In this document: positions 1 to 64,000 of the stretch, piece after piece | How positions within the stretch are numbered: the first letter of the stretch is position 1 | Layout: each line of letters opens with the position of its first letter | Program-made: the position numbers and the translations under genes | From: a virus | Virus record (IMG/VR): IMGVR_UViG_3300042549_006197 | Location: 1 to 64,000 of that record | DNA: 64,000 nucleotides | Direction: 5' to 3' (one strand) | Notes under the pieces: generated by a model | Seen by the model: only the letters and a program-made list of their open reading frames with translations | The model's database searches: none | Told to the model about the DNA's origin: nothing

Positions 1-1013
1 TCATGAGGTTGATCTACCGGCGCCATCCACGCTCGAAGTCCCTCATTAAGGAGGATGTTCTTTGTATAGAACGTTTCAAACTCCGGATCTTCTGCCGCTC
101 TAATCTCCTGAGATACAAAGTCGTATGCACGAAGGTTGAGAGCAAGACCGATGATGCCAATAGAGGAAGTCCAGAGGCCCATAACTGGAACAAAAAGCAT
201 AAAGAAATGCAACCAACGTTTATTGCTAAAAGCAATACCAAAGATCTGAGACCAGAATCTGTTAGCCGTAACCATAGAATACGTCTCTTCCTCTTGAGTC
301 GGTTCAAATGCTTTGAAAGTGTTTGCCTGTTCACTGTCTTCAAATAATGTGTTTTCTACTGTTGCTCCATGAATCGCACAGAGCAGTGCTCCTCCCAGTA
401 TACCAGCAACTCCCATCATATGGAAGGGGTTGAGGGTCCAGTTGTGGAAACCCTGAAGGAACAGAAGGAACCTGAAAATTGCAGCAACACCAAATGAAGG
501 TGCAAAGAACCAACTGGATTGACCCAGTGGATACATTAGAAACACAGAAACAAATACTGCAATAGGACCAGAGAATGCAATTGCATTATAAGGTCTGATA
601 CCCACCAGACGAGCAATCTCAAACTGGCGAAGCATAAAACCAATCAGACTAAAGGCCCCGTGGAGTGCCACAAAAGGCCAGAGTCCCCCAAGTTGGAACC
701 ACCTGACGATATCCCCTTGAGCCTCAGGACCCCAGAGAAGAAGAAGAGAATGACCCATAGAATCTGCTGGAGTACTAACTGCCGCAGTAAGAAAGTTTGC
801 ACCCTCAAGATAGGAACTTGCCAACCCGTGAGTATACCAACTCGTAACGAAAGTTGTCCCAGTAAGCCAACCACCAAGAGCAAGGTAAGCAGTGGGAAAA
901 AGAAGAAGTCCAGACCAGCCAACAAAAACGAAACGATCTCTTTTAAGCCAGTCATCGAGTACATCGAACCATCCTCTTTGTTGAATTGGTTGTGAAAGTG
1001 TAGATGAAACCAT
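1..1013 (-). CDS. psbD: Photosystem II D2 protein, partial (3' end off window)
   Basis: Photosystem II reaction-centre subunit D2, a thylakoid membrane protein that pairs with D1 and binds P680, pheophytin and QA. The minus frame opens at ATG 1013 behind GGAGGAC and gives 337 complete codons before the window edge. The family is about 352 residues, so only about 15 C-terminal residues are missing. The start reads [15 protein letters not shown]; the TyrD region (FLMYPLGQ, Tyr161 here) and chlorophyll-ligand region (NPFHMMGV, His198) are present. It sits 59 bases downstream of psbA, past the psbA terminator, so it needs read-through or its own promoter. Phage copies of D1 and D2 are known to sustain host photosynthesis during infection. 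Confidence 0.97.
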
Positions 1014-1025
1014 TTATGTCCTCCG

Positions 1026-1052
1026 AAATAAAAAGGGGATCCGAAGATCCCC
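1026..1052 (-). terminator. Rho-independent terminator after psbA
   Basis: On the minus strand a perfect 7-bp stem GGGGATC/GATCCCC closes a TTCG tetraloop and is followed by TTTTTATT. It lies between the psbA stop and the psbD ribosome-binding site. Confidence 0.9.
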
Positions 1053-1072
1053 AGTGAATATTGGTTGTTATA

Positions 1073-2152
1073 TCAACCGATTGCTGGAGCAGTGAGAGCA
1101 ACAGGAGTTGACTCAGCAGCAGCAAGGTCAAGAGGGAAATTATGCGCGTTTCTTTCGTGCATTACTTCCATCCCAAGACCAGCACGGTTCAGAACATCTG
1201 CCCAAGTATTGAGCACACGACCCTGAGAATCAATGATGGACTGGTTGAAGTTGAAACCGTTCAGGTTGAATGCCATCGTGGATACACCAAGAGCGGTGAA
1301 CCAGATGCCTACAACAGGCCATGCGGCGAGGAAGAAGTGAAGTGAACGTGAGTTATTGAAGGAAGCATATTGGAAAATAAGGCGTCCGAAATAACCGTGA
1401 GCAGCAACGATGTTATAGGTCTCTTCTTCTTGACCAAACTTGTAACCATAGTTCTGCGACTCGTTCTCAGTGGTTTCACGAACCAGTGAGGAAGTAACCA
1501 GAGAACCGTGCATAGCACTGAACAGAGAACCACCGAACACACCAGCAACTCCAAGCATATGGAAGGGGTGCATCAGGATGTTGTGCTCTGCCTGGAACAC
1601 AAGCATGTAGTTGAAGGTGCCACTGATACCCAGAGGCATTGCATCAGAGAAAGAACCTTGACCAAAAGGATACACCAGGAATACCGCACTCGCAGCGGCA
1701 ACAGGTGCAGAGTAAGCAACACAGATCCAAGGACGCATACCCAGACGGTAGGAAAGTTCCCACTCACGACCCATATAAGCATAGATGCCGATGAGGAAGT
1801 GGAAGACAACCAGTTGGAAAGGTCCACCGTTGTACAGCCACTCATCTAGGGAAGCAGCTTCCCAGATGGGATAAAAATGCAGTCCAATAGCATTGGACGA
1901 CGGAATCACAGCACCAGAGATGATGTTGTTTCCGTACATGAGTGAACCAGCAACGGGTTCACGAATGCCATCAATGTCTACAGGAGGTGCAGCGATGAAG
2001 GCAACGATGAAGCAGATGGTAGCAGCAAGCAGGCAAGGAATCATCAGAACGCCGAACCAACCCACATAGAGGCGGTTGTCGGTGCTGGTGACCCACTGGC
2101 AAAACTGTTCCCAAGTATTTGATTGTCGTTGTTGAGCGATTGAAGCAGTCAT
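1073..2152 (-). CDS. psbA: Photosystem II D1 protein
   Basis: Photosystem II D1, the rapidly turned-over reaction-centre subunit carrying the QB site and manganese-cluster ligands. It is full length (359 residues) with no intron. All key residues sit at standard numbers: Tyr161, Asp170, His190, His198, His215, Ser264, His272, His332, Glu333, His337, Asp342 and Ala344, the C-terminal processing site. Residue 130 is Glu, as in the high-light D1:2 form of cyanobacteria. No clear Shine-Dalgarno precedes the ATG (AAAAACAAATG). A consensus promoter and a hairpin-containing leader lie upstream, and a strong terminator follows. Confidence 0.99.
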
Positions 2153-2205
2153 TTGTTTTTAAAAGGATAGTAAGACCATCAGGGAAATGGTGGAGATACT
2201 ATGCT

Positions 2206-2224
2206 CCCCGCACCCTTAGCGGGG
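2206..2224 (-). promoter_or_regulatory. Hairpin in psbA 5' leader
   Basis: The arms CCCCGC and GCGGGG flank a 7-base loop in the transcribed leader, about 55 bases before the psbA start. No U-tract follows, so it is not an obvious terminator. A role in mRNA stability or translational control is inference only. Confidence 0.55.
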
Positions 2225-2321
2225 ATATGAGAGACGTAATTTATACACCCATAGGTCTCGGTTAACGGGTGTTGACAATGTTAAGGATTGTTAGAAATCC
2301 GTAACATTTGTTTACCTATTT

Positions 2322-2350
2322 ATCATAGCACGGTTTCCTGGGTTCGTCAA
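2322..2350 (-). promoter_or_regulatory. sigma70-type promoter of psbA
   Basis: TTGACG (2350-2345), a 17-base spacer and TATGAT (2327-2322) on the minus strand. This gives a leader of about 160 bases before psbA. It closely matches the other early-type promoters in the window. Confidence 0.85.
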
Positions 2351-2386
2351 CCACTCAGATTGTATGCGTTATTTTTTAGAGATTTA

Positions 2387-5300
2387 TTATAATGAATATC
2401 CTTTTATAACAATATATACCCATCCACCACTTCCACTATTTCCATAGTTATTAAAATAAATGGTTCTACCATCACTAGGGATATGCTGACTTGAAAACCA
2501 TAATCCATAATTTGGAGAATATCCATCAGCTTCACCATTATATGTGAGCGTTACTGCATGACGAGTTAATGTTCCAAATTGTCCCGATGGTTGTGCCCCT
2601 CTACTATCTACCCAGTTTTTTTGACTAGAAACTGAAGAACGACCAAGAACAATATTTTGATGATCACCACTATTTGCAGTAATAAAAACATCAGCGAGAA
2701 TATAACGTGTAGATGGTGGAATTGAATTGGTTGGTGTAACCGAAAACGTTTGAGTACCACTCCAAGAAAATTCAAAAACAACAGGTGTTATTTCTACCCA
2801 TTGAATTACAGTTGATCCAGATTGTTTAATTGTACCAGTATAATTAATATCTCCACTAACTGTAAGTGTACCAGAATTAATAGTCCCTACCGAAATATTT
2901 GGTGTTCCTGTCAGTCCTTGTGCATTAGTGGCAGTTGTCGCACTGGTAGCATTACCAGATAAACTAGCAGTAATAGTTCCAGCACTAAAGTTTCCTGAAG
3001 AATCACGAGCAACAATGGTTGAAGCAGTATTAGCACTTGTAGCATTACTTGTGACAGTAAATGTAGATGCACCAGAACCATTGTAAGTTGTTGAACCAGA
3101 AAGGCCTGTTCCAGATGTATTGAGAGTTAATGTATTTAAATTAGATCCAAGAGAAACACCAGAAATTGTAGAGTTTGCAAGATTTGCATTGGTAATTCCG
3201 GCAGAGCCACTCAGATTACTATTTGTAAGACCAGTAATTCCAGATCCAGATCCACTGAATGATGTTGCAGTAGTTACACCAGAAATATTAGCTCCAGTAG
3301 AAGTAATAATTCCAGTAAAGTTTCCTCTAGTTGCAGTTAAAACTCCAACTGAAATTCCATTAGATGTAGAATTTCCTCTTGAAGTTACTGAGTTTAAAGT
3401 ATCAGTCTCGGTATAAGAAGTTAGATACGTTGAAGAATCTACAGAACCATCTGCCTTCAAGAATTGTGATGAAGTTCCACCAGATTTAACAAATGATGAT
3501 GCCGTAGTAACACCAGAAACCTTTGCATCTCCTACAATATCAAGTGCTGATGTCGGATTTGTGGTTCCAATACCAACATTACCATTTTGATTTAAAACAG
3601 TAATTGATTCAGTATCAGTTCCATTAACTCTTCTCCAAATTCTTAATGGAACAGAACCACCACCAAAATCTTGTGTATCAATCCTCCACCCATAAAGATT
3701 ATTACCAGAAGCAAGATATAAATGAGGTAAAGTATTACCATTATAAGGTCCAATATGCAATGCAGTATTTGGATTAGTTTGTCCTATTCCAAGTCTTGTA
3801 GAAACATAAGCACCACCAGTCACTTGAAGTGGTTGTGATGCTGTTCCTGTTGAGGCATCAGTTCCAATTCCAACTTCTCCAGTAGAATGAACTACAACTC
3901 TATTGATTAAGTTTGCGGATGTAGCAATATTTTCAAAGGTATTACCACCAGTTGCAGTTGTATAAGTGTCAATTCTAACTTGAGATGCAGCAAGTCTTAT
4001 TCTATCCCATCCATTGCTTACCTCAGCATCATTTCCTTTGAATAGAAGAAGCTCCGATCTTTCTGTTCCAGTGCTCCAAACTCTTTCACCAATATAAGTG
4101 TGACTATAAGAACCAGGTTGATCACCATTGGTTCCATAAAAAGCAATATAGTTTGAAGTTGTCGAACCTCCGAGTCTTAAATTACCATCAACTTGAAGTC
4201 TTTCTCCTGGATTTGTTGTTCCTATTCCAAGATTACCAAAGATATTAGCTCCAGTAGAAGTAATAATTCCAGTAAAGTTTCCTCTAGTTGCAGTTAAAAC
4301 TCCAACTGAAATTCCATTAGATGTAGAATTTCCTCTTGAAGTTACACTATTTAAAGTATCAGTCTCCGTATACGATGTAAGATAAGTTGAAGAATCTACA
4401 GAACCATCTGCCTTTAAGAATTGGGATGAAGTTCCTCCAGATTTAACTATGGAAGTAGCAGTTAAAACTCCAACAGAAATTCCATTAGATGTAGAATTTC
4501 CTCTACCAGTTACACTATTTAAAGTATCAGTCTCGGTATAAGAAGTTAGATACGTTGAAGAATCAACACTGCCATCTGCCTTTAAGAATTGAGATGAAGT
4601 TCCTCCAGACTTAACAAATGATGATGCCGTAGTAACACCAGAAATCTTAGCATTTCCCAAAACATCAAGTGCTGATGTTGGTATACTAGAATTAATACCA
4701 ACATTTGATGTGGTACTAATTCCTGATACAGAACTGGTCCATTGAGATGTATTAGTAGAATAAATTGTAACTGCACCAGTACCATTTGTTGGGCTTATGG
4801 TGATACCACTTCCCGCTATGATACTAGTAACAATGCCAGGTAAACTTTGATAACCTCCACCGCCCGGAACCATATCAAAATCGGTAGCATAAACAGTTCC
4901 AGTTACATTTAAATTGCCAACAATTTTAGCACTACCATTATCAATAATTAGTGTTGTTGTTCCAGAACCAACAACATGAAGTTTATATGACGCATTTGTT
5001 GTGCCTATACCAACATTTGATGTTGTAGTAATACCTGTTGCTCCTGTGGTCCATTGAGAAGAAGTTCCTCCTCCGCTGCTACCACCACTTGGTAAATTTG
5101 TCAATAATGATCCATCACCAACAAACTTTGTGGCTGTAACCACACCACTAAATTTTCCATCACCAACGACAGATAATCTCGATGTTGGAGTTGTGGTTCC
5201 TATACCAAGATTACCAGACTGTAAGAATCTTGCCCATTCAGTTCCGCCTTGCCCAAATGCCATTCCATAAAGAGAACCATTTGGATTATACTCAATATAA

Positions 5301-6592
5301 CCTTGTTCAGTTACATCAGTTACATTAACTAATTTTGTGGATGCACTAAACCAATCACTTCCAGTAGCATTTCTTGTTGCTTTAATTCTTAAGTATGATG
5401 TATTTGTATTAACGTGTAAAAATTGTGCAACGGTAAGTGCCGAACCAACAGTTCCTGGTAAAGTTATTCCAGAACCAACATTGGAAATAGAAGCATTTGG
5501 AGAAAGTTGTAGTGCAACCGTTGGATTATTAGTTCCGATTCCAACAGAACCAGTTGTATTTCTTACAACAAAATATGGTGAATTTGTGAAATTAGTACTA
5601 TCACCAATACCCCAGAAAGTAGCACCTGTTGATATACCAGCGTGCATTGTTCCTGAACTATTTTGATATCTAATATAACTTTCACCTGTGCTATTTCTTT
5701 CTATAATAGCTCCAATTGCAGAACCACCAGTTAGATGAAATAGTGCTGATGGATTTGTTCTACCAACTCCAAGATTACCAGAAACATAAGCACCACCAGT
5801 AACTTGAAGTCTTTGTGATGCGGTTCCTGTAGAAGTTGCAGAACCAACTAGGAATGTTCCATTAGCATCTATTCTTCCTCTATCATTCGCACCACCTGTC
5901 TGGAATATAAGACTTCTGCCCGAATCTGCACGAAGAACAATATCTGTTCCACTTCCACCAAAAGCATTTAGAACTCCAATTCCACCATAAAAACCAGCAC
6001 CACTCCAGAAGTTTAGAGATCCAGATGCACTATCAATTCTAATATTACTACCAAGAACATGGAGTTTGTCTGATGGATTTGTGGTTCCTATACCGATATT
6101 ACCAGTTGCCTGTCTTAATATGAATGCATCAGGTGCGGCAGTTGAGAAGATTTTTAGGTCTCTGTTTTTGGTATCTAAGTTATTAAAAAGATTATAAGCA
6201 CCAAATTCCATAAAGGAACTATCGGCATTAACACCAAATGATACTCTTGGTCCAACAGCAGAAGGATCGAGTAATACGCTATAATTTGCTGCTGCTGGAT
6301 TTTGAACTCTTATTGTTGCACCAGTAGCACGAACATCCAAAGTAGAACCTGGATTTGTGGTTCCTATACCGACAGAACCAGAAACATAAGCACCACCAGT
6401 AACTTGAAGTCTTTGTGATGCGGTTCCTGTTGATGTTGCTGTTCCTACAAGTATATTACTTCCACTAAATGTTGTTGCTGAAATTGTACCAAAACCAATG
6501 CTCACATTGGAAGTTGTTCCGATACCAATGCTTACGTTATCAATAATTTGTACAAGTCTTCCAAACTGACTAAGTTCTCTATTAATAGCCAT
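2387..6592 (-). CDS. Repeat-rich tail fibre / virion protein (1401 aa)
   Basis: A probable long tail fibre or other fibrous virion protein, likely involved in host recognition. The 1401 residues are rich in Gly, Ser, Thr and Asn and built from recurring motifs: GIGTTNP-like turns, TGTASQRLQVTGGAYVS blocks (three or more), and FLKADGSVDSSTYLTSYTET blocks (three). The N-terminus (MAINRELSQFGRLVQIIDN) is non-repetitive and may anchor to the virion; the C-terminal 140 residues are also unique and could be the binding tip. No S74 chaperone motif was seen. A late-promoter motif lies just upstream and the gene is divergent from the 6657-8641 cluster. Exact position in the virion cannot be told from sequence alone. 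Confidence 0.8.
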   Translation of the reverse strand: MAINRELSQFGRLVQIIDNVSIGIGTTSNVSIGFGTISATTFSGSNILVGTATSTGTASQRLQVTGGAYVSGSVGIGTTNPGSTLDVRATGATIRVQNPAAANYSVLLDPSAVGPRVSFGVNADSSFMEFGAYNLFNNLDTKNRDLKIFSTAAPDAFILRQATGNIGIGTTNPSDKLHVLGSNIRIDSASGSLNFWSGAGFYGGIGVLNAFGGSGTDIVLRADSGRSLIFQTGGANDRGRIDANGTFLVGSATSTGTASQRLQVTGGAYVSGNLGVGRTNPSALFHLTGGSAIGAIIERNSTGESYIRYQNSSGTMHAGISTGATFWGIGDSTNFTNSPYFVVRNTTGSVGIGTNNPTVALQLSPNASISNVGSGITLPGTVGSALTVAQFLHVNTNTSYLRIKATRNATGSDWFSASTKLVNVTDVTEQGYIEYNPNGSLYGMAFGQGGTEWARFLQSGNLGIGTTTPTSRLSVVGDGKFSGVVTATKFVGDGSLLTNLPSGGSSGGGTSSQWTTGATGITTTSNVGIGTTNASYKLHVVGSGTTTLIIDNGSAKIVGNLNVTGTVYATDFDMVPGGGGYQSLPGIVTSIIAGSGITISPTNGTGAVTIYSTNTSQWTSSVSGISTTSNVGINSSIPTSALDVLGNAKISGVTTASSFVKSGGTSSQFLKADGSVDSSTYLTSYTETDTLNSVTGRGNSTSNGISVGVLTATSIVKSGGTSSQFLKADGSVDSSTYLTSYTETDTLNSVTSRGNSTSNGISVGVLTATRGNFTGIITSTGANIFGNLGIGTTNPGERLQVDGNLRLGGSTTSNYIAFYGTNGDQPGSYSHTYIGERVWSTGTERSELLLFKGNDAEVSNGWDRIRLAASQVRIDTYTTATGGNTFENIATSANLINRVVVHSTGEVGIGTDASTGTASQPLQVTGGAYVSTRLGIGQTNPNTALHIGPYNGNTLPHLYLASGNNLYGWRIDTQDFGGGSVPLRIWRRVNGTDTESITVLNQNGNVGIGTTNPTSALDIVGDAKVSGVTTASSFVKSGGTSSQFLKADGSVDSSTYLTSYTETDTLNSVTSRGNSTSNGISVGVLTATRGNFTGIITSTGANISGVTTATSFSGSGSGITGLTNSNLSGSAGITNANLANSTISGVSLGSNLNTLTLNTSGTGLSGSTTYNGSGASTFTVTSNATSANTASTIVARDSSGNFSAGTITASLSGNATSATTATNAQGLTGTPNISVGTINSGTLTVSGDINYTGTIKQSGSTVIQWVEITPVVFEFSWSGTQTFSVTPTNSIPPSTRYILADVFITANSGDHQNIVLGRSSVSSQKNWVDSRGAQPSGQFGTLTRHAVTLTYNGEADGYSPNYGLWFSSQHIPSDGRTIYFNNYGNSGSGGWVYIVIKGYSL
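4287..4614 (-). repeat. Tandem 168-bp in-frame repeats inside the fibre gene
   Basis: Two adjacent near-identical units begin at 4287 and 4455 (period 168 bases, 56 residues). A third copy lies at about 3330-3490, and its match to the first extends outward to about 3285 (4252 in the other copy). All encode the SGGTSSQFLKADGSVDS type block, keeping the frame. Confidence 0.8.
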
Positions 6593-6607
6593 TTATAGTT
6601 TTTTAGA

Positions 6608-6615
6608 TATTTATG
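6608..6615 (-). promoter_or_regulatory. Late promoter motif for the fibre gene
   Basis: CATAAATA on the minus strand, 16 bases upstream of ATG 6592. It is one base away from the T4 late consensus TATAAATA recognised by gp55-type sigma factors. Confidence 0.6.
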
Positions 6616-6625
6616 AAAGCAGAAA

Positions 6626-6633
6626 CATAAATA
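6626..6633 (+). promoter_or_regulatory. Late promoter motif for the rightward cluster
   Basis: CATAAATA on the plus strand, 23 bases before ATG 6657. It is arranged back to back with the minus-strand copy at 6608-6615, so both divergent units look late-expressed. Confidence 0.6.
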
Positions 6634-6656
6634 CTTGCAGTGTTTACACTCGAACA

Positions 6657-7118
6657 ATGAAAAGACTCATTTTAGCCTTTTCGTTATTCTTCACTACTCC
6701 TGCTTTTGCTGCTGAAATTACATCTAAAATCGTTGATTCCGTACAACTAAGCGTTCAGGGTGCTGCGGTACAATCAAATAGAGTCGGTGCTCAATACACC
6801 GTCTCAGGCACAAACATTAACGTCACAACTCTTGGTGGAGTTGGTGGTGCTGGTTCTTATGCGATCAACACGAATGGTGGGGCATTTACTTTCAGTGAAT
6901 CTTCAATTACTGCTGATACTAATGTCACCAGTCAGTCGGCAGCTTCTGGAACAATTGCTGCTCCCAACCTTTATAGCGACTCTACTACTCAGTTAGGTGG
7001 TTCGGCAGGTTCTCTTGCTGGAACTATCAATGCTGCTGGTGTTCCTACCATCACCGCTGGTGGTCCTGGAAGCACTGGTACTGCTCAAAGAACCGTTGAG
7101 TTAAGCGTATTCAAGTGA
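6657..7118 (+). CDS. Secreted hypothetical protein with signal peptide
   Basis: Unknown function, 153 residues. A clear Sec signal peptide (MKRLILAFSLFFTTPAFA, cut before AEITS) is followed by a Gly/Thr/Ser/Ala-rich low-complexity body containing SGTNINVTTLGGVGGAGSY. The next gene has a related pattern (TGTNINIP...ANYTIQTQGAPFQFSE against YAINTNGGAFTFSE), so the two are probably distant paralogues. It is the first gene of a four-gene rightward unit and overlaps the next start by four bases. An exported beta-rich fibre or surface protein is a guess. Confidence 0.8.
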   Translation: MKRLILAFSLFFTTPAFAAEITSKIVDSVQLSVQGAAVQSNRVGAQYTVSGTNINVTTLGGVGGAGSYAINTNGGAFTFSESSITADTNVTSQSAASGTIAAPNLYSDSTTQLGGSAGSLAGTINAAGVPTITAGGPGSTGTAQRTVELSVFK

Positions 7119-7477
7119 GACACATAACTCCCGCTTTGCTGCTAGCAGCGGGACTTATTTCTCCTTGCTATGCAGCACCAGTCACTCCTAATTTTACGAG
7201 TGGCACAATTACTTCTGAGACTAAGACTCGTACTGAAGTGGTTGAAGTTATCAAACAAATAGAATATACTACTGGGACATCTTATACTGTTACTGGTACT
7301 AATATCAATATCCCTGGGACACCGGCTCCAGGAGCGAACTACACAATTCAAACGCAAGGTGCTCCGTTCCAGTTTAGTGAAACTCACTTGACTCCTGGAA
7401 TTGCGAAAGAAACATGGATAGATCGCAAAACGGTAGAAGAATCTACTACAAATACATTATCGGTCTTTACGCAATAA
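7115..7477 (+). CDS. Secreted hypothetical protein, paralogue of the preceding gene
   Basis: Unknown function, 120 residues. Signal peptide MRHITPALLLAAGLISPCYA, then a short beta-rich domain whose TVTGTNINIP and APFQFSET segments parallel the preceding protein. The start overlaps the upstream stop (ATG within GTGAGAC context at 7115), indicating translational coupling. It overlaps the next coding region by 64 bases. Confidence 0.75.
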   Translation: MRHITPALLLAAGLISPCYAAPVTPNFTSGTITSETKTRTEVVEVIKQIEYTTGTSYTVTGTNINIPGTPAPGANYTIQTQGAPFQFSETHLTPGIAKETWIDRKTVEESTTNTLSVFTQ

Positions 7478-8001
7478 TCGGTTTAGCATCTCCTGCATTT
7501 GCAGAAGCACCATCTAATACGAATATTGCAGGGCCCTCAGCATCTGCGACTGGTAATGTAACCAACCAGGCAGTACAGGTGCTTCAGGGTCCTTTTGCTA
7601 TGAATACTTATGGTGGGGGTGTTTCTTGTCAAGGACCTACACTGAACTTACAGACCTTTGGATACAATAGTTTATCCAATAATAATGATCCAACAACTTA
7701 TCAACAAAATTCTCTGAACGCTGGTTTATCCGCAGGTTTTTCCGTTCCGCTTGATGGTTCATTTCAAGAACTTTGTAAGGCAAGAGTTCGTACAGAAATC
7801 AGTAGACAGCAGGCAGAAGCAGATAAGGCACGTCTTGACTTTGAGTTAGTCAGGTTACTGAAGTGTGGTGAAGCAATGAAAAATGGAATTTCGTTTCACC
7901 CTCAAAGCCCTTATGCAAAAATCTGTGCCGATGTCGTTGTGAAGTATCCACGAGTACAGGATGTAGCAAATGGAAATCAAACCAATCCAAATAAGAAGTG
8001 A
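7414..8001 (+). CDS. Secreted hypothetical protein with C-terminal helical region
   Basis: Unknown function, 195 residues. The N-terminus (MDRSQNGRRIYYKYIIGLYAIIGLASPAFA) fits a signal peptide with a positive n-region, which supports the start at 7414 despite a 64-base overlap with the previous gene. The mature part has an Asn/Gly-rich segment with one Cys (GGGVSCQGPTLNLQTFGYNS), then a helical stretch (EISRQQAEADKARLDFELVRLLKCGE) and two further Cys. It is the third member of the rightward cluster. Confidence 0.75.
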   Translation: MDRSQNGRRIYYKYIIGLYAIIGLASPAFAEAPSNTNIAGPSASATGNVTNQAVQVLQGPFAMNTYGGGVSCQGPTLNLQTFGYNSLSNNNDPTTYQQNSLNAGLSAGFSVPLDGSFQELCKARVRTEISRQQAEADKARLDFELVRLLKCGEAMKNGISFHPQSPYAKICADVVVKYPRVQDVANGNQTNPNKK

Positions 8002-8641
8002 ACCCCCACCTATTATTCCAACGATAGAGCCTCCTGTAACTCGCAGAACAGAACGTTCCGTGATACCTCAAATTGATATGCCCATCGTAAATATGCCCGA
8101 TACGACTATCAAGTATCCAGTGATTGATGTTCCTACTCAAGAAGAGTTTGATGCTGCAGTAAGAGCGGAACAGAAGAAACAACAAGAAGAGAAGGAAGAA
8201 AAAACCAGAGGACTTCCTGATGCTACCCCTACCCCTCAACTGCCTCCATCTGTTCAAACCCCCCAGGATAATCGGGTTATTTCCGATGATGCCCCCAAAA
8301 CCAATCTAGGAGTTCCCGTCATTGAAGTACCAATTATCGGGGAAGTTCCCATCCCACCTAAAGAGCAGGTTATTCTTGCTGGCACCACTGCTACTGCTTC
8401 TGTTGCTGCGGCTCTTGTTGGGAAATCTTTGGTGGAATGGATGGTAGGTAAGATGAAACCTATTGTTCAACAGATATTTGTAAGGGGTAAGAAACTCTTA
8501 AGCAGAGACCTTACCCCATATGAACTTCAAGTTTATTTTGCATTTGAGAAAAGTCAGTCTCTCAAGAAAGTCAATAAGTTACTCAAGAAAGAACAGAAGA
8601 ATCAAAAGAAAGAACAATACAAAAAGTTTCACTCAAAGTAA
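7970..8641 (+). CDS. Proline-rich protein with one membrane segment
   Basis: Unknown function, 223 residues. The N-terminal half is Pro-rich and charged (PTPQLPPSVQTP and similar), followed by a hydrophobic segment near residues 130-150 (VILAGTTATASVAAALVG) and a Lys-rich C-terminus. There is no signal peptide, unlike its three neighbours, so it could be the membrane or cytoplasmic partner of the secreted proteins. Overlaps the previous gene by 32 bases. Its stop abuts the stop of the opposing nuclease gene inside the palindrome AAAGTAATTACTTT (8634-8647). Confidence 0.7.
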   Translation: MEIKPIQIRSEPPPIIPTIEPPVTRRTERSVIPQIDMPIVNMPDTTIKYPVIDVPTQEEFDAAVRAEQKKQQEEKEEKTRGLPDATPTPQLPPSVQTPQDNRVISDDAPKTNLGVPVIEVPIIGEVPIPPKEQVILAGTTATASVAAALVGKSLVEWMVGKMKPIVQQIFVRGKKLLSRDLTPYELQVYFAFEKSQSLKKVNKLLKKEQKNQKKEQYKKFHSK

Positions 8642-9055
8642 TTACTTTTTACGCTTCGCATCCAGTTCAGCAAAGTTCTTAACCTTAGTTCCACCATCAT
8701 AAGTCCAAGCATAACCCTCAGCGATCATTTGGTTATTCAATGAAGTCTCTTCACCATTGATAAACAGATGACCGATGATACGACCATACTTCTCTGTAGA
8801 GTCTGGAAGTTCGGTCTTGATAAGAATATCCTTTGCGTTCTCACAACGCTTCTTCAACCATTCTTTTGATTCAAGTCCGTATTTCTTTTCATTCGCATCT
8901 GCAGTGCGTGACTCAGGAGTATCAATCCCAGCAAGGCGAATTCGCTTAGTGAGAGAAATATCAAAGCCCAAATCAATGTCAGCATCTATTGTATCTCCAT
9001 CAACAACTTTATGAATCTCACGGATTCTGTAGATATAAGGATCTTTATTATCCAT
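8642..9055 (-). CDS. Thermonuclease (staphylococcal-nuclease fold)
   Basis: SNase-like nuclease, 137 residues, which would cleave DNA or RNA. Family motifs are visible: VVDGDTIDADIDLG, RIRLAGIDTPESR, the helix YGLESKEWLKKR, DSTEKYGRIIGHLF and the C-terminal NNQMIAEGYAW. No signal peptide is seen, so it would act in the infected cell, perhaps in host DNA degradation. Start and upstream stop overlap as TAATG with the small membrane gene at 9055-9267. Confidence 0.92.
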   Translation of the reverse strand: MDNKDPYIYRIREIHKVVDGDTIDADIDLGFDISLTKRIRLAGIDTPESRTADANEKKYGLESKEWLKKRCENAKDILIKTELPDSTEKYGRIIGHLFINGEETSLNNQMIAEGYAWTYDGGTKVKNFAELDAKRKK

Positions 9056-9267
9056 TAGAATGGCAATTTAAACTCTTTGGTATTTAGTTTGGGAAGTGGC
9101 AGAGCATCAATTGCTTTTTGTACCTGTTTCTCTACAACCATACCAACAAACTCTTCTGGGTTTTCAAGAATCTTCTGTGCTTTTTGGTAAGTTACATAAG
9201 CACCATAACAAAGTCCCGCACTAATTGTCAGACTTGTCGCGGATAGAATGATCGCTAGATGTTTCAT
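9055..9267 (-). CDS. Small membrane-anchored hypothetical protein
   Basis: 70 residues with an N-terminal hydrophobic segment (HLAIILSATSLTISAGLCYGAYV) and an amphipathic tail ending TKEFKLPF. It could be membrane anchored or exported. Its start lies inside the 3' part of the overlapping 9221-9373 gene. No family recognised; it is part of a string of small membrane genes beside the lysis genes. Confidence 0.65.
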   Translation of the reverse strand: MKHLAIILSATSLTISAGLCYGAYVTYQKAQKILENPEEFVGMVVEKQVQKAIDALPLPKLNTKEFKLPF

Positions 9268-9373
9268 CGTCCATCTCCATATGAGCTAACCGTAATATGT
9301 AGTAAATGATATACGCAGTCATCGTAAGACCACAACATAATATTACAAGAACTCCCCACGGAAACTCATTCAT
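9221..9373 (-). CDS. 50-residue membrane protein, overlapping gene
   Basis: A short frame starting MNEFPWGVLVILCCGLTMTA, continuing with hydrophobic residues to about position 28, then an acidic tail. It overlaps the next start (9267) by 47 bases and the preceding gene's stop (9366) by 8 bases. A single membrane helix is evident. Function unknown; a spanin or holin accessory role is possible only from location. Confidence 0.5.
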   Translation of the reverse strand: MNEFPWGVLVILCCGLTMTAYIIYYILRLAHMEMDDETSSDHSIRDKSDN

Positions 9374-9566
9374 TCCACCAACCCTCTTGTTTATGAATCC
9401 AAACTTTCAATTCTTTTACATAATTTCTTAAGGTTTCTGCTTGTGAAAGGTGCCAGTCGTCACCCGTTTTCAGGTGCAATCTCATATGCTCATCTACAGC
9501 ATCGAGACACTTTTTAATTACCGGGTTCCAGGGCTCCCGAACTGGCGTGTTCCATTCTCTTGGCAT
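9366..9566 (-). CDS. Small hypothetical protein
   Basis: 66 residues, soluble, Trp-rich (six Trp), beginning MPREWNTPVREPWNPVIKKC. The frame is intact and tightly packed with its neighbours, which supports it being real. No family recognised. Confidence 0.6.
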   Translation of the reverse strand: MPREWNTPVREPWNPVIKKCLDAVDEHMRLHLKTGDDWHLSQAETLRNYVKELKVWIHKQEGWWNE

Positions 9567-9583
9567 AATACCTCATGTTTTTA

Positions 9584-9907
9584 TTAGACTCCTGTACGTG
9601 GTTGAACAAAACCCTCACCTTCATCTACTTTAGTTTCAAGAGCTTCAACTCTCTCTTCTAAAGTTACAGACAGTTCTTCAACTGGAGGTTCTGGGGGAGC
9701 AACAACAAACTCCTCTCTACGTGGCTCTTCTTTTTTTTCATCATCTTCACCACCTTTCTTCATGGTGTTGATACCAAAGGTAGCGGCTGAAGCGGTAAAT
9801 ACTGTCGCAATGAATGTTGGATCCATCTTTGACAGCATACCTGCATAACTGGCAGTAAGAAGAGCAGCAGACCAACTCAAGATAGCAATACGAATAATTT
9901 GTCCCAT
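9584..9907 (-). CDS. Small membrane protein with acidic coiled tail (holin candidate)
   Basis: 107 residues from MGQIIRIAILSWSAALL, chosen because AAGGA lies seven bases upstream; an earlier in-frame ATG at 9931 has no such site. Two hydrophobic segments (about residues 4-23 and 30-45) precede a highly charged tail with a short coiled-coil end (VTLEERVEALETKVDEG). It directly follows the lysozyme gene in transcription order. Two membrane segments plus a charged tail beside a lysozyme would suit a holin, but the sequence does not prove this. Confidence 0.6.
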   Translation of the reverse strand: MGQIIRIAILSWSAALLTASYAGMLSKMDPTFIATVFTASAATFGINTMKKGGEDDEKKEEPRREEFVVAPPEPPVEELSVTLEERVEALETKVDEGEGFVQPRTGV

Positions 9908-9949
9908 AGCATTTTCCTTTTTCTTATCCATCTTAGTTAGTGTGGTAGG

Positions 9950-10621
9950 TTAACTTTTTTTCCAGGCTTCGCCTTCTGCCTTTCTTCTACGTGCAAGACC
10001 TGCTTCTACATTTGAACCAGGATTGCGATACATATAAAGAGCATCGGGAACCATGTCCCACTCCTTATTCTTCAGGCGTTTAGTAATAGTATTAAAGTTA
10101 TCACCACCGTAAAAGCCGGCACCAAGATTATAAGCAAAGCTGAGCAGAGCGCCTCTTTTTCCATCTGACATTTCATTCCAATGAGGGATCTTACGAAGGG
10201 CAGGAAGAAACTGATTCTTGCACTGACTGATCAGCAATTCATCGGCTTCTTGCTGGGTAATTTTATCGCCAAGTTTGAAAGGTGATCCATCTTTCTTGCG
10301 AGTAGATCCCCAACCAATCGTGATTGGAAGTCCGCCAGATAAAGGATCTGGATATGCAGATAAATGACATCCTTCAAACTCTTTGATTAACTTGATGCCC
10401 ATCATTGGAACATCATCACCACCGCTAGTCACAGGAGCAGTTGCTGCAGCTGCCGGTGCTGCAGCGTTCGACTTTTTTCCGCGATAGATTTCTGCCCAAT
10501 CTACGTTGTCCTCAAGGAACTTAACAGGGAGATTATCTTCTAACCACTGAACTGCCTTGACGTGATTGGGGTTCTTCTCGTCATAGAACTTGAAAAAGTT
10601 GTGTAAATCGATACGTGCCAT
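9950..10621 (-). CDS. Lysozyme (glycoside hydrolase 24 type) with N-terminal module
   Basis: A muramidase cleaving peptidoglycan, 223 residues from MARIDLHNFF (ATG 10621 behind AGGAGAA; the frame extends further but into the upstream gene). Residues 1-40 form a module shared with the neighbouring cysteine peptidase (DLHNFFKFYD, NHVKAVQWLEDNLP). An Ala/Pro linker (about 51-66) leads to the catalytic domain, where Glu83 (KEFEGCHLSAY), Asp92 and Thr101 (ITIGWGS) match the T4-lysozyme triad. No signal peptide, so it needs a holin or acts as a virion component. The shared module suggests both enzymes dock onto the same partner. Confidence 0.93.
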   Translation of the reverse strand: MARIDLHNFFKFYDEKNPNHVKAVQWLEDNLPVKFLEDNVDWAEIYRGKKSNAAAPAAAATAPVTSGGDDVPMMGIKLIKEFEGCHLSAYPDPLSGGLPITIGWGSTRKKDGSPFKLGDKITQQEADELLISQCKNQFLPALRKIPHWNEMSDGKRGALLSFAYNLGAGFYGGDNFNTITKRLKNKEWDMVPDALYMYRNPGSNVEAGLARRRKAEGEAWKKS

Positions 10622-10635
10622 TGTTTGTTCTCCTA

Positions 10636-11307
10636 TCAGTCGAAAATTCTGCCCCAGCCATCGTTGCCACCTGGACACCAACGATGCTTAAGAACTGCTT
10701 TGGTATAAATGGTCTTCTTACCATTTGTCACAGGGCCTGTATAGTTGTCATTCAGAGAACCATATGGGTCATTAACATAATATCCTTTGCCGTCTGGAGT
10801 CTTACCGATTACAACACACATATGCCCACCAGTAGGTGCAGAAAGAGAACCCCTATGCAGGATACCAATAACGACAGGCTTCCCAGCGTCAAGACTTTTA
10901 TCAATATCAGCAAAAGAAAGATTGTAACTAAAGTGTGACTTAACTCCATAACCTGCCAGAACCTTTGTCTGTACCGAATGGTCAGTCGTGTCGCCAATCG
11001 CAAATACTTTCTTAACATACTCATCATCACCCTTAATCGATCCTGGCTTAAGGAAAGCAAGGCACATAGCACACGATGAACTGTTGCAAGTTCTATGTGC
11101 ATCTCTGTAGTTATCTACTTGGTTGAAGTATGGAACTGCAAGAACTTCTGGTGTAGGGGGTTTAGTTCTAAAAATTCCGATCCACTCGGTTTCTGCGTCA
11201 TCCATGAAGTTAGCAGGTAGGTTGTCTTCCAACCATTGAACTGCTGCTACATGATTTGCATTACCATCATCATAAAATTTGAAAAAGTTATGAAGATCTA
11301 ATGTCAT
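10636..11307 (-). CDS. C39-like cysteine peptidase with the same N-terminal module
   Basis: Papain-fold peptidase of the C39-like group, 223 residues. The N-terminal 40 residues (DLHNFFKFYDDGNANH, AVQWLEDNLP) repeat those of the lysozyme next door. The catalytic domain shows Cys74 (TCNSSSCAM, where CGPTSLAM is usual), His162 (GGHMCVVIG) and Asp180 (YVNDPYGS). It probably cleaves peptide bonds of peptidoglycan or a virion protein. A late promoter TATAAATA lies 25 bases upstream. Confidence 0.85.
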   Translation of the reverse strand: MTLDLHNFFKFYDDGNANHVAAVQWLEDNLPANFMDDAETEWIGIFRTKPPTPEVLAVPYFNQVDNYRDAHRTCNSSSCAMCLAFLKPGSIKGDDEYVKKVFAIGDTTDHSVQTKVLAGYGVKSHFSYNLSFADIDKSLDAGKPVVIGILHRGSLSAPTGGHMCVVIGKTPDGKGYYVNDPYGSLNDNYTGPVTNGKKTIYTKAVLKHRWCPGGNDGWGRIFD

Positions 11308-11331
11308 TGGATATTAATCTAAACACTGGAG

Positions 11332-11339
11332 TATTTATA
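11332..11339 (-). promoter_or_regulatory. Late promoter of the peptidase-lysozyme unit
   Basis: Exact TATAAATA on the minus strand, abutting the U-tract of the peroxiredoxin terminator and 25 bases before ATG 11307. Confidence 0.75.
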
Positions 11340-11364
11340 AAAAAAGCGCCCTTTCGGACGCCTT
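11338..11364 (-). terminator. Terminator after the hli-peroxiredoxin operon
   Basis: A nine-pair stem (two G-U pairs) closed by GAAA, 11343-11364, followed by a run of seven T on the minus strand. The run merges into the late promoter of the next gene. Confidence 0.85.
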
Positions 11365-11370
11365 GATTAT

Positions 11371-11898
11371 TTAAACTGTAGTGCCAACTTTTACATTTGC
11401 TGACACATACTCTAGAACAACTTCAGGAGTAGTCTGCTCATAAGGGTCGGAGTCGGCATTGTCCCGTTGCCCCACTTCCACGAATAGTTTCTCGATGACT
11501 CCGTTATCCACGACAGCAGCATAACGCCAAGAGCGATCACCGAAACCAAGGTTAGACTTGTTGACAAGATATCCCATAGAACGTGTGAAGTAAGCATTGC
11601 CGTCTGGAATGAGTTTGACTTTCTCAATGTTCTGGTCCTTAGCCCAGGCATTCATGACAAACCCATCATTAACAGAAACACAATAAATGTCATCAATACC
11701 AAGTCCAATGAATTCTTCATACTTCTCTTCAAATCCAGGGAGTTGATAAGCAGAGCAAGTAGGAGTGAATGCACCAGGCAGACTGAAAATAACCACACGC
11801 TTACCATCGAAAAGTTCCGAAGATGTACGAGTTACAAATTCACCGTTCTCGCGGAATGTAAATTCAACTTGAGGAATTTGATAATTCTCTTTACGCAT
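11371..11898 (-). CDS. Peroxiredoxin (Prx5 / type II family)
   Basis: Thiol peroxidase that reduces hydrogen peroxide and alkyl hydroperoxides, 175 residues from ATG 11898 behind GGAAGTG. Family motif PGAFTPTCS at 41-49 gives Cys48 as the peroxidatic residue; a second Cys (near 75) could resolve it. Downstream NNGVIEKLF-type strands and GQRDNADSDPYEQTTPE match type II peroxiredoxins. It is the last gene of the hli operon, which suggests protection from photo-oxidative stress together with the HLIPs. Its start is 12 bases past the stop of the 39-residue HLIP. Confidence 0.9.
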   Translation of the reverse strand: MRKENYQIPQVEFTFRENGEFVTRTSSELFDGKRVVIFSLPGAFTPTCSAYQLPGFEEKYEEFIGLGIDDIYCVSVNDGFVMNAWAKDQNIEKVKLIPDGNAYFTRSMGYLVNKSNLGFGDRSWRYAAVVDNGVIEKLFVEVGQRDNADSDPYEQTTPEVVLEYVSANVKVGTTV

Positions 11899-11909
11899 GT
11901 TCACTTCCA

Positions 11910-12029
11910 TCAAAATACGCCGGGAATAATTTGACCAGTAGTAAGATATGAACCGGCAGCGGCCAGAAATCCAAGCATTGCCAGGCGTCCATTCCAACGC
12001 TCAGCGAATTCGGTAAAAATTTTGTTCAT
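11910..12029 (-). CDS. Minimal HLIP-like protein (39 aa)
   Basis: A single-helix chlorophyll-binding-type protein of the high-light-inducible family. The diagnostic ERWNGRLAMLGFLAAAGSY is followed by LTTGQIIPGVF, matching the ExxNGRxAMxGF consensus. It starts with MNKIF at 12029 behind AAGGAGAAAC. At 39 residues it is little more than the helix. It lies between the 28-residue membrane gene and the peroxiredoxin, probably co-translated. Confidence 0.88.
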   Translation of the reverse strand: MNKIFTEFAERWNGRLAMLGFLAAAGSYLTTGQIIPGVF

Positions 12030-12040
12030 TGTGTTTCTCC

Positions 12041-12127
12041 TTAGTAAGTTTCGGAAAGTTGTTCTACAGATACTGCCAACAATACAAAGAAAGCGACAGA
12101 AGTAATTGTAAAGATTGCTTCAGTCAT
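12041..12127 (-). CDS. 28-residue membrane protein between two hli genes
   Basis: A tiny frame beginning MTEAIFTITSVAFFVLLAV and ending SVEQLSETY. The start overlaps the HLIP stop as TGATG, and the stop is followed 11 bases later by the next hli start. The layout (one short helix, small polar ends) resembles low-molecular-weight photosystem or cytochrome b6f subunits, but the sequence matches none that I recognise (PsbM, PsbT, PetN, PetG and PetM were considered). Confidence 0.6.
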   Translation of the reverse strand: MTEAIFTITSVAFFVLLAVSVEQLSETY

Positions 12128-12321
12128 CAGAAGATACCGAAGAAGAAGTTGCCAGTGCTAATATAAGATACGAGACCAGCAACAAAACCGACCATTGCCC
12201 AGCGCCCATTGGTTCTCTCCTTTACTTGGTTGGGAGTCAGTTGTCCGTAGTTCTCATAATACATGGTGGGTTCTTTAGCAAACATATTTTGCTGACCACG
12301 CTCATTAGTTGTTACAGTCAT
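12127..12321 (-). CDS. hli: High-light-inducible protein
   Basis: HLIP, 64 residues from MTVTTNERG; ATG 12321 is chosen because the -10 element lies at 12354-12349 and upstream codons would not be transcribed. The C-terminal half carries KERTNGRWAMVGFVAGLVSY then STGNFFFGIF, the ending typical of cyanophage HLIPs. It probably binds chlorophyll and carotenoid near photosystem II to dissipate excess energy. First gene of the hli, 28-aa, hli, peroxiredoxin unit. Confidence 0.96.
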   Translation of the reverse strand: MTVTTNERGQQNMFAKEPTMYYENYGQLTPNQVKERTNGRWAMVGFVAGLVSYISTGNFFFGIF

Positions 12322-12348
12322 TTTCGTTTTATTACGAATTGTTACACA

Positions 12349-12377
12349 ATTATATAGCAAAAATAAAGGGGAGTCAA
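12349..12377 (-). promoter_or_regulatory. sigma70-type promoter of the hli operon
   Basis: TTGACT (12377-12372), 17 bases, TATAAT (12354-12349). The -35 hexamer lies in the loop and 3' arm of the preceding terminator hairpin. Confidence 0.88.
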
Positions 12378-12384
12378 GCTCCCC
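12358..12384 (-). terminator. Terminator of the porin-like gene, fused with hli promoter
   Basis: GGGGAG and CTCCCC arms around CTTGA (12368-12384), then TTTATTTTT on the minus strand. The hairpin embeds the -35 element of the hli promoter. Confidence 0.8.
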
Positions 12385-12404
12385 CTCGTGATTTTATTAG
12401 CAAA

Positions 12405-12860
12405 TCAGAACTTGTATCCAACACCAACAGTTGGGGTGTAGGTCGTAGAAGAACCAAACCCAAACTTAAGATCGGTGAACAGGACTACATTTTTTGCCAC
12501 TTCACCTTCTACGCCAAGCACAGCAATGCCTGCAACTTGATTATTAGTGTTGATGGCAGTACCTGCTCCAAATCCAGCGCCGCCGCCGACATAGGCATTT
12601 ACGTTGTTAGCAACAGGAACATCATAAGTTACATTAACGTTACCACCAGTTGCGCTGCCAATGGTAAGTTGAGGACGAAGAGAAACGGGAATCGTAGATC
12701 CAAGAGTACGAGAATCTAAACGACCACTCACGGAACCTGCAGTTCTATTTGAATTGGTTCCAATCGCAGCACCAGCTGCAGCATAGTTACCAGTCAGTCC
12801 ACCAGCAAAAGCGGGGCTAATCAGGAAAGGAGCACATGCAGCAAAAAGTGTATACTTCAT
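12405..12860 (-). CDS. Small outer-membrane beta-barrel-like protein
   Basis: 151 residues with a signal peptide (MKYTLFAACAPFLISPAFA) and a Gly/Asn/Val-rich body with alternating hydrophobic strands. It ends in YTPTVGVGYKF, a terminal aromatic residue like the insertion signal of outer-membrane barrels. The length fits an eight-strand opacity/OmpA-type barrel. A phage-made outer-membrane protein could alter receptor exposure, but this is inference. It has its own promoter and terminator. Confidence 0.7.
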   Translation of the reverse strand: MKYTLFAACAPFLISPAFAGGLTGNYAAAGAAIGTNSNRTAGSVSGRLDSRTLGSTIPVSLRPQLTIGSATGGNVNVTYDVPVANNVNAYVGGGAGFGAGTAINTNNQVAGIAVLGVEGEVAKNVVLFTDLKFGFGSSTTYTPTVGVGYKF

Positions 12861-12917
12861 ATTAAATGTTTTTAATAAACTACGGTAAATCCTAAGACAT
12901 TCTTAAGATTGGTATCC

Positions 12918-12946
12918 AATCTAACACGAATTTTTAAGATTGTCAA
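12918..12946 (-). promoter_or_regulatory. sigma70-type promoter of the porin-like gene with inverted repeat
   Basis: TTGACA (12946-12941), 17 bases, TAGATT (12923-12918). The -35 overlaps the stop codon of the last glycan gene. A perfect inverted repeat AGATTGG-TAT-CCAATCT (12906-12922) overlaps the -10 and start site, and may be an operator or a 5' hairpin. Confidence 0.75.
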
Positions 12947-13737
12947 CCCTGAGCAACGGCTGAGTTTTCCACAACTCTTCCAAGATAAGGATCATAATCC
13001 ATAAGTTCCTCAATCTTCAATTCAGCTCCACGCTGACTCCAGAAATTAAGAAGACCATCATGATTACCCTTGTGGAACGCATCAATATGATCTGGATGAA
13101 TTGATGATCCAAGTTCAATTTTATAAAGAAGAAGAGGAATACTATAAGTATTACCCGAATTATAGATAAGATCGTCCGCAACAGGACGTGGCTTGCATCC
13201 ATTATCGAGTTTATACTTTTCTCCTCGAACATGATGCTTCATTAATTTTTCAGCATGATGACGAGTGATCATATAACAAGCAGTAGAAAAATCATTCACG
13301 AAACGCTTGTGCAATTTGACATGAAGATCTCCAGTGCAAATAATTGCAATCTGCACTACATCCCAATCATAAGGAATGCGACCATAGAAATCATTCCAAG
13401 TAAAATTCCAGAACCTTACAAGATCTAAATTGCAATCATCTTCCATCATGATAGCATAGGGACTATCGGACGTTTCGAGCCAATGTTTGATTGCTTTTAG
13501 GTGTGATGTGGTACATCCAATTTCACCTGAAGTCATCATCTCTGGATAGCGACCAGAAATAATATCACTCAGATCATCTTCTCTACCATCATATGCGGAG
13601 ATTCGAGTATAGTTTTCAATCTCCCAATACTTGAACTGATCTTCCATGTATTGCCATCTATCTGGTTGCCCATCAAGATTGATGCAATAGATTGGACCAA
13701 TATTTTTTAATTTAAAAGTCGATTTATTTCTATCCAT
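12943..13737 (-). CDS. Glycosyltransferase family 25 (LPS-type)
   Basis: GT25-like transferase, a family that adds galactose or glucose in lipopolysaccharide cores, 264 residues. Diagnostic features are YCINLDGQPDRWQYME near the N-terminus, IGCTTSHLKAIKHWLE and the acidic MMEDDCNLD motif about residue 95. No signal peptide or membrane segment, so it acts in the cytoplasm. It is the last gene of the 13-gene glycan operon and its start overlaps the previous stop (TAATG). Confidence 0.88.
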   Translation of the reverse strand: MDRNKSTFKLKNIGPIYCINLDGQPDRWQYMEDQFKYWEIENYTRISAYDGREDDLSDIISGRYPEMMTSGEIGCTTSHLKAIKHWLETSDSPYAIMMEDDCNLDLVRFWNFTWNDFYGRIPYDWDVVQIAIICTGDLHVKLHKRFVNDFSTACYMITRHHAEKLMKHHVRGEKYKLDNGCKPRPVADDLIYNSGNTYSIPLLLYKIELGSSIHPDHIDAFHKGNHDGLLNFWSQRGAELKIEELMDYDPYLGRVVENSAVAQG

Positions 13738-14519
13738 TAGACTTGATATACGGCTCCGTGTTGATAAGTAAACCCCGTGACGGGTTGAATGTTTTCTTGT
13801 GGCATGAACAGATTGACCCCTAAGAATTTAATAGGAGCATCACCCCATCTCTTAGTATAGATTCCACCATGTTCGCCAATCTTATTATAAAATTCCATGT
13901 AGGGACTTGTCAAGAACCAGTCCACTTTACCCAATTCAAAATTAGTATAGAACATCATACCCTCAGGTATATGATTTGGGTATAGGTCGTTTGTAAATTC
14001 CCACAATCCTTCAATTACTTTTGGATTATCAGTTTGAACAGCAGGAGCAATAAAACCATAATAACAATGATTACTTTCAGCCCAATCAAAAATATCATAA
14101 TTCAATGGAGTATGTATAAAAGAATCTGTGTCTAATCTCAAGTAATAATTATAATTTCTTATAATACTTTGATTATACATTTCGCCGGAGAAAAATCTAC
14201 ACATGTGGCGATACCCCATGGAAAATCCTGGATGCCCCCAGGCAACAGGACCATTTCCATGAGTTGGGTGTGGAAAAAATTCTGGTATGTGACGTGCAAT
14301 TTCATTGGAATATTCTGGCACATCAAATTGAACTAGATTGTACTTAAGGTTTAAATTTGTTTTAACCTTTTCCACATACGGAAAAAATGAATCTTCTACA
14401 AAAACAATTACATCTGCAGAAGTAAACTTAAGTACATTCTCTTCAAGAAGTGCAAGAGACTTATTGAACATTTCAACATCTTCATCAGAAGATCTGACAA
14501 GATAGATTATACAGTTCAT
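13737..14519 (-). CDS. GT15-type (Kre2/Mnt1-like) alpha-mannosyltransferase
   Basis: 260 residues from ATG 14519, overlapping the previous stop as ATGA. It resembles the fungal GT15 family that transfers mannose from GDP-mannose. Supporting motifs are YRHMCRFFSG, YYLRLDTDSFI (the donor and metal region), MMFYTNFELG and the very characteristic YTKRWGDAPIKFLGVNLF, which parallels YERWGDAPVHS in yeast proteins. There is no membrane anchor, unlike the Golgi enzymes. Rare in phages; the substrate may be a surface glycan built by the neighbouring enzymes. Confidence 0.85.
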   Translation of the reverse strand: MNCIIYLVRSSDEDVEMFNKSLALLEENVLKFTSADVIVFVEDSFFPYVEKVKTNLNLKYNLVQFDVPEYSNEIARHIPEFFPHPTHGNGPVAWGHPGFSMGYRHMCRFFSGEMYNQSIIRNYNYYLRLDTDSFIHTPLNYDIFDWAESNHCYYGFIAPAVQTDNPKVIEGLWEFTNDLYPNHIPEGMMFYTNFELGKVDWFLTSPYMEFYNKIGEHGGIYTKRWGDAPIKFLGVNLFMPQENIQPVTGFTYQHGAVYQV

Positions 14520-15928
14520 AACATTTGCCACTCTTTATAGGGTATCATGTTTGGGCTATGCGTACCAATAAAAGATTGAGGATAAAATACTTTTGTGTTT
14601 GGTTGATTTGAGTCTAAGAAAGCGGACCAAAAACTAAACGTTGATACATGCAAAATATGATACTCACATTCTACCATCTTTTGTAGTGATTGAAAAGCAT
14701 TCCCACCAAATATTTCGAAATGCATATCAAAGTTATCCCTAAACCAAGATAACTTATATCGTGCTTTATTATTATCGTCAGCAAAGATATAAACTTTACT
14801 CTTTGCAGGAATTTTTTCAAATACTTTTATATAAAATTCATCATCAACATAACCATTGACATGATCATCCGCAGGACGAGTGCAGAATCTTAGATGTAAT
14901 GAAACTGTTCCAGATACATTGCTGGTATTAGTACCAAGAACATCTCTAACATCATCAAGATTTTCTACAGAGCCAAATCTAAACATGTCATTGATAACAA
15001 ACTTAGTATCAAATGTTGTGGAAAGATTGCCTTGCCAATTTAGATTTGGAAAATATTTTTTCATGTCCGCATGAGTTCCATCATGTCCACCAAGAAGTTT
15101 GTCAGAGTTGTATGATGGTGGATATAAGTTGCCACCATTCCATAGATCCCATGTACCAAACTTTGGCTCTGGCAGATTAAACTTCTTGCAGAATGAAATA
15201 ACTTCTGCCATCTGAAATAAGTTATTACCAAGTCCACCGTGCAGTGTTGTACTAATAGTCCAATTGTTAAAATCTACTGGAAGATGTTTTGCTTTTGGAG
15301 AACTGTCAATATGAACATCAATTCCCAACCACCCTAAACAACACAGTTGATATTGAGTATTACCAAAAAACTCTGGAGCATCTACAATCAAAAAGTTATT
15401 TGGGTATTGCTCTTGCAACTCATTTGCAATACGATAATATTCATCCCAATATCTTTCCGTTGCATGAAACTCATCTCTTGAATCGCTGTAATTTGGAAAC
15501 TGACTTACAGCATATCGGTTATGACCAAATCCAATCGATCTATCCTTTACGTAGCAAGGATTGCGATATCCCCAAGACGTAGCTAAAGATTTAATTGAGT
15601 GCTCTCTTCTACCACGCAGACACAAGAATTTCATGTCCGGATAAAATTCCAGAAACTCAGGAACATACTTTAAATATGAATGTGTGATGTTTGAAATCAC
15701 CCACCCATCTTGATCATGATCAAAATGAAAGGATACTCTACGAATTCTTTCTTCCTTTGAAAGACTTTCTGCATCCCAGATCAATCCATTACCTTCACTC
15801 CAAGTCTCAAAACTATTTTGATACTTAGGACCTCCACCTTTATATTTGATTGGAGTGTGATCTCTTAGAAGATAATTGGCCCGAAGAAATCCACATCCAC
15901 CAGATCCGATAATATGAAAGTTACTCAT
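14516..15928 (-). CDS. Fusion: sulfotransferase-like domain + GT11-like domain
   Basis: 470 residues from ATG 15928 (GAGGGG upstream). Residues 1 to about 215 look like a sulfotransferase: a 5'-phosphosulfate loop GSGGCGFLRANYLL at the N-terminus and FLCLRGRREHSIKSLATSW as the 3'-phosphate region. Residues from about 230 look like a GT11 fucosyltransferase: TTLHGGLGNNLFQMAEVISF, VSLHLRF and HVSTFSFWSAFL. A single protein could therefore add a sugar and a sulfate to one glycan. The GT11 part is divergent (HLRF instead of HIRRGD), so its activity is less certain. Confidence 0.75.
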   Translation of the reverse strand: MSNFHIIGSGGCGFLRANYLLRDHTPIKYKGGGPKYQNSFETWSEGNGLIWDAESLSKEERIRRVSFHFDHDQDGWVISNITHSYLKYVPEFLEFYPDMKFLCLRGRREHSIKSLATSWGYRNPCYVKDRSIGFGHNRYAVSQFPNYSDSRDEFHATERYWDEYYRIANELQEQYPNNFLIVDAPEFFGNTQYQLCCLGWLGIDVHIDSSPKAKHLPVDFNNWTISTTLHGGLGNNLFQMAEVISFCKKFNLPEPKFGTWDLWNGGNLYPPSYNSDKLLGGHDGTHADMKKYFPNLNWQGNLSTTFDTKFVINDMFRFGSVENLDDVRDVLGTNTSNVSGTVSLHLRFCTRPADDHVNGYVDDEFYIKVFEKIPAKSKVYIFADDNNKARYKLSWFRDNFDMHFEIFGGNAFQSLQKMVECEYHILHVSTFSFWSAFLDSNQPNTKVFYPQSFIGTHSPNMIPYKEWQML

Positions 15929-16736
15929 AAGCAATACCCCTCAATTCATACTCCCAACGAACATCCGTGTTCATTCTTGGAGTTCCATTCGCTTCAATAA
16001 TCTGCCCAACAAATATTCCATATTCCATTGGTTCATGTTCCGGGAATGGCCTGTTATCTTGACCGATAGGATAGATTTCAGAAAGTTGATCTCTCACATT
16101 ACCAGTAATATAAGGAATCAAACCAACACCATACGCTTGATCGTGAGGAACATGATCTCCTGGTTGAGTAGTTGGTTGTCCAGAAGGTTGAGTATTAGAC
16201 CAATGATCATGACATACATGATCAAAAGCAATCATAGGCCACACATGTCTATGTAAAATAGATTGATCATCCTCTCTATTATTTTGATGTGGGACATCAA
16301 GATTCAATTTCCCATACCGCTGATGATAGAGAGTATTATTAATACCAAACATTCCTGCCATGATTGAATAACCATGATTATGACAGTCTCTCATAAGATG
16401 ACATGCCTTATCTGTGGTTAACCATTCATCAACAGCTCTACGCTCTCTCCAAGATAATCGACTATCACAATCTCGACTAATCCACACATCAACAGTGTCA
16501 TCCAGAAAAGGAAGGAATCTCCAATTCAATGCGTCATAAGCACTGTATCTTTGACGAAGATAAACTTCTGCATCATAATCTTTAAGTCTCCAAGTATACT
16601 CCTCTGGAGTATCCTGGTCCACATAAAATCTTGCTGTCCAATCAGGATAGATTTCTTTTGCAAGTCTTGCGTTTTCTACCGCACCTTCGCAATAAAGTGG
16701 ATTAGAACCAAAGAGACTAAACGTTATCAGACGCAT
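15921..16736 (-). CDS. Glycosyltransferase-like protein
   Basis: 271 residues from MRLITFSLFGSN (ATG 16736 behind GGAG; earlier in-frame codons lie in the upstream gene). It has a nucleotide-sugar transferase look: TARFYVDQDTPEEY and VDVWISRDCDSRLSWRERRAVDEWL, where DCDSR would be the DxD metal-donor site. Family not named with confidence; similar proteins occur with capsule and glycan genes. Overlaps the methyltransferase stop by 20 bases. Confidence 0.7.
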   Translation of the reverse strand: MRLITFSLFGSNPLYCEGAVENARLAKEIYPDWTARFYVDQDTPEEYTWRLKDYDAEVYLRQRYSAYDALNWRFLPFLDDTVDVWISRDCDSRLSWRERRAVDEWLTTDKACHLMRDCHNHGYSIMAGMFGINNTLYHQRYGKLNLDVPHQNNREDDQSILHRHVWPMIAFDHVCHDHWSNTQPSGQPTTQPGDHVPHDQAYGVGLIPYITGNVRDQLSEIYPIGQDNRPFPEHEPMEYGIFVGQIIEANGTPRMNTDVRWEYELRGIAYE

Positions 16737-17313
16737 ACCACGCTCCATAATAACAATCAGATGAATGAAATCCTCCTTCAGATCCACCACTAAAAATTTT
16801 TCCAAAGTCACCTAAAACATCAGTAAAAGTTTCTTTAGTGATGAAGTGTGGGTGTGCTTCATCAGTTGCACTTCCAATACTTTCAAAAACTCTAATTACC
16901 TTTGAGGTTTTCTTTGCGAGTTCGAGTTGTTCTTGTGGGTCAAGTACGTGCTGAACGACATTGAAGAACCAAGTCTCATCAACTTGTTCTTCAATCTCAA
17001 GATCTTCATAAGGTGCTGCGATAATTTCTACTCCAATTGCTTCATAGTCCCGACGAATCTCAGCAGGCCAACGATCAATCAATGGTTCTACAATAATTCC
17101 TCTTTTAAAGTTGCCTTCAGTTAGAAGGATAGAACCCCTTGGGCCGGCACCAACTTCAACAATAACTTTATCTTTAAAGTCTTCTTTATAATCAAATTCA
17201 AGATATTTTGCAATGATTGAAGATGCATGATTATATGCTTCTCTACTTAAATCTTGATGATGTGAAAACTCCGTAGTTTGTGCCACATCCCACCTATCAA
17301 TATCAATTCGCAT
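16717..17313 (-). CDS. SAM-dependent methyltransferase
   Basis: 198 residues from MRIDIDRWDVAQ (ATG 17313, inside the end of the previous gene). The Rossmann motif VIVEVGAGPRGSILL (about residues 45-59) binds S-adenosylmethionine, followed by acidic GIIVEPLIDRW and DETWFFNVVQHVLDP. In this operon the likely substrate is a sugar or glycan hydroxyl; this is inferred from context only. Confidence 0.82.
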   Translation of the reverse strand: MRIDIDRWDVAQTTEFSHHQDLSREAYNHASSIIAKYLEFDYKEDFKDKVIVEVGAGPRGSILLTEGNFKRGIIVEPLIDRWPAEIRRDYEAIGVEIIAAPYEDLEIEEQVDETWFFNVVQHVLDPQEQLELAKKTSKVIRVFESIGSATDEAHPHFITKETFTDVLGDFGKIFSGGSEGGFHSSDCYYGAWYASDNV

Positions 17314-18127
17314 AAGGTAACTCTCGATGTTCAACAATTCTTCTGGTATTTATCAGATCTTTATGACGCTCATAAAAGATCTTACTATTTTTATGGTGCG
17401 CTTTTAAAAGCCATGGAGCAGGAGATCCCGTTTCCACTCGTGTTCCCCCCCAACAATCTTCACTTTCATAATCAATCCAATATGCACCTACAACTTTTCC
17501 AAGTTGTTTGTATGCTCGATAACAGAGATCATGATCATCCATATCCTGAGGTTCAAATGCTTCATCAAGATAATCCAATTTCTTAAGATCATCATGATCA
17601 ATCATCAACGGACCACGATTTACAGAACACCTAACAGCAAATACATCACGAGGTAGTGTATGTTTACGATCAGCATGATCTACATGATTGACAATATCAC
17701 ACCAACAATCATCAAGATCCTCTTCCATCCTCAAATGTTTTGAGTCTGGATTGAATACCCAATTATGTGCAGTTCTGGAGGTCACTGCAAATACATCATC
17801 AAAAGCTCTGAAGGGTTTTTCTAATCTTTTATTCCAATCTTGCTCCTTGATAATCATATCATCTTGAACGATGATAATCTTATCACCCTCAGCATTTTTC
17901 ATGCCAAGATTATTTGCCTTTGTTTCAAAAACATTTGGCGCATGAAGAAATTTTCTTTTAACAGGAGTACCACTCAGAGAGTCCCAGATAATCTTTTCAG
18001 AATTATCTGTGCATCCATCAATCACCACAATTAACTCATAAGGTTCTGCAGTATACTTGTAGATACCTTCGATGACTCGCTCAATCAACCAGTCTTTATT
18101 GTGGACTGTAAGAATAATACTATGCAT
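17303..18127 (-). CDS. Family 2 glycosyltransferase
   Basis: GT-A fold transferase, 274 residues from MHSIILTVHNKDW; a second ATG at 18142 adds five residues. Motifs SIILTVHNKDWLI, LIVVIDGCTDNSEK and IIIVQDDM (DxD) are classic GT2, and DMDDHDLCYRAYKQLG with DCWGGTRVE supply the acceptor-side acidic residues. Cytoplasmic; donor unknown. Confidence 0.92.
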   Translation of the reverse strand: MHSIILTVHNKDWLIERVIEGIYKYTAEPYELIVVIDGCTDNSEKIIWDSLSGTPVKRKFLHAPNVFETKANNLGMKNAEGDKIIIVQDDMIIKEQDWNKRLEKPFRAFDDVFAVTSRTAHNWVFNPDSKHLRMEEDLDDCWCDIVNHVDHADRKHTLPRDVFAVRCSVNRGPLMIDHDDLKKLDYLDEAFEPQDMDDHDLCYRAYKQLGKVVGAYWIDYESEDCWGGTRVETGSPAPWLLKAHHKNSKIFYERHKDLINTRRIVEHRELPYAN

Positions 18128-18860
18128 CTTCTTTAATTGCATTTAAGAACTGATCGATCTGACGACCAAATCCTACACCGCCACGTTCATACCAGTAATC
18201 ATAATCACATTCGACATAATTACGAAACTCATGGCCTCCAACAGTCAAACCATCTCGAATTGCAAGATTAGTCAGAACACTTTGATCGTTTCTGTGTGCA
18301 ACAAAACCTTCCAGTTCTTCACCTTCCACACTTGGATCATTGTTAATGATGCGAGGATCTAAACAATATTTTTGCCATTCAGCAATCATTTCTCTTGTTT
18401 TGTCAGTGACTTTCCAGACCATAAAACCACATTCAAGTTGACGCTCATTCCAATAGTCTTCCTCATCACAATCCATTAGAATAAAACAGTCGCGTTTAGT
18501 ATACTGACCGTTCATATTGTTGCTGATTAACAACATTGAAATGTCATCCGTATCATTCATCTCCTTCTCAACATACAGTCTCAAACCAGGAGAGAACATA
18601 TCACCACAGTCACAGTAGAGAACATAATCTCCGTCTGCAGCGTGTTCCATTGCTTGCGAAATGACATAGGGTTTCCATGCCCACCACCCAGCTCCAACTG
18701 GAGCATCAAGAAGTTCTTTATTCTCAGCATAAAAATCTGTGGTTTCTAACCATTCCCGATTATATGCATGATGACAAAATTCTTCCTCATGAATATCATG
18801 AAGATACTTTTGTTTGTCTAAAAACTTTTCGTTTGCAAATGTTACCAAATGCCAAGTCAT
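18120..18860 (-). CDS. Glycosyltransferase-like protein
   Basis: 246 residues starting MTWHLVTFANEKF. Motifs VGAGWWAWKPYVISQAM and GDYVLYCDCGDMF (a DxD-like site) suggest a nucleotide-sugar transferase of a type seen in capsule clusters. No membrane segment. Overlaps the preceding stop by four bases (ATGA) and is flanked by transferases, which supports the call; donor and acceptor are unknown. Confidence 0.7.
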   Translation of the reverse strand: MTWHLVTFANEKFLDKQKYLHDIHEEEFCHHAYNREWLETTDFYAENKELLDAPVGAGWWAWKPYVISQAMEHAADGDYVLYCDCGDMFSPGLRLYVEKEMNDTDDISMLLISNNMNGQYTKRDCFILMDCDEEDYWNERQLECGFMVWKVTDKTREMIAEWQKYCLDPRIINNDPSVEGEELEGFVAHRNDQSVLTNLAIRDGLTVGGHEFRNYVECDYDYWYERGGVGFGRQIDQFLNAIKEDA

Positions 18861-19735
18861 TTTAGTCTCTCCCTAACGTAATCTTGGTTCTCGTAGTATT
18901 CGATCAGTTGTTCTTTTGAAAGTGTTTTTAAGTATTCCCACAAAGCATTATTATTTTGCATATGTGGATTATGGAACCAAGAGTTTTGAGTTCTTTGATG
19001 TTCCAGATGATACGCATGATTATCTACTCTACCAATATTATACCCTAAAGTTTGCCATCTGTGGTGCCGTTCACAATCTTCTGGAGCATATGCAATAAAA
19101 CCTTCGTTCTCCAGATATCCATCCATATAAACTTTGCGGTTGAAGAACTGTACCATTCCATATTCAGCCCAACCTTCTCCTTGGTTGCTTGGATAGTAGA
19201 AGAATCGATCATCAAAACAGGTTGAATCATATTCTTTGATAAAGCGAGATACAAACTCATCTTTCTCAAAGTTGTCCATATCATCTTGAGTTTCAATCGT
19301 AAACCCAAGATTTACTTTGCGCTCTCCGTGATTGCCATAACGATATGGATAAACTACATCATACTCACCCTGGAGCATTTCTACAACTTTGGTATAAGTA
19401 TCTAATGGGAGAAGAAGATCAGTATCATAGTTGACCACAATATCACACTTGGATCCCATGATCATATCGTTAAGAACCTTTGTACGATGAAATGCATCAT
19501 CCGTCCGAGTTTCTTCTTCAAAGATAAAGTTTAAATTAGTAGTGTCAACCAATCTTTTAATGATGGGAAGTGCATAAGTTTCAAACCTACGCTCAGAATC
19601 TACTTCTTTGATTGTGACAGTGCAGTCAAAGTGATGTAAAAGATAAGACGTAGAAAGGATTACATTCCTCAAACGATCTCCAGTATCAATTCTTAATGGG
19701 ACAATAAAGTCCACATTTTTCAAATCAGTTTTCAT
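18857..19735 (-). CDS. GT2-like (chondroitin-synthase-type) glycosyltransferase
   Basis: 292 residues. FIVPLRIDTGDRLRN opens the GT-A fold; DIVVNYDTDLLLP carries the DxD; GWAEYGMVQFFNRKVYMDGY and YAPEDCERHHRWQTLG match the C-terminal galactosyltransferase region of bifunctional synthases (the E-D-x-E/R acceptor motif). Probably adds a hexose or hexosamine. Overlaps the previous GT11 gene by 11 bases. Confidence 0.85.
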   Translation of the reverse strand: MKTDLKNVDFIVPLRIDTGDRLRNVILSTSYLLHHFDCTVTIKEVDSERRFETYALPIIKRLVDTTNLNFIFEEETRTDDAFHRTKVLNDMIMGSKCDIVVNYDTDLLLPLDTYTKVVEMLQGEYDVVYPYRYGNHGERKVNLGFTIETQDDMDNFEKDEFVSRFIKEYDSTCFDDRFFYYPSNQGEGWAEYGMVQFFNRKVYMDGYLENEGFIAYAPEDCERHHRWQTLGYNIGRVDNHAYHLEHQRTQNSWFHNPHMQNNNALWEYLKTLSKEQLIEYYENQDYVRERLK

Positions 19736-20534
19736 TTACCATACTCCATTCTTCTGGGAATAAATCCTTCGTTAATTTATCTGCATTATTAGGTCCAAAC
19801 CATTTTGATGGATAGACAACTTTCTTATCTTTGTTTCTAGAAAGCCATGCACCCCACCAAGAGAATGTGGAGTTAGCAATAATAAAATCAGAACACATTG
19901 ACATCAAACACAAGTCCACATAAGAACTGCCGCTTTCACATACGGAAAATCTATCTGATGAAAACAGTTCTTGTTCCTTACACCAGACAGGATCATCAGA
20001 AAAGATAACTACGTTTTGATCTTCAGGAAACTCTTTCAAAGCATTCTCATAATATTTCATAGACAAATTATGATGATTTAAAGAGTTAATTAAAAAATCT
20101 CCACGACGTATATGAAGTGCAATTGAACCCTGCATATAGGGTCTATGTGGTTCACATGCCTCTAGATATTCTCTTTTAAAAGTAAATTCATTTCGAATAT
20201 CTTCTTCAATATGCTTGAAGTATTTTTCAGATTGAAAGTATCCAATAATCGTCACATTGTCTGGACAATTATCAAGAATATCTTCATCAAAATGAAAATG
20301 CATTTCTGTTCTTGCACCATCAGCCAATAGATACCCAGTCTGTTGTGGTTGTATATCAAATACATCAAACAACTCAATTCTAAGAATGTTCCCTAGAGAG
20401 TCTTTGATTTTTTCTGAGTGATCTGGAATGGTATAACCATATCCACGTTTAGCAGCAATGCCCCTAATAGCAGCATACTGGAACATCTGGTTTCCCAGTT
20501 GTCCCATTCTACCAAGATAATTTAATCCAATCAT
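19725..20534 (-). CDS. GT11 alpha-1,2-fucosyltransferase-type enzyme (copy 2)
   Basis: 269 residues. Family hallmarks are GRMGQLGNQMFQYAAIRGIA at the N-terminus, ALHIRRGDFL (the HxRRGD GDP-binding motif) and STFSWWGAWLS with YPSKWFGP at the C-terminus. GT11 enzymes use GDP-L-fucose; here GDP-L-galactose made by the operon's epimerase is an attractive alternative donor. A tandem paralogue of the gene at 20509-21351, overlapping it by 26 bases. Confidence 0.93.
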   Translation of the reverse strand: MIGLNYLGRMGQLGNQMFQYAAIRGIAAKRGYGYTIPDHSEKIKDSLGNILRIELFDVFDIQPQQTGYLLADGARTEMHFHFDEDILDNCPDNVTIIGYFQSEKYFKHIEEDIRNEFTFKREYLEACEPHRPYMQGSIALHIRRGDFLINSLNHHNLSMKYYENALKEFPEDQNVVIFSDDPVWCKEQELFSSDRFSVCESGSSYVDLCLMSMCSDFIIANSTFSWWGAWLSRNKDKKVVYPSKWFGPNNADKLTKDLFPEEWSMVNEN

Positions 20535-21351
20535 CGGGAAGTAAATCTTTAGTGTCGTTATCTTTTAAAAGTTCTGGACCAAACCAGGGATCTGGTGCAA
20601 CCACAGGATTTGTACGATTCTTTTGTAACCATGCACCCCACCAGCTCAATGTGCTAGGAGAAATAATGGCACCATTACAAAGACTCATCAAACATAGATC
20701 AGTATAAGGGATAAAAGAGTTTCTGTAAACCCCATCACCTTCCATACACTTATGAGAATATTGTTGCACACTTTCATTAATTAAGAATCTTTCATCGGAG
20801 AAAAATTCTTGTTCCTTACACCATGCAACATCATCACTACAAATCAAAACCATTGCATTATCGTCAAAGTTCTCCAGAGCCTTACGATAATAATCAAATG
20901 TAGGAACTGGATGCAGATGCTCTCTACCTACATTGTCTCCACGACGAACATGAAGGAAGATGACATTATTAAACTGATCTATAAAGTCTTCACAAGGAAT
21001 TCGAATGTCATCAATGAATTCAAAGTCTTCACGAATTTCATCTTCAATATGCTTGAAGTATTTCTCAGACTGAAGATATCCATCCAGGTTTGTATTATCT
21101 GTAAAATTTTCAAAAAGATCTTCATCAAAATGAAAATGTGCCTCATCTCTAGTTGGATAAGGCACTTCACCAATATTTTTAAGATGCTTCAGTTTAAATG
21201 GATGGTGAATTCCATAGTTGGCAGTGCGACTACCATCCTCAGGAATACACCAATGATAACCATGCTTAGCTGCGATGCCACGTAAAGCGGCATATTGGAA
21301 GAGTTGATTTCCAAATCTTCCATTAATACCTAATCGATTATAACCAATCAT
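20509..21351 (-). CDS. GT11 alpha-1,2-fucosyltransferase-type enzyme (copy 1)
   Basis: 280 residues. NGRFGNQLFQYAALRGIAAK, FLHVRRGDNVG and STLSWWGAWLQ are the GT11 motifs, in the same order as the downstream copy. The two copies share local wording (RGIAAKxGY, DEDxxxN, GYxQSEKYFKHIE), so they arose by duplication. Its start overlaps the UDP-sugar dehydrogenase stop (ATGA). Confidence 0.93.
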   Translation of the reverse strand: MIGYNRLGINGRFGNQLFQYAALRGIAAKHGYHWCIPEDGSRTANYGIHHPFKLKHLKNIGEVPYPTRDEAHFHFDEDLFENFTDNTNLDGYLQSEKYFKHIEDEIREDFEFIDDIRIPCEDFIDQFNNVIFLHVRRGDNVGREHLHPVPTFDYYRKALENFDDNAMVLICSDDVAWCKEQEFFSDERFLINESVQQYSHKCMEGDGVYRNSFIPYTDLCLMSLCNGAIISPSTLSWWGAWLQKNRTNPVVAPDPWFGPELLKDNDTKDLLPDDWIKLSW

Positions 21352-22463
21352 AACTCAATCCAGAATACTTCTTCGTTAGGAATACCAAAGATAATTCTAT
21401 CATCACATTGAGATTTTACATAGTCCTCAACGACATAAACCCTATAACCGTGATTCAAAAGGTTCAAGCACAGACGATATTGCTGACTCTCAGTAATGAT
21501 ATCTGTTCCTTCTTTGTAGGAAACATAATGAAATGCAAAAGGAAGATTCCTTTCATTCTTCTTCATGAAATAGTTCGTGAGGAAGATTGCATGTTCATCA
21601 TTAAAATTATCAGTTGTATATCCAAGGTTATAAACGAGACCCATCTTCTTAGCGAAAGATGCAAAAGAGCGATTGTCTCTTGGCAGACATGGACCACCAT
21701 ACCCATAACCATACTTAAGGAACTTTCTTCCTACTCGACTGTCATCACCGATAGCACCAAGGACTGTATCAATCTCATCTTCAAGGCCAGCGAGAGTCAT
21801 AACTTCGCCAAGCATATTTGCATAACTGATCTTGGTGGTAAGGAAACAGTTCGTTGCAAGTTTTACAATCTCTGCTGCCTTTGTAGACATGAAGTTAATC
21901 TTTGGTTCGGTTACCTGAATTGCATGATACATTTCAGATAATTTATCATACACATCATTATTGTAACCTCCAATCAGAACCATATCAGCTCTTTGAAGAT
22001 CTCGAACGATTGTTCCTTGTGCAATGAACTCTGGATTATAAAATACATTGACTCCACATTCATCTAATGCATCTTGGAATGAATCACAGTCTCCTGGATT
22101 TGTGGTGCATCCAACGATCAGAGTTTTACCTTCAACAGAAAACTCTGCATTTTGGAAATCCTTTACTACTTCCCACACAGCACTTACATCATAATCCCCA
22201 GAAGGAAGTGATGGTGTTGCAACAAGAGTAAAGATAAGATCACACTGTTTAATAACTTCTACGTTATCAACAACTGCCACAAAATTCTTAGCATCATCAA
22301 GCAGTTCTTCTACTTGAGGCTCATTAGTGGTAATGACTCTATTGTTCAGACCGTCAACATAATCGTGGCGGCAATCAGAAACGATAACATCATAACCTGC
22401 TTTTTCCAGAAGAAGAGCAAGGCAGATACCAAGTCTGCCTGCTCCGATGACTCCAATTTTCAT
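21348..22463 (-). CDS. UDP-glucose / GDP-mannose 6-dehydrogenase family
   Basis: Oxidises the C6 hydroxyl of a nucleotide sugar to a uronic acid with two NAD+, 371 residues. N-terminal Rossmann loop MKIGVIGAGRLG, central TNEP and NPEF(I)AQG, Lys201 and Asn205 in AAEIVKLATNCF, and catalytic Cys259 in YGYGGPCLPRDN. The C-terminal domain is shorter than in host enzymes (usually 430 or more). Substrate (UDP-glucose against GDP-mannose or UDP-HexNAc) cannot be told from sequence. It consumes NAD supplied in part by the adjacent NadE. Confidence 0.9.
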   Translation of the reverse strand: MKIGVIGAGRLGICLALLLEKAGYDVIVSDCRHDYVDGLNNRVITTNEPQVEELLDDAKNFVAVVDNVEVIKQCDLIFTLVATPSLPSGDYDVSAVWEVVKDFQNAEFSVEGKTLIVGCTTNPGDCDSFQDALDECGVNVFYNPEFIAQGTIVRDLQRADMVLIGGYNNDVYDKLSEMYHAIQVTEPKINFMSTKAAEIVKLATNCFLTTKISYANMLGEVMTLAGLEDEIDTVLGAIGDDSRVGRKFLKYGYGYGGPCLPRDNRSFASFAKKMGLVYNLGYTTDNFNDEHAIFLTNYFMKKNERNLPFAFHYVSYKEGTDIITESQQYRLCLNLLNHGYRVYVVEDYVKSQCDDRIIFGIPNEEVFWIEL

Positions 22464-23200
22464 AGTTTAAATGTGGGGATGGGTTCCATTTTATGTTTGT
22501 TTTGGGAGTTGAATTTTTGAAGAACTTCAACACCAGGACCAGTTCCGTACTCCATTGCTTCTTCCAGTTGAACATATGAAGCTCCAAGTTGATCTTCATC
22601 TGTTCTACCATCATCCCACAGACCATCTGTAGGAGCAGCGTTAATAATACGTTCGTCTACACCAAAGTGTTTGCCAAGTTCCCATACTTCAGTCTTATAC
22701 AGATCTGCGATAGGAGCAATGTCAACTCCCCCGTCACCATATTTAGTATAGAACCCGACACCATAATCTTCAACCTTGTTACCAGTACCCACTACAATAC
22801 CACCGACAGTTGTAGCAACTTGATAAAGAGTTACCATGCGAAGACGTGAACGACTGTTTGCAAGAGCGTGTTTGTCAGCACCAAATTCGCGCATGGTGAA
22901 TTCAAAGGTATTAAACACTTTTGAAAGATCAAACTTTTGAACTACAACGTTACTAAAGTTTGATTCAAGCCACTCAAGGTGAGCATCAGAAAGAGTTTCT
23001 TGTTCTTCCTTTTGATAGATTGGCATTCCCAGCGTGTACACAGGAAGACCAGTCTTAGCAGCAAGAGTTGATGACACTGCAGAGTCAATACCTCCAGAGA
23101 CACCAATAACAAATGCTTTAATATTAAATTGTTCTGCGTAGTCCTTTAACCAAGAAACGATACGTGTTTCAAGTTCAGAATAGTTTTCAATGCGGTTCAT
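22460..23200 (-). CDS. nadE: NH3-dependent NAD+ synthetase
   Basis: Final step of NAD synthesis: amidation of nicotinate adenine dinucleotide with ATP. 246 residues. The PP-loop SGGIDSAVS (35-43), GMPIYQKEEQE, LANSRSRLRMVTLY and GTGNKVEDYGVGFYTKYGDGG match the NadE catalytic domain; the glutaminase domain is absent, so ammonia is the nitrogen source. It sits between two NAD-using sugar enzymes, with ATGA overlaps on both sides. Confidence 0.95.
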   Translation of the reverse strand: MNRIENYSELETRIVSWLKDYAEQFNIKAFVIGVSGGIDSAVSSTLAAKTGLPVYTLGMPIYQKEEQETLSDAHLEWLESNFSNVVVQKFDLSKVFNTFEFTMREFGADKHALANSRSRLRMVTLYQVATTVGGIVVGTGNKVEDYGVGFYTKYGDGGVDIAPIADLYKTEVWELGKHFGVDERIINAAPTDGLWDDGRTDEDQLGASYVQLEEAMEYGTGPGVEVLQKFNSQNKHKMEPIPTFKL

Positions 23201-24258
23201 TGTTCAGCGTGTTTTTTCTCAATTTGTTCGTTAATCCATGCGTATGTTTTAGCAATACCCTCTTCGAGAGTCATGGAGTAGTCCCATCCTAACTTAGAAC
23301 GAATAAGATCGTTGTTACTATTGCGACCACGGACACCCAATGGTGCATTTAAAATATGTTCTTTATCAACATATTTGTTTGCTACCTTTGCAGCAGTATC
23401 CACAAGTTGATTGATAGTAACCATTTCTTCAGATCCAATATTCACTGGACCCATGAAATCACTTTCCATCATTCTACGGGTTGCTTCGATGCATTCATCG
23501 ATGTACAGGAAGGAACGAGTCTGTAAACCGTCTCCCCACACCTCGATTTTTCCTCCTGCGACTGGAAGATAGGCCACCTTGCGGCAGATTGCTGCGGGTG
23601 CTTTTTCTCTTCCACCTTCCCAGGTTCCTTCAGGACCAAAGATATTATGGTAGCGAGCGACCCGTACAGGGATGCCATGGTTACGGTTATAAGCGAAAAA
23701 GAGTCGCTCACTAAAAAGTTTTTCCCAACCGTACTCTGAGTCTGGAGCAGCAGGATATGCAGATTCTTCACGACAATCGGGATTATCGGGATCAAGTTGA
23801 TTATATTCTGGATACATACAAGCAGAACCAGAATAAAAAATCTTAGTTACATTTTTACCAAGGCGCTCGTTCATCTGACGCTGCATTTCAAGAATGTTCA
23901 GATTGATTGCGCAGGAGTTATGCATGATTTCTGCATCGTTTTCTCCAGTGAAAACGAAACCTGCTCCCCCCATATCAGCTGCAAACTGATAGATCTCATC
24001 AAATGGTTGAATATAACGATAAGGAACTGACTGATAAAAATTACCAGCATCTCCTTTCCATTCGAGAACACGAGCAACAAAATCTACATCGCGGAGATCT
24101 CCAACAACAAATTCATTTGCCTCTGTTTTGGAAAACTCAGGACGCTTAAGATCTACACCACGAACCCAATATCCTTCAGCTCGCAGTCTTTTTACCATGT
24201 GACTTCCAATGAAACCACCAGCACCAAGGACCAGTGCCTTCTTAACGTATTGACTCAT
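23197..24258 (-). CDS. GDP-mannose 3,5-epimerase-like enzyme
   Basis: SDR-family epimerase, 353 residues, closest in motif wording to plant GDP-mannose 3,5-epimerase, which makes GDP-L-galactose. Features are the NAD loop LGAGGFIGSH (11-20), AADMGGAGF, SGSACMYPE with Cys147, YGWEK with Tyr176 and Lys180, HNIFGPEGTWEGGREKAPAA, and GDGLQTRSFLYIDE. These parallel Cys145, Tyr174 and Lys178 of the Arabidopsis enzyme. First gene of the glycan operon, directly behind a consensus promoter. A related GDP- or NDP-sugar epimerase is the alternative. Confidence 0.9.
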   Translation of the reverse strand: MSQYVKKALVLGAGGFIGSHMVKRLRAEGYWVRGVDLKRPEFSKTEANEFVVGDLRDVDFVARVLEWKGDAGNFYQSVPYRYIQPFDEIYQFAADMGGAGFVFTGENDAEIMHNSCAINLNILEMQRQMNERLGKNVTKIFYSGSACMYPEYNQLDPDNPDCREESAYPAAPDSEYGWEKLFSERLFFAYNRNHGIPVRVARYHNIFGPEGTWEGGREKAPAAICRKVAYLPVAGGKIEVWGDGLQTRSFLYIDECIEATRRMMESDFMGPVNIGSEEMVTINQLVDTAAKVANKYVDKEHILNAPLGVRGRNSNNDLIRSKLGWDYSMTLEEGIAKTYAWINEQIEKKHAEQ

Positions 24259-24284
24259 AAAATTATTAATTGTTCTCTGTATAT

Positions 24285-24313
24285 ATCATACAGAAAAAGG
24301 AGGTTATTGTCAA
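24285..24313 (-). promoter_or_regulatory. sigma70-type promoter of the glycan operon
   Basis: TTGACA (24313-24308), 17 bases, TATGAT (24290-24285), giving a leader of about 20 bases to ATG 24258. The -35 overlaps the last codons of the upstream oxygenase gene. No other promoter or terminator was seen within the 11.3 kb operon. Confidence 0.9.
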
Positions 24314-25347
24314 GTACATGGGATGTGTATAACATCGTTAAATTGTTCCATTGAAAGTCTTGTAAGTGCTAAAAAAGTTCCAGCTTTAATTGCAAAAGAA
24401 AATCTATCCATCTGTGCCAAATTTGAAAGAGGCATTACTTTGTGTTTAATTGAAGAATCAAAAACTATAACTCTCCCCGGCTTAAAATCGACTGCCTTAT
24501 GAAAAGGTGAATCTTCGCTGTAAAATTTAATATCTCCAGCCCACACATCATCCCATTCAATATTTGGATATATTAGAATTGTTACTCCATTTGAATTATT
24601 TGAAAGATCGACGTGAGCACTTGTTGTAGTTGATTTTGTATAATGCCCAATATAATATTGTGTGAGAAATAGATCTTGTCCCAATTCATTTGCAATTCTT
24701 CTAAAATATGGTATCAAACCAGTTCTTATAAGATCCTCTTTAGACAAGTGGGAGGCAAATCTGGTGGATCGATCTTTATCTTTAGAAAAACCGTTACTTA
24801 CATGTGAACAGATATATTGTGAGTTTGTCGCAAAAGCATATAAACTATGCGTAAAATGATATGGAAACAAATTATCCATTATTTTAATATCATTTTCGAC
24901 TGAATTTTTTGAAAATGGATTTATTTTTCTATTTAAAGAATCTAAAAGAATATTATATAATCGTATATAATAATCGGATTTATTTGAGTTTAAAGATATG
25001 AGATTTACCTTACAAATTTTTACTATATCGGATAATGTTTGATTGTCCCAACTAAAATTTCCCCTTAAAATATCATTTTCTCTGTCTTTTAATAAACACA
25101 TTTCATATACTAATTTTTCAGCATATTCTCCTATTTCATTTCGTATCAATTCTCTATCATTTTCTATTGTTTGAACAGTCACATTAAAATAGCAAGTGCC
25201 GTAGATTGAATGATACAATCCTGCATTACATACGTCTTCCGACATATTTTCTTTTCTTAATATTTCATATACTTCAATACAATGGTTGATAAATTTTTCG
25301 GTTGCAATTGGAGATTGTTTAACCAATTCAATAAATTTTTCTACCAT
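24310..25347 (-). CDS. HD-like N-terminal domain + 2OG-Fe(II) oxygenase fusion
   Basis: 345 residues from ATG 25347. Residues 1 to about 100 resemble the DUF6817/HD-type domain (INHCIEVYEILR, CNAGLYHSIYGTCYF). The C-terminal third is a 2-oxoglutarate oxygenase: SAHVDLSNNSNGVTILIY (the HxD), GDIKFYSED, PGRVIVFDSSIKHKV (distal His) and DRFSFAIKAG (Arg). The substrate is unknown. The gene is visibly AT-rich compared with the glycan operon downstream, suggesting a separate origin. Confidence 0.72.
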   Translation of the reverse strand: MVEKFIELVKQSPIATEKFINHCIEVYEILRKENMSEDVCNAGLYHSIYGTCYFNVTVQTIENDRELIRNEIGEYAEKLVYEMCLLKDRENDILRGNFSWDNQTLSDIVKICKVNLISLNSNKSDYYIRLYNILLDSLNRKINPFSKNSVENDIKIMDNLFPYHFTHSLYAFATNSQYICSHVSNGFSKDKDRSTRFASHLSKEDLIRTGLIPYFRRIANELGQDLFLTQYYIGHYTKSTTTSAHVDLSNNSNGVTILIYPNIEWDDVWAGDIKFYSEDSPFHKAVDFKPGRVIVFDSSIKHKVMPLSNLAQMDRFSFAIKAGTFLALTRLSMEQFNDVIHIPCT

Positions 25348-25372
25348 AATTACATTCAAATTTTTAAAAAAA

Positions 25373-25380
25373 TATTTATA
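25373..25380 (-). promoter_or_regulatory. Late promoter motif before the oxygenase fusion
   Basis: Exact TATAAATA on the minus strand, 26 bases upstream of ATG 25347 and immediately past a terminator. Confidence 0.65.
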
Positions 25381-25409
25381 CTAAAAAGGGAGATTGATAT
25401 CAATCTCCC
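25376..25409 (-). terminator. Terminator with long perfect palindrome
   Basis: A fully self-complementary 22-base stretch (25388-25409; arms GGGAGATTGAT and its complement) followed by TTTTTAG on the minus strand. The hairpin also forms the 3' end of the orphan frame at 25381-25488. Confidence 0.75.
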
Positions 25410-25488
25410 AATGATTCAGGCTCGCCACCAATTCTTTAACTGGAAATTGGAAACCAGGCGGGGTTGCCCCATCCGCACCACTTGTTTT
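25381..25488 (-). other. Orphan protein-like frame without a start codon
   Basis: A 35-codon open frame between TAA (25491) and TAG (25383-25381) has no ATG but reads like real protein: TSGADGATPPGFQFPVKELV followed by ASLNHWEIDINLPF. Its base composition is richer in G+C than both AT-rich neighbours. It could be the 3' fragment of a gene, the product of a frameshift at the A-run after 25506, or chance. A start-containing frame in the same place (MGQPRLVSNF, 18 codons) looks less protein-like. Confidence 0.3.
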
Positions 25489-25505
25489 TTAAAGAAACAA
25501 GAAAC

Positions 25506-26216
25506 TTATTTTTTTCTAAAAAACCTAAATGGGCATTTGGAGATTTTATTAGAATCAAATATAATATCATGATATTTAAATCCCAAACTGTGTCGTTTTG
25601 AATTTACAAAAAATATTCTTTTATACATATCCGAAAGTTGTCGTGGATTGATTTCATCATAAATTAAATTAAAATTATCATTATGATTTTTACTATGAAA
25701 TTTTATACAGTATAAAGGATCTCCTCTATTAATAATTATAGGTTTATCTCTATCCACAACAACTGCCCCAATATTAATTAATCTGGGCCAATTACTCAAA
25801 TTAAACCACCCACCACAATGATAAAAATTATTTTTTAAAGATGTTAATGGGTGAGGAAGAATTGATATCCAAATGTTTTTATCTTTAGTCCAAAAAAAAT
25901 TACTATACAAATTTGCAATCTGAATTATTGAATGTTTACCGTTATTCCAATTTTTTGCAAGACTAACGTATTCATCAAATTCGTTTTGATTTAAATTATT
26001 TGAATGAACATAATCAGAATTTGTATCTATTTGTAGATGTAAATTTGATGATGCATAGACAGTAAAAATTTTAGAACTTTGATGAGCCCATACTGGACAA
26101 GATGAAAGAATAGAATCTTCCGAATAACTTGTATCAATTTTTATTGGTACATGCAAATTCTCCACAGAAGATGGAGATTTTGGATCAGGATGATAAAAAA
26201 TTTTTTTACTTTTCAT
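25506..26216 (-). CDS. Hypothetical protein
   Basis: 236 residues, soluble, Asn/Ser/Lys-rich and encoded by very AT-rich DNA. Starts MKSKKIFYHPDPKSPS; contains CPVWAHQ, FFWTKDKNIWISILPHP and a central FYHCGGWFNLSNWPRLINIGAVVVDRDKP split around aromatic residues. I do not recognise the family. Followed by the orphan frame and terminator. Confidence 0.65.
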   Translation of the reverse strand: MKSKKIFYHPDPKSPSSVENLHVPIKIDTSYSEDSILSSCPVWAHQSSKIFTVYASSNLHLQIDTNSDYVHSNNLNQNEFDEYVSLAKNWNNGKHSIIQIANLYSNFFWTKDKNIWISILPHPLTSLKNNFYHCGGWFNLSNWPRLINIGAVVVDRDKPIIINRGDPLYCIKFHSKNHNDNFNLIYDEINPRQLSDMYKRIFFVNSKRHSLGFKYHDIIFDSNKISKCPFRFFRKK

Positions 26217-26240
26217 TTTAGGTCAAATTGACTCCACCAC

Positions 26241-26474
26241 TTAGTTTTTCGAAACTAAGAAAAGTTGGGATAACTTTGATATTTCGGAGATACCAAAGAA
26301 TGCACATAAGAATAGCACATCCCAAAGTTTAAGTTTAATTGCAAAAGGTATTGTAAGTAAACCTCCAACACATTTTAACAACAAACCATTTTTAAAATCT
26401 CCCCATAACATGATTTGATAACCAGTAATAAGGAAAAGGTTTCCAAGATACCTTAAGATACTTGATTTAGACAT
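26241..26474 (-). CDS. Small multi-helix membrane protein (paralogue of 56319-56576)
   Basis: 77 residues with three hydrophobic stretches. It aligns along its length with the 85-residue protein at 56319-56576: LRYLGNLFLITGYQIML against LRIVGNAFFIFGYAVIL, KLWD against RMWD, and FFGISEISKL against FFAIIELAKL. Function unknown; the duplication suggests selection for it. Confidence 0.65.
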   Translation of the reverse strand: MSKSSILRYLGNLFLITGYQIMLWGDFKNGLLLKCVGGLLTIPFAIKLKLWDVLFLCAFFGISEISKLSQLFLVSKN

Positions 26475-26500
26475 AGGGGGTTTGCTCCCGACCAGTGCTG

Positions 26501-26743
26501 TTATAGACCATCCGTGTCTTCATCATCACGTACATAACAAGGTACACCTTCAGGATCAAGCCATTTGGTGTATTCAAAATCTTCCATAGCAGTTGCCAAT
26601 TGCATTCCATTATCACACAAGTACATGTCAGAATAACGCTTAGTCCAACTATCTGCTTTTTGAATTCGATAGTCGGGGAACCCATTTTCTAGGGTTCCAC
26701 ATTCTACATAACGATAAGGAAATCGTTCAAGAATAATGTTCAT
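26501..26743 (-). CDS. Hypothetical protein
   Basis: 80 residues, soluble and acidic at the C-terminus (CYVRDDEDTDGL). Contains three Cys and an aromatic-rich start (MNIILERFPYRYVECG). Overlaps the preceding gene by four bases, so the pair is translationally coupled behind the 26978-27007 promoter. No family recognised. Confidence 0.65.
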   Translation of the reverse strand: MNIILERFPYRYVECGTLENGFPDYRIQKADSWTKRYSDMYLCDNGMQLATAMEDFEYTKWLDPEGVPCYVRDDEDTDGL

Positions 26744-26955
26744 GCTACTTCGACAGATTCGAGATCATTGAAGACATATTCCATAAGCATTTCATAGTCA
26801 TCCAGAGGATCACCAGAGAATACCACACCTTCGCTTTCATAGTAACGACGAACCTTTTTATAAAGTTTTGGATTCTTTACATCAAGATAGAAATCGCCGC
26901 TAGCTGCGCCACGAAGAGTTTGAATGTCTTTCTTGAATTTTGCTGTGAGAGTCAT
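26740..26955 (-). CDS. Hypothetical protein
   Basis: 71 residues, mixed charge, starting MTLTAKFKKDIQTLRGAA and ending acidic (YVFNDLESVEVA). First gene after a consensus promoter with an embedded palindrome, which makes it a candidate for tightly controlled early expression. No family recognised. Confidence 0.65.
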   Translation of the reverse strand: MTLTAKFKKDIQTLRGAASGDFYLDVKNPKLYKKVRRYYESEGVVFSGDPLDDYEMLMEYVFNDLESVEVA

Positions 26956-26977
26956 TGTTTTGAATGTTGACCTTGAT

Positions 26978-27007
26978 ATTATACTAGTTTGACAGGTGAC
27001 CTGTCAA
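26978..27007 (-). promoter_or_regulatory. sigma70-type promoter with palindromic operator
   Basis: TTGACA (27007-27002), 18 bases, TATAAT (26983-26978). A perfect 9+1+9 palindrome, TTGACAGGTGACCTGTCAA (26989-27007), contains the -35 and most of the spacer, as expected for a dimeric repressor site. It lies one base after the 3' end of tRNA-Met. Confidence 0.8.
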
Positions 27008-27008
27008 G

Positions 27009-27082
27009 TGCTCCTTGAGGGGATTGAACCCACCTTAGCCGAATTATGAGTTCGGTGCATTCACCAGATTGCTAAAGGAGCA
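27009..27082 (-). tRNA. tRNA-Met (CAT)
   Basis: Cloverleaf with acceptor TGCTCCT/AGGAGCA, anticodon stem GAACT/... around loop CTCATAA (CAT), and T-arm GGGTTCAATCCC. T1-A72 pairing argues for elongator Met, though CAU could also be the Ile2 type. No CCA is encoded. Confidence 0.88.
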
Positions 27083-27169
27083 TTTTGGGCGAGGGTGTCT
27101 GACCACGATAATCTACGATTCAGCGGAGGGGACCCTTCGTTTAATACAACGTCCCTTGTTGTACCCAAT
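27083..27169. other. 87-base tRNA-spacer of unknown content
   Basis: No tRNA fits here: there is no T-loop. A 6-bp hairpin TACAAC-GTCCCTT-GTTGTA is present, and a GC-rich stretch GGAGGGGACCC. A minus frame beginning TTG runs into tRNA-Met and is probably chance. Could be a decayed tRNA or small RNA. Confidence 0.3.
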
Positions 27170-27240
27170 GGGAACACTGGGAGTTGAACCCAGACTAACC
27201 CGTTATAAGCAGGCCGCTCTGACCATTAAGCTATGCTCCC
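27170..27240 (-). tRNA. tRNA-Ile (TAT)
   Basis: 71-base cloverleaf: acceptor GGGAGCA/TGTTCCC, anticodon loop CTTATAA (TAT), T-arm CTGGG-TTCAACT-CCCAG. It reads AUA codons, which AT-rich phage genes use more than the host. Confidence 0.85.
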
Positions 27241-27462
27241 TTATGATCCCTCTTCGTGATCGGTGTGGATGCGTATGACTTCCTCATCCACTTTAGGTTC
27301 TTCAAATATTTCTATGACTTCATTATAAGGAACCATAACAGCGTTTCCGTGCTCGCTTGTTATGATAAACGATTCTCCATTTTCTACTCTATCCATTAGA
27401 GAATCAAAGTCTGCCTGAAATTGTTCTACAGTAAATGATTGAAGTTCTTGATTCATTTTCAT
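27241..27462 (-). CDS. Phd/YefM-type antitoxin-like protein
   Basis: 73 residues from MKMNQELQSFTVEQF (ATG 27462; 27456 also possible). Resembles Phd/YefM antitoxins: an N-terminal strand and helix (FTVEQFQADFDSLMDRVENGESFIIT) and SEHGNAVMVPYNEVIEIFEE. Such proteins bind DNA and a toxin. No toxin is recognisable next to it, so it may counter a host toxin or act as an autoregulator. It lies between tRNA-Pro and tRNA-Ile; its stop abuts tRNA-Ile. Confidence 0.75.
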   Translation of the reverse strand: MKMNQELQSFTVEQFQADFDSLMDRVENGESFIITSEHGNAVMVPYNEVIEIFEEPKVDEEVIRIHTDHEEGS

Positions 27463-27475
27463 AAGTAAGTTAATA

Positions 27476-27547
27476 TCGGGGCGACAGGGCTCGAACCTGT
27501 GACCTCTGGTTCCCAAAACCAGCATTCTACCGCTGAACTACGCCCCG
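27476..27547 (-). tRNA. tRNA-Pro (TGG)
   Basis: 72-base cloverleaf: acceptor CGGGGCG/CGCCCCG, anticodon arm CTGGT-TTTGGGA-ACCAG (TGG), T-arm with GGTTCGAGCC. Preceded by a consensus promoter at 27572-27600; overlaps the 3' end of the 27538-27663 gene by ten bases. Confidence 0.92.
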
Positions 27548-27663
27548 TTGTCTTTCTTTGAATGTACAGCTATAATACCAAGAATTGGAATAATTGTCAA
27601 CCCCATTCCACAAAGTCCCAACCAAATCTGACTTGCTGCTAATGCCTCTACAAGATGAAACAT
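27538..27663 (-). CDS. 41-residue membrane protein
   Basis: Starts MFHLVEALAASQIWLGLCGM and continues hydrophobic to about residue 33, then a polar tail. Start overlaps the upstream stop as TAATG; its last ten bases lie within tRNA-Pro. Its coding region contains the tRNA promoter. Function unknown. Confidence 0.5.
   Translation of the reverse strand: MFHLVEALAASQIWLGLCGMGLTIIPILGIIAVHSKKDNGA
27572..27600 (-). promoter_or_regulatory. sigma70-type promoter for tRNA-Pro
   Basis: TTGACA (27600-27595), 17 bases, TATTAT (27577-27572), inside the small membrane gene; the start site would be about 18 bases before the tRNA. Confidence 0.82.
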
Positions 27664-27857
27664 TAGTATCCCCTCCAAGTCTTGAACTCATAATAGAAGT
27701 ATTGATCCATATCACCACTCAACGGTGCGTTAACATCCTTATGAGCCCATTCCATACAAAACTCTTTTATTTTTATATCACTCATTGCACCTCTTCCCCA
27801 CATTCTCACAAATGCAGAAGCAGCAAAGTGATATCTTTGTTTAATTTGTGGTTCCAT
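27663..27857 (-). CDS. Hypothetical protein
   Basis: 64 residues, soluble, aromatic-rich (MEPQIKQRYHFAASAFVRMW, C-terminal YFYYEFKTWRGY). Couples to the next small gene by TAATG. No family recognised. Confidence 0.6.
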   Translation of the reverse strand: MEPQIKQRYHFAASAFVRMWGRGAMSDIKIKEFCMEWAHKDVNAPLSGDMDQYFYYEFKTWRGY

Positions 27858-27861
27858 TTAA

Positions 27862-28041
27862 TTACTTGTCTTTTAATAGTTCTTCTACTCTTTTACGCAT
27901 GTTGGTACTATCTTGATTGAGATAGTCCCTCAAAGAATACCCACGATGACCTCGTAGGATACATGTTCCTTGATAGAACATCGTGGAAGCAAAAACTAAT
28001 AACAGTATACAACCAATTAGTTCAATGTGATTTTGAGCCAT
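27862..28041 (-). CDS. 59-residue protein with N-terminal membrane segment
   Basis: Frame from ATG 28041: MAQNHIELIGCILLLVFAST, then a basic soluble tail ending RKRVEELLKDK. Overlaps the end of the preceding gene by 25 bases. One membrane helix; unknown function. Confidence 0.5.
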   Translation of the reverse strand: MAQNHIELIGCILLLVFASTMFYQGTCILRGHRGYSLRDYLNQDSTNMRKRVEELLKDK

Positions 28042-28220
28042 GGCAGTAATGGTGGAATGACACCTATGAGTCTGAGGAGACCTTCAGCAAATAAAGCAAG
28101 AACGACCCAACCGACACACATAGAAATAATTGCGGCATTGCGGTTGTGCTGACGAATTGCATTATCGATCATCTCCTGTACTTCAGACCGACTTACAAGT
28201 TCATCTTGTTCTTGAATCAT
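28017..28220 (-). CDS. Small membrane protein
   Basis: 67 residues: a polar N-terminal helix (SRSEVQEMIDNAIRQHNRN) followed by a hydrophobic segment (AAIISMCVGWVVLALFAEG) and a Pro-rich end. Start overlaps the preceding stop as ATGA. Unknown function. Confidence 0.6.
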   Translation of the reverse strand: MIQEQDELVSRSEVQEMIDNAIRQHNRNAAIISMCVGWVVLALFAEGLLRLIGVIPPLLPWLKITLN

Positions 28221-28366
28221 TTTTCATCTCCAAGAAATTTTGCTAAGGGATCTCTTCTGGTTTTTACAATTTCAACTGCTCTTTTATAGAACATATTATC
28301 CGTATTACCAGAAGATTCAAAGGTTTCTTTGATCTTCACCCAATTATCATAGGTGTGTTGATCCAT
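28217..28366 (-). CDS. 49-residue hypothetical protein
   Basis: Soluble, charged: starts MDQHTYDNWVKIKETFESSG, ends RDPLAKFLGDEK. The ATGA overlap with the following gene and a promoter just upstream support it. No family recognised. Confidence 0.55.
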   Translation of the reverse strand: MDQHTYDNWVKIKETFESSGNTDNMFYKRAVEIVKTRRDPLAKFLGDEK

Positions 28367-28388
28367 GAGTTTGTAGTGATAATACTAC

Positions 28389-28419
28389 TATATACTAATC
28401 ACTACAGTTCAAAAGTCAA
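28389..28419 (-). promoter_or_regulatory. Possible promoter of the small-gene cluster
   Basis: TTGACT (28419-28414) and TATATA (28394-28389) with a 19-base spacer, longer than in the other promoters here, so weaker support. Confidence 0.4.
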
Positions 28420-28461
28420 CCATTGTGTTCATTATGTAACACTGTTTAAGAAATTATTAAA

Positions 28462-29634
28462 TCACCAGAAATTTATATAGGTATCCTTAAACTCCATTTT
28501 TTGTCCCATCATACCAGCATGAACTTGAAGATAGTCTTCATATCCAAAACATCCAATGTTGAAATATTCATTTGAAGAGAATTTTCTATCGTGTTGAAGA
28601 GCATCTTCATAATATTCTTTATTTGTATTATATGAAATATTCAACAAATCATTTGCCCTTTCTTTAACATCAACCCAAAACGAAGTTTCATGTTTTGACC
28701 CATAGCTATAATGCCATGCTAAAGACAATTGATAATCAAACATGTCTTTGTAGTATTTTTGATTATATTTTATATAATTTTCGTGTTTTTTATCTTCAAC
28801 AAATTGACAAATATGGGCGGCAAATCGTTTGTAATAGTATAATGATAGGGCTTGTAATGGTTCCAAAAACATTAATCTATTTCCATTATAAGAACAAAAA
28901 CGATTTTGAATCATTTTTTTGCAATATTTTGGTTCCCAAGATATATGTTTTACATCTTCACATCCAATACTTTTTCTTGCATCTTCAATACTTGTAAATT
29001 TTGAATTAAAAAGATATCCGTGTTTGATTAAGTTTTTATCTGGAAATGGAAGACCAAATTGCCAACCATGTTCTGTTGATAAATGATGTGTGTATGGTTG
29101 ACTATTAGAGCACTCTTTAGAGTAAACAAATGCATTGTTCACCGTTTCAAAAATTGGTTTTCTATATTCATCTCCCCTATCCCATCCAGAACAACAAATT
29201 AAGTGATCATACGGAATATCATTAATGATTACTTTTTCTGCATCCAAATCCACATCATATTTTTCAATTTTAAACGCATGGTATTTAACGCCACGATTTT
29301 CTAAAATATCATGAATAAATTTATTGAATATTCCACTTTCAAAATGAAAAGCAATCGCATTGGAATTAAAATAATGTCGGAAAGTATTTCCTATTCCCCA
29401 TCCGTCAAATAATATACCATTTTTAAGTGAAACAATATTTTCATCTATTAAATCGCCTATTGAGATATTTAATGTTTCTTTAATTATTCCTGCAATATGT
29501 GGAGTTGTAGATTCTCCAACATTCAAATGCGGTTTACTTGGATCATAGTATATCTCAACTTTATGTCCACGTCCAATACATGTAAGTGCAGTTATAATAG
29601 CAGACGTACCTTTTCCTAAAATTGCTATTTTCAT
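28462..29634 (-). CDS. Flavin-dependent halogenase (tryptophan-halogenase family)
   Basis: FAD/FADH2-dependent halogenase-like enzyme, 390 residues. The FAD loop GKGTSAIITAL (8-18) and the signature VGESTTPHIAG (39-49) are diagnostic, and Lys71 in LKNGILFDGWG fits the catalytic lysine position. The usual WxWxIP motif is replaced by GWQFGLPFPD, and FLEPLQALSLYYYKRF matches the family's substrate-side LEP motif. Cyanophage halogenases of this type are known (VirX1, an iodinase). Needs reduced flavin from the host. AT-rich relative to the core genome, suggesting later acquisition. Confidence 0.88.
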   Translation of the reverse strand: MKIAILGKGTSAIITALTCIGRGHKVEIYYDPSKPHLNVGESTTPHIAGIIKETLNISIGDLIDENIVSLKNGILFDGWGIGNTFRHYFNSNAIAFHFESGIFNKFIHDILENRGVKYHAFKIEKYDVDLDAEKVIINDIPYDHLICCSGWDRGDEYRKPIFETVNNAFVYSKECSNSQPYTHHLSTEHGWQFGLPFPDKNLIKHGYLFNSKFTSIEDARKSIGCEDVKHISWEPKYCKKMIQNRFCSYNGNRLMFLEPLQALSLYYYKRFAAHICQFVEDKKHENYIKYNQKYYKDMFDYQLSLAWHYSYGSKHETSFWVDVKERANDLLNISYNTNKEYYEDALQHDRKFSSNEYFNIGCFGYEDYLQVHAGMMGQKMEFKDTYINFW

Positions 29635-29651
29635 TTGACACTACTTATAAA

Positions 29652-29736
29652 CGGAAGGGGTGGGATTCGAACCCACGGATGCTTTCACATCGCTAGTTTT
29701 CAAGACTAGAGCCTTCAACCACTCGACCACCCTTCC
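29652..29736 (-). tRNA. tRNA-Ser (TGA)
   Basis: 85 bases with a long variable arm (GCGATGTGAAAGCATC): acceptor GGAAGGG/CCCTTCC, anticodon arm CTAGT-CTTGAAA-ACTAG (TGA), T-arm GTGGG-TTCGAAT-CCCAC. Confidence 0.93.
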
Positions 29737-29741
29737 AATAT

Positions 29742-29990
29742 TTAACGAATGTCAAATTCGAGTTTACGAACTTTACGCTGTCTCCTTGCCTCCTGAAAGG
29801 CAAGGTCTTGGGATGAAAGAATACCAGATTGTTTTTTCTGGTTATGCGATTCTACCACAACTATTTGAGATAAGTCAATCGCAGAGATCTTGTCCTCTTT
29901 CACTGACATCTGATTTGGGCAACCGCAAACCTGTAGTTTGGATGTACCAATCAATTCTTTGTTGCAGCATTTGCATCTGACTACTAACAT
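29742..29990 (-). CDS. Zinc-ribbon hypothetical protein
   Basis: 82 residues. RCKCCNKELIG and VCGCPNQ provide paired cysteines for a zinc ribbon, followed by SVKEDKISAIDLSQIVVVE. This layout recurs in small cyanophage proteins. Function unknown; nucleic-acid binding is plausible. Its first 116 bases are shared, in another frame, with the coiled-coil gene upstream. Confidence 0.7.
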   Translation of the reverse strand: MLVVRCKCCNKELIGTSKLQVCGCPNQMSVKEDKISAIDLSQIVVVESHNQKKQSGILSSQDLAFQEARRQRKVRKLEFDIR

Positions 29991-30090
29991 GATCCAATTT
30001 ACCTTTAATCTCTTCTAATTCTTCGTGAATATCTTGATGATGAAACCTCAAGGGTCCCTGAATAAGTTTACTAATAGTTTTCTTTTTCAT
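29875..30090 (-). CDS. Coiled-coil protein overlapping the zinc-ribbon gene
   Basis: 71 residues from MKKKTISKLIQG (ATG 30090, ATGA overlap with the dps stop). The segment IHEELEEIKGKLDHVSSQM with MLQQRIDWYI is a short coiled coil. It overlaps 29742-29990 by 116 bases in a different frame; both frames look protein-like, so this may be a true overlapping pair. Confidence 0.5.
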   Translation of the reverse strand: MKKKTISKLIQGPLRFHHQDIHEELEEIKGKLDHVSSQMQMLQQRIDWYIQTTGLRLPKSDVSERGQDLCD

Positions 30091-30524
30091 TCTTTTAAAA
30101 AGGAACGTAACATCCAAACATTTTTACCATGTGCTTCCATTAAATCTTGAACTAGATTTGCTGTAGCATATTGTCTTTGTTTTTCCGACTCTTCTGAAAT
30201 TTTAGCACACATTTCACAAAATGTCTTGTTATCAGCAAGCAATTGACTGACCATCGATTCTGCAGTTGATGAAGTTTTTGCCTCAGGAATTTCCGAAGTT
30301 TCAACAACCATACTAATTGGACCTATGGCTTTCATGCGAAGATATCGCATGTGTTCTGTAAGGCGATCAATTTCACTAAACATTGTTTCATATTGATTGC
30401 CAAACAGTTTATGCAATTGTGGAAAATCAGATCCCACTACATTCCAATGATAAACCCAGGTTTTCTGAAATAAACAGAAAAGACTTGTTTGTGCTTTATG
30501 AAGAAGTTCGTATAACTCGTCCAT
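30087..30524 (-). CDS. Dps-like ferritin / DNA-protection protein
   Basis: 145 residues from ATG 30524. The N-terminal YHWNVVGSDFPQLHKLFGNQY and EIDRLTEHMR reproduce the Dps ferroxidase signature (HW-N-V-x-G, D-x-x-x-E). Dps proteins oxidise and store iron with peroxide and protect DNA. Together with peroxiredoxin it suggests oxidative-stress defence. A late-promoter motif lies 14 bases upstream. Confidence 0.85.
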   Translation of the reverse strand: MDELYELLHKAQTSLFCLFQKTWVYHWNVVGSDFPQLHKLFGNQYETMFSEIDRLTEHMRYLRMKAIGPISMVVETSEIPEAKTSSTAESMVSQLLADNKTFCEMCAKISEESEKQRQYATANLVQDLMEAHGKNVWMLRSFLKE

Positions 30525-30537
30525 TATCTTTTTGAAG

Positions 30538-30545
30538 TATTTATA
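30538..30545 (-). promoter_or_regulatory. Late promoter motif before dps
   Basis: Exact TATAAATA between tRNA-Val and dps, minus strand, 14 bases before the ATG. Confidence 0.6.
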
Positions 30546-30547
30546 AG

Positions 30548-30619
30548 TGGGCGAAGAGGGGATCGAACCCCCGACAGCTTGCTTGTAAGGCAAGAGCTCT
30601 ACCGCTGAGCTATTCGCCC
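30548..30619 (-). tRNA. tRNA-Val (TAC)
   Basis: 72 bases: acceptor GGGCGAA/TTCGCCC, anticodon arm CTTGC-CTTACAA-GCAAG (TAC), T-arm CGGGG-GTTCGAT-CCCCT. Confidence 0.93.
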
Positions 30620-30623
30620 TAGG

Positions 30624-30696
30624 CTCCCCCACCTGGACTCGAACCAGGAACCCCAGTGTTAACAGCACCGTGCTCTGCCAATTGAGCTATAGAGGA
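30624..30696 (-). tRNA. tRNA-Asn (GTT)
   Basis: 73 bases: acceptor TCCTCTA/TGGGGGA, anticodon arm CGGTG-CTGTTAA-CACTG (GTT), T-arm CCTGG-TTCGAGT-CCAGG. Starts with T1-A72. Confidence 0.92.
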
Positions 30697-30716
30697 ATAA
30701 GAACCCGAAGGTTCAG

Positions 30717-30788
30717 AGCGGATGACCCGATTCGAACGGGCGACGAACTGCTTGGAAGGCAGCCATTCTACCACTGAATTACATCCGC
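30717..30788 (-). tRNA. tRNA-Gly (TCC)
   Basis: 72 bases: acceptor GCGGATG/CATCCGC, anticodon arm GCTGC-CTTCCAA-GCAGT (TCC), T-arm with CCGTTCGAATCGG. Has its own consensus promoter immediately upstream. Confidence 0.92.
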
Positions 30789-30796
30789 ATGAGACA

Positions 30797-30825
30797 ATTA
30801 TAGAGTAATTGAGTATAATTGTCAA
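30797..30825 (-). promoter_or_regulatory. Perfect-consensus sigma70 promoter before tRNA-Gly
   Basis: TTGACA (30825-30820), 17 bases, TATAAT (30802-30797): full consensus. The start site falls at the tRNA 5' end. Confidence 0.9.
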
Positions 30826-30899
30826 CAGGTCCAGCAGGACTCGAACCTGCGACACACAGCTTAGAAGGCTGTTGTTCTATCCATCTGAACTATGGACCC
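30826..30899 (-). tRNA. tRNA-Arg (TCT)
   Basis: 74 bases: acceptor GGGTCCA/TGGACCT, anticodon arm ACAGC-CTTCTAA-GCTGT (TCT, reads AGA), T-arm GCAGG-TTCGAGT-CCTGC. Confidence 0.93.
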
Positions 30900-30912
30900 T
30901 AACGACTTTCTT

Positions 30913-30941
30913 ATTATACTAGTCCTTGGGGCAGTCGTCAA
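30913..30941 (-). promoter_or_regulatory. sigma70-type promoter before tRNA-Arg
   Basis: TTGACG (30941-30936), 17 bases, TATAAT (30918-30913). The -10 is next to the stop codon of the 30919-31332 gene. Confidence 0.87.
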
Positions 30942-31332
30942 CCCATATAGAACAGATTCTCATTGGTGGTGCAAGTGCTTTACATTCATCAGTGTAGCAC
31001 ACAGTCTCATCATTTTTTTCTTCCACATATTTTTGTTTATATTTACGAGTATAATCGGAAATAATCCGATCATACTCTGGCGTAACATCACGAATCGCTT
31101 TGTCTACATCTCTTTTGACTCTGCGTTCTACTTTGTCAGGATCTTGAATAAGAATCTCATTAAGAATAGTTTGTGGAAAATACTTTCTTTGAATTTCATC
31201 CAATAAGTCCCAAAGTCCATCTTCTGATGCTCCAGTGCATTGTGAGAGTGTTGCAATTATACTTGATAATACTACACTAAGTATAAGTAATTGTTTTTTA
31301 TCTGGTTTCTTTTTACCAAAATTGAAGTTCAT
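30919..31332 (-). CDS. Membrane-anchored hypothetical protein
   Basis: 137 residues with an N-terminal hydrophobic segment (LLILSVVLSSIIATLSQC) after a basic start (FGKKKPDKKQ) and a charged soluble domain with several Cys near the C-terminus (CYTDECKALAPPMRIC). SQC followed by TGA could be a loose lipobox. Function unknown. Confidence 0.65.
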   Translation of the reverse strand: MNFNFGKKKPDKKQLLILSVVLSSIIATLSQCTGASEDGLWDLLDEIQRKYFPQTILNEILIQDPDKVERRVKRDVDKAIRDVTPEYDRIISDYTRKYKQKYVEEKNDETVCYTDECKALAPPMRICSIWVDDCPKD

Positions 31333-31498
31333 CTTCTAGACCTTCAAGATAAATTTTTAGAGCTTTTTCTAATTCTTCCTCAGTTAAATTTGGCTCATAA
31401 TGTAAGTATGTATCAAGAGTAATTTTACAACGAGTCTTAAGTTGATTATCACTCGACCAACTTAAAAGTTTTGATACAACCTTTGCTGAGATTGACAT
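31313..31498 (-). CDS. Small hypothetical protein
   Basis: 61 residues, helical and acidic (LTEEELEKALKIYLEGLEDE). Overlaps the following membrane protein by 20 bases. No family recognised. Confidence 0.6.
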   Translation of the reverse strand: MSISAKVVSKLLSWSSDNQLKTRCKITLDTYLHYEPNLTEEELEKALKIYLEGLEDELQFW

Positions 31499-31518
31499 AT
31501 AGAAAATTCAATCCAATG

Positions 31519-33228
31519 CTATTTATTTGGAACGTAAACTATCTGATTAATTTCGGGAAGATACAAATATTCCAATTCAGATCTTCTTAGAGTGTTCAAA
31601 GCATCATCAATAGTTTCTACTATTGGATCTCCAGCAAGATTAAAAGATGTATTAAACAAAATTGGAACACTAGTTTTTTTATAAAAGTCTTTAATCAAAT
31701 TATAGTAATGAAAATTTTGTTCTTCAGTTACAGTTTGAATTCTACATGTATTATCAACATGAATCACCGAAGGAATAATGTCTTTTACTCCAGGCAATGC
31801 ATCAAAAGAATACATCATATGTGGAGATTCCTCAATCAAAGACATATCAAACCATTTATGAGATTCTTCTAATAATACTGAACACGCAAAAGGTCTGAAA
31901 GGTTCTCTTCTCTTAACTCGATTCACAATATCTTTTCCATTTTTAATTCTCGGATCAAAAAGAATACTTCTATTACCAAGTGCTCTAGGACCAGCTTCAG
32001 ATTTTCCCTGAAAAATGGATACTATATTTCCACCAATTAACAAATCTGTCACATCAGAATAACTTGCATTTTCAATTAAATTTTCATTAATTTCAATTTT
32101 AAAATTGTAATCGGAGAAATTTCCACACAAATATAAATGATCCGGAACAATTAATTTTTTATGATCATTATGAATGGAATGTAATTGACATACGCCAATA
32201 CTATTTCCCTCATCTCCACACAAAGGATCTACATATAAATTAATTTCTTTTGAAAGATTTTTTTTAATAAAACTATTTGCAACAATATTTAAAGTTACTC
32301 CTCCAGTAAGTATTAAATTTTTGCATGAATGTTTTTTTAGTATTTTTTGAATATAATTGAGTTCTATTTTTTCTAAAGATTTTTGAGTTTCATAAGAAAA
32401 ATCTAACAACATTTCTTCATTTTCTTCAATATTTGTTTCCAAAAAATTAAATTCTTCTACATTTATTTTTTTACCACAAAACAAATCTGGTTTAAATGAA
32501 CCCCCATCACAAATTAAATTTGATAGAAATTTATTTTCTTTTCCGTAAGAATGTAATCCCATTAATTTGCCACAATCTTCCTCATCATATCCAAAATGTT
32601 CAGCAACATGACTATAATAATGCCCAATATCATGGATTGTCCCGTTTATTTCGGGTTTAAAATCCGATTCTATTTTATAAGCTAAAATGGCATTATTTGC
32701 AACGTATTCTGTAAAAAATATTATTTTTAAATTCTTTAAGTCTGATTCAATTTTAGATTGGGGACGATATACTTTTTTATTCAGCAATTTAAAACCTTCT
32801 TCGTAAGATGCATGAAAAACAGATGTTGTTTCATATGCATTTGTCCCATCACTCAAATTATAATTTGATCCTCTTCCATCCCAAACAATAATTAATGCTT
32901 CCTCAAAATTGGAGGAAGAAAATGCTTTAGATGCATGACATAAATGATGTGGTTTATGATATCCGTAATAATCTTTTACATTAAATCCAAGATAACGAGC
33001 GACACTATCTACAGCATAATAGGTGTCATTGTTGTGATTGTAATCAGTTATAAGCAACAAATCTATTTCTGTCGTTATTTTTTTTATTTCTTGCAAACAA
33101 TTTACAGGAATTCCCCCACATTTTTTTCTTTTAGATAATCTTTCTTCTTGATTGAAATATATTAAACTTCCATTATCAAAAAGACACGCAGAACTTAAGT
33201 GACCAATATTAACACCAAGTATTTTCAT
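31519..33228 (-). CDS. NodU/TobZ-type O-carbamoyltransferase
   Basis: Transfers a carbamoyl group from carbamoyl phosphate, through carbamoyl-AMP, to a hydroxyl, usually on a sugar or antibiotic. 569 residues, the normal family length. N-terminal Kae1-like domain: MKILGVNIGHLSSACLF, HHLCHASKAF and VWDGRGSN. C-terminal YrdC-like domain: LTGGVTLNIVANS, DPLCGDEGNSIG, FQGKSEAGPRALGNRSIL and SFNLAGDPIVET. Strongly AT-rich, so probably acquired. A glycan or small-molecule substrate is likely but unknown. Confidence 0.92.
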   Translation of the reverse strand: MKILGVNIGHLSSACLFDNGSLIYFNQEERLSKRKKCGGIPVNCLQEIKKITTEIDLLLITDYNHNNDTYYAVDSVARYLGFNVKDYYGYHKPHHLCHASKAFSSSNFEEALIIVWDGRGSNYNLSDGTNAYETTSVFHASYEEGFKLLNKKVYRPQSKIESDLKNLKIIFFTEYVANNAILAYKIESDFKPEINGTIHDIGHYYSHVAEHFGYDEEDCGKLMGLHSYGKENKFLSNLICDGGSFKPDLFCGKKINVEEFNFLETNIEENEEMLLDFSYETQKSLEKIELNYIQKILKKHSCKNLILTGGVTLNIVANSFIKKNLSKEINLYVDPLCGDEGNSIGVCQLHSIHNDHKKLIVPDHLYLCGNFSDYNFKIEINENLIENASYSDVTDLLIGGNIVSIFQGKSEAGPRALGNRSILFDPRIKNGKDIVNRVKRREPFRPFACSVLLEESHKWFDMSLIEESPHMMYSFDALPGVKDIIPSVIHVDNTCRIQTVTEEQNFHYYNLIKDFYKKTSVPILFNTSFNLAGDPIVETIDDALNTLRRSELEYLYLPEINQIVYVPNK

Positions 33229-33247
33229 AGTAATAACGTATATTCAT

Positions 33248-33265
33248 GGGGAGAATTAATCTCCC
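33248..33265. other. 18-base perfect palindrome in intergenic gap
   Basis: GGGGAGATTAATCTCCCC between the tail lysozyme stop and the carbamoyltransferase start. There is no U-tract on either strand. An AATAAATA late-like motif flanks it on the minus strand. It could be a processing hairpin or operator. Confidence 0.45.
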
Positions 33266-33284
33266 CAATATTTATTCTATTGTA

Positions 33285-34004
33285 TCAAACTTCTACCGTG
33301 ATCAGTCGAGACACATAATCATGTGCATAATCTGTTCGGGCACCATGATGACCCCAACCAATCCAACTATACGCATAGTCCATGTAGCGATGAATTGATT
33401 TCCCAGGAGTTTTCATCTTCTCCTCAATTCTTTGCCACTGAACTTCATTTGTTAGATAACGAAGTTGCGTGTGAAGTGATGATGGAGAACCACCATACTT
33501 CTTAGCAAAATCACCCAATCCATAATATCTGTTGGCAGATGTCCATTGAATCAGTCCGTAACCGCGGCCGCAGTTACTCCAACTGGTTCTGCTACCTCCT
33601 TCACAAATGTTAGGAACAAAAGTTGATTCCTGACGAATATTACCCATGATGGTAGCAAGGGCGTTTCTGTCTTTAATACCACGATCCTGGAAGTATGCCA
33701 GGGTAGCATTTTCATTTTCATTACACGCTTTACAAATTAGCCTTTTTTCTTTTGGTTTTTCAGGCGGAGCAACCTCCTTGGTCGCTGTCAGTGTTTCAAA
33801 CTCCTTAATGATTGAAAATGGCACTGGAGGTGCCGTCAGAGGAGGAAACAGGGGCAGTGTTGCCACATTGGTTGTAACCGTTGCCAGAAGGGGCAGGGCT
33901 ACAGTAAAGAATTGTTGCACTAGGTTAAATTGAACTCTACATCCCAATAGAGAAAGCACACTTCCCCCATCTCTGGGGGCAATCTCCTGGGCTCTAATTG
34001 TCAC
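33285..34004 (-). CDS. Phage tail lysozyme-like protein
   Basis: 239 residues, probably starting at GTG 34004 (no in-frame ATG nearby; start uncertain). Residues from about 95 resemble the tail-lysozyme family: YFQDRGIKDRNALATIMGNI, RQESTFVPNICEGG (likely catalytic Glu), GYGLIQWTSANRY and the C-terminal YSWIGWGHHGARTDYAHDY. The N-terminal part is Pro/Thr-rich. It probably opens peptidoglycan during DNA injection. Confidence 0.82.
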   Translation of the reverse strand: MTIRAQEIAPRDGGSVLSLLGCRVQFNLVQQFFTVALPLLATVTTNVATLPLFPPLTAPPVPFSIIKEFETLTATKEVAPPEKPKEKRLICKACNENENATLAYFQDRGIKDRNALATIMGNIRQESTFVPNICEGGSRTSWSNCGRGYGLIQWTSANRYYGLGDFAKKYGGSPSSLHTQLRYLTNEVQWQRIEEKMKTPGKSIHRYMDYAYSWIGWGHHGARTDYAHDYVSRLITVEV

Positions 34005-34016
34005 ATCAATGACTCA

Positions 34017-34047
34017 TAATAAAAAACCCACTCTTTAGAAGTGGGTT
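34017..34047 (-). terminator. Terminator directly at a promoter start site
   Basis: Arms AACCCACT and AGTGGGTT with a seven-base loop, then TTTTTTATT on the minus strand. It follows the stop at 34072 but also begins exactly where the 34054-34082 promoter would start RNA. Confidence 0.8.
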
Positions 34048-34053
34048 TTGTGC

Positions 34054-34082
34054 ATTATAAGTGATTATTTATTATTTGTCAA
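34054..34082 (-). promoter_or_regulatory. Consensus promoter facing a terminator
   Basis: TTGACA (34082-34077), 17 bases, TATAAT (34059-34054). Its predicted start (about 34047) coincides with the first base of the terminator hairpin, so only a very short RNA would form unless termination is overridden. Confidence 0.7.
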
Positions 34083-34296
34083 GAATGTCAATCTCTTGAT
34101 CTCCAAATCCAGGGGGTCTCTCAAGTACAAGACACTGCAGGTAGTTAGGACCTTCTGGAGGATGAATCCATTCATCAAATTCTTCCGCAATTGCAACCGC
34201 ATCAAACTGACTTTTCAGATCTCCTTCTGCAAGTTCATGGATACGATCAATACTCCATTGGCGAGCATACTTAACTGGTTCAATCGTCTTTTCCAT
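34072..34296 (-). CDS. Hypothetical protein
   Basis: 74 residues from MEKTIEPVKYARQW (ATG 34296, 17-base overlap with the nuclease gene; longer in-frame starts lie deep inside that gene). Acidic, with WIHPPEGPNYLQCLVLERPP. Its stop codon lies over the downstream promoter's -35. No family recognised. Confidence 0.6.
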   Translation of the reverse strand: MEKTIEPVKYARQWSIDRIHELAEGDLKSQFDAVAIAEEFDEWIHPPEGPNYLQCLVLERPPGFGDQEIDILDK

Positions 34297-34723
34297 AGTA
34301 ATCTTTTCGGAAGTACCTGCTGAGGATGTTGCTATTGTACCACGCTGGGCTTCCATCGTCAAACGATTCTGTGAGTACATTGTTTGCAAATAACTGGCGG
34401 GTTTCTTCGAAGTTTGTTTTGCCGCCTGTTTTATGTACTGATAACATAGTTCGACTAAAATTTTCTCTGCCAAACTTGATAACGTCTTCTTTAAGTTCCG
34501 GACAAGACCCATAATACTTTTTCCAATCAGATTCAGATTTTACTTTTCGACTTTTACCCTTTGGTTTTCGAAATGACCAGAAGTATTTTCTTCCAATATA
34601 TTTTCTACCGTTTAATTTGTTTTCAATCAAATAAACGAATCCAAAGTTGTCTCCAATATTGTCGGAAAGAAACACTTGCCCATTATAGTACCATGGGTTC
34701 TCATAGTCAATATCGGTACTCAT
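34280..34723 (-). CDS. GIY-YIG endonuclease (Seg-like)
   Basis: 147 residues from ATG 34723. FGFVYLIENKLNGRKYIGRKYFW is a GIY-YIG core with the expected Arg, and GRENFSRTMLSVHK plus NEETRQLF-like Glu follow. T4 Seg-type homing endonucleases share this fold. It sits upstream of nrdB/nrdA territory, a common homing-endonuclease neighbourhood in T4-like phages. Confidence 0.8.
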   Translation of the reverse strand: MSTDIDYENPWYYNGQVFLSDNIGDNFGFVYLIENKLNGRKYIGRKYFWSFRKPKGKSRKVKSESDWKKYYGSCPELKEDVIKFGRENFSRTMLSVHKTGGKTNFEETRQLFANNVLTESFDDGSPAWYNSNILSRYFRKDYYGKDD

Positions 34724-34868
34724 CAATAAAATTAATGACTTGATTCAGATATTTATGGGCAAGGCCTTTCATATCCATATCATGCCTTACATGTTCATTA
34801 TAAAGATTATCTTTTAATTCCAACACACGAGTTTTGATTTCTTCTTTACTAATTAGATTTCTAGGCAT
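34707..34868 (-). CDS. 53-residue hypothetical protein
   Basis: Frame from MPRNLISKEEIKTRV (ATG 34868) ending FIDEYRY; helical and charged. Its stop overlaps the nuclease start by 17 bases. It starts one base past the nrd terminator, so its promoter is not obvious. Confidence 0.5.
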   Translation of the reverse strand: MPRNLISKEEIKTRVLELKDNLYNEHVRHDMDMKGLAHKYLNQVINFIDEYRY

Positions 34869-34895
34869 AAAAAAAGAGGAGACTATTGCTCCTCT
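34869..34895 (-). terminator. Terminator of the primase-nrdA-nrdB operon
   Basis: AGAGGAG/CTCCTCT stem with a seven-base loop, then a run of T on the minus strand. Confidence 0.88.
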
Positions 34896-34918
34896 ATGTA
34901 TATTGTTTTATTTAAATA

Positions 34919-36064
34919 TTACAATTTAAAACCACTAAATGCATCTTTCTTCATATCTTGTTTGATTCCACCTACCACATACGATTCTACCTCCGTTTCC
35001 TGGGGAGCTACCTGAAGTCCTTTAGAAGAAATCCAGTGCTGAGTCCATGGAAGTGGATTATTGTTTGCAGGAATATCATATTGTGGTTTAAGTCCAATCG
35101 CTTTTAATCGACGATTTGCAACCCATTCTACGTACTGTTGAAGAAGTTTATCGTTAAGTCCGATCATGCTTCCATCTTTGAACAGATAGTCTGCCCAACG
35201 CTTTTCTTCATTTACTGCACGATCAAACATTGCATAAACCCATTCCTCTTCTTCTTTTGCAATTTGCTTCATTTCTGGATCATCACCATCACGCCACTTG
35301 TTTAAAATATTTTGCGTGATTGCTAGGTGTTGGTTTTCGTCTCTTGCGATAAGAGAGATGATCTTAGCGGATCCTTCCATAAGCTTAAGTTCACCAAAGG
35401 CGAAACTACAAGCAAAACTAACGTAGAACCGAATACCTTCAAGAATGTTAACGTTTGCGACTGCTCTGTACAATTTTCGTTTAACATCGTTGAGTGTTTC
35501 CTTAGCGTATGAAACTCCTTCAAGATTATGCATCCAAGCATTAGATGCGCCATAACTCTGAGCGGAGTTTATGAAATCATCATATGATTCCGTGACACTC
35601 GAAGATCTTTCCAAGATACGTTCATCGGTAATAATCGTATCAAATACTTCAGATGGATCAGAATAAACATTCTTGATAATGTATGTGTATGAGCGACTAT
35701 GGATCATCTCCATAAATCCCCACACTTCCATACAAGCTTCCAATTCAGGAAGCGAGCAATAAGGCAAGAATGCCATTCCAGGTCCACGGCCCTGAACACT
35801 GTCAAGCATGATTTGATACTTCAGATTAGAAGTATAGATATGCTTTTGCTCGGGACGGAGCGTTTGATAATCTCCGCGATCTTTTTGAAGAGAAACTTCT
35901 TCTGGTCTCCAGAAGTATCCTAATTGTTGAGTTGTAAGTTTTTCAAAAATTGGATATTTGTATGAATCATATCTTTGGATTCCAAGTGGTTTTCCGAAAA
36001 ACATTGGTTGTTTTTTAGAATCAAAGTGATCAGTATTAAATACTGTCATTCCTTTGACTTGCAT
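34919..36064 (-). CDS. nrdB: Ribonucleotide reductase small subunit
   Basis: Class Ia beta subunit carrying the diiron-tyrosyl cofactor, 381 residues from ATG 36064 (AAGGA upstream; the frame extends further into nrdA). Iron-ligand helices are visible: LPELEACMEVWGFMEMIHSRSYTYIIKN (Glu, His, radical Tyr; split around residue 120), and LISLIARDENQHLAITQN (Glu-x-x-His type). Works with nrdA to make dNTPs for phage DNA. Last gene before the operon terminator. Confidence 0.96.
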   Translation of the reverse strand: MQVKGMTVFNTDHFDSKKQPMFFGKPLGIQRYDSYKYPIFEKLTTQQLGYFWRPEEVSLQKDRGDYQTLRPEQKHIYTSNLKYQIMLDSVQGRGPGMAFLPYCSLPELEACMEVWGFMEMIHSRSYTYIIKNVYSDPSEVFDTIITDERILERSSSVTESYDDFINSAQSYGASNAWMHNLEGVSYAKETLNDVKRKLYRAVANVNILEGIRFYVSFACSFAFGELKLMEGSAKIISLIARDENQHLAITQNILNKWRDGDDPEMKQIAKEEEEWVYAMFDRAVNEEKRWADYLFKDGSMIGLNDKLLQQYVEWVANRRLKAIGLKPQYDIPANNNPLPWTQHWISSKGLQVAPQETEVESYVVGGIKQDMKKDAFSGFKL

Positions 36065-36089
36065 TTGGTTTTCCTTGGTGGATGAAATT

Positions 36090-38390
36090 TTAAACTGCAC
36101 AGGATTCACACTCTCCCTCCTCAACTTTACTTAACTCATTAATTAGATTTTCAAGATTGGGTTTCTTATCTTCAGTTACCTCATCAGTTTTGGCATCATA
36201 TGTGTTTTGGTAATAAGAAGTTTTCCACCCGTATTTGTATGTAGTCAAAAAGTCATTTGCCATGACCGAAACTGGAACTTCATTATCTGGATAATTTTCT
36301 GGATTGTAACTCCAGTTACCAGAAATTGCTTGATCAAAGAACTTTTGCATCATAGCAACAATTTTAATGTATCCCTCATTACTCTTCATATCCCATAACA
36401 ATGTGTAATTGTTTTTCAATGATGTGTATTGTGGAACAACTTGCTTAAGAGGCCCCTTCTTCGATTTCTTAATGGACAAGAATCCACGAGGGGGTTCGAT
36501 TCCATTGGTTGCGTTTGACACAACGGAACTGCTCTCCGATGGCATCTGTGCGGACAGTGTACTGTGTCGGAGACCATGCTCCAGGATAGATAGTCTAAGA
36601 GTTTCCCAATCATGTTGATACTTAGGGGCAACGATTTCGTCTACTTCTTTTTTGTAAGTGTCAATGGGCAGTATGCCATCTGCATACTTGGTACGACCAA
36701 AGTTTTCGCAATAGCCTTTCTCCTTGGCGAGTTGATTTGATGCCTTCAGGAGAAAATACTGGAATGATTCTGAAAGACCATGAACAGCGTTCCATGCTTC
36801 TTGAGAATCATATTTGAATCCAAGTTTTGCCAAATAGTGCGCTAACCCAATAAACCCTATACCGAGCGAACGACGTGCCTTGGTGGCGATTTCTGCTGCC
36901 TTTACGGGATAGTTCTGATAATCAATCAACTCATCCAGAGAACGAACAGAAAGATCACAAAGGTCTTCAAGTTCTTCATCAGATTTTACCTTACCAACGT
37001 TGATGGCTGAAAGAATACACAAAGCAATTTCACCATGCTCTTCATCGATATGCTGAATTGGATAAGTTGGTAGAGTAATTTCTTGACATAGATTGCTCAT
37101 CTCAATCTTATCCTTAAAGGATGAGTGAGAATTGCAATGATCAAGGTTCATGATGTAGATACGACCTGTCTCAGCACGTTCTTTGAGGAGGTCAAGAATG
37201 AGTTCTTGTGCCTTAACAGTTTTTTTCTTAATGGACGGATCTTTTTCATATTGTACATAGAGATCGTCAAAGCGATCTGATCCGAAAGCATCATAAAGTC
37301 CAGGTACATCGTGTGGAGAGAAAAGAGTGATCTCGCCATCTTGAATGAATCTTTCATAGAATAACTTACTAATCTGAATTGAGTAATCGAGTTTACGGAC
37401 ACGATTATCTTCTGTGCCTTTGTTGTTCTTAAGAACAAGAATATCTTCTATTTCTTGGTGCCAGATTGGAAAGTGGACAGTTGCTGATCCACCTCTGATG
37501 CCATTTTGAGTACAGCATCGGACAGTTGCCTCAAACTTTTTGAGGAATGGGATAACACCAGTGTGCTGTACTTCGCCACCTCGGATTTTAGAGTTGATCC
37601 CACGGATTCGGCCTGCGTTGATACCAATTCCCGCTCTTTGAGCAACATACCGACCAATTGCCATATCAGAGCTGAAGATGCTATCAAGGGTGTCATCAAC
37701 ATCAATAAGAACACAACTTGCAAATTGGCGAAGTGGGGTTCTAACACCTGCCATGATTGGCGTAGGAATGTTGATTTTGTGCTTACTGATTGCGTCGTAG
37801 TATCGTTTGACATAAGACAGACGAGTCTCCTTTGGATATTCTGTGAAGATAGTCAATGCAATCATGATATACATGAACTGGGGAGTTTCATAAACTCCAC
37901 CGTTGCTACGATCCTGTACAAGGTACTTATCTACAACTTGACGAAGACCAGCATAAGTGAATAGAAAGTCTCTTTCATGATCGATGAAACTATTTACTTT
38001 ATCGATTTCTTCTTGAGAATACTTTGTGTAAATATCATGATCGTAAACTTCGGCAGAAACACAATCAATAATGTGTTGCTCAAGATGAGGAAGTTCTCTC
38101 ATCTTACCATAAAGATTTTTACGCAAAGCAAACATGAGCAATCTTGCTGCAACATATTGATAGTTTGGATGATCCAAATCAATCAAATCTGAAGCAGAAC
38201 GAATCAAAATTTCTTGAATTTCTCCAGTGGTGATTCCATCGTAAAATTGGATGCCTGATTGCATTTCAACTTGACTCGCAGAGACCCCTTTAAGACCCCT
38301 ACATGCCTCTTCAACCATCAAATGCATCTTATCTAAGTCAAGAGTTTCAATTGAACCATTTCTCTTGACAACCTTTGTTCCGTTACTCAT
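36090..38390 (-). CDS. nrdA: Ribonucleotide reductase large subunit
   Basis: Class Ia alpha subunit, 766 residues from ATG 38390 (GGA-rich leader; overlaps the primase stop as ATGA). The N-terminal region is an ATP-cone (VVKRNGSIETLDLDKMHLMV). Active-site features include FASCVLIDVDDT, NLCQEITLP (Asn-Cys-Glu), MPSESSSVVSNATNGIEPPR and the C-terminal redox pair CESCAV. Supplies dNDPs; the intact thiol tail implies thioredoxin or glutaredoxin as reductant. Confidence 0.97.
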   Translation of the reverse strand: MSNGTKVVKRNGSIETLDLDKMHLMVEEACRGLKGVSASQVEMQSGIQFYDGITTGEIQEILIRSASDLIDLDHPNYQYVAARLLMFALRKNLYGKMRELPHLEQHIIDCVSAEVYDHDIYTKYSQEEIDKVNSFIDHERDFLFTYAGLRQVVDKYLVQDRSNGGVYETPQFMYIMIALTIFTEYPKETRLSYVKRYYDAISKHKINIPTPIMAGVRTPLRQFASCVLIDVDDTLDSIFSSDMAIGRYVAQRAGIGINAGRIRGINSKIRGGEVQHTGVIPFLKKFEATVRCCTQNGIRGGSATVHFPIWHQEIEDILVLKNNKGTEDNRVRKLDYSIQISKLFYERFIQDGEITLFSPHDVPGLYDAFGSDRFDDLYVQYEKDPSIKKKTVKAQELILDLLKERAETGRIYIMNLDHCNSHSSFKDKIEMSNLCQEITLPTYPIQHIDEEHGEIALCILSAINVGKVKSDEELEDLCDLSVRSLDELIDYQNYPVKAAEIATKARRSLGIGFIGLAHYLAKLGFKYDSQEAWNAVHGLSESFQYFLLKASNQLAKEKGYCENFGRTKYADGILPIDTYKKEVDEIVAPKYQHDWETLRLSILEHGLRHSTLSAQMPSESSSVVSNATNGIEPPRGFLSIKKSKKGPLKQVVPQYTSLKNNYTLLWDMKSNEGYIKIVAMMQKFFDQAISGNWSYNPENYPDNEVPVSVMANDFLTTYKYGWKTSYYQNTYDAKTDEVTEDKKPNLENLINELSKVEEGECESCAV

Positions 38391-39355
38391 ATTTTTTTCC
38401 AAGTAGTAAACTTTAACTTTGCTTCTAATCCACTATAAGTATTCGATTCTATCACAGACTGAACATTAAGTCCAGACAAAACCATATCATTAATGTCCTT
38501 TTGGTTTATACTAGATGACCAAATGACGACTCTTTCTCCTCTTGATATAACATTGGAGATGCGGGAGTGTATTTCTGCATTTCGTGGTTCGTTATCATAG
38601 ATCCACACAGGATTGCTAATCCCCCACTTACTAAGATCACCATCAGCTCCACACAGAGCAATCGAATTTGAAATGAATGTTGAGTCAAATGGTCCTTCCG
38701 TAACATAAACTGTTTTCTTCTTGTTAAGGTCATCGAGTCCATAAATCTTTGGTGCATCATCAAAAAGCATGACAGTGATATATTTATTGGGAGATGGACC
38801 CAATGCTCTTCCCTGAAAACCGATTAGATCTTTTTGATAGTACAGAGGAATTATGATGCGAGACTCTTCGTAATCTGTATTTGCAAATGTTGGTTTAAGC
38901 GAGTTAGTGAACTCCTTAAACTTTTCTGCATAATAAAACTTCGTTGGGTCGAGTTTACGTTTCTCAAGATAGGTTCTACCACGCTCCACTTCAGAACATA
39001 GAGGGAGAACAATCTTGGTTTTAAATACAGGTTTTTCAAAAACGAAATCTGGTTCATCAGTAATAAAGTTTCTTCCAGTATGCCCCTCTTTAAACTTTTC
39101 AAACGTATATTGTTTATACGTTGTAGAATCTAACTGCTTCAGAAAATTATTGAAAGAAACATTGACTCCACAGTTGTGACACTTGAAGTTTGTATTATTC
39201 TTGACTTGATACAGATATCCTCTGGATTTACTCTTGTTCTTCTTTGAGTCTCCACAAATCGGACATCTAAAATTATAAAGATTATTTTTTACTCTTTTAA
39301 AATTTAACAGTCTTGCAGAAATCAAATTGATGTATTTAACATCAACATAATCCAT
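38387..39355 (-). CDS. 61: DNA primase (T4 gp61-like)
   Basis: Synthesises RNA primers for lagging-strand synthesis with the gp41 helicase, 322 residues from ATG 39355. N-terminal zinc finger CPICGDS...CHNC (about residues 34-62) is followed by the Toprim region: GFQGRALGPSPNKYI, TVYVTEGPFDS (the Glu) and VWIYDNEPRN (the D-x-x/E). First gene of the nrdA-nrdB unit behind a consensus promoter located within the upstream gene. Confidence 0.92.
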   Translation of the reverse strand: MDYVDVKYINLISARLLNFKRVKNNLYNFRCPICGDSKKNKSKSRGYLYQVKNNTNFKCHNCGVNVSFNNFLKQLDSTTYKQYTFEKFKEGHTGRNFITDEPDFVFEKPVFKTKIVLPLCSEVERGRTYLEKRKLDPTKFYYAEKFKEFTNSLKPTFANTDYEESRIIIPLYYQKDLIGFQGRALGPSPNKYITVMLFDDAPKIYGLDDLNKKKTVYVTEGPFDSTFISNSIALCGADGDLSKWGISNPVWIYDNEPRNAEIHSRISNVISRGERVVIWSSSINQKDINDMVLSGLNVQSVIESNTYSGLEAKLKFTTWKKI

Positions 39356-39357
39356 AA

Positions 39358-39738
39358 TCAAACTCTATAATTTCGCTGCTCCATTATAGGACTTTGACTG
39401 CCTGGTGTCAAGAACTGCACAATCTTTGTATTCATTAAAAATGTCAAGCAGGCGATTGCTCCAATAGCCATCCAAACACGTTTCTCGATCAGCGATACTC
39501 TTGACACAATGATGTCATAATCGCTGTCAACCTTATCACGGAGTTTGTCAATTTTTGTAAAGAGTATACTGTCAGATTCTTCTTGCTTAGTGATTCTTTC
39601 TTCATGTACCGCGAGCATCTTACTCACATTACTATTTACTTCACTAAGTTTTTCAATAGCATTATCAATCTTGACAATAATATCTTTTACATCTTCTAGT
39701 TTTTGTTCTAGAACTGCGACTCTAATTTCTTCGGCCAT
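39358..39738 (-). CDS. Coiled-coil protein with C-terminal membrane helix
   Basis: 126 residues. A long amphipathic coil (about residues 8-85; EQKLEDVKDIIVKIDNAIEK and similar) precedes one membrane segment (VWMAIGAIACLTFLMN). The layout resembles XhlA-like tail-anchored proteins that accompany holins, but the family is not certain. An ATAAATA-type late motif (GATAAATA) lies upstream at about 39795. Confidence 0.65.
   Translation of the reverse strand: MAEEIRVAVLEQKLEDVKDIIVKIDNAIEKLSEVNSNVSKMLAVHEERITKQEESDSILFTKIDKLRDKVDSDYDIIVSRVSLIEKRVWMAIGAIACLTFLMNTKIVQFLTPGSQSPIMEQRNYRV
39383..39411 (-). promoter_or_regulatory. sigma70-type promoter of primase-nrdA-nrdB
   Basis: TTGACA (39411-39406), 17 bases, TATAAT (39388-39383), embedded in the 3' end of the 39358-39738 gene. 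Confidence 0.87.
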
Positions 39739-39791
39739 GGTGAGAATTCTTTACTCCTAGGTCTCAACAAATGGCATTTTGTAGATCAAAA

Positions 39792-39995
39792 TTATTTATC
39801 ATTTTTCCACCTTTTACGAGAACCAGGAGGTAACTTAATCTGTGGTCCTTTTCTTCTTCTCAATCCCATTACAGGATCAAATCCAGCGGTTGGTCCTTTT
39901 GGATCTGAAGAACCACTAAACCCACCAGAACCCCCTGGAGCATTCGCTACCATTTGTTCTCTTATTATTTGAATGATTCTATCAAGATTGGCCAT
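39792..39995 (-). CDS. Small Gly/Lys-rich hypothetical protein
   Basis: 67 residues: helical start (MANLDRIIQIIREQMV), a Gly/Ser linker and a basic tail (RRRKGPQIKLPPGSRKRW). Likely disordered; nucleic-acid or virion association is conceivable. Overlaps the 39982-40371 stop by 14 bases. Confidence 0.6.
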   Translation of the reverse strand: MANLDRIIQIIREQMVANAPGGSGGFSGSSDPKGPTAGFDPVMGLRRRKGPQIKLPPGSRKRWKNDK

Positions 39996-40371
39996 TTTTA
40001 CAAATGCTCTGAAGTTCTGATAGGCATGTTATATCCACTGGAACATCGTGTATATAACATCTTGGAGTCTCTGGTAATTTATTTAAAAATAAAATAAATG
40101 TTTTTACTGTAGACCAAAGATCATTTTCAATCTTATAAAATAACATTGGAGTGGCAGCATCACTAAAAATATTATAAAGAATGATAAAGTGATTCAAAAG
40201 CAAATGCGCTTTCAATTCTCCAGTGTTCTTATACTTTTTAAGCAAACGCTTAATGTATTTGAAATGCTGTAGGTCTTTATCAAAATCTTCTTTGGTTACT
40301 GCCTGAGGATTTTCATAATGTTTGATGGCAAAGAGAAGAAAGTTTTCCTCATTCAATTCATTAAAAATCAT
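39982..40371 (-). CDS. Hypothetical protein
   Basis: 129 residues, soluble and helical (FKYIKRLLKKYKNTGELKAH, LLLNHFIILYNIFSDAATPM). The compact position among virion genes suggests a late function. No named family recognised. Confidence 0.65.
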   Translation of the reverse strand: MIFNELNEENFLLFAIKHYENPQAVTKEDFDKDLQHFKYIKRLLKKYKNTGELKAHLLLNHFIILYNIFSDAATPMLFYKIENDLWSTVKTFILFLNKLPETPRCYIHDVPVDITCLSELQSICKNGQS

Positions 40372-40377
40372 AAATTA

Positions 40378-40902
40378 TCAAGCAACCGTTGGATCGCCGT
40401 CGTAAATTGGAAGATTGCCAGTAGTGATACCAGACATTGCAACCAGAGTCTCGGTCTTAACTCTTAAAGTTCCAGTATTGTCATTGTAAGTTGTAACACC
40501 AACCCAACCTTCGTGAGTTAATGCATATGAAGTCCCTTGAGCAGCAGCAATACCACCTTCAGCAACACCATAAACGTGTGGTTCGTAGTTGGTATTAATT
40601 TCACTCCAACGACTATCAAGAACAGTATACTTAGGTTGTTCACTGATTTGGAAGTCAGTGGCAGCAACTGCAACACCACTCAACCCAGCGGTTGATGCAA
40701 TGGAGAGTTGTGTGGTACTTGCAATACCAACGATTACAGCATTTCCAATTTCTCCTCTTGGACCAAAACGAATTACATCTCCAGTCGCAGCTGCGCCAAC
40801 TTGACCAAAGGTTGTACCACTACCAGTTACAACAAGGGTTGAATAATTAAGAGATACTGTTCCACCGGAACCTTTATTGTCATTATTTCCCCAGAGTGCC
40901 AT
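40378..40902 (-). CDS. Probable virion structural protein
   Basis: 174 residues, Gly/Thr/Val-rich and beta in character. The start MALWGNNDNKGSGGTVSLNY and the segments TGDVIRFGPRGEIGNAVIVG and EGWVGVTTYNDNTGTLRVKTE resemble small cyanophage structural proteins. A TATAAATA late promoter upstream supports virion function. Exact role unknown. Confidence 0.72.
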   Translation of the reverse strand: MALWGNNDNKGSGGTVSLNYSTLVVTGSGTTFGQVGAAATGDVIRFGPRGEIGNAVIVGIASTTQLSIASTAGLSGVAVAATDFQISEQPKYTVLDSRWSEINTNYEPHVYGVAEGGIAAAQGTSYALTHEGWVGVTTYNDNTGTLRVKTETLVAMSGITTGNLPIYDGDPTVA

Positions 40903-40932
40903 GTTCTTTTCCGTAAAAAATTTTGCTAGAAA

Positions 40933-40940
40933 TATTTATA
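40933..40940 (-). promoter_or_regulatory. Late promoter of the structural gene
   Basis: Exact TATAAATA, minus strand, 31 bases before ATG 40902, immediately after the upstream terminator. Confidence 0.75.
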
Positions 40941-40973
40941 AAAAAAGGAGACCTTACTTTTGGTCTCCTTTTT
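40941..40973 (-). terminator. Terminator upstream of the structural gene
   Basis: GGAGACC/GGTCTCC arms (40947-40968) with an eight-base loop flanked by A- and T-runs, so it could work on either strand. The T-run runs into the late promoter. Confidence 0.85.
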
Positions 40974-40991
40974 AATTGAGTTTAAACTTTA

Positions 40992-41171
40992 TCAAGGAGT
41001 AATATCCTTTGCACCTTTGTTCTTCAACTGTGCTTGCACTTGTAAAAGAATGAGTGAGAGAATACCGTTTGACTTGACTTTTGGGTTTGCTCCGAGTGCT
41101 TCAGAAACTGCAAACAAAACGGTTGCAATTAAAGCCTGGTTAGCAAGACACCATGCTACTAAAGCGGACAT
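40992..41171 (-). CDS. Small membrane protein
   Basis: 59 residues from MSALVAWCLANQ, chosen because GGAGGTC precedes it. One long hydrophobic stretch (VAWCLANQALIATVLFAVSE) and a polar tail with KSNGILSLILLQVQAQLKNK. A holin or baseplate-membrane role is possible but unproven. Confidence 0.6.
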   Translation of the reverse strand: MSALVAWCLANQALIATVLFAVSEALGANPKVKSNGILSLILLQVQAQLKNKGAKDITP

Positions 41172-41214
41172 AATGACCTCCATGTAAAAAGTGTATCCTG
41201 TCCTATTTAGAAAA

Positions 41215-42594
41215 TCAATCCCTTGGAGAATGCATTGCGTCTTGTGCTCTTTGAGCGGAATCGCGGCGTCTTTTAACTTTTTCTGCAGGAGTGATCTGTG
41301 TAGATGGTTTTTTCTCACCAGGAACTTTTTTCTTTCCTCTTGGTTGAACACCCATTCTACCCGCACCCATAGATTTTGAAATTAATTCAAATGCTTTATC
41401 TCTGGGTTTTCTTGGAGTTCCCTTTTCTTCTCTTCTTCTTTCATCAATAACTTCACCTTCTGGTTCATAAGAGGCACTGATTCCAGTTACACCCGATCTT
41501 ACTGCTCTTTGCTTTTGCTGTAACAATTGCAGCATTCTCTGCTGCTGTTGCTTTTCAACTTTTTTTTCGGCAGGATCTTGAGATTCTGCCTCAGCTAACT
41601 TTTTTGCTTGCTTCGTGGCAGTAGCATACATAACTTCTTTACCACGACCAGGATATCTCTTTTCAAAATCGCCTGCACTCTTCTTCATCGACTTAACGAT
41701 TTGCTCTTTCTTCTTTGTTTCTGCAGGAGTCAGAGTCTTTTCATCAAGTTGATATTCTTCATTATGTGCTGGTGATTGGCCGATACGATCAAATCTTTCC
41801 TTTTCTTTCTGTCTGGTGATTGCACTTACAATCTTTGAAGATTTCTTTTGTGCAACTTCTTTTTTCTTGCCAGTTGAAGAAACTGCAGTGCGAGCAAGGT
41901 TACCTGCCCTACGGTACATTGCACCTTCTTTCTTTTTATCAATTGGTTGATATGCTTCATCAACTTCAACAGTCTCAAGAAGAACTCCACCAAGATCTTC
42001 TACTGCTTCTTTGAAGTCGGGATTAATTACAACTTTGTTGTTTATGTTTTTCTTCTCTTTAATCTGATTATGCTCTTCTTCCTTTTCAATTTTGTCCATT
42101 ACTTCGGCAAGATCTTGTCTCCAGTTAGAGAATGATTCTTTGCGAGTTGCAATAGCAGTACCACGAACCTTACGACGGTTTAAAAGATACTTATCAGACT
42201 TATCATGATCTCCATCATTATCAATATCTTTATCTTCCTTTCCAACGGGATCAAGAGATTCTCTTGTCATACCAGGAATATGCTTTCCTTTAGTTTTCTT
42301 ATCAATGTAAGAAATTTGGTGTCCCTGATACTTTCCATAATTCTTACCCTCGCTTGGAGGGAGTTTCTTAGTTAAAGTATCACCTGCCCTTCTTTCTGCA
42401 GAAGCAGCCTTTCTCATTTCAGTATCTTGTCCTCTAACTGCCTCTGCAACTTCTTTCTTGTCCTTAAGAGCCTTCTTCATTGACTCTTTTTTATTACCAT
42501 CCTTATCAAAGTCAAGATAATCTGGTTTTGCCGCTTCAGTGGCAATCGTCTCTAAGTAAACCTTAGAGATATCGTTAAGAATATTCATCGACAT
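41215..42594 (-). CDS. Large basic virion-associated protein with EF-hand-like loop
   Basis: 459 residues, Lys/Glu/Arg-rich with many short charged helices and few aromatics, likely extended. A Ca2+-loop-like motif DKDIDNDGDHDKSDKYL (about 121-137) and an N-terminal DFDKDGNKK resemble EF-hands. Similar proteins are listed as virion structural proteins in cyanophages. A CATAAATA late motif lies about 30 bases upstream. Confidence 0.65.
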   Translation of the reverse strand: MSMNILNDISKVYLETIATEAAKPDYLDFDKDGNKKESMKKALKDKKEVAEAVRGQDTEMRKAASAERRAGDTLTKKLPPSEGKNYGKYQGHQISYIDKKTKGKHIPGMTRESLDPVGKEDKDIDNDGDHDKSDKYLLNRRKVRGTAIATRKESFSNWRQDLAEVMDKIEKEEEHNQIKEKKNINNKVVINPDFKEAVEDLGGVLLETVEVDEAYQPIDKKKEGAMYRRAGNLARTAVSSTGKKKEVAQKKSSKIVSAITRQKEKERFDRIGQSPAHNEEYQLDEKTLTPAETKKKEQIVKSMKKSAGDFEKRYPGRGKEVMYATATKQAKKLAEAESQDPAEKKVEKQQQQRMLQLLQQKQRAVRSGVTGISASYEPEGEVIDERRREEKGTPRKPRDKAFELISKSMGAGRMGVQPRGKKKVPGEKKPSTQITPAEKVKRRRDSAQRAQDAMHSPRD

Positions 42595-42606
42595 GGTAAT
42601 TTGAAT

Positions 42607-43869
42607 TTATTTTTTCTTATACTTATTTATGAAATTAATACCATATGACTTTCCACCATACTGAAGATTTTCTTTTCCGACACCTAAAGATCCTGGTGTC
42701 ATTTTTGCTGCTGTTTTAAAATAACCAGTGGTTCCAATTAATGTATTTGGTTTCTTTGGAGTTCTCATCTGCTTATCCATCTTGACTTCAGTATATTCCA
42801 TCAAATCTTTAATCCAAGACTTGAACATCCAACCTTCTTTGGTTACACAGATTAAGTGATTGGCTCCACGACGCATTACTTCACCAACCAAACCAGTGTT
42901 TAAATTCTCTACAAGGTCTCCAAGTCTAAAAATCTTTTTGGTTATATAATTTTCACGGAGATTCCACATATCAAACTTAGGAGCAATCTCCCAAAGATTA
43001 TATGACTCTTTTGTAGATACTCTCATGGATTTACGGAGAGCATTGAAAAGATTTTTTGTTTCTTCCGGACCTAATGACTTTGGAATTCCAGATTTAAAAG
43101 TCTCAAAATCATTATCCGCTGCTGCCTTTCTCAATTTAGATGCAGACATTCCCTCTACACCCTCAGCATCAGCGTCACGTTCGCCTGCAGATACGACATT
43201 AATCATATCAAAAGTATAAAGATCTCCATTATACTTATTAGCTAAGTTCTTAAATTCACCAAGACGATCTGCACCAACAACAATAGTTACATCAGTAAAT
43301 CCGTCTTCATCAGCAACTTTTAGAACATCAAAGATTGATTTCATATTGTCATCATCAATAATATTCTCCTCATATTTGGGGAACATTTTCTTCATGTAAT
43401 CAATCTTCGTTGAAGGATCTAATGGATTCTTCTTTGCATCTTGAGTTCTGGATGGGTAGATTCTCAATTCGGATCCAGCAGAAATGTTTGATGCAGAATC
43501 AAGAAGTTTTTTATGACCCGTTGTTGGTGGATTGAAACGACCAAATACAACTGTCACACCTTTACCATCTTCATCACCACGAAGAACTTCTGCTTCTTTT
43601 CTTTGTGGTTGTTGCTCTTGTGGTTTCGTTGCAGATTGAGTTGCAGCAACTTGCTGATTCGCTTTTGTTCTTTGTTGAGGAATATCCCTTTGCCCAGTTC
43701 TTTGCCCCTGATTATAAAACTTCAGTTCTCCACTTTCTGTTTTTGCAACAAATTCTCCCTGGGGATTGTACCAACCGCCGTGGCCATCACCCTTGAGTCC
43801 CATGCGTCGTGCCTGCATTGACGCTTGGGATTCTTTTGCTTCGTTCAGAAAGTTGAAAAACTGTTTCAT
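42607..43869 (-). CDS. Nucleotidyltransferase-domain virion-associated protein
   Basis: 420 residues. A HIGH-type cytidylyltransferase-like domain begins near residue 105: VVFGRFNPPTTGHKKLLD (the HxGH-like TTGH), VVGADRLGEF and EGMSASKLRKAA (the SSTxxR-like element). N- and C-terminal extensions are low complexity and basic. The domain would bind nucleotides, as in NadM/NadR-type adenylyltransferases. Neighbours are virion genes, so a structural role with a relic or active domain is possible. Confidence 0.72.
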   Translation of the reverse strand: MKQFFNFLNEAKESQASMQARRMGLKGDGHGGWYNPQGEFVAKTESGELKFYNQGQRTGQRDIPQQRTKANQQVAATQSATKPQEQQPQRKEAEVLRGDEDGKGVTVVFGRFNPPTTGHKKLLDSASNISAGSELRIYPSRTQDAKKNPLDPSTKIDYMKKMFPKYEENIIDDDNMKSIFDVLKVADEDGFTDVTIVVGADRLGEFKNLANKYNGDLYTFDMINVVSAGERDADAEGVEGMSASKLRKAAADNDFETFKSGIPKSLGPEETKNLFNALRKSMRVSTKESYNLWEIAPKFDMWNLRENYITKKIFRLGDLVENLNTGLVGEVMRRGANHLICVTKEGWMFKSWIKDLMEYTEVKMDKQMRTPKKPNTLIGTTGYFKTAAKMTPGSLGVGKENLQYGGKSYGINFINKYKKK

Positions 43870-43895
43870 ATTTATCTTAATATAAACTTATTTAT

Positions 43896-44618
43896 TCAAA
43901 ACTCTACAGTCAGAGCATTTTTAGGTGGTTTTTTTGCTGTTACGATTCTTCTTCCAGAATCTCCTCTACTTGGAGATCTTCCAAGAATCAATGGAAGACC
44001 TTTAGAATCTTTCTTGGTTGGCTCAAAAGGTTGGTCTTCTCTTCTTTTTCTAAGTCTCAAATATAAATCATTATCTTTAGCATATTTCTTTGCTTCATAA
44101 AAATTACCATTAACTCTTAACGTACCACCAGAAAATGAGGATGTAACATCCATGGGTCCAATGTACATATAGTGAATTGGTCCACCCATTTTTTTATTGC
44201 CAACAACAATTGTTTCTTTTAAAGAATCACTAACTTTTCCATACATATCTGGAAGCCCAGACATTCCTGCCTTGAATCCTTTTTTCTTATACTCTGATAA
44301 TGCTGCTTCCAAAAACAATTTAGTTAAACCTGGAACAGCAAGTTCTAATCCAGCTAATCCCCCACCTGCAATACTAGGAGCACTTTCACCTTTATTTGAA
44401 ACATTAATTTTTTTTGTTGTAGTTGTAATAATCACATCAGTATATGGTTCAGTTCCAGCAGATGATCTTCCCTCAAATTTTTCTGCTGAGATTACATTAG
44501 TTATTCTCACTCCATTTGCACCAACGAGAGTAAATGGTTTTGCTCCATTTTTTCCATATCCACTATTAATAGCATCAACCAATCCTCTTTCTTGACGCTC
44601 AGCGAGTAACCCTGCCAT
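43896..44618 (-). CDS. Hypothetical protein
   Basis: 240 residues. Starts MAGLLAERQERGLVDAINSG; carries VDSSF-like strands (YMYIGPMDVTSSFSGG), ELAVPGLTKLFLEAALSEY and a basic C-terminus (RRIVTAKKPPKNALTVEF). No family recognised with confidence. Lies between the nucleotidyltransferase-like gene and tRNA-Ala. Confidence 0.6.
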   Translation of the reverse strand: MAGLLAERQERGLVDAINSGYGKNGAKPFTLVGANGVRITNVISAEKFEGRSSAGTEPYTDVIITTTTKKINVSNKGESAPSIAGGGLAGLELAVPGLTKLFLEAALSEYKKKGFKAGMSGLPDMYGKVSDSLKETIVVGNKKMGGPIHYMYIGPMDVTSSFSGGTLRVNGNFYEAKKYAKDNDLYLRLRKRREDQPFEPTKKDSKGLPLILGRSPSRGDSGRRIVTAKKPPKNALTVEF

Positions 44619-44652
44619 CCTTTGGAATTTATTATTCTTCTGTAATATTTAG

Positions 44653-44725
44653 TGGAGATAAGGAGACTCGAACTCCTGACATCCTGCTTGCAAAGCAGGC
44701 GCTCTACCAACTGAGCTATATCCCC
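44653..44725 (-). tRNA. tRNA-Ala (TGC)
   Basis: 73 bases: acceptor GGGGATA/TATCTCC, anticodon arm CCTGC-TTTGCAA-GCAGG (TGC), T-arm CAGGAGTTCGAGTCTCCT. It is isolated from the other eight tRNAs. Confidence 0.94.
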
Positions 44726-44727
44726 AG

Positions 44728-44754
44728 AAAACCCCGAAGGGTAATTTATTTATA
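44728..44754 (-). promoter_or_regulatory. Late promoter motif and small terminator after mazG
   Basis: TATAAATA (44754-44747) overlaps the mazG stop codon. It is followed by a short hairpin ACCC-TTCG-GGGT (44731-44742) and TTTTC, which could terminate mazG. tRNA-Ala begins just beyond. Confidence 0.5.
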
Positions 44755-45163
44755 GATCTCCTTCAACACGATTTTCGGAACGATAAACATCAAACGCACC
44801 CTCAGGATAACGAGCACTCAGTTTATCAAAGTTCATTTGCAGAACTTCTTCAAAGTTTGTATCAAGTGCCATACATGCTTGTGCAAGATACCAACAGATA
44901 TCTCCAAGTTCACGCTTCAGGTGAAATACATTTTCTTCGTTATATGGTTTACCTTGGAGAAAAATCTTTTTCACCACTTCAGTAAACTCACCCGCTTCAG
45001 CAGTCATGCCCAGAGCTGCTGTCAAAAGGCGAGGAACATCGGCATCAAACTCAACTTCAAGTTGTGACAGGCGAGAAACTAAATCTGCATAGTTGCTACT
45101 TGCAGGACTTGTAGTTTGACGAACGAATTCAATATACTTGTTTGTATCAATAATTTTAGTCAT
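44750..45163 (-). CDS. mazG: MazG nucleotide pyrophosphohydrolase
   Basis: All-alpha NTP/dNTP pyrophosphatase, 137 residues (single domain, as in cyanophages). The metal motif ExxE(12-28)ExxD is visible as AEAGEFTEVVKKI and LKRELGDICWYLAQ. Proposed to act on NTPs or (p)ppGpp-type alarmones; host nutrient-stress control is the usual suggestion. Own promoter upstream. Confidence 0.95.
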   Translation of the reverse strand: MTKIIDTNKYIEFVRQTTSPASSNYADLVSRLSQLEVEFDADVPRLLTAALGMTAEAGEFTEVVKKIFLQGKPYNEENVFHLKRELGDICWYLAQACMALDTNFEEVLQMNFDKLSARYPEGAFDVYRSENRVEGDL

Positions 45164-45192
45164 ATAATTAAGTGATTTTTTTGGTTTTTGTA

Positions 45193-45221
45193 ATTGTAGT
45201 CGTTATCTTTTTTGGCGTCAA
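45193..45221 (-). promoter_or_regulatory. sigma70-type promoter of mazG
   Basis: TTGACG (45221-45216), 17 bases, TACAAT (45198-45193), in the gap after the oxygenase gene. Confidence 0.82.
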
Positions 45222-45227
45222 GTAAAT

Positions 45228-45746
45228 TTATTCCATAAGATATTCGGCATTTTTAGTAAACCACATTGCCAATGTATATCTTGGATTATTTTTAATTAAA
45301 TTGACTCCATGTGGATAATAAGAGGGAAAAATAACAACCTTTCCTTTTTTTGGTATGCATGAATAATTATGTTTTGGTAAAAAAGTTTCCCCCCCATCAT
45401 AATCATCATTTAAATAACATATTGAAGTATAGTGTCGCATAATCACATCTGGATGTCCATTATCAACATGAATTTTCATATTCATTTCTGGATACCATTT
45501 TACAATATCACAAAATTCGGGAAATATAAATTCTTGATATTGAATATATGCTTGTTGTGTTACTTTGTAGATAACAGATTTTATTTTTTTTCTCAATGGC
45601 ACATCTCCAATTTCGGAAATACAAAGAGTTCTTCCACTGAAAAAATCTATATTTTGAGATGTGGTTCTTTTTTGAGAATATTCAAAATACTCAATTATAT
45701 TATTGCATAAATTTTTTTCTATGAGATCTGGAAATTCATGAATCAT
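45228..45746 (-). CDS. 2OG-Fe(II) oxygenase (prolyl-hydroxylase-like)
   Basis: 172 residues. Fe ligands HxD...H: KIHVDNGHPDVIMRHYTS and VVIFPSYYPHGVNL; the 2OG-binding Arg is in NNPRYTLAMWF. GGETFLP between them is typical of prolyl-4-hydroxylase-like P4Hc domains. The substrate is unknown (protein or sugar). Coupled to gp41 by the ATG/stop junction at 45746; AT-rich. Confidence 0.88.
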   Translation of the reverse strand: MIHEFPDLIEKNLCNNIIEYFEYSQKRTTSQNIDFFSGRTLCISEIGDVPLRKKIKSVIYKVTQQAYIQYQEFIFPEFCDIVKWYPEMNMKIHVDNGHPDVIMRHYTSICYLNDDYDGGETFLPKHNYSCIPKKGKVVIFPSYYPHGVNLIKNNPRYTLAMWFTKNAEYLME

Positions 45747-47122
45747 CAGAATTTAAATCCTTCAAATGATTTTTTTGGTTTCTTTTCTTCGTAATCATAC
45801 TCCTCTTCTTTCTTATTGTCAAGGATATCATCTTGAGCAGATTGTTCACAATCATAAAGACGCATCTTAGCGCGATCAATTCCAATCACAAAACGTTTAT
45901 GAATAGTAGGATCATTATAACGATTCTTTAATTGCTTTACAAGAATTTGTCCAAGTCCCTCAAGTTCTTCTGTACTGATCAGAGCAAACATAAGGTCAGC
46001 AGTAGCAGGAAGACCAAAGGATTCTGAGGTATCAGTAAGTTCAACGTCAGAGCTTCCATAACCAGAACGAGTGGTTTGAGTAGCAGAGACAATCGGAACA
46101 TTAAATTCAACTGCAAGTCCCCTAAGTTCCTCAGCAATTGCCTTGATATACGAATAAGAGTTAACAGAAAGATTTCCCTTATAACGTGAAGATGCACAAA
46201 TATTCAAATAGTCGATGAAAATAATATCTGGTTTAAATGACTTCTTAAGTGCGAGTTCATTAAGAAGTGATTTAAAATGTCCGCTGTGTGCAGATGCAGT
46301 TGGATACTCTTTAATGATTAGAGTGCCTTGAGTTTTCTTTGCAAGGTTAGTTACTTTATTTTCAAAGATTTGCCTCGGCAATTCTGAGATTTCTTGGATA
46401 GGGACGTTAAGGAGATTTGCATCAACTCGTTCTGCAATTCGCTCCTCAGCCATTTCAAGAGTGATATAGAGAACGTTTTTTCCTTGCAATAAGACGGAAG
46501 CAGCCACATGGCACATGAATAAAGATTTTCCGACACCCGTACCAGCAAGAGCGATGTTGAGAGTCTTATTAGGGAGACCGCCTTTTGTAATCTTGTTAAA
46601 GAACTCAAGGTCAAACTCAATCTTTTCTTCCTTTTTGTGATATGACTCGTAACGTTGCTCATAGTCTTCTAAGTAATCGTGACCTACATGATTATCAAAA
46701 GAAACTGCTAAAGCATCTGACAGAATACTAGGAATGCTATCCCGATTCTTTTTTTCGTCTTTGCCATCAGCAATATGAATAGACTCCATAAGAGCCAAAT
46801 AAATTGCACGATCACGACACCACTTTTCTGTAGTATCGACAATCCAATTCATTTCAATAGGTACATCATTAAGATTATCAATCAAATGGACAATCTCTTT
46901 AAATGATGTATCCGTAATATCTTTACGATTCTCTACTTCGATGCAAAGAATTTCCTTTGTTGCAAGTTTGTTATATTCTTGTACAAAGGAAACAATCTCT
47001 TCGAATACAATTTTTTGATTTGCATCTTCAAAATATTCAGATTTGATGAACGGTAAAACTTTTCTTAAATACTCCTCATTATATAATAAATTTCTAAGAA
47101 TTAGAAATTCAACTTGCTCCAT
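45746..47122 (-). CDS. 41: Replicative DNA helicase (T4 gp41-like, DnaB fold)
   Basis: Hexameric 5'-3' helicase that unwinds the fork and recruits primase gp61. 458 residues. Walker A in ALAGTGVGKSLFM (about 193-205), IIFIDYLNI (Walker B), VSATQTTRSGYG (sensor) and a C-terminal RYNDPTIHKRFVIGID. The acidic tail ends KKSFEGFKF. Overlaps uvsX by 14 bases, so they are co-translated. Confidence 0.95.
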   Translation of the reverse strand: MEQVEFLILRNLLYNEEYLRKVLPFIKSEYFEDANQKIVFEEIVSFVQEYNKLATKEILCIEVENRKDITDTSFKEIVHLIDNLNDVPIEMNWIVDTTEKWCRDRAIYLALMESIHIADGKDEKKNRDSIPSILSDALAVSFDNHVGHDYLEDYEQRYESYHKKEEKIEFDLEFFNKITKGGLPNKTLNIALAGTGVGKSLFMCHVAASVLLQGKNVLYITLEMAEERIAERVDANLLNVPIQEISELPRQIFENKVTNLAKKTQGTLIIKEYPTASAHSGHFKSLLNELALKKSFKPDIIFIDYLNICASSRYKGNLSVNSYSYIKAIAEELRGLAVEFNVPIVSATQTTRSGYGSSDVELTDTSESFGLPATADLMFALISTEELEGLGQILVKQLKNRYNDPTIHKRFVIGIDRAKMRLYDCEQSAQDDILDNKKEEEYDYEEKKPKKSFEGFKF

Positions 47123-48116
47123 AACTAAATTCCTTTTGTGCGATTTCGTCCAACTGTTGCATCACTTCTTCAGTGAAATATTGATCAGGATTCTTTAGAA
47201 TCTCTTTTGCGTAAAGTTTTTTACCATTAATCTCATAACGCCCAGCAACGTTCTTCCAGAGTCCACCAATCTCACCAAGTTCCAAAAGACCATAGTAACG
47301 ATCAAGACCGCGCTCATCATAATACAGACGGACTTCAACGTCTTTATTTTCCTTACTCAAACGCGACTTAGCAGTCTTAGCTTTGATAATATTGCCGACC
47401 ACTTCTGTTCCATCTTTCTCTTTCTTTTTGCTGAGATAGATGATCGTAGATGCTGCATATTTGAGTCCAGAACCTCCGCCCATTTCTTTTGTTGGTACGT
47501 AAGCTCCAATGACATCGTATGTATGATTTGTGACAATGAGCGGAACATTTGCTTGGCCTAATTTGAGTGTGAGCATTCGAAATGCACCTTTGACAAGTTG
47601 CGATTTAGTCATGTCACGAACTTGCTTGTCATTCAGTGCATCAGTAATTTCTTTCTCGGTGGAAAGCATACCCAAAGAGTCTAACACAAAAATACAAGGT
47701 TTGCGTTCTTCTACAGGTTTTTTTAAGTAAATGTCTACTGCCTTAAGTGCCTTAGTACGAAACTCTTCGATTGTCACTACATTAACAACAACCGTTCTAT
47801 CAGTATCCACTCCACGAGATTCTAAGAGTGACTTGGTAATAGCAGCCTCAGTATCAAAGTAGAGACAATAACCATCGGGATTAATATCAAGAAAGTTCTT
47901 AACCACTGCGAGAGAGAAAAAAGTCTTTCCAGTAGAAGACTCTCCAGCAATAGCAGTAATCTTATTCCCAGATACACCACCAAATATGCTACCCGAAACC
48001 AGTGCATTAAAAACGTATGAACCTGTATCCACATACGTTTCAGTTTCGTCAATATCTGATGCTAACTTGGTGTAGTCATCACCAATTTCTTTTACAATAT
48101 CCTTTAAAAAGTCCAT
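47109..48116 (-). CDS. uvsX: UvsX RecA-like recombinase
   Basis: Strand-exchange protein, 335 residues. Walker A GESSTGKT (58-65), Walker B PCIFVLDSLGML, L1/L2 region PTKEMGGGSGLKYA, and the monomer-monomer QLVKGAFRMLTLKLGQ. It drives recombination-dependent replication with gp46/47 and gp43. It is the gene before gp41 in transcription order. Confidence 0.96.
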   Translation of the reverse strand: MDFLKDIVKEIGDDYTKLASDIDETETYVDTGSYVFNALVSGSIFGGVSGNKITAIAGESSTGKTFFSLAVVKNFLDINPDGYCLYFDTEAAITKSLLESRGVDTDRTVVVNVVTIEEFRTKALKAVDIYLKKPVEERKPCIFVLDSLGMLSTEKEITDALNDKQVRDMTKSQLVKGAFRMLTLKLGQANVPLIVTNHTYDVIGAYVPTKEMGGGSGLKYAASTIIYLSKKKEKDGTEVVGNIIKAKTAKSRLSKENKDVEVRLYYDERGLDRYYGLLELGEIGGLWKNVAGRYEINGKKLYAKEILKNPDQYFTEEVMQQLDEIAQKEFSYGAS

Positions 48117-48122
48117 AATAGT

Positions 48123-48761
48123 TTATAATCGCGGAGTAATAACATCAAATGCAATGGTAATTCTAGGTTTAAATGAATAATGTGGAGTTGTATAATGAAA
48201 AATATATGAGGGAAATATAGTCATTTCTCCGTTTTGATTTTCAATATCGATAACATCTGGATCATTTAATTGATTTATTGGTGACATATACACTGTTGAA
48301 GTATTTTTTACCTGGACATTAAAATGTCCACTCAAATAACAAAACGGTCGCGTAGAATGCATATGTGGTTTTATTTTTTGACCAAATCTCAAAACATTGT
48401 ACCAACACTGTATTCTCAATTGATTTGGAGTATTATTTCCACACTCACTATTATATTCAATTAAATTTTTAATTATATTTTGTTTTAATTTTGGTATCTC
48501 TGGATGATCCCAAGTCAAAATATTATATTGATTTGCCCTTGATGTAGTGCTATTTGAGCCCAATCCAGTATATCCATCAAATATTTTTTCCTCTTCGTAA
48601 AATTGTATAGGAAGTTTTTTTACTTCCCGTTCTTTTCTTAATAAAAATTGAGAAAGAGATTTAGTATCAATATCTTCACACAAAGAAGTTCCAACTCGGA
48701 AATCCCAAGTTGGTGCATAAGGAGTTAAAGGGGGATCACTTGAAAATCTTTTAAAATTCAT
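48123..48761 (-). CDS. Putative 2OG-Fe(II) oxygenase
   Basis: 212 residues. KIKPHMHSTRPFCYLSGHFN gives the proximal His, MTIFPSYIFHYTTPHY the distal His and RITIAFDV the 2OG-binding Arg; this resembles the PF13759-type putative oxygenases of cyanophages. AT-rich. The substrate is unknown. Confidence 0.82.
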   Translation of the reverse strand: MNFKRFSSDPPLTPYAPTWDFRVGTSLCEDIDTKSLSQFLLRKEREVKKLPIQFYEEEKIFDGYTGLGSNSTTSRANQYNILTWDHPEIPKLKQNIIKNLIEYNSECGNNTPNQLRIQCWYNVLRFGQKIKPHMHSTRPFCYLSGHFNVQVKNTSTVYMSPINQLNDPDVIDIENQNGEMTIFPSYIFHYTTPHYSFKPRITIAFDVITPRL

Positions 48762-48925
48762 TATACTACTATCCCATATTGTTCGCGTAAAATTTTTTTA
48801 TACGGAAGTTTTTGATCTTTAAGTTCTTTAACAAGTTTAAGTTTTTGATACAATGCCACATCACCTCCAAAAGCCATGGCATTAATAATCGTATTTAGTT
48901 CTTCATCGGTGATTGGTAAATCCAT
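48761..48925 (-). CDS. 54-residue hypothetical protein
   Basis: Frame from MDLPITDEELNTIINAMA, soluble and helical, ending YKKILREQYGIVV. TAATG junction with the following gene supports it. No family recognised. Confidence 0.55.
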   Translation of the reverse strand: MDLPITDEELNTIINAMAFGGDVALYQKLKLVKELKDQKLPYKKILREQYGIVV

Positions 48926-49540
48926 TTATAAAACTCTCAAATTTGCACTAATTGTAATTCTTGGGTCCTCGGTTTTTTGTACTAATACTCCATGAGGAAC
49001 ATATGACGGAAAAATTATTAGATCATCTTCTTTAACATTCAATTCATGACAGATGTGTACAATTGAATGATTTATATCATCACGATTATAAACATTTTTT
49101 ATTTTTTTATTGCAGGAATAATATGCATGATAATTTGTATAATTGTGAAATGTTATTTTTGGATGAGTATCATTAATTCTTAAAAAATAAACGAAACTAT
49201 ATATCGTTCTATCATTGCTAATATGATCATGATATTCTTGATTGTATCCGTTTAAATAATAATTATACCATATATCATGTATTTCATAATTATGGAAATT
49301 CAAATTTAATTGTTTAGAAAATTTTTCATATTCTCTTTTAAAAGATAAAATTATAGAAGAAAAATCAATATTATTGTTTTCTAATAAACTTGTATGAACT
49401 TTACACCCCCAATATGGGTGCAAATAATCTTTATTTTCTATAAAATTTTTTTGAATCTGATTAAAAATATCAGTTTTAATTGATTCTTCAAGGTTTAAAG
49501 AAGTTTTCCATATTTTAGATGGAAATAAATTTTGAATCAT
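48926..49540 (-). CDS. Putative 2OG-Fe(II) oxygenase
   Basis: 204 residues from ATG 49540, overlapping the gp43 stop as ATGA. Double-stranded beta-helix cues: YHDHISNDRTIYSFVYFLR (HDH), DDLIIFPSYVPHGVLVQ (distal His) and DPRITISANLRV (Arg). Aligns loosely with its neighbour at 48123-48761, suggesting a family expansion. AT-rich with many Asn and Tyr. Confidence 0.78.
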   Translation of the reverse strand: MIQNLFPSKIWKTSLNLEESIKTDIFNQIQKNFIENKDYLHPYWGCKVHTSLLENNNIDFSSIILSFKREYEKFSKQLNLNFHNYEIHDIWYNYYLNGYNQEYHDHISNDRTIYSFVYFLRINDTHPKITFHNYTNYHAYYSCNKKIKNVYNRDDINHSIVHICHELNVKEDDLIIFPSYVPHGVLVQKTEDPRITISANLRVL

Positions 49541-52032
49541 GAGAAAAAAGAATCTAAATTCACAGTTTTTTCCACATTCCAACCAATCGCATCTAGGATT
49601 GATTTCAGTGGTTCAAGAAATGCTTTCTCAAATTGTAGGTCATGATCCACATATTTGTCAAGACCCAGTTCTTTGGGAAAGTCTTGAATAAAAGAAATAA
49701 TATTTTCTTGAATAGTATTCGGTTTTTTCAAATATACAAACTTAATCTTTTCACCATTTCCAATCAAAGAATACTTATTCGTAAGTTTTTTCTGTTTGAC
49801 ATAATGATTGAACAGTAAAGCTCCACGCACATGAATGGGTGTACCCTTACTATAAATTTCTGATGAAGAATGATATTTTTGAACATCAGATGCTGTTCTT
49901 GGGAAGGCAATATCTTCTGGGCGAAGCGATCTAAACTGTTCACGACACTTATCAATAAAATTAATCACATCATCTTCACTACCAGTCATCATGATCTTAA
50001 GAGCATCTTTAATCATTTTACGACAAGGTGCTGGTGTAGATGATTTGACTGCTTCTATTCCCATGATCTTAAGTTTGGGTTCAGAATATGCAACACCTTC
50101 ACTGTTCCACACATTCAGAATGTAGCGTTTCTTTGCAGTCCAGATTCCACGATCTGCAATATTCTCACGCTTCATCTGCATCTTCTGATCGTATGCATTC
50201 ACATAGTCAGCCAATTCTTGGTAAGAACCTTCAATATACTTTTCAAGTTCCATTTCACAGACCTTATCAAGGAATGAAACAATGCTCTCAGTAGTTTTCT
50301 CTCTTGACTTGAATACACATTCAACCAAAGGACCCATATTAAGGTATATAGAATCAGTATCTGAAGCAATAACGTAATCAACATCATTTGTCTTTAGAAT
50401 TTTATTGAGATAAGAATTCATCTTTCCTTCAATCCAGCGGATACTGACTTGTCCAGAAAGAGTAATTGCCTCGGCATTGGCTAATTTATAGTAGCGGAAA
50501 TACTGATTACCGATAGCACCATAAGCAGAGTTAAGAGAAATCTTTTTTGCCATCTGGATGTTGTTGCATCTTGCAATTTCCTTTTCCAGTTCTTTCGTCG
50601 GAGTTTTTTCATACTTCTTTTTTGCCTCAATCATTTTCTTTTTGAAAATGACTCGTTCATTATACATCTTCTCCATGAGTTCTGGCAGGAACCCACGAAC
50701 ATCCTTACGGAACATTGCTCCGTTAGCACAAACTGCTTGATCTTTATAGAGTTCAAAATTAATTTCTTGATTTAAGATCCTTTCAACATTTGCAGTGGGA
50801 TGTCTTTCGTCCAGGAGGGTTTCTGGCGAAATGTTGTACTGCATAATAAGATGGGGATAAAGAGAATTAAGGTCAAAGTTGACCACCCAATCATATACCC
50901 CAGGATTCGGTTCCTTAACATATGCTCCCGCATACTTAGTGTCCTTTGCTGTACGTTCTTTAGGCGGAATTACAATATTCCTCTTCTTTAGATAGTTATA
51001 AATGATGTTATCCCACATGCGAACTTGATAGAAAACGTCACCAAAGTTTACCTTTGCATCGAAAGCCATGGTGAGAGCAAGTTCAATCAGTTTCATCTTG
51101 TCTTCCAGACGGTCAACAAGTTCCACGTCAACAATATTGTACTCTACAAACTTCTGCCAACCTTTGCTGTAGAAGTCTTTAAACGTATCAAACTCTGAGT
51201 GATCCAGTTTTTTCTGACCAAGTTCAACTTCGGCAATGTGATCTAGGCGATATGATTCTTGAGCTTTATAAGTGAACTTTTTATAGAGATCCAAATAATC
51301 AAGTTGAGTAATACCACCGACATCAAAATAAATCTGCTTTCTACCGCTTACATAAATTTCATTTTCCGTATTCAATCCCCAGGGGGACATACGTTTCATT
51401 TGCTTTTCACCCAAAACTCTATTGAGTCTACGGCAAATGTATGGAATATCATAAAGTTGTACGTTCCATCCAGTAATCACATCTGGATGATTATTGTCCC
51501 ACCATTCAATAAAAGTTTGTAGTAGATTATACTCATCACCACATTGATGGTAAGTGACATTATCTTGTTTATTTTTAAACGGATTCGTACCCCAGGTAAT
51601 AATCTTTTTTGTATTATAATCCTGAATCGTGATCAGAAGAATTTGTTCCGAGGCCGACTCTACATTTGGAAACCCGTTTTCGGATGCAACCTCAATATCC
51701 AAACTGTACAAACGAATTTTAGAAATATCAAACTTAATTTCGTCTTCTGGATATTTTTCAGAAATATATTGGGAAACGTATCTATCATTTCCATAGATAC
51801 GAAACCCGTCCACACCCTCATACTTTTTGTAGAACTCTCTACAATCTCTTACAAATCCGGGTTGAATCGGTTCAACACTTTCTCCCTCAAGAGTTTTATA
51901 CTTAGATTCTTTTTTTGTTGGAATAAAAAGAGTTGGAGTATATTCCTCCTTAAACATTACATAATTTCCATTATCATATGCACGAACTAAAAACTGATTT
52001 CCAATTAATTGTACGTTGGTGTAAAATTTCAT
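49537..52032 (-). CDS. 43: Family B DNA polymerase (gp43)
   Basis: Replicative polymerase with 3'-5' proofreading, 831 residues. Exo I LDIEVASENG (Asp112, Glu114), Exo II GWNVQLYD (188-195), Exo III YNIVDVELV (298-306). Polymerase motif A FDLNSLYPHLI (Asp387), motif B KKISLNSAYGAIGN, motif C ASDTDSIYL. Ends in the sliding-clamp-binding-type tail NLDSFFS. Continuous, no intein or intron. Confidence 0.98.
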   Translation of the reverse strand: MKFYTNVQLIGNQFLVRAYDNGNYVMFKEEYTPTLFIPTKKESKYKTLEGESVEPIQPGFVRDCREFYKKYEGVDGFRIYGNDRYVSQYISEKYPEDEIKFDISKIRLYSLDIEVASENGFPNVESASEQILLITIQDYNTKKIITWGTNPFKNKQDNVTYHQCGDEYNLLQTFIEWWDNNHPDVITGWNVQLYDIPYICRRLNRVLGEKQMKRMSPWGLNTENEIYVSGRKQIYFDVGGITQLDYLDLYKKFTYKAQESYRLDHIAEVELGQKKLDHSEFDTFKDFYSKGWQKFVEYNIVDVELVDRLEDKMKLIELALTMAFDAKVNFGDVFYQVRMWDNIIYNYLKKRNIVIPPKERTAKDTKYAGAYVKEPNPGVYDWVVNFDLNSLYPHLIMQYNISPETLLDERHPTANVERILNQEINFELYKDQAVCANGAMFRKDVRGFLPELMEKMYNERVIFKKKMIEAKKKYEKTPTKELEKEIARCNNIQMAKKISLNSAYGAIGNQYFRYYKLANAEAITLSGQVSIRWIEGKMNSYLNKILKTNDVDYVIASDTDSIYLNMGPLVECVFKSREKTTESIVSFLDKVCEMELEKYIEGSYQELADYVNAYDQKMQMKRENIADRGIWTAKKRYILNVWNSEGVAYSEPKLKIMGIEAVKSSTPAPCRKMIKDALKIMMTGSEDDVINFIDKCREQFRSLRPEDIAFPRTASDVQKYHSSSEIYSKGTPIHVRGALLFNHYVKQKKLTNKYSLIGNGEKIKFVYLKKPNTIQENIISFIQDFPKELGLDKYVDHDLQFEKAFLEPLKSILDAIGWNVEKTVNLDSFFS

Positions 52033-52274
52033 TTAGTCAGTTGCTCGTATTTTTCAAGAAGTGATGGTTTGGGATCAGTAATTGTAATAATTTTATCAGA
52101 GTGAATCATAAAGACATTTTGATTTGTCACCTCAAATAACCAAGGTTCCAAATTTCCATCCTTTACAACAAAAGGATTTGTCAATTTACAATCAGGTTCT
52201 CCCATTTCAGAACCAACTTCTTCTATTTGTGTGATCAAAATTTGATCATCAGATAAAACTAACAACTTAATCAT
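52029..52274 (-). CDS. Conserved small protein upstream of gp43
   Basis: 81 residues from MIKLLVLSDDQILITQIEEV. ATG 52274 is chosen because TTGGAG precedes it, while an ATG at 52292 would lie upstream of the predicted RNA start. Contains GEPDCKLTNPFVV and a beta-rich, Lsm/Sm-like pattern. First gene of the gp43 operon; may regulate translation, but this is unproven. Confidence 0.65.
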   Translation of the reverse strand: MIKLLVLSDDQILITQIEEVGSEMGEPDCKLTNPFVVKDGNLEPWLFEVTNQNVFMIHSDKIITITDPKPSLLEKYEQLTK

Positions 52275-52294
52275 AGCATTTCTCCAATGCATCT

Positions 52295-52323
52295 ATTCTA
52301 CCAATAAAAAAGAGGGGAGTCAA
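52295..52323 (-). promoter_or_regulatory. sigma70-type promoter of the gp43 operon
   Basis: TTGACT (52323-52318), 17 bases, TAGAAT (52300-52295). The -35 is inside the hsp20 terminator stem. Confidence 0.8.
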
Positions 52324-52347
52324 CTGGATTGTGCCAGTTTCCCCTCT
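52305..52347 (-). terminator. Terminator of hsp20, fused to the gp43 promoter
   Basis: AGAGGGG/CCCCTCT stem extended by an inner AACTGG/CCAGTT pair and closed by a short loop (52311-52347), followed by TTTTTT on the minus strand. Confidence 0.85.
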
Positions 52348-52370
52348 GCGCCGACGATATTCAATTCTAT

Positions 52371-52802
52371 TTAGATATAATCTTTTCGTTGATGATGTTG
52401 AGGAACAATTTTTTTCAATTCAATTGAAAGAAGTCCGTCTTCAAATTTAACTTCTTTGACTTCCGTATCATCTGCAATTGTCCATGCTCTCTGGAAACTT
52501 CTTTGAGCCACTCCTCTATGGATGTAGTTTGACTCGGAAGATTTATCTTCCTTTTGCCCTTCGACAAAAAGTTTTCCATACTCGGTGTACACATGAACTT
52601 CCTCCTTTTTAAATCCTGCAAGTGCAAGTTCTAAGCGAGATTCTACATTACTTACTTGAACAAGATTGTATGGAGGATAATTTGAATTGGATTCAAAGTT
52701 AAACAGACGATCAAGGTATTCGTCCATACCAATACTATTGCGAGTAATCTTATCCATCAATGCAGGAAGATCCGCAGCAGTATAACGTGTAAGGTTAGTC
52801 AT
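52371..52802 (-). CDS. hsp20: Small heat-shock protein (Hsp20 / alpha-crystallin)
   Basis: ATP-independent chaperone, 143 residues from ATG 52802 behind AAGGAGC. The alpha-crystallin domain spans about 40-130 (SRLELALAGFKKEEVHVYTE, GKLFVEGQKED, YIHRGVAQRSFQRAW) with the end motif DGLLSIELKK. Common in T4-like cyanophages; likely assists virion assembly. The terminator after it contains the gp43 promoter. Confidence 0.95.
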   Translation of the reverse strand: MTNLTRYTAADLPALMDKITRNSIGMDEYLDRLFNFESNSNYPPYNLVQVSNVESRLELALAGFKKEEVHVYTEYGKLFVEGQKEDKSSESNYIHRGVAQRSFQRAWTIADDTEVKEVKFEDGLLSIELKKIVPQHHQRKDYI

Positions 52803-52878
52803 TATGGTAGCTCCTTTAAAAGCGAGTTTGTGTTTTGTGGACCCTTGCGGCATCCACTACTAATTATACAAGAAATAT

Positions 52879-52904
52879 AAAAAAAAGGGAGTGTTGAACT
52901 CCCT
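52879..52904 (-). terminator. Terminator between regA and hsp20
   Basis: AGGGAGT/ACTCCCT with a five-base loop and eight T on the minus strand. A TATAAT (52868-52863) just beyond may belong to an hsp20 promoter whose -35 is weak. Confidence 0.82.
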
Positions 52905-52910
52905 ACAAAA

Positions 52911-53354
52911 TCATTCGGTTTCTTCAACTGATGATTTTTTCTTTCCAATATTATATTTCTGCTCCAGGATCCACTCACCTTTATCTCTGTGAGCAATTAC
53001 TTTAATTTGATTCAAAGGAGCAATATCTTGAACCAGATCTTCGTTAACAATAGTGATTAATCCCCAATCACCAAGTAAACGAACAATTCTATTGCGGCGC
53101 TGAACATCGTTTACAGTAAGATTTGCATACTTGCCATCAAGGGCAAATAATTCCTTAAAGTGAACAATATAATACTTACCTTGTTTATGTAAAATGTGAC
53201 AACTTTGATAGAGTTTTTTCTCTTTTCTTGATGCCACTCCGATACGAGTCAAAGTTTCACGTACCTTTAGAAAATCGTCAGGTTCATTTAAAAGGACTTC
53301 TACCATCATATGAGGAGCCCAATTTACCTGAGGTTCAGTTGTTTGGTTTACCAT
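52911..53354 (-). CDS. regA: RegA translational repressor
   Basis: RNA-binding protein that blocks ribosome access to early mRNAs, 147 residues from ATG 53354 (20-base overlap with gp62). It follows T4 RegA closely: DDFLKVRETLTRIGVAS, LYQSCHILHKQGKYYIVHFKE (split around residue 60) and LLGDWGLITIV. The longer N- and C-terminal tails differ from T4 (122 residues). Confidence 0.95.
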   Translation of the reverse strand: MVNQTTEPQVNWAPHMMVEVLLNEPDDFLKVRETLTRIGVASRKEKKLYQSCHILHKQGKYYIVHFKELFALDGKYANLTVNDVQRRNRIVRLLGDWGLITIVNEDLVQDIAPLNQIKVIAHRDKGEWILEQKYNIGKKKSSVEETE

Positions 53355-53718
53355 TGTTTCCACCAGTTTCAAGTCGTTTTTTTATGAAGTCGATTTGTTG
53401 TTTAGATAAAATCCTCAAAGCTTGAGATGCTTTTTCATTACTATAACCATAGTACTGCTTAATGCATTCTAAATCTTTGATATTATCTTTTCGGATCCAA
53501 GGAGAGAATCTCTTTTTTTTCCTTAGACTATTTAGATAAAAGGAATATTGTAGATTTTTATCGAGATGATGATTCATGTTCATTTCATTTGCAAACATGA
53601 TGCAATCAATATGTCCAGATAAACATCTATTGATAATATATGGTGGATAAGATTTTATCTCTTCAGATAAATCTTCTTTTGTAAAGTTAATTGAATTTAA
53701 CCAGTCTTTGAGTTCCAT
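53335..53718 (-). CDS. 62: Clamp-loader small subunit (gp62)
   Basis: Partner of gp44 in loading the gp45 clamp, 127 residues. Recognised from order (gp44 ... gp62, RegA, gp43) and from SLRKKKRFSPWIRKD, IKQYYGYSNEKASQALRIL. Shorter than T4 gp62 (187), as in other cyanophages. Start overlaps the previous stop. Confidence 0.88.
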   Translation of the reverse strand: MELKDWLNSINFTKEDLSEEIKSYPPYIINRCLSGHIDCIMFANEMNMNHHLDKNLQYSFYLNSLRKKKRFSPWIRKDNIKDLECIKQYYGYSNEKASQALRILSKQQIDFIKKRLETGGNNGKPNN

Positions 53719-54833
53719 TATCTAATAATTTGAATTTCATCATCATCTGTCCAGAGTTCGACCTTAGTTCTGAATCGGTTTTCTTCCTTTAATTTTTTAT
53801 ATCGTTTTACTGCTTTCTTCTTCCACCAAGAAATAATATTTTCTACATAAAACTTATCCCAATTTAAACCACGAAGAAGTTCTTTCTGTTCGCCAAGAAT
53901 TACTTCCCTAACATTTGAATAACCATAATCGCAGATATAAAATCTTTTCTTTTGAGTTAATGCAAATGCGGCGCCAATTACAGAATTAAATTCAGCAAGT
54001 TTTTGTTTATCTTGAAGTGAATTGCGAATAATGGAAATCATCTTTGTCTGGCGCTTCATCTTTTTGGATGAAGCTTTGTTATCCGTCAATGGAGTATTAT
54101 TATTCAATAAAGTAAATCTGTCATGCAACTTATGGAATACCTCATCATGAAGAAGCGGAAGAAATTTACTTTCTGTCAATCCTTTGTACCGCATAAAAGG
54201 TTTTAGACCATCATACTGAGATGCATCTGTTGTGGATCCATAAAGAGATGTAGTTTCAAACAGAGCAATATCCTTTTCAAATATTTCATTTAGAGACTCT
54301 CTTGCAAGATGCGAGCAACAAAGAAGAGCAAGAAGTTTACCACCAAGATAGTTGTATCCAAAAGGTTGTGATGGAACAATTACAAATCCCATGGCTGCAT
54401 GTCTATTAAAGATAGTAAGATCTGGTGACTTGCCCAACCATTCATTTCTGGGTTTTGAATTGATTGTGGGTGAACCGAAACGAATAAATCCAAGAACTTT
54501 TTTGGTGTTCTTTTCAAACACCATCCAACGCAATTCGCGTCCAGGAATGTTTGATTCATTATTATGTGAAGAAACTGCTCTCAGAAGATTGACATAATGT
54601 TCTTGAGGAACAGAATTTTGAAATCTAGTTCCAACAAACTTAATATCAAAATCCATTTCTTCTGGATGAATATCTTCATTAAAAAATTCGTCATGCAATG
54701 ATACAAGAGAACTTGTAGATGCAATCACTTCTCTTTTCACAAATCTCAAATAGTCTTCAATGTTAGACATATGAGAAAAATATTCAATAAATTCATTTGC
54801 AGCCCAAACTGCATCACTTTCACTAATAATCAT
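53718..54833 (-). CDS. DruA / DUF4338-like protein
   Basis: 371 residues. Central segment matches the Druantia DruA-type (DUF4338) family: IPGRELRWMVFEKNTKKVLG, FIRFGSPTINSKPRNEWLGK and FVIVPSQPFGYNYLGGKLLA with LLCCSHLAR. DruA-like proteins are predicted acyltransferase/recombinase-type and occur in a bacterial defence system; here it sits between clamp-loader genes, so it likely has a phage DNA-metabolism role. Biochemical function is unknown. Confidence 0.75.
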   Translation of the reverse strand: MIISESDAVWAANEFIEYFSHMSNIEDYLRFVKREVIASTSSLVSLHDEFFNEDIHPEEMDFDIKFVGTRFQNSVPQEHYVNLLRAVSSHNNESNIPGRELRWMVFEKNTKKVLGFIRFGSPTINSKPRNEWLGKSPDLTIFNRHAAMGFVIVPSQPFGYNYLGGKLLALLCCSHLARESLNEIFEKDIALFETTSLYGSTTDASQYDGLKPFMRYKGLTESKFLPLLHDEVFHKLHDRFTLLNNNTPLTDNKASSKKMKRQTKMISIIRNSLQDKQKLAEFNSVIGAAFALTQKKRFYICDYGYSNVREVILGEQKELLRGLNWDKFYVENIISWWKKKAVKRYKKLKEENRFRTKVELWTDDDEIQIIR

Positions 54834-55375
54834 TTTGAATACATTGGAATACTAATGCTCAATCTGTCAGAAAGTGGTTCAAACAAATGAAATTGCAAGG
54901 AAGGAATAAAAATTGAATTTCCTGGTTCAAGAATATACAACTCTTTAATGGTTACGTTTGCATCAGGAAATACTCCGGCACAATCCGAAAATTCATTATA
55001 AACAGTAACTTTTGATTTACCAATACACTGGACAATTAAATTATCTGGATTATCGGCATGAATAGAAAAAGATCGACTCCCAAATTTTCCCATGTAAATA
55101 TGAGATTGTGCATTAACATTATTATTATTTTCTACTTCTTCGATTACTTTTCTAACTTCAGGAGTTACACAACTTCCATGTACAATAAAGGAATAACATT
55201 CTTCCCACAAATTTTTTAAAACAGCCATATCATAACGTTTTTCCCAAGGAGTTTGCATGATATAAATGCTTGGGGAAATTCTCTGTCCCGTTTCTGGATG
55301 AAGTATTTCTACAACATCGTCAGTAACATAAGTTGTTTCAATAAAATACCAAATTTGTTCAAATGTGATGATCAT
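54830..55375 (-). CDS. Cupin-like protein
   Basis: 181 residues. FSIHADNPDNLIVQCIGKSK, LEPGNSIFIPSLQFHLFEPL and RLSISIPMYSK resemble a JmjC/cupin barrel with His-x-Asp and distal His, as in 2OG oxygenases; the ligand set (HAD...H) is plausible. Sits between gp44 and the DruA-like gene with ATGA overlaps. Function unknown. Confidence 0.65.
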   Translation of the reverse strand: MIITFEQIWYFIETTYVTDDVVEILHPETGQRISPSIYIMQTPWEKRYDMAVLKNLWEECYSFIVHGSCVTPEVRKVIEEVENNNNVNAQSHIYMGKFGSRSFSIHADNPDNLIVQCIGKSKVTVYNEFSDCAGVFPDANVTIKELYILEPGNSIFIPSLQFHLFEPLSDRLSISIPMYSK

Positions 55376-56316
55376 TTAAATTCACACTCCACCATAATTT
55401 CAGTTAATGCTGCAAGAAGATTAATCTCTTGATCTGCTACGAAAGCAATCTGATATTGGTATTTAGCTATAATCAAAACAGCAGCAGGAATAGAACTAGG
55501 AACAAGAAACTCATAAGATGAGTCATAAATGCGGCGAAGCAAATCAGAAGAATCGTTGTCCAAATTATTGACCACCCATTTACGGACTTCGGGAAAATTT
55601 TTCTCTTTAAGATTCTTAATAAGTTCATTGACGGAAACATCAGAAAAAGATGCAAGAATTGCTGAGTCTATTTTACCATTAGATGCATATCTTTGACACT
55701 CATTCAATACGCGGCGCCAATCTGGAAAGTGTTTATTGATCAGTTCAATCAAAACTTTCTGATCAAATTCTACACCTTCGGTTTGAAGGATTTCTTGAAG
55801 GCGGTTATAAAAACCTGCAGCAAGTTTGGCTTTGTCTTTTCCTTTAATTCCAAATTCAACGACTGCACATCGGGAGTGAAGTGGTTCGATGATTTTGTTT
55901 TTGTAGTTGCAGGTGAAGATGAATCTGCAATTTTTACTAAATTCTTCAATAGATGCCCGTAAGAGGAGTTGAACATCCGAGGTTGTGTTATCTGCCTCAT
56001 CAATGATGATGACTTTGTGTTTAGCAGTTGACGAAAGCGATACGGTCGAAGCGAAGTTCTTCGCATTGTTTCTGACAGTATCGAGGAATCTACCTTCGTC
56101 GGATCCATTGATGACATAAAAATCTACTCCCAATTCATTACAGAGTGCTTTTGCAACTGTGGTCTTACCAATACCTGGAGGACCAGCAAGAAGCATATTT
56201 GGAATTTCACCTTTATTTAGAAAGTCGATAAAGGTTTTCTTAATACTTTCTGGGAGAATACACTCATCAATTGTTTTGGGTCGATACTTTTCAACCCAAA
56301 TAAAATCACCGTTCAT
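55372..56316 (-). CDS. 44: Clamp-loader large subunit (gp44)
   Basis: AAA+ ATPase that loads the gp45 sliding clamp, 314 residues. Walker A LAGPPGIGKTTVAKAL, Walker B VIIIDEADN, sensor I IFTCNYKNKI and the SRC arginine-finger motif PLHSRCAVVEF. Full length relative to T4 gp44 (319). Confidence 0.97.
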   Translation of the reverse strand: MNGDFIWVEKYRPKTIDECILPESIKKTFIDFLNKGEIPNMLLAGPPGIGKTTVAKALCNELGVDFYVINGSDEGRFLDTVRNNAKNFASTVSLSSTAKHKVIIIDEADNTTSDVQLLLRASIEEFSKNCRFIFTCNYKNKIIEPLHSRCAVVEFGIKGKDKAKLAAGFYNRLQEILQTEGVEFDQKVLIELINKHFPDWRRVLNECQRYASNGKIDSAILASFSDVSVNELIKNLKEKNFPEVRKWVVNNLDNDSSDLLRRIYDSSYEFLVPSSIPAAVLIIAKYQYQIAFVADQEINLLAALTEIMVECEFK

Positions 56317-56318
56317 AA

Positions 56319-56576
56319 TTAAAAAAAGAAAATTTCAATAAGCTTTGCTAGTTCTATGATAGCAAAGAAACTACGAATAGTCATCATGTCCCACATTCTC
56401 ACTTTATAAAAATATGGAAATGATAAAAGGTTTCCAAACAAGCGGAAATAAATTCCTAGTTGCACACTATTAAAAAGAATTACTGCATATCCAAAAATAA
56501 AGAATGCATTACCAACGATTCGCAACCAACTTAATCTTGGATACTGTGGGTGTATAAATTTATCAGTTGAACTCAT
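56319..56576 (-). CDS. Small multi-helix membrane protein (paralogue of 26241-26474)
   Basis: 85 residues from MSSTDKFIHPQYP. Three hydrophobic segments; the alignment with the 26241-26474 protein covers nearly all of that protein (LRIVGNAFFIFGY, KVRMWD, FFAIIELAKLI). Between replication genes here, so retained in the core region. Function unknown. Confidence 0.65.
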   Translation of the reverse strand: MSSTDKFIHPQYPRLSWLRIVGNAFFIFGYAVILFNSVQLGIYFRLFGNLLSFPYFYKVRMWDMMTIRSFFAIIELAKLIEIFFF

Positions 56577-56577
56577 T

Positions 56578-57087
56578 TTAGATCCATTCAGGTTTACGTT
56601 CAGGCATACGGAGATAATTAGTTGCAACCCAAGGTTTAGATGCAATATACATCTTATAAGCAGTAAAAGTGTCAATGCTAGTATCATATTTCCACTCTTC
56701 AGGCATCGCTCTTGCGAATGGTGTTACTTTAGTAAGTTTACCTTTAGGAAACAAATAGTATGCCTCTACAAGCGCATTTTGACATGCATGTATTTTATTA
56801 TAGCGCAAAGTGTATTCATCACACAAGTTCAATCCCCACTTAATAAGCCAATATGCATTATCAATAGATTGTGCTGCCCATTGTGTACATGGATGATTGC
56901 GAAACGCGCCTTTTACAGTTGAATACGGAGTGCCATCAGTTTTATGAATTTGTCCATAGTTATGATACCACTTGGATGCTACGATAGAAAGCATCTGACA
57001 GCACTCAAGTGGCATTTTAACAATGTGTTTGTCTGGAAGACAAATTGCACTTTCTGCAGGAAAAGGATTAGTTACAAAGATGTTCAT
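56578..57087 (-). CDS. Conserved hypothetical protein
   Basis: 169 residues. Contains CLPDKHIVKMPLECCQMLS, CTQWAAQSIDNAYWLIKWG and a C-terminal WVATNYLRMPERKPEWI. His, Cys and Trp are plentiful, and LPDKHIVKMPLE resembles enzymes that process DNA bases, but I cannot assign it. Overlaps gp45 by ATGA; conserved position between clamp and clamp loader suggests DNA metabolism. Confidence 0.65.
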   Translation of the reverse strand: MNIFVTNPFPAESAICLPDKHIVKMPLECCQMLSIVASKWYHNYGQIHKTDGTPYSTVKGAFRNHPCTQWAAQSIDNAYWLIKWGLNLCDEYTLRYNKIHACQNALVEAYYLFPKGKLTKVTPFARAMPEEWKYDTSIDTFTAYKMYIASKPWVATNYLRMPERKPEWI

Positions 57088-57749
57088 CCAAAAGTAGAAT
57101 CAGGTTCGAGAGCTACATAATAGCAGAGATCGTGATTGGTACTAGTAAAACGCGACAAAAGTTTAGAAGAGACAACCACTTCATATGAACCAGGAAGAAT
57201 CTTAATATTCTCAACTTTAAAGTTAAACACGAAATCGGAATTGGTTTCTCCAACTACAACAGAGAAATCATTGGAGGTGTCATTCTTCTTATCACGAACA
57301 ACTAGTTTGATTACGCCCGCTTCACCAATTGCAGAAAGATCTGGAAGTTGATACACAGCAGCTGCCTTCAGGAGTTTATCCAGTTCCTTAGTATCAAGAA
57401 CAAAACAAACATCTTCACTAGGAAGATTGATAGACTTGTCGGGAGGAACGACAATTACATTTGGATCTGCAAAGAAATATTTTGAGCGCGACTTACCTTC
57501 ACGAATCACAACGTAGTTCTCATTCTGAAAATCTAGTTCTGCACTTTGATGAAGTGACAGGCCATTCAGAAACTGGTTAAGATCATAGATACCAAAGTCT
57601 TTGGGAAATTCTTCTTCGATCGTTGCTTCTGCGAGGATATTTTTCATCACAGAAATAGTACGAAGTTGCTTACCTTCCTTAATCAGAATAGACTGATTGA
57701 TATTGGAAAAGTTTTTCAGAAGATTTACAGTTTTATCAGAGAGTTTCAT
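57084..57749 (-). CDS. 45: Sliding clamp (gp45)
   Basis: Trimeric processivity clamp, also the late-transcription activator in T4. 221 residues from MKLSDKTVNLLKNFSNINQS, matching the T4 start MKLSKDTTALLKNFATIN; an upstream in-frame ATG (57770) adds MKLKDKT, which looks like a short N-terminal duplication. Clamp strands such as DVCFVLDTKELDKLLKAA and VYQLPDLSAIGEAG follow. T4 gp45 is 228 residues. Confidence 0.94.
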   Translation of the reverse strand: MKLSDKTVNLLKNFSNINQSILIKEGKQLRTISVMKNILAEATIEEEFPKDFGIYDLNQFLNGLSLHQSAELDFQNENYVVIREGKSRSKYFFADPNVIVVPPDKSINLPSEDVCFVLDTKELDKLLKAAAVYQLPDLSAIGEAGVIKLVVRDKKNDTSNDFSVVVGETNSDFVFNFKVENIKILPGSYEVVVSSKLLSRFTSTNHDLCYYVALEPDSTFG

Positions 57750-57772
57750 AGTTTTGTCTTTCAGTTTCATAA

Positions 57773-58201
57773 TCAACGGAATTCGGTAAGTCCATTATCT
57801 TTGCGAGAATAATGGCCATCGAAGTGAAGCAGTAGCATAGCATAGTGAATGACTTTCATCAAGTCACGCTTGTTGCGACCATCCTTATCACCATAACGGC
57901 TTCCATACTTAAGGATGTTTGCCTGACAAAAACCAGCAGCAAGTTTCTTCGCTGCCATTAAGTCAATAGTTTGGATATCGCTGTAACCATCTTCATCTCC
58001 ACAGTAATGACCGTGATAAGTGCTAGTCACATAATCTTCAACATCCTTGAGAATTTTATCTTCGTTGTATTTCCAAAGATGATTTTTAGGTTCGTTCATA
58101 ACAGGTGTTTTTTCAATTACAATTTTATGATCACTATTCAATGCCATAGTGAACTGGTATTCAGAATAAGGATACTCATCCATAATAAAGGGGAAGGTCA
58201 T
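57773..58201 (-). CDS. DUF3310-like hypothetical protein
   Basis: 142 residues. The C-terminal half fits DUF3310-type proteins: IQTIDLMAAKKLAAGFCQAN, ILKYGSRYGDKDGRNKRDLM and VIHYAMLLLHFD. First gene of the gp45 operon with a GGGAGG ribosome site and a leader of only about ten bases. Function unknown. Confidence 0.68.
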   Translation of the reverse strand: MTFPFIMDEYPYSEYQFTMALNSDHKIVIEKTPVMNEPKNHLWKYNEDKILKDVEDYVTSTYHGHYCGDEDGYSDIQTIDLMAAKKLAAGFCQANILKYGSRYGDKDGRNKRDLMKVIHYAMLLLHFDGHYSRKDNGLTEFR

Positions 58202-58216
58202 AGTTTACCTCCCACA

Positions 58217-58245
58217 ATTATATCAAATGTTGGGGGGATAGTCAA
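58217..58245 (-). promoter_or_regulatory. sigma70-type promoter of the gp45 operon
   Basis: TTGACT (58245-58240), 17 bases, TATAAT (58222-58217), directly after the ATPase stop. Confidence 0.88.
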
Positions 58246-59329
58246 CTTTCTCAGGCATCTGAAAATCAGCATCTACTTTATCGTAGAGTTCGATAAAAGC
58301 AGTCTTAGTTTCATCATCAAATCGTGCAGTGCAAACATCAATTGCTTTTGCTTTATTGCCAAAGATGCTGTAGGCACGGATGATATGAACCAGGCGACGG
58401 GTGCTGATGATTTCTTCAATACCACCATCATAGAATGTCTTACGAATGATATCAGCCCAATCTGCAAGTCGCTCACAGAAAGCAGAGTCATCAACACCAA
58501 CGGATTTAGCAACACCTTGCAAAATGCGACATTCGATTTTAGCAGTAGGATATTCTTGCTCCAGAGTTACAGGGAAACGCTCAAGGAATGCCTCATTAAG
58601 CACGTTGGTGCCGATGAAGCGACCGTCATCAGAACCCTTACCCTTGGTGTTTGCGGTGGCAACCACATTAAAACCAGCAGCAGGTTTCACAAAGCGACCA
58701 ATTTTTTTCAGGAAGACACCCTTACCTTCCAGAACAGATTGGAGACACAGAATCTTGTTAGAAGCAAGGTCAATCTCATCCAGCAGAAGAATTGCACCAC
58801 GCTCCAGTGCCTCAATCACAGGGCCATTGTGCCAGGCAGTTTCACCATTCACAAGACGGAAACCACCGATCAGATCATCCTCGTCAGTCTCAATCGTGAT
58901 GTTGACGCGAATCAGTTCACGCTTAAGTTGAGCACACGCTTGTTCCACCGAGAACGTTTTACCGTTACCCGAAAGACCCGTAATGAACGTAGGATAGAAA
59001 AGACGGGACTCAATAATTTTTTTAATATCGTTGAAATTACCAAACTTGACGAAGGTATCATCTTTATCGGGAATAAGGTTTTGTTGCACAGGAGGAATTG
59101 CAGCAGGAGCTTGAAAAGTACGTTCAATTTCATCAACTTTTTGTTGAGTGACTTCCAAGTTCCACTTGCCACGACCAACTTTAAAGCAGTCAAGTCGTTT
59201 GGTTACCGTAGGATAGGAAAGATTTTTTGACGCACAAAAACCACGAACATCAGCTGCGGTGATATAAGAACCAAAAGTGGTTTTGAGATCAGCAAGAATT
59301 TGATCGTCGGTCATTTGAATGCGGGACAT
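58223..59329 (-). CDS. cobS: MoxR/CobS-type AAA+ ATPase
   Basis: 368 residues. Residues 1-60 form a winged-helix-like start (TDDQILADLKTTFGSYITAA). AAA+ core: Walker A TGLSGNGKT (117-125), pore-type TDEDDLIGGFRLV, Walker B ILLLDEID (180-187), sensor VVATANTKGKGSDDG and the arginine region NEAFLERFPVTLEQEYP. Cyanophage copies are usually called cobS (cobaltochelatase subunit); the adjacent HEVGH/VWA gene equally fits a MoxR-VWA chaperone pair. Highly conserved in T4-like cyanophages. Confidence 0.88.
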   Translation of the reverse strand: MSRIQMTDDQILADLKTTFGSYITAADVRGFCASKNLSYPTVTKRLDCFKVGRGKWNLEVTQQKVDEIERTFQAPAAIPPVQQNLIPDKDDTFVKFGNFNDIKKIIESRLFYPTFITGLSGNGKTFSVEQACAQLKRELIRVNITIETDEDDLIGGFRLVNGETAWHNGPVIEALERGAILLLDEIDLASNKILCLQSVLEGKGVFLKKIGRFVKPAAGFNVVATANTKGKGSDDGRFIGTNVLNEAFLERFPVTLEQEYPTAKIECRILQGVAKSVGVDDSAFCERLADWADIIRKTFYDGGIEEIISTRRLVHIIRAYSIFGNKAKAIDVCTARFDDETKTAFIELYDKVDADFQMPEKVDYPPNI

Positions 59330-59352
59330 AATGTGTGTTTTTCACTGAAGCC

Positions 59353-59389
59353 ATTATAAGGGCAGAGTGGGGCAGAGTCGGGGCAGAGT
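59353..59389 (-). promoter_or_regulatory. Promoter with three phased repeats
   Basis: TATAAT (59358-59353) with CCGACT (59381-59376) at a 17-base spacing as a poor -35. Three direct repeats of ACTCTGCC (59389-59382, 59378-59371, 59368-59361) spaced 11 and 10 bases apart cover the -35 and spacer, i.e. one per helical turn. This looks like an activator or repressor array. Confidence 0.65.
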
Positions 59390-59411
59390 GGTCAGTTTCA
59401 AAATTGAACAC

Positions 59412-61598
59412 TCATGCGATCAAAGAAATAAATTCGCCAAGAACTTTCTTATTTAGTTTCTTGGTTTTAAGAGATTTGATAAACGCAGATTTAATTTCAG
59501 ACTTAGTTGCAGCATCATCAACATTGAATTGGGAATTTTGAGAAAGTGCAGTTGCAGACATTCCAAAGTATGCGTCATATCCAGATTTTTTGATAGTAAA
59601 ACTCTTTTGTTTTTTCCAATCATTTTGAATTGTCAGGTAATCTTTATCAGAAGTTGAATGATAAAGACTAATAAAACGATGAATGTTACGTCCCTCAAGA
59701 ACACGAATGCCAATAAAGTTTACAGAAGAAAACTTATCCTTCAAATTACGAAGAAGAACATCAGTAAATTGGTGATATCCATAATCAATTTTGTAATTTG
59801 TGCCCAGTTTACGATCACGAAGGAAAGTCAAACCGTTAGCCGTTCCACGAACACCCAAATAAGGTTCGGACTCCCATCCTCGTTTTACTTCAACATGGTA
59901 TGGAAGATGATTGGATTCCCCATCAGTCAAAACAATACACTGAACTTTTTGAACTTTATTTTCTTTCTGGAAAGTTGGAAGGATTTGATGAAGAGAAATC
60001 AATGCCTCATTCAAAGGAGTTCCAGAAAGAGCCAAGCGATGAGGAAAAGTAAATGGGCAATGATACATATTCGAAAAACTAGAAGCCAAACGCCAAATAT
60101 TATTCATCTGATGTTCAAGATCTTTTCCAGATACTTTACTGGTGAGAAGATTCATCATAGAAAACGTTTCATCAACATAAAACACATATTCTTTTTTCTC
60201 ATAGTGCGGAGTAAGATCGCAAGATTTGTAGGTTCGATTATCATAATCATATTCGCGGCGGCGCCACTCATTTGTGAAGGCATAAACTTCAAACGGAATC
60301 GCAACTTTCTTGCAGAACCAAACAAGATTGAAGAGTTGCTTGACCGTATCCAGCATAACGTCACTCATTGAACCGGACCAATCCAACACAAACACCAGAC
60401 CATGGTTCTTTCCATCTGCAAGAGTGGTAACTTTCTTGAACAAGTCTTCATTGTATTTGTAAGTATGAAGTTTGGAACAGTCCAGAACACCAGTGCGGGC
60501 AGTTGACGCACGGGCATAAGAGTCCGCAGCTTTTTTACACTCAAACTCTTTAACCAGATAATTGACTTCCTTTTGTGCAGATTGTTTGAATTTCTTAAAC
60601 TCCAAATCAACGGTCTCAAACAAGTTCATAGCTTTGAACTCATTCTCTTTCGCATGTTCATTATGCATTTCTTGTTGCTTGGAAAAGCACAAGTCAATAT
60701 CATTATGGACTGCACTATTCTTTGCAATTACAGTGTCAAGATTTACTTTGGTAACTTCAACATAAACATTTTCCCAAGTATTTTCCTTTACAAGATCACG
60801 AATCTTTTCTTCCAAAGAATCTGCTGTACGAACTTCTGGTTCGCAACTATCACCAGCAGCATTTTCCATTTCAATTTGATCGCCATCAATTGATTGTCCA
60901 CTAGAGTTTTCAGTATTCTGCGAACTAGAATCATTTTCTTCTTGATCAGAAGAAGAATTATCACCTTCTACAATATCACTTGGAGGCGATTGAGAATCTG
61001 ATTGTTGTTTAGGAGGTTCTTGATTTTCAATCTTTTTTTCTTCTTCTTTCTTTTTCTTACAATACTTATAAAGTTCTTCTGCAGCAATCAAAACATCTGC
61101 AAAAGATTCAGTAGCAGAAATCATATTAACAATTTCCATCTCTTCACCGCGATCAATCGGCACTTCGGCAAAATTACCAATTTTGAACCACAGATTTACT
61201 CGGTCAGCAAGATTCATTTTGCTCACATCTTCTTCACTAATTTGAAAGAAATCGTCATCAGTAAGTTCTTTATATCCATTAAAGAAAGTCTTTGCCAGGC
61301 CAGGATAGCGACGCTTCATCAGTTTCTCAATGCGAGCATCCTCTACCACATTGACAAACTGCGGGGGAATCTTGTGTTCCTTTATCCAATCCTCATCGGG
61401 AGTATAGAGAGCATGACCCACCTCATGACCCACCAGAAGGTCATACACGGTGTTGCTTGCCTTCTCCCACATCGGCAGGGTCAACACACGAGTGTGAACG
61501 TTGAAACAAGCAGTCTCTACATTCTTGTGCTCAACCACAAGGTCTTCAGTGGCAAGAAGTTTGGCAAGTTGGGACTTGATTTCGTGCGAAATAGCCAT
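59412..61598 (-). CDS. HEVGH metallopeptidase-like + VWA domain protein
   Basis: 728 residues. N-terminal zinc site VGHEVGHALYTP (57-68) followed by NVVEDARIEKLMKRRYPG, the layout of CobT-like and gluzincin-type proteins. A very acidic, Ser/Gln-rich low-complexity linker lies at about 190-255. The C-terminal part has a VWA domain with the MIDAS motif VFVLDWSGSMSD and TDGESNHLPY. The pair with the AAA+ ATPase matches MoxR-VWA or CobS-CobT partnerships. Target unknown. Confidence 0.82.
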   Translation of the reverse strand: MAISHEIKSQLAKLLATEDLVVEHKNVETACFNVHTRVLTLPMWEKASNTVYDLLVGHEVGHALYTPDEDWIKEHKIPPQFVNVVEDARIEKLMKRRYPGLAKTFFNGYKELTDDDFFQISEEDVSKMNLADRVNLWFKIGNFAEVPIDRGEEMEIVNMISATESFADVLIAAEELYKYCKKKKEEEKKIENQEPPKQQSDSQSPPSDIVEGDNSSSDQEENDSSSQNTENSSGQSIDGDQIEMENAAGDSCEPEVRTADSLEEKIRDLVKENTWENVYVEVTKVNLDTVIAKNSAVHNDIDLCFSKQQEMHNEHAKENEFKAMNLFETVDLEFKKFKQSAQKEVNYLVKEFECKKAADSYARASTARTGVLDCSKLHTYKYNEDLFKKVTTLADGKNHGLVFVLDWSGSMSDVMLDTVKQLFNLVWFCKKVAIPFEVYAFTNEWRRREYDYDNRTYKSCDLTPHYEKKEYVFYVDETFSMMNLLTSKVSGKDLEHQMNNIWRLASSFSNMYHCPFTFPHRLALSGTPLNEALISLHQILPTFQKENKVQKVQCIVLTDGESNHLPYHVEVKRGWESEPYLGVRGTANGLTFLRDRKLGTNYKIDYGYHQFTDVLLRNLKDKFSSVNFIGIRVLEGRNIHRFISLYHSTSDKDYLTIQNDWKKQKSFTIKKSGYDAYFGMSATALSQNSQFNVDDAATKSEIKSAFIKSLKTKKLNKKVLGEFISLIA

Positions 61599-61607
61599 GG
61601 GTTTGTT

Positions 61608-61766
61608 TCAGATGAGGCTATAATACGACGAAGGGTTGCCTTTTGAGCAACCCATGTGACGCTTTTTGAACTGGGCAAGGCGTGCCTTTGCCTGTCGCAA
61701 CGCTTGCGGTTTTAGTTTACGCTTTTGCTCCTTCTTGGAGTGGTGTTGCCAGTTTGGAGTGTTCAT
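61608..61766 (-). CDS. Small basic protein
   Basis: 52 residues from MNTPNWQHHSKKEQKRK, very rich in Lys, Arg and Gln, with one Cys. Ends GNPSSYYSLI just before the next start. A nucleic-acid-binding character is likely from charge alone. No family recognised. Confidence 0.55.
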   Translation of the reverse strand: MNTPNWQHHSKKEQKRKLKPQALRQAKARLAQFKKRHMGCSKGNPSSYYSLI

Positions 61767-61779
61767 TGTTCTATGGCAG

Positions 61780-63492
61780 TCAGGCCACCATACTAGAAAA
61801 ACCTTTGAGTTTTTCGAATCGAAGGACACTTTCGAATCTGTCCTCCAATCCAGACTTGTGAGAAATCACAAAAACATTTGCATTTGTAATGACATAACGA
61901 ATAATCTTAAGAAACTCTTCTGTTCCAAATCCATCGAGAGAAGAATCAAACACTTCATCCATAATCAAAAGATTTGTGTTAACTGAGTTTTTAAATCGAG
62001 CAACTTCCCGCCACGTAAAGAGAAGAGATAAATCAATTCTCATTTTTTCACCTTCACTAAAAGAAGCATAGGAAAAATCTTCATGAATTGGAGACTGAAC
62101 GGTTTCGTTGAACTCTTCATCAAGAGTAAAATTAATATAGAAGTCCATCATTTGAAGGAACTTATTAACCTGCTGATTAATCAGAGGAAGATACTTCTTG
62201 ATAATTTGAGATTTAACTCCACCGTCTTTGAGTAAACTATACGAAAAATCGTAATGTCTGATAGTGTCCTTTTTAGAAGCGAGCTCGTCGTATGTTGTTT
62301 TTAAATTGTCTTTGAAGGATTCTAATTTCTCATGTTCAGAATTTCTGTTTGCAAGGTTCTCGGTAATAGTTTGAATTTCAGATTCAAGATCTCTGATTTG
62401 TCTCTGACATCCAGCGATCTTAGTATTATTTTGAGAAATGCCATGCGTTAGTTTAGTGATCTCCTTCGATAGTGTAGTAAATTGACGCTCTCGCTCTTCT
62501 TCTTCTTTAATTGCTTCCTCTAACTCTTTATAACCAGATTGCAACTCCTTTGCTTTATCTTGAGCGTCTGCAATTCTATTTAACCGAAATTCTTCCTCAA
62601 TCGTTTGAGTGCAAGTAGGGCAGACCGTATTCTCTGTGAAAAACTTATGCTCAGCAGTAATCGTTGATACCTTCTGCGATATCTTTCCTTTCAGATTTCC
62701 CAACTTACGAAGTTTATCGCTAGCACCAATTACATTCTCTTGTTCTTTCGTATATTGCTGCATATATCCTTCAAGAATAATATTTGCATCAGCATATTCA
62801 CCAACTTCAGAATCTAACTTGGCAATCTTTTCCTTATTGGCATTGATATTGGCATTACCACGATTCTCTAACTCTTCAATAAAGTTCTGCTGCATCTCAA
62901 CTTTATCTTTCAAGTTTTCTTTCTTCAACTCCAGAGTTTTAATTTCTTCTTTGAGTTGACGGATCTTTTCTTTAATTACAATATTCATTGATGAAAAGAT
63001 CTTAATATCCAAAAGATCTTCAATCACTTCTCTGCGATTTGCAGCCGACAGTTGCATGAACGGAACAAAAGTACTTGAACCCAAAATTACAATTTGAGTA
63101 AAAGACTTATAGTTCATTTTAAGAACATTCTGTTCCAACCATCTTTGTTGATCTGATGTAGCAGATGATTGATCCAACAAAGAATCGTTTCTATAAATTT
63201 CAAAAAGATTTGGTTTAATTCCCCGAACAACTTTCCAATTTGTTGTTCCAATAGAAAAGTATACCTCAACTAAACAATCCTTTTCATTTACACTATTGAT
63301 TAGTTGTGGTTTATTAATTTTGCGAAAAGGTTTTCCAAACAAAGAAAAAGTAAGTGCATCCAACACAGTACTTTTTCCAGCACCATTTGATCCAACAATC
63401 AATGTTGTGTTGTGTTTTTGAAAATTAATTTCGGTAAATTGATTGCCAGTAGAAAGAAAATTTTTCCAGCGAATCTTTTCAAATAAAATCAT
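61780..63492 (-). CDS. 46: Recombination endonuclease ATPase subunit (gp46, SbcC/Rad50-like)
   Basis: ATPase of the gp46/gp47 end-resection complex, 570 residues. N-terminal Walker A IVGSNGAGKSTVLDAL, a long coiled coil broken by a zinc-hook-type CPTCTQT near residue 300, the signature SFSEGEKMRIDLSLL and Walker B NLLIMDEVFDSSLD. Drives recombination-dependent replication and host DNA degradation. Confidence 0.97.
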   Translation of the reverse strand: MILFEKIRWKNFLSTGNQFTEINFQKHNTTLIVGSNGAGKSTVLDALTFSLFGKPFRKINKPQLINSVNEKDCLVEVYFSIGTTNWKVVRGIKPNLFEIYRNDSLLDQSSATSDQQRWLEQNVLKMNYKSFTQIVILGSSTFVPFMQLSAANRREVIEDLLDIKIFSSMNIVIKEKIRQLKEEIKTLELKKENLKDKVEMQQNFIEELENRGNANINANKEKIAKLDSEVGEYADANIILEGYMQQYTKEQENVIGASDKLRKLGNLKGKISQKVSTITAEHKFFTENTVCPTCTQTIEEEFRLNRIADAQDKAKELQSGYKELEEAIKEEEERERQFTTLSKEITKLTHGISQNNTKIAGCQRQIRDLESEIQTITENLANRNSEHEKLESFKDNLKTTYDELASKKDTIRHYDFSYSLLKDGGVKSQIIKKYLPLINQQVNKFLQMMDFYINFTLDEEFNETVQSPIHEDFSYASFSEGEKMRIDLSLLFTWREVARFKNSVNTNLLIMDEVFDSSLDGFGTEEFLKIIRYVITNANVFVISHKSGLEDRFESVLRFEKLKGFSSMVA

Positions 63493-63748
63493 GGTGTGGT
63501 GGTGGAACTACAATGTCGTCTTGTGTGATTAAAGTATATCTACAATCTTGTATTTCGCAAGTTTTAAGGATTAAATCATCATCTACTTCTATAACATGCA
63601 TTTCTGGAAATCCTTGTTCCTCAAGCATCATCGCAAATCTACATGCATCGTCTTCTTCTTCGAACAAATAGAGAATAGAATCTCCATCATCATCTACAAC
63701 CGAATATGCTCCTTTGTGTTCTTTTCCTTCTATGGTAATAATAAACAT
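63479..63748 (-). CDS. DUF3110-like protein
   Basis: 89 residues. EGKEHKGAYSVVDDDGDSIL, YLFEEEDDACRFAMMLEEQG and MHVIEVDDD match the small DUF3110 proteins of cyanobacteria and cyanophages. Lies between gp47 and gp46 with overlaps at both ends (TAATG at 63748, 14 bases with gp46). Function unknown. Confidence 0.75.
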   Translation of the reverse strand: MFIITIEGKEHKGAYSVVDDDGDSILYLFEEEDDACRFAMMLEEQGFPEMHVIEVDDDLILKTCEIQDCRYTLITQDDIVVPPPHHDFI

Positions 63749-64000
63749 TAAACCAACTCGCAGGCTTCTTGATAGATTTCTTGAAGAAGTTTTTGAACTG
63801 TCGATTTGTTTAAATCTACTTCTGCTTCCTCAACATATCTATTTAAGATAGAAAGAGTATCTTCGGATTCAAAATCTGCTAGATCTTCTTTACCATACCA
63901 ACCAGTAAAATCAAAGTTTTCAACTACCTTTAATTCAGAAACATTTGCAGAATAAAGTTTATCAATAAATTTTTCAAACTTTTTAATGTCTGATTTTTTT
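63748..64000 (-). CDS. 47: Recombination endonuclease nuclease subunit (gp47), partial
   Basis: Only the last 83 codons are in the window: a C-terminal region reading FEKFIDKLYSANVSELKVVE, FDFTGWYGKEDLADFESEDT and ending LLQEIYQEACELV. Assigned as gp47 (SbcD/Mre11-like) from its place directly before gp46; the catalytic phosphodiesterase motifs lie outside the window. Confidence 0.85.
   Translation of the reverse strand, partial: KKSDIKKFEKFIDKLYSANVSELKVVENFDFTGWYGKEDLADFESEDTLSILNRYVEEAEVDLNKSTVQKLLQEIYQEACELV

Follow-up and report, generated by a model that had tools for sequence, protein, structure and literature searches.

A compact, apparently virus-specific member of the flavin-dependent halogenase superfamily at a cargo site of a T4-like cyanophage

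The window analysed here comprises 64 kb of a 73,163-base IMG/VR virus record whose kinship lies with T4-like Synechococcus phages. Its minus strand holds at 28462..29634 an intact open reading frame (ORF) of 390 amino acids with an ATG start and zero internal stops, exactly where the initial annotation had placed a flavin-dependent halogenase (FDH) in an AT-rich insert. The gene is indeed AT-rich: its GC content of 29.5%, compared with 37.1% for the window, is the seventh lowest among 57 ORFs, and sibling copies have 27.5–28.8%. The window has five copies of the T4-type late promoter TATAAATA, about the number that chance would give, and none of them lies directly at the halogenase-like gene. 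A search of the 73-kb record, which may be a fragment, for a partner flavin reductase gave no PF01613 match.

The gene is flanked on the left by a tRNA-Ser (tga) gene, detected with ARAGORN on the minus strand at 29651..29737 and unchanged in position in siblings, whether or not they carry the halogenase-like gene, and on the right by a 49-aa ORF on the same strand (28217..28366). Three sibling contigs (L199–L201) lack the halogenase-like gene and keep the 49-aa ORF (86% identity), an 82-aa ORF (95%), tRNA-Ser and the downstream ORFs (86–100%), so that the description as an insert is borne out by empty sites with matching flanks. In the alignment with these contigs, the TTTAAYAATTTCTTMAACAGTGTTAC found after the stop codon of the gene stands directly beside tRNA-Ser in the empty sites. 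The inserted unit is a bare cassette made up of the ORF and a few bases of leader, and the spacer from tRNA-Ser to the 49-aa ORF measures 1284 bases in the window versus 106 in L199. Among 80 loci retrieved via the left anchor, 44 are empty, 3 carry the halogenase-like gene and others carry different cargo; the site beside tRNA-Ser is a cargo hotspot. The other cargo includes HNH endonucleases, found at the same tRNA-Ser site in L203, L239 and L268, and a spread of cargo aided by these enzymes is plausible.

The surroundings contain further accessory genes. A ferritin-like (Dps-type) protein is encoded among the tRNA genes at 30087–30668 and has 29% identity to a protein at the same place in L009. 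At 31519–33228 lies an AT-rich gene (28% GC) for a NodU-type carbamoyltransferase, with 83% identity at the same place in L009 and missing there in L010, while L008 carries a different carbamoyltransferase (38%) at another place; judged by these comparisons, it is a second swapped cargo gene. A DUF6817 (HD-like) domain fused with a 2OG-Fe(II) oxygenase domain is encoded at 24310–25359 (29% GC) and was not found at the corresponding place in L011. A sugar cluster at 12943–24258, with glycosyltransferases of families 25, 15, 11 (three) and 2, UDP-glucose dehydrogenase, NAD synthase and a nucleotide-sugar epimerase, represents a phage glycan pathway adjoining the cargo region.

The 390-aa protein matches PF04820 (Trp_halogenase) with E=1e-23 (84 bits, cut-off 21) and the PHROG 2928 'tryptophan halogenase' with E=2e-57; its sole NCBIfam match is far under the cut-off of that family. 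All 25 PDB sequences matched with phmmer are named halogenases. Based on an alignment of 68 sequences, i.e. the window protein and viral relatives, AlphaFold2 gave a model with a mean pLDDT of 93.8 and a pTM of 0.92, and the top 50 Foldseek matches of this model in the PDB are all FDHs (best E 4e-24, TM by query 0.72–0.81). These uniform matches to a high-confidence model make membership in the fold secure and, by sequence and predicted structure, the protein is a member of the FDH superfamily. In a maximum-likelihood tree of 51 proteins, the short forms described below, except one from a Campylobacter phage, fall on a single side of a branch with support 100/99; VirX1 is on the opposite side, together with the other long phage enzymes and three bacterial FDHs. 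Sequence, fold and tree thus group the protein with halogenases.

Several features on which that annotation relied are present. The FAD-site motif VGESTTP occupies residues 39–45 (29500..29520, minus strand), the codon of Lys71, which aligns with the catalytic lysine of PDB FDHs (K79 of PrnA), lies at 29422..29424 (minus strand), and GWQFGLP replaces GWxWxIP at residues 190–196 (29047..29067, minus strand). Four further features had been missed. At the GxGxxG position the protein reads GKGTSA, with the first two glycines present and alanine as the third. The linker after Lys71 (about residues 81–95; 29350..29394, minus strand) has 15 residues versus 54–79 in full-length phage FDHs, whose substrate-binding segment is much longer. 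The indole-contacting loop of PrnA/RebH-type enzymes lies in this segment after the lysine, which the window protein is missing. Finally, the stretch NGNRLMFLEPLQALSL (residues 250–265; 28840..28887, minus strand), which aligns with FVEPLESTG of PDB FDHs, has Gln261 where the catalytic glutamate (PrnA E346) would stand and reads FLEPLQALS at the Fx.Px.Sx.G position, so that this motif is not matched. The exchange of the glutamate slows PrnA about 100-fold (E346Q, PMC5727139), a Glu-to-Gln change was reported to inactivate an FDH, and Fx.Px.Sx.G is said to be present, as such or as a variant, in all active FDHs (review PMC8407142). Since the last motif is absent, we regard the protein as a superfamily member rather than a proven halogenase. 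Superfamily, fold and lysine hold, but with Glu replaced by Gln261 and the substrate module missing, the motifs support halogenase activity less firmly than initially assumed.

The window protein belongs to a larger group of short viral proteins. Two alignments were used to scan viral contigs and retrieved 382 and at least 571 candidates, redundant and overlapping, of which 80 were kept per scan; after removal of near-copies, 88 short members of 352–436 aa remained and were aligned with 16 other phage FDHs. The catalytic lysine is invariant (88/88), even in members with as little as about 21% identity. So are Gly40 of the FAD site, Trp191, Phe193 in place of the second tryptophan of WxWxIP, and NGN (250–252) in place of xGL; Glu41 is found in 85/88 and the full GxGxxG motif in 57/88. 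WxWxIP occurs in 0/88 short members versus 10/16 other phage FDHs, and Fx.Px.Sx.G in 0/88 versus 9/16. The residue at the glutamate position varies (Gln in 39, Glu in 31, Phe in 7, Ser in 6 and His in 5 members). From the lysine motif to the next conserved strand, the short forms have 12–20 residues versus 33–78 in the 16 others, where the low end of 33 is the Campylobacter phage protein.

This compact FDH-like class is large and apparently virus-only. A scan of 84,980 species genomes, which used strict patterns that distant cellular members could escape, gave no indication of a cellular origin: its sole match, assigned to 'Nonlabens xiamenensis' (L115), is a cyanophage contig. On this 188-kb contig (NZ_RMVE01000006.1), PhoH, ThyX and glutaredoxin surround the halogenase-like gene in the gene order of cyanophage P-TIM40, so that this species genome is probably contaminated. 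Plasmid matches to the class are of the long type or partial (22–24%). In the literature searched, a set without the original VirX1 paper, we found neither a published description of the class nor an assay of any of its members. Motif-guided FDH mining relies on GxGxxG, WxWxIP and Fx.Px.Sx.G (PMC12645471); none of these motifs is canonical in the 390-aa protein, a possible reason why the class was never singled out.

Between siblings, the halogenase-like gene shows a dN/dS of 0.15–0.22, compared with 0.03–0.05 in the genes for the ribonucleotide reductase small chain and the nucleotide-sugar epimerase, both conserved and from the same region, and 0.17 in the cargo carbamoyltransferase. It is under purifying selection at a cargo-like evolution rate, and these values point to a selected function. 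The loss of the catalytic glutamate and the altered motifs could be taken for signs of a degenerate, inactive relic or of a protein whose role is solely structural. However, with such dN/dS values, an ORF that is intact in siblings and isolates, and a lysine and an FAD site (Gly40 and Glu41) conserved as described, we find this scarcely credible.

A different question is whether the class kept the FDH fold and lost halogenation, so that the flavin hydroperoxide would hydroxylate a substrate directly or yield peroxide, as in a flavin-dependent monooxygenase or oxidase. WxWxIP, proposed as a guard against monooxygenation (PMC8407142, PMC5945002), is absent from all 88 members, as is Fx.Px.Sx.G, the glutamate is unconserved, and the weaker viral fold matches are FAD monooxygenases. 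On the other hand, active FDHs without WxWxIP exist, e.g. Bmp5 (PMC8407142), so that this motif is not strictly required, and the fold and sequence matches in the PDB are all FDHs. The invariant lysine also stands against this explanation. Altogether, we regard a monooxygenase or oxidase as unlikely, if still a serious candidate. To our knowledge, the FDH lysine has no role beyond halogen transfer. Its replacement abolishes the reaction of PrnA (K79A, PMC5727139) and the activity of BrvH (K83A, PMC5945002), which, together with its conservation in every short member, argues for the same chemistry in the compact class. Halogen chemistry is therefore likely, favoured by the strict lysine.

We predict, with about even confidence, that the window gene, a cargo cassette for a compact virus-specific FDH-superfamily member next to the tRNA-Ser of a T4-like cyanophage, encodes a lysine-guided halogenase that generates hypohalous acid (HOX) and acts with an exposed active site on a non-tryptophan, possibly bulky substrate. 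Reduced FAD, supplied by a host reductase, would react with O2 to the flavin hydroperoxide, which would form HOX with a halide; Lys71 would then hold HOX and deliver it to an electron-rich aromatic group. We infer the exposed active site from the missing segment: with the pocket-forming part gone, Lys71 should be open to the solvent, and a bulky or partner-presented substrate becomes more likely than free tryptophan. A protein side chain or a pigment-like or polyphenolic aromatic would be candidates. As the glutamate varies among the class members, catalysis would probably be independent of this residue, unlike that of PrnA. Gln261, the lack of WxWxIP and Fx.Px.Sx.G in the class and the lack of a PF01613 reductase in the record count against the halogenase reading. 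The retained FAD site and lysine together with the lost pocket segment would also fit an enzyme that secretes or leaks HOX, with hypohalous acid serving as a diffusible oxidant against the host or rival phages; in FDHs, HOX forms at the flavin and then moves to the lysine (PMC5727139, PMC5945002). Simple release, however, would not demand strict conservation of the lysine that holds HOX, and no signal or partner was seen, which makes this explanation very improbable.

Gene neighbourhoods give a varied picture for the compact class. The short FDH lies in the tRNA array in the window, by baseplate genes in S-SCSM1, near thyX and phoH in P-TIM40, by a late-transcription accessory gene in S-MS29 and by the major head protein in Sf-CH8, and the loci compared share no constant neighbour. 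2OG-Fe(II) oxygenases are found in 29 of 70 short-FDH neighbourhoods, and the nearest one in the window lies 3.1 kb from the halogenase-like gene. A tight link was rejected, as the excess over random positions in the same phages is just 1.4- to 2.4-fold (uncorrected p 0.01–0.2, varying with window size and redundancy). Long FDHs clearly cluster with these oxygenases (p<0.0002 at both 4 and 6 kb when related phages are each counted). In three loci (L132, L157 and L170; IMG/VR records G013, G014 and G016), islands of ~12–17 kb interleave one short FDH with long FDHs (three to four) and 2OG-Fe(II) oxygenases (six to eight), an arrangement suggestive of a phage-borne cluster for oxidative tailoring. 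A broader and more speculative idea, which we hold to be rather unlikely, is that a virus-only class with the FDH fold shed the small-molecule pocket and that its exposed lysine-HOX site acts during infection on macromolecules, be it phage or host protein, glycan or nucleic acid, with 2OG-Fe(II) oxygenases as companions in some phages.

For years, 'tryptophan halogenases' have been annotated in phages, and we know of no substrate for them. They can now be split into VirX1-like full-length enzymes and the compact class, in which the usual substrate-binding segment is missing along with two of the three mining motifs, so that it would escape searches guided by these motifs. Should the compact class prove to halogenate, the pocket segment can be dispensed with, and a free amino acid is probably not what these enzymes naturally act on; should it not, a widespread annotation of viral genes is mistaken.

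Among known systems, the closest isolate protein is the 'tryptophan halogenase' of Synechococcus phage S-SCSM1 (QFG06266.1; 47% identity over 98% of the query), which shares the compact architecture, NGN and GWxFGLP but has Glu in place of Gln261 and lies, as mentioned, outside a tRNA array. Long phage FDHs of the Syn1/S-PM2 type (L005, L033) resemble the window protein in a glutamine at the glutamate position (FLEPLQATS) and in their tRNA arrays, but have 478–491 aa, keep GWxWEIP and belong to the other clade. BrvH and Xcc4156 (PDB 6frl, 6y1w) share the FDH fold (TM 0.75–0.78), whereas their solved chains have about 490–505 residues. In BrvH, one shortened substrate loop leaves the lysine solvent-exposed and tryptophan is rejected; unlike the window protein, BrvH has a canonical WxWxIP and Glu349 (PMC5945002). 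VirX1, which the initial annotation had cited as a relative, was identified as CPUG_00131 of cyanophage Syn10 by a full-length match to PDB 6qgm and ranks 21st in the Foldseek PDB list (TM by query 0.75). It has the fold (TM 0.75–0.76), the FAD motif, the catalytic lysine and a cyanophage origin in common with the window protein. However, an identity of 19%, a separate clade at 100/99 and a substrate region about 65 residues longer rule it out as a close relative, and WxWxIP, Fx.Px.Sx.G and the glutamate are intact in VirX1. At this distance, its iodination of many substrates is not transferable to the window protein. A halogenase of the VirX1-like or tryptophan type that acts on a small molecule (indole, phenol or tryptophan) would agree with the shared superfamily and fold and with the annotation of isolates such as S-SCSM1, but the divergence from VirX1, the loss of the substrate-binding segment and of the second motif tryptophan, and the change of Glu to Gln make it improbable. 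Both the missing segment and the changed motifs argue against tryptophan as the substrate and against a substrate range like that of VirX1, and the 390-aa protein is probably neither a tryptophan halogenase nor a VirX1-type enzyme.
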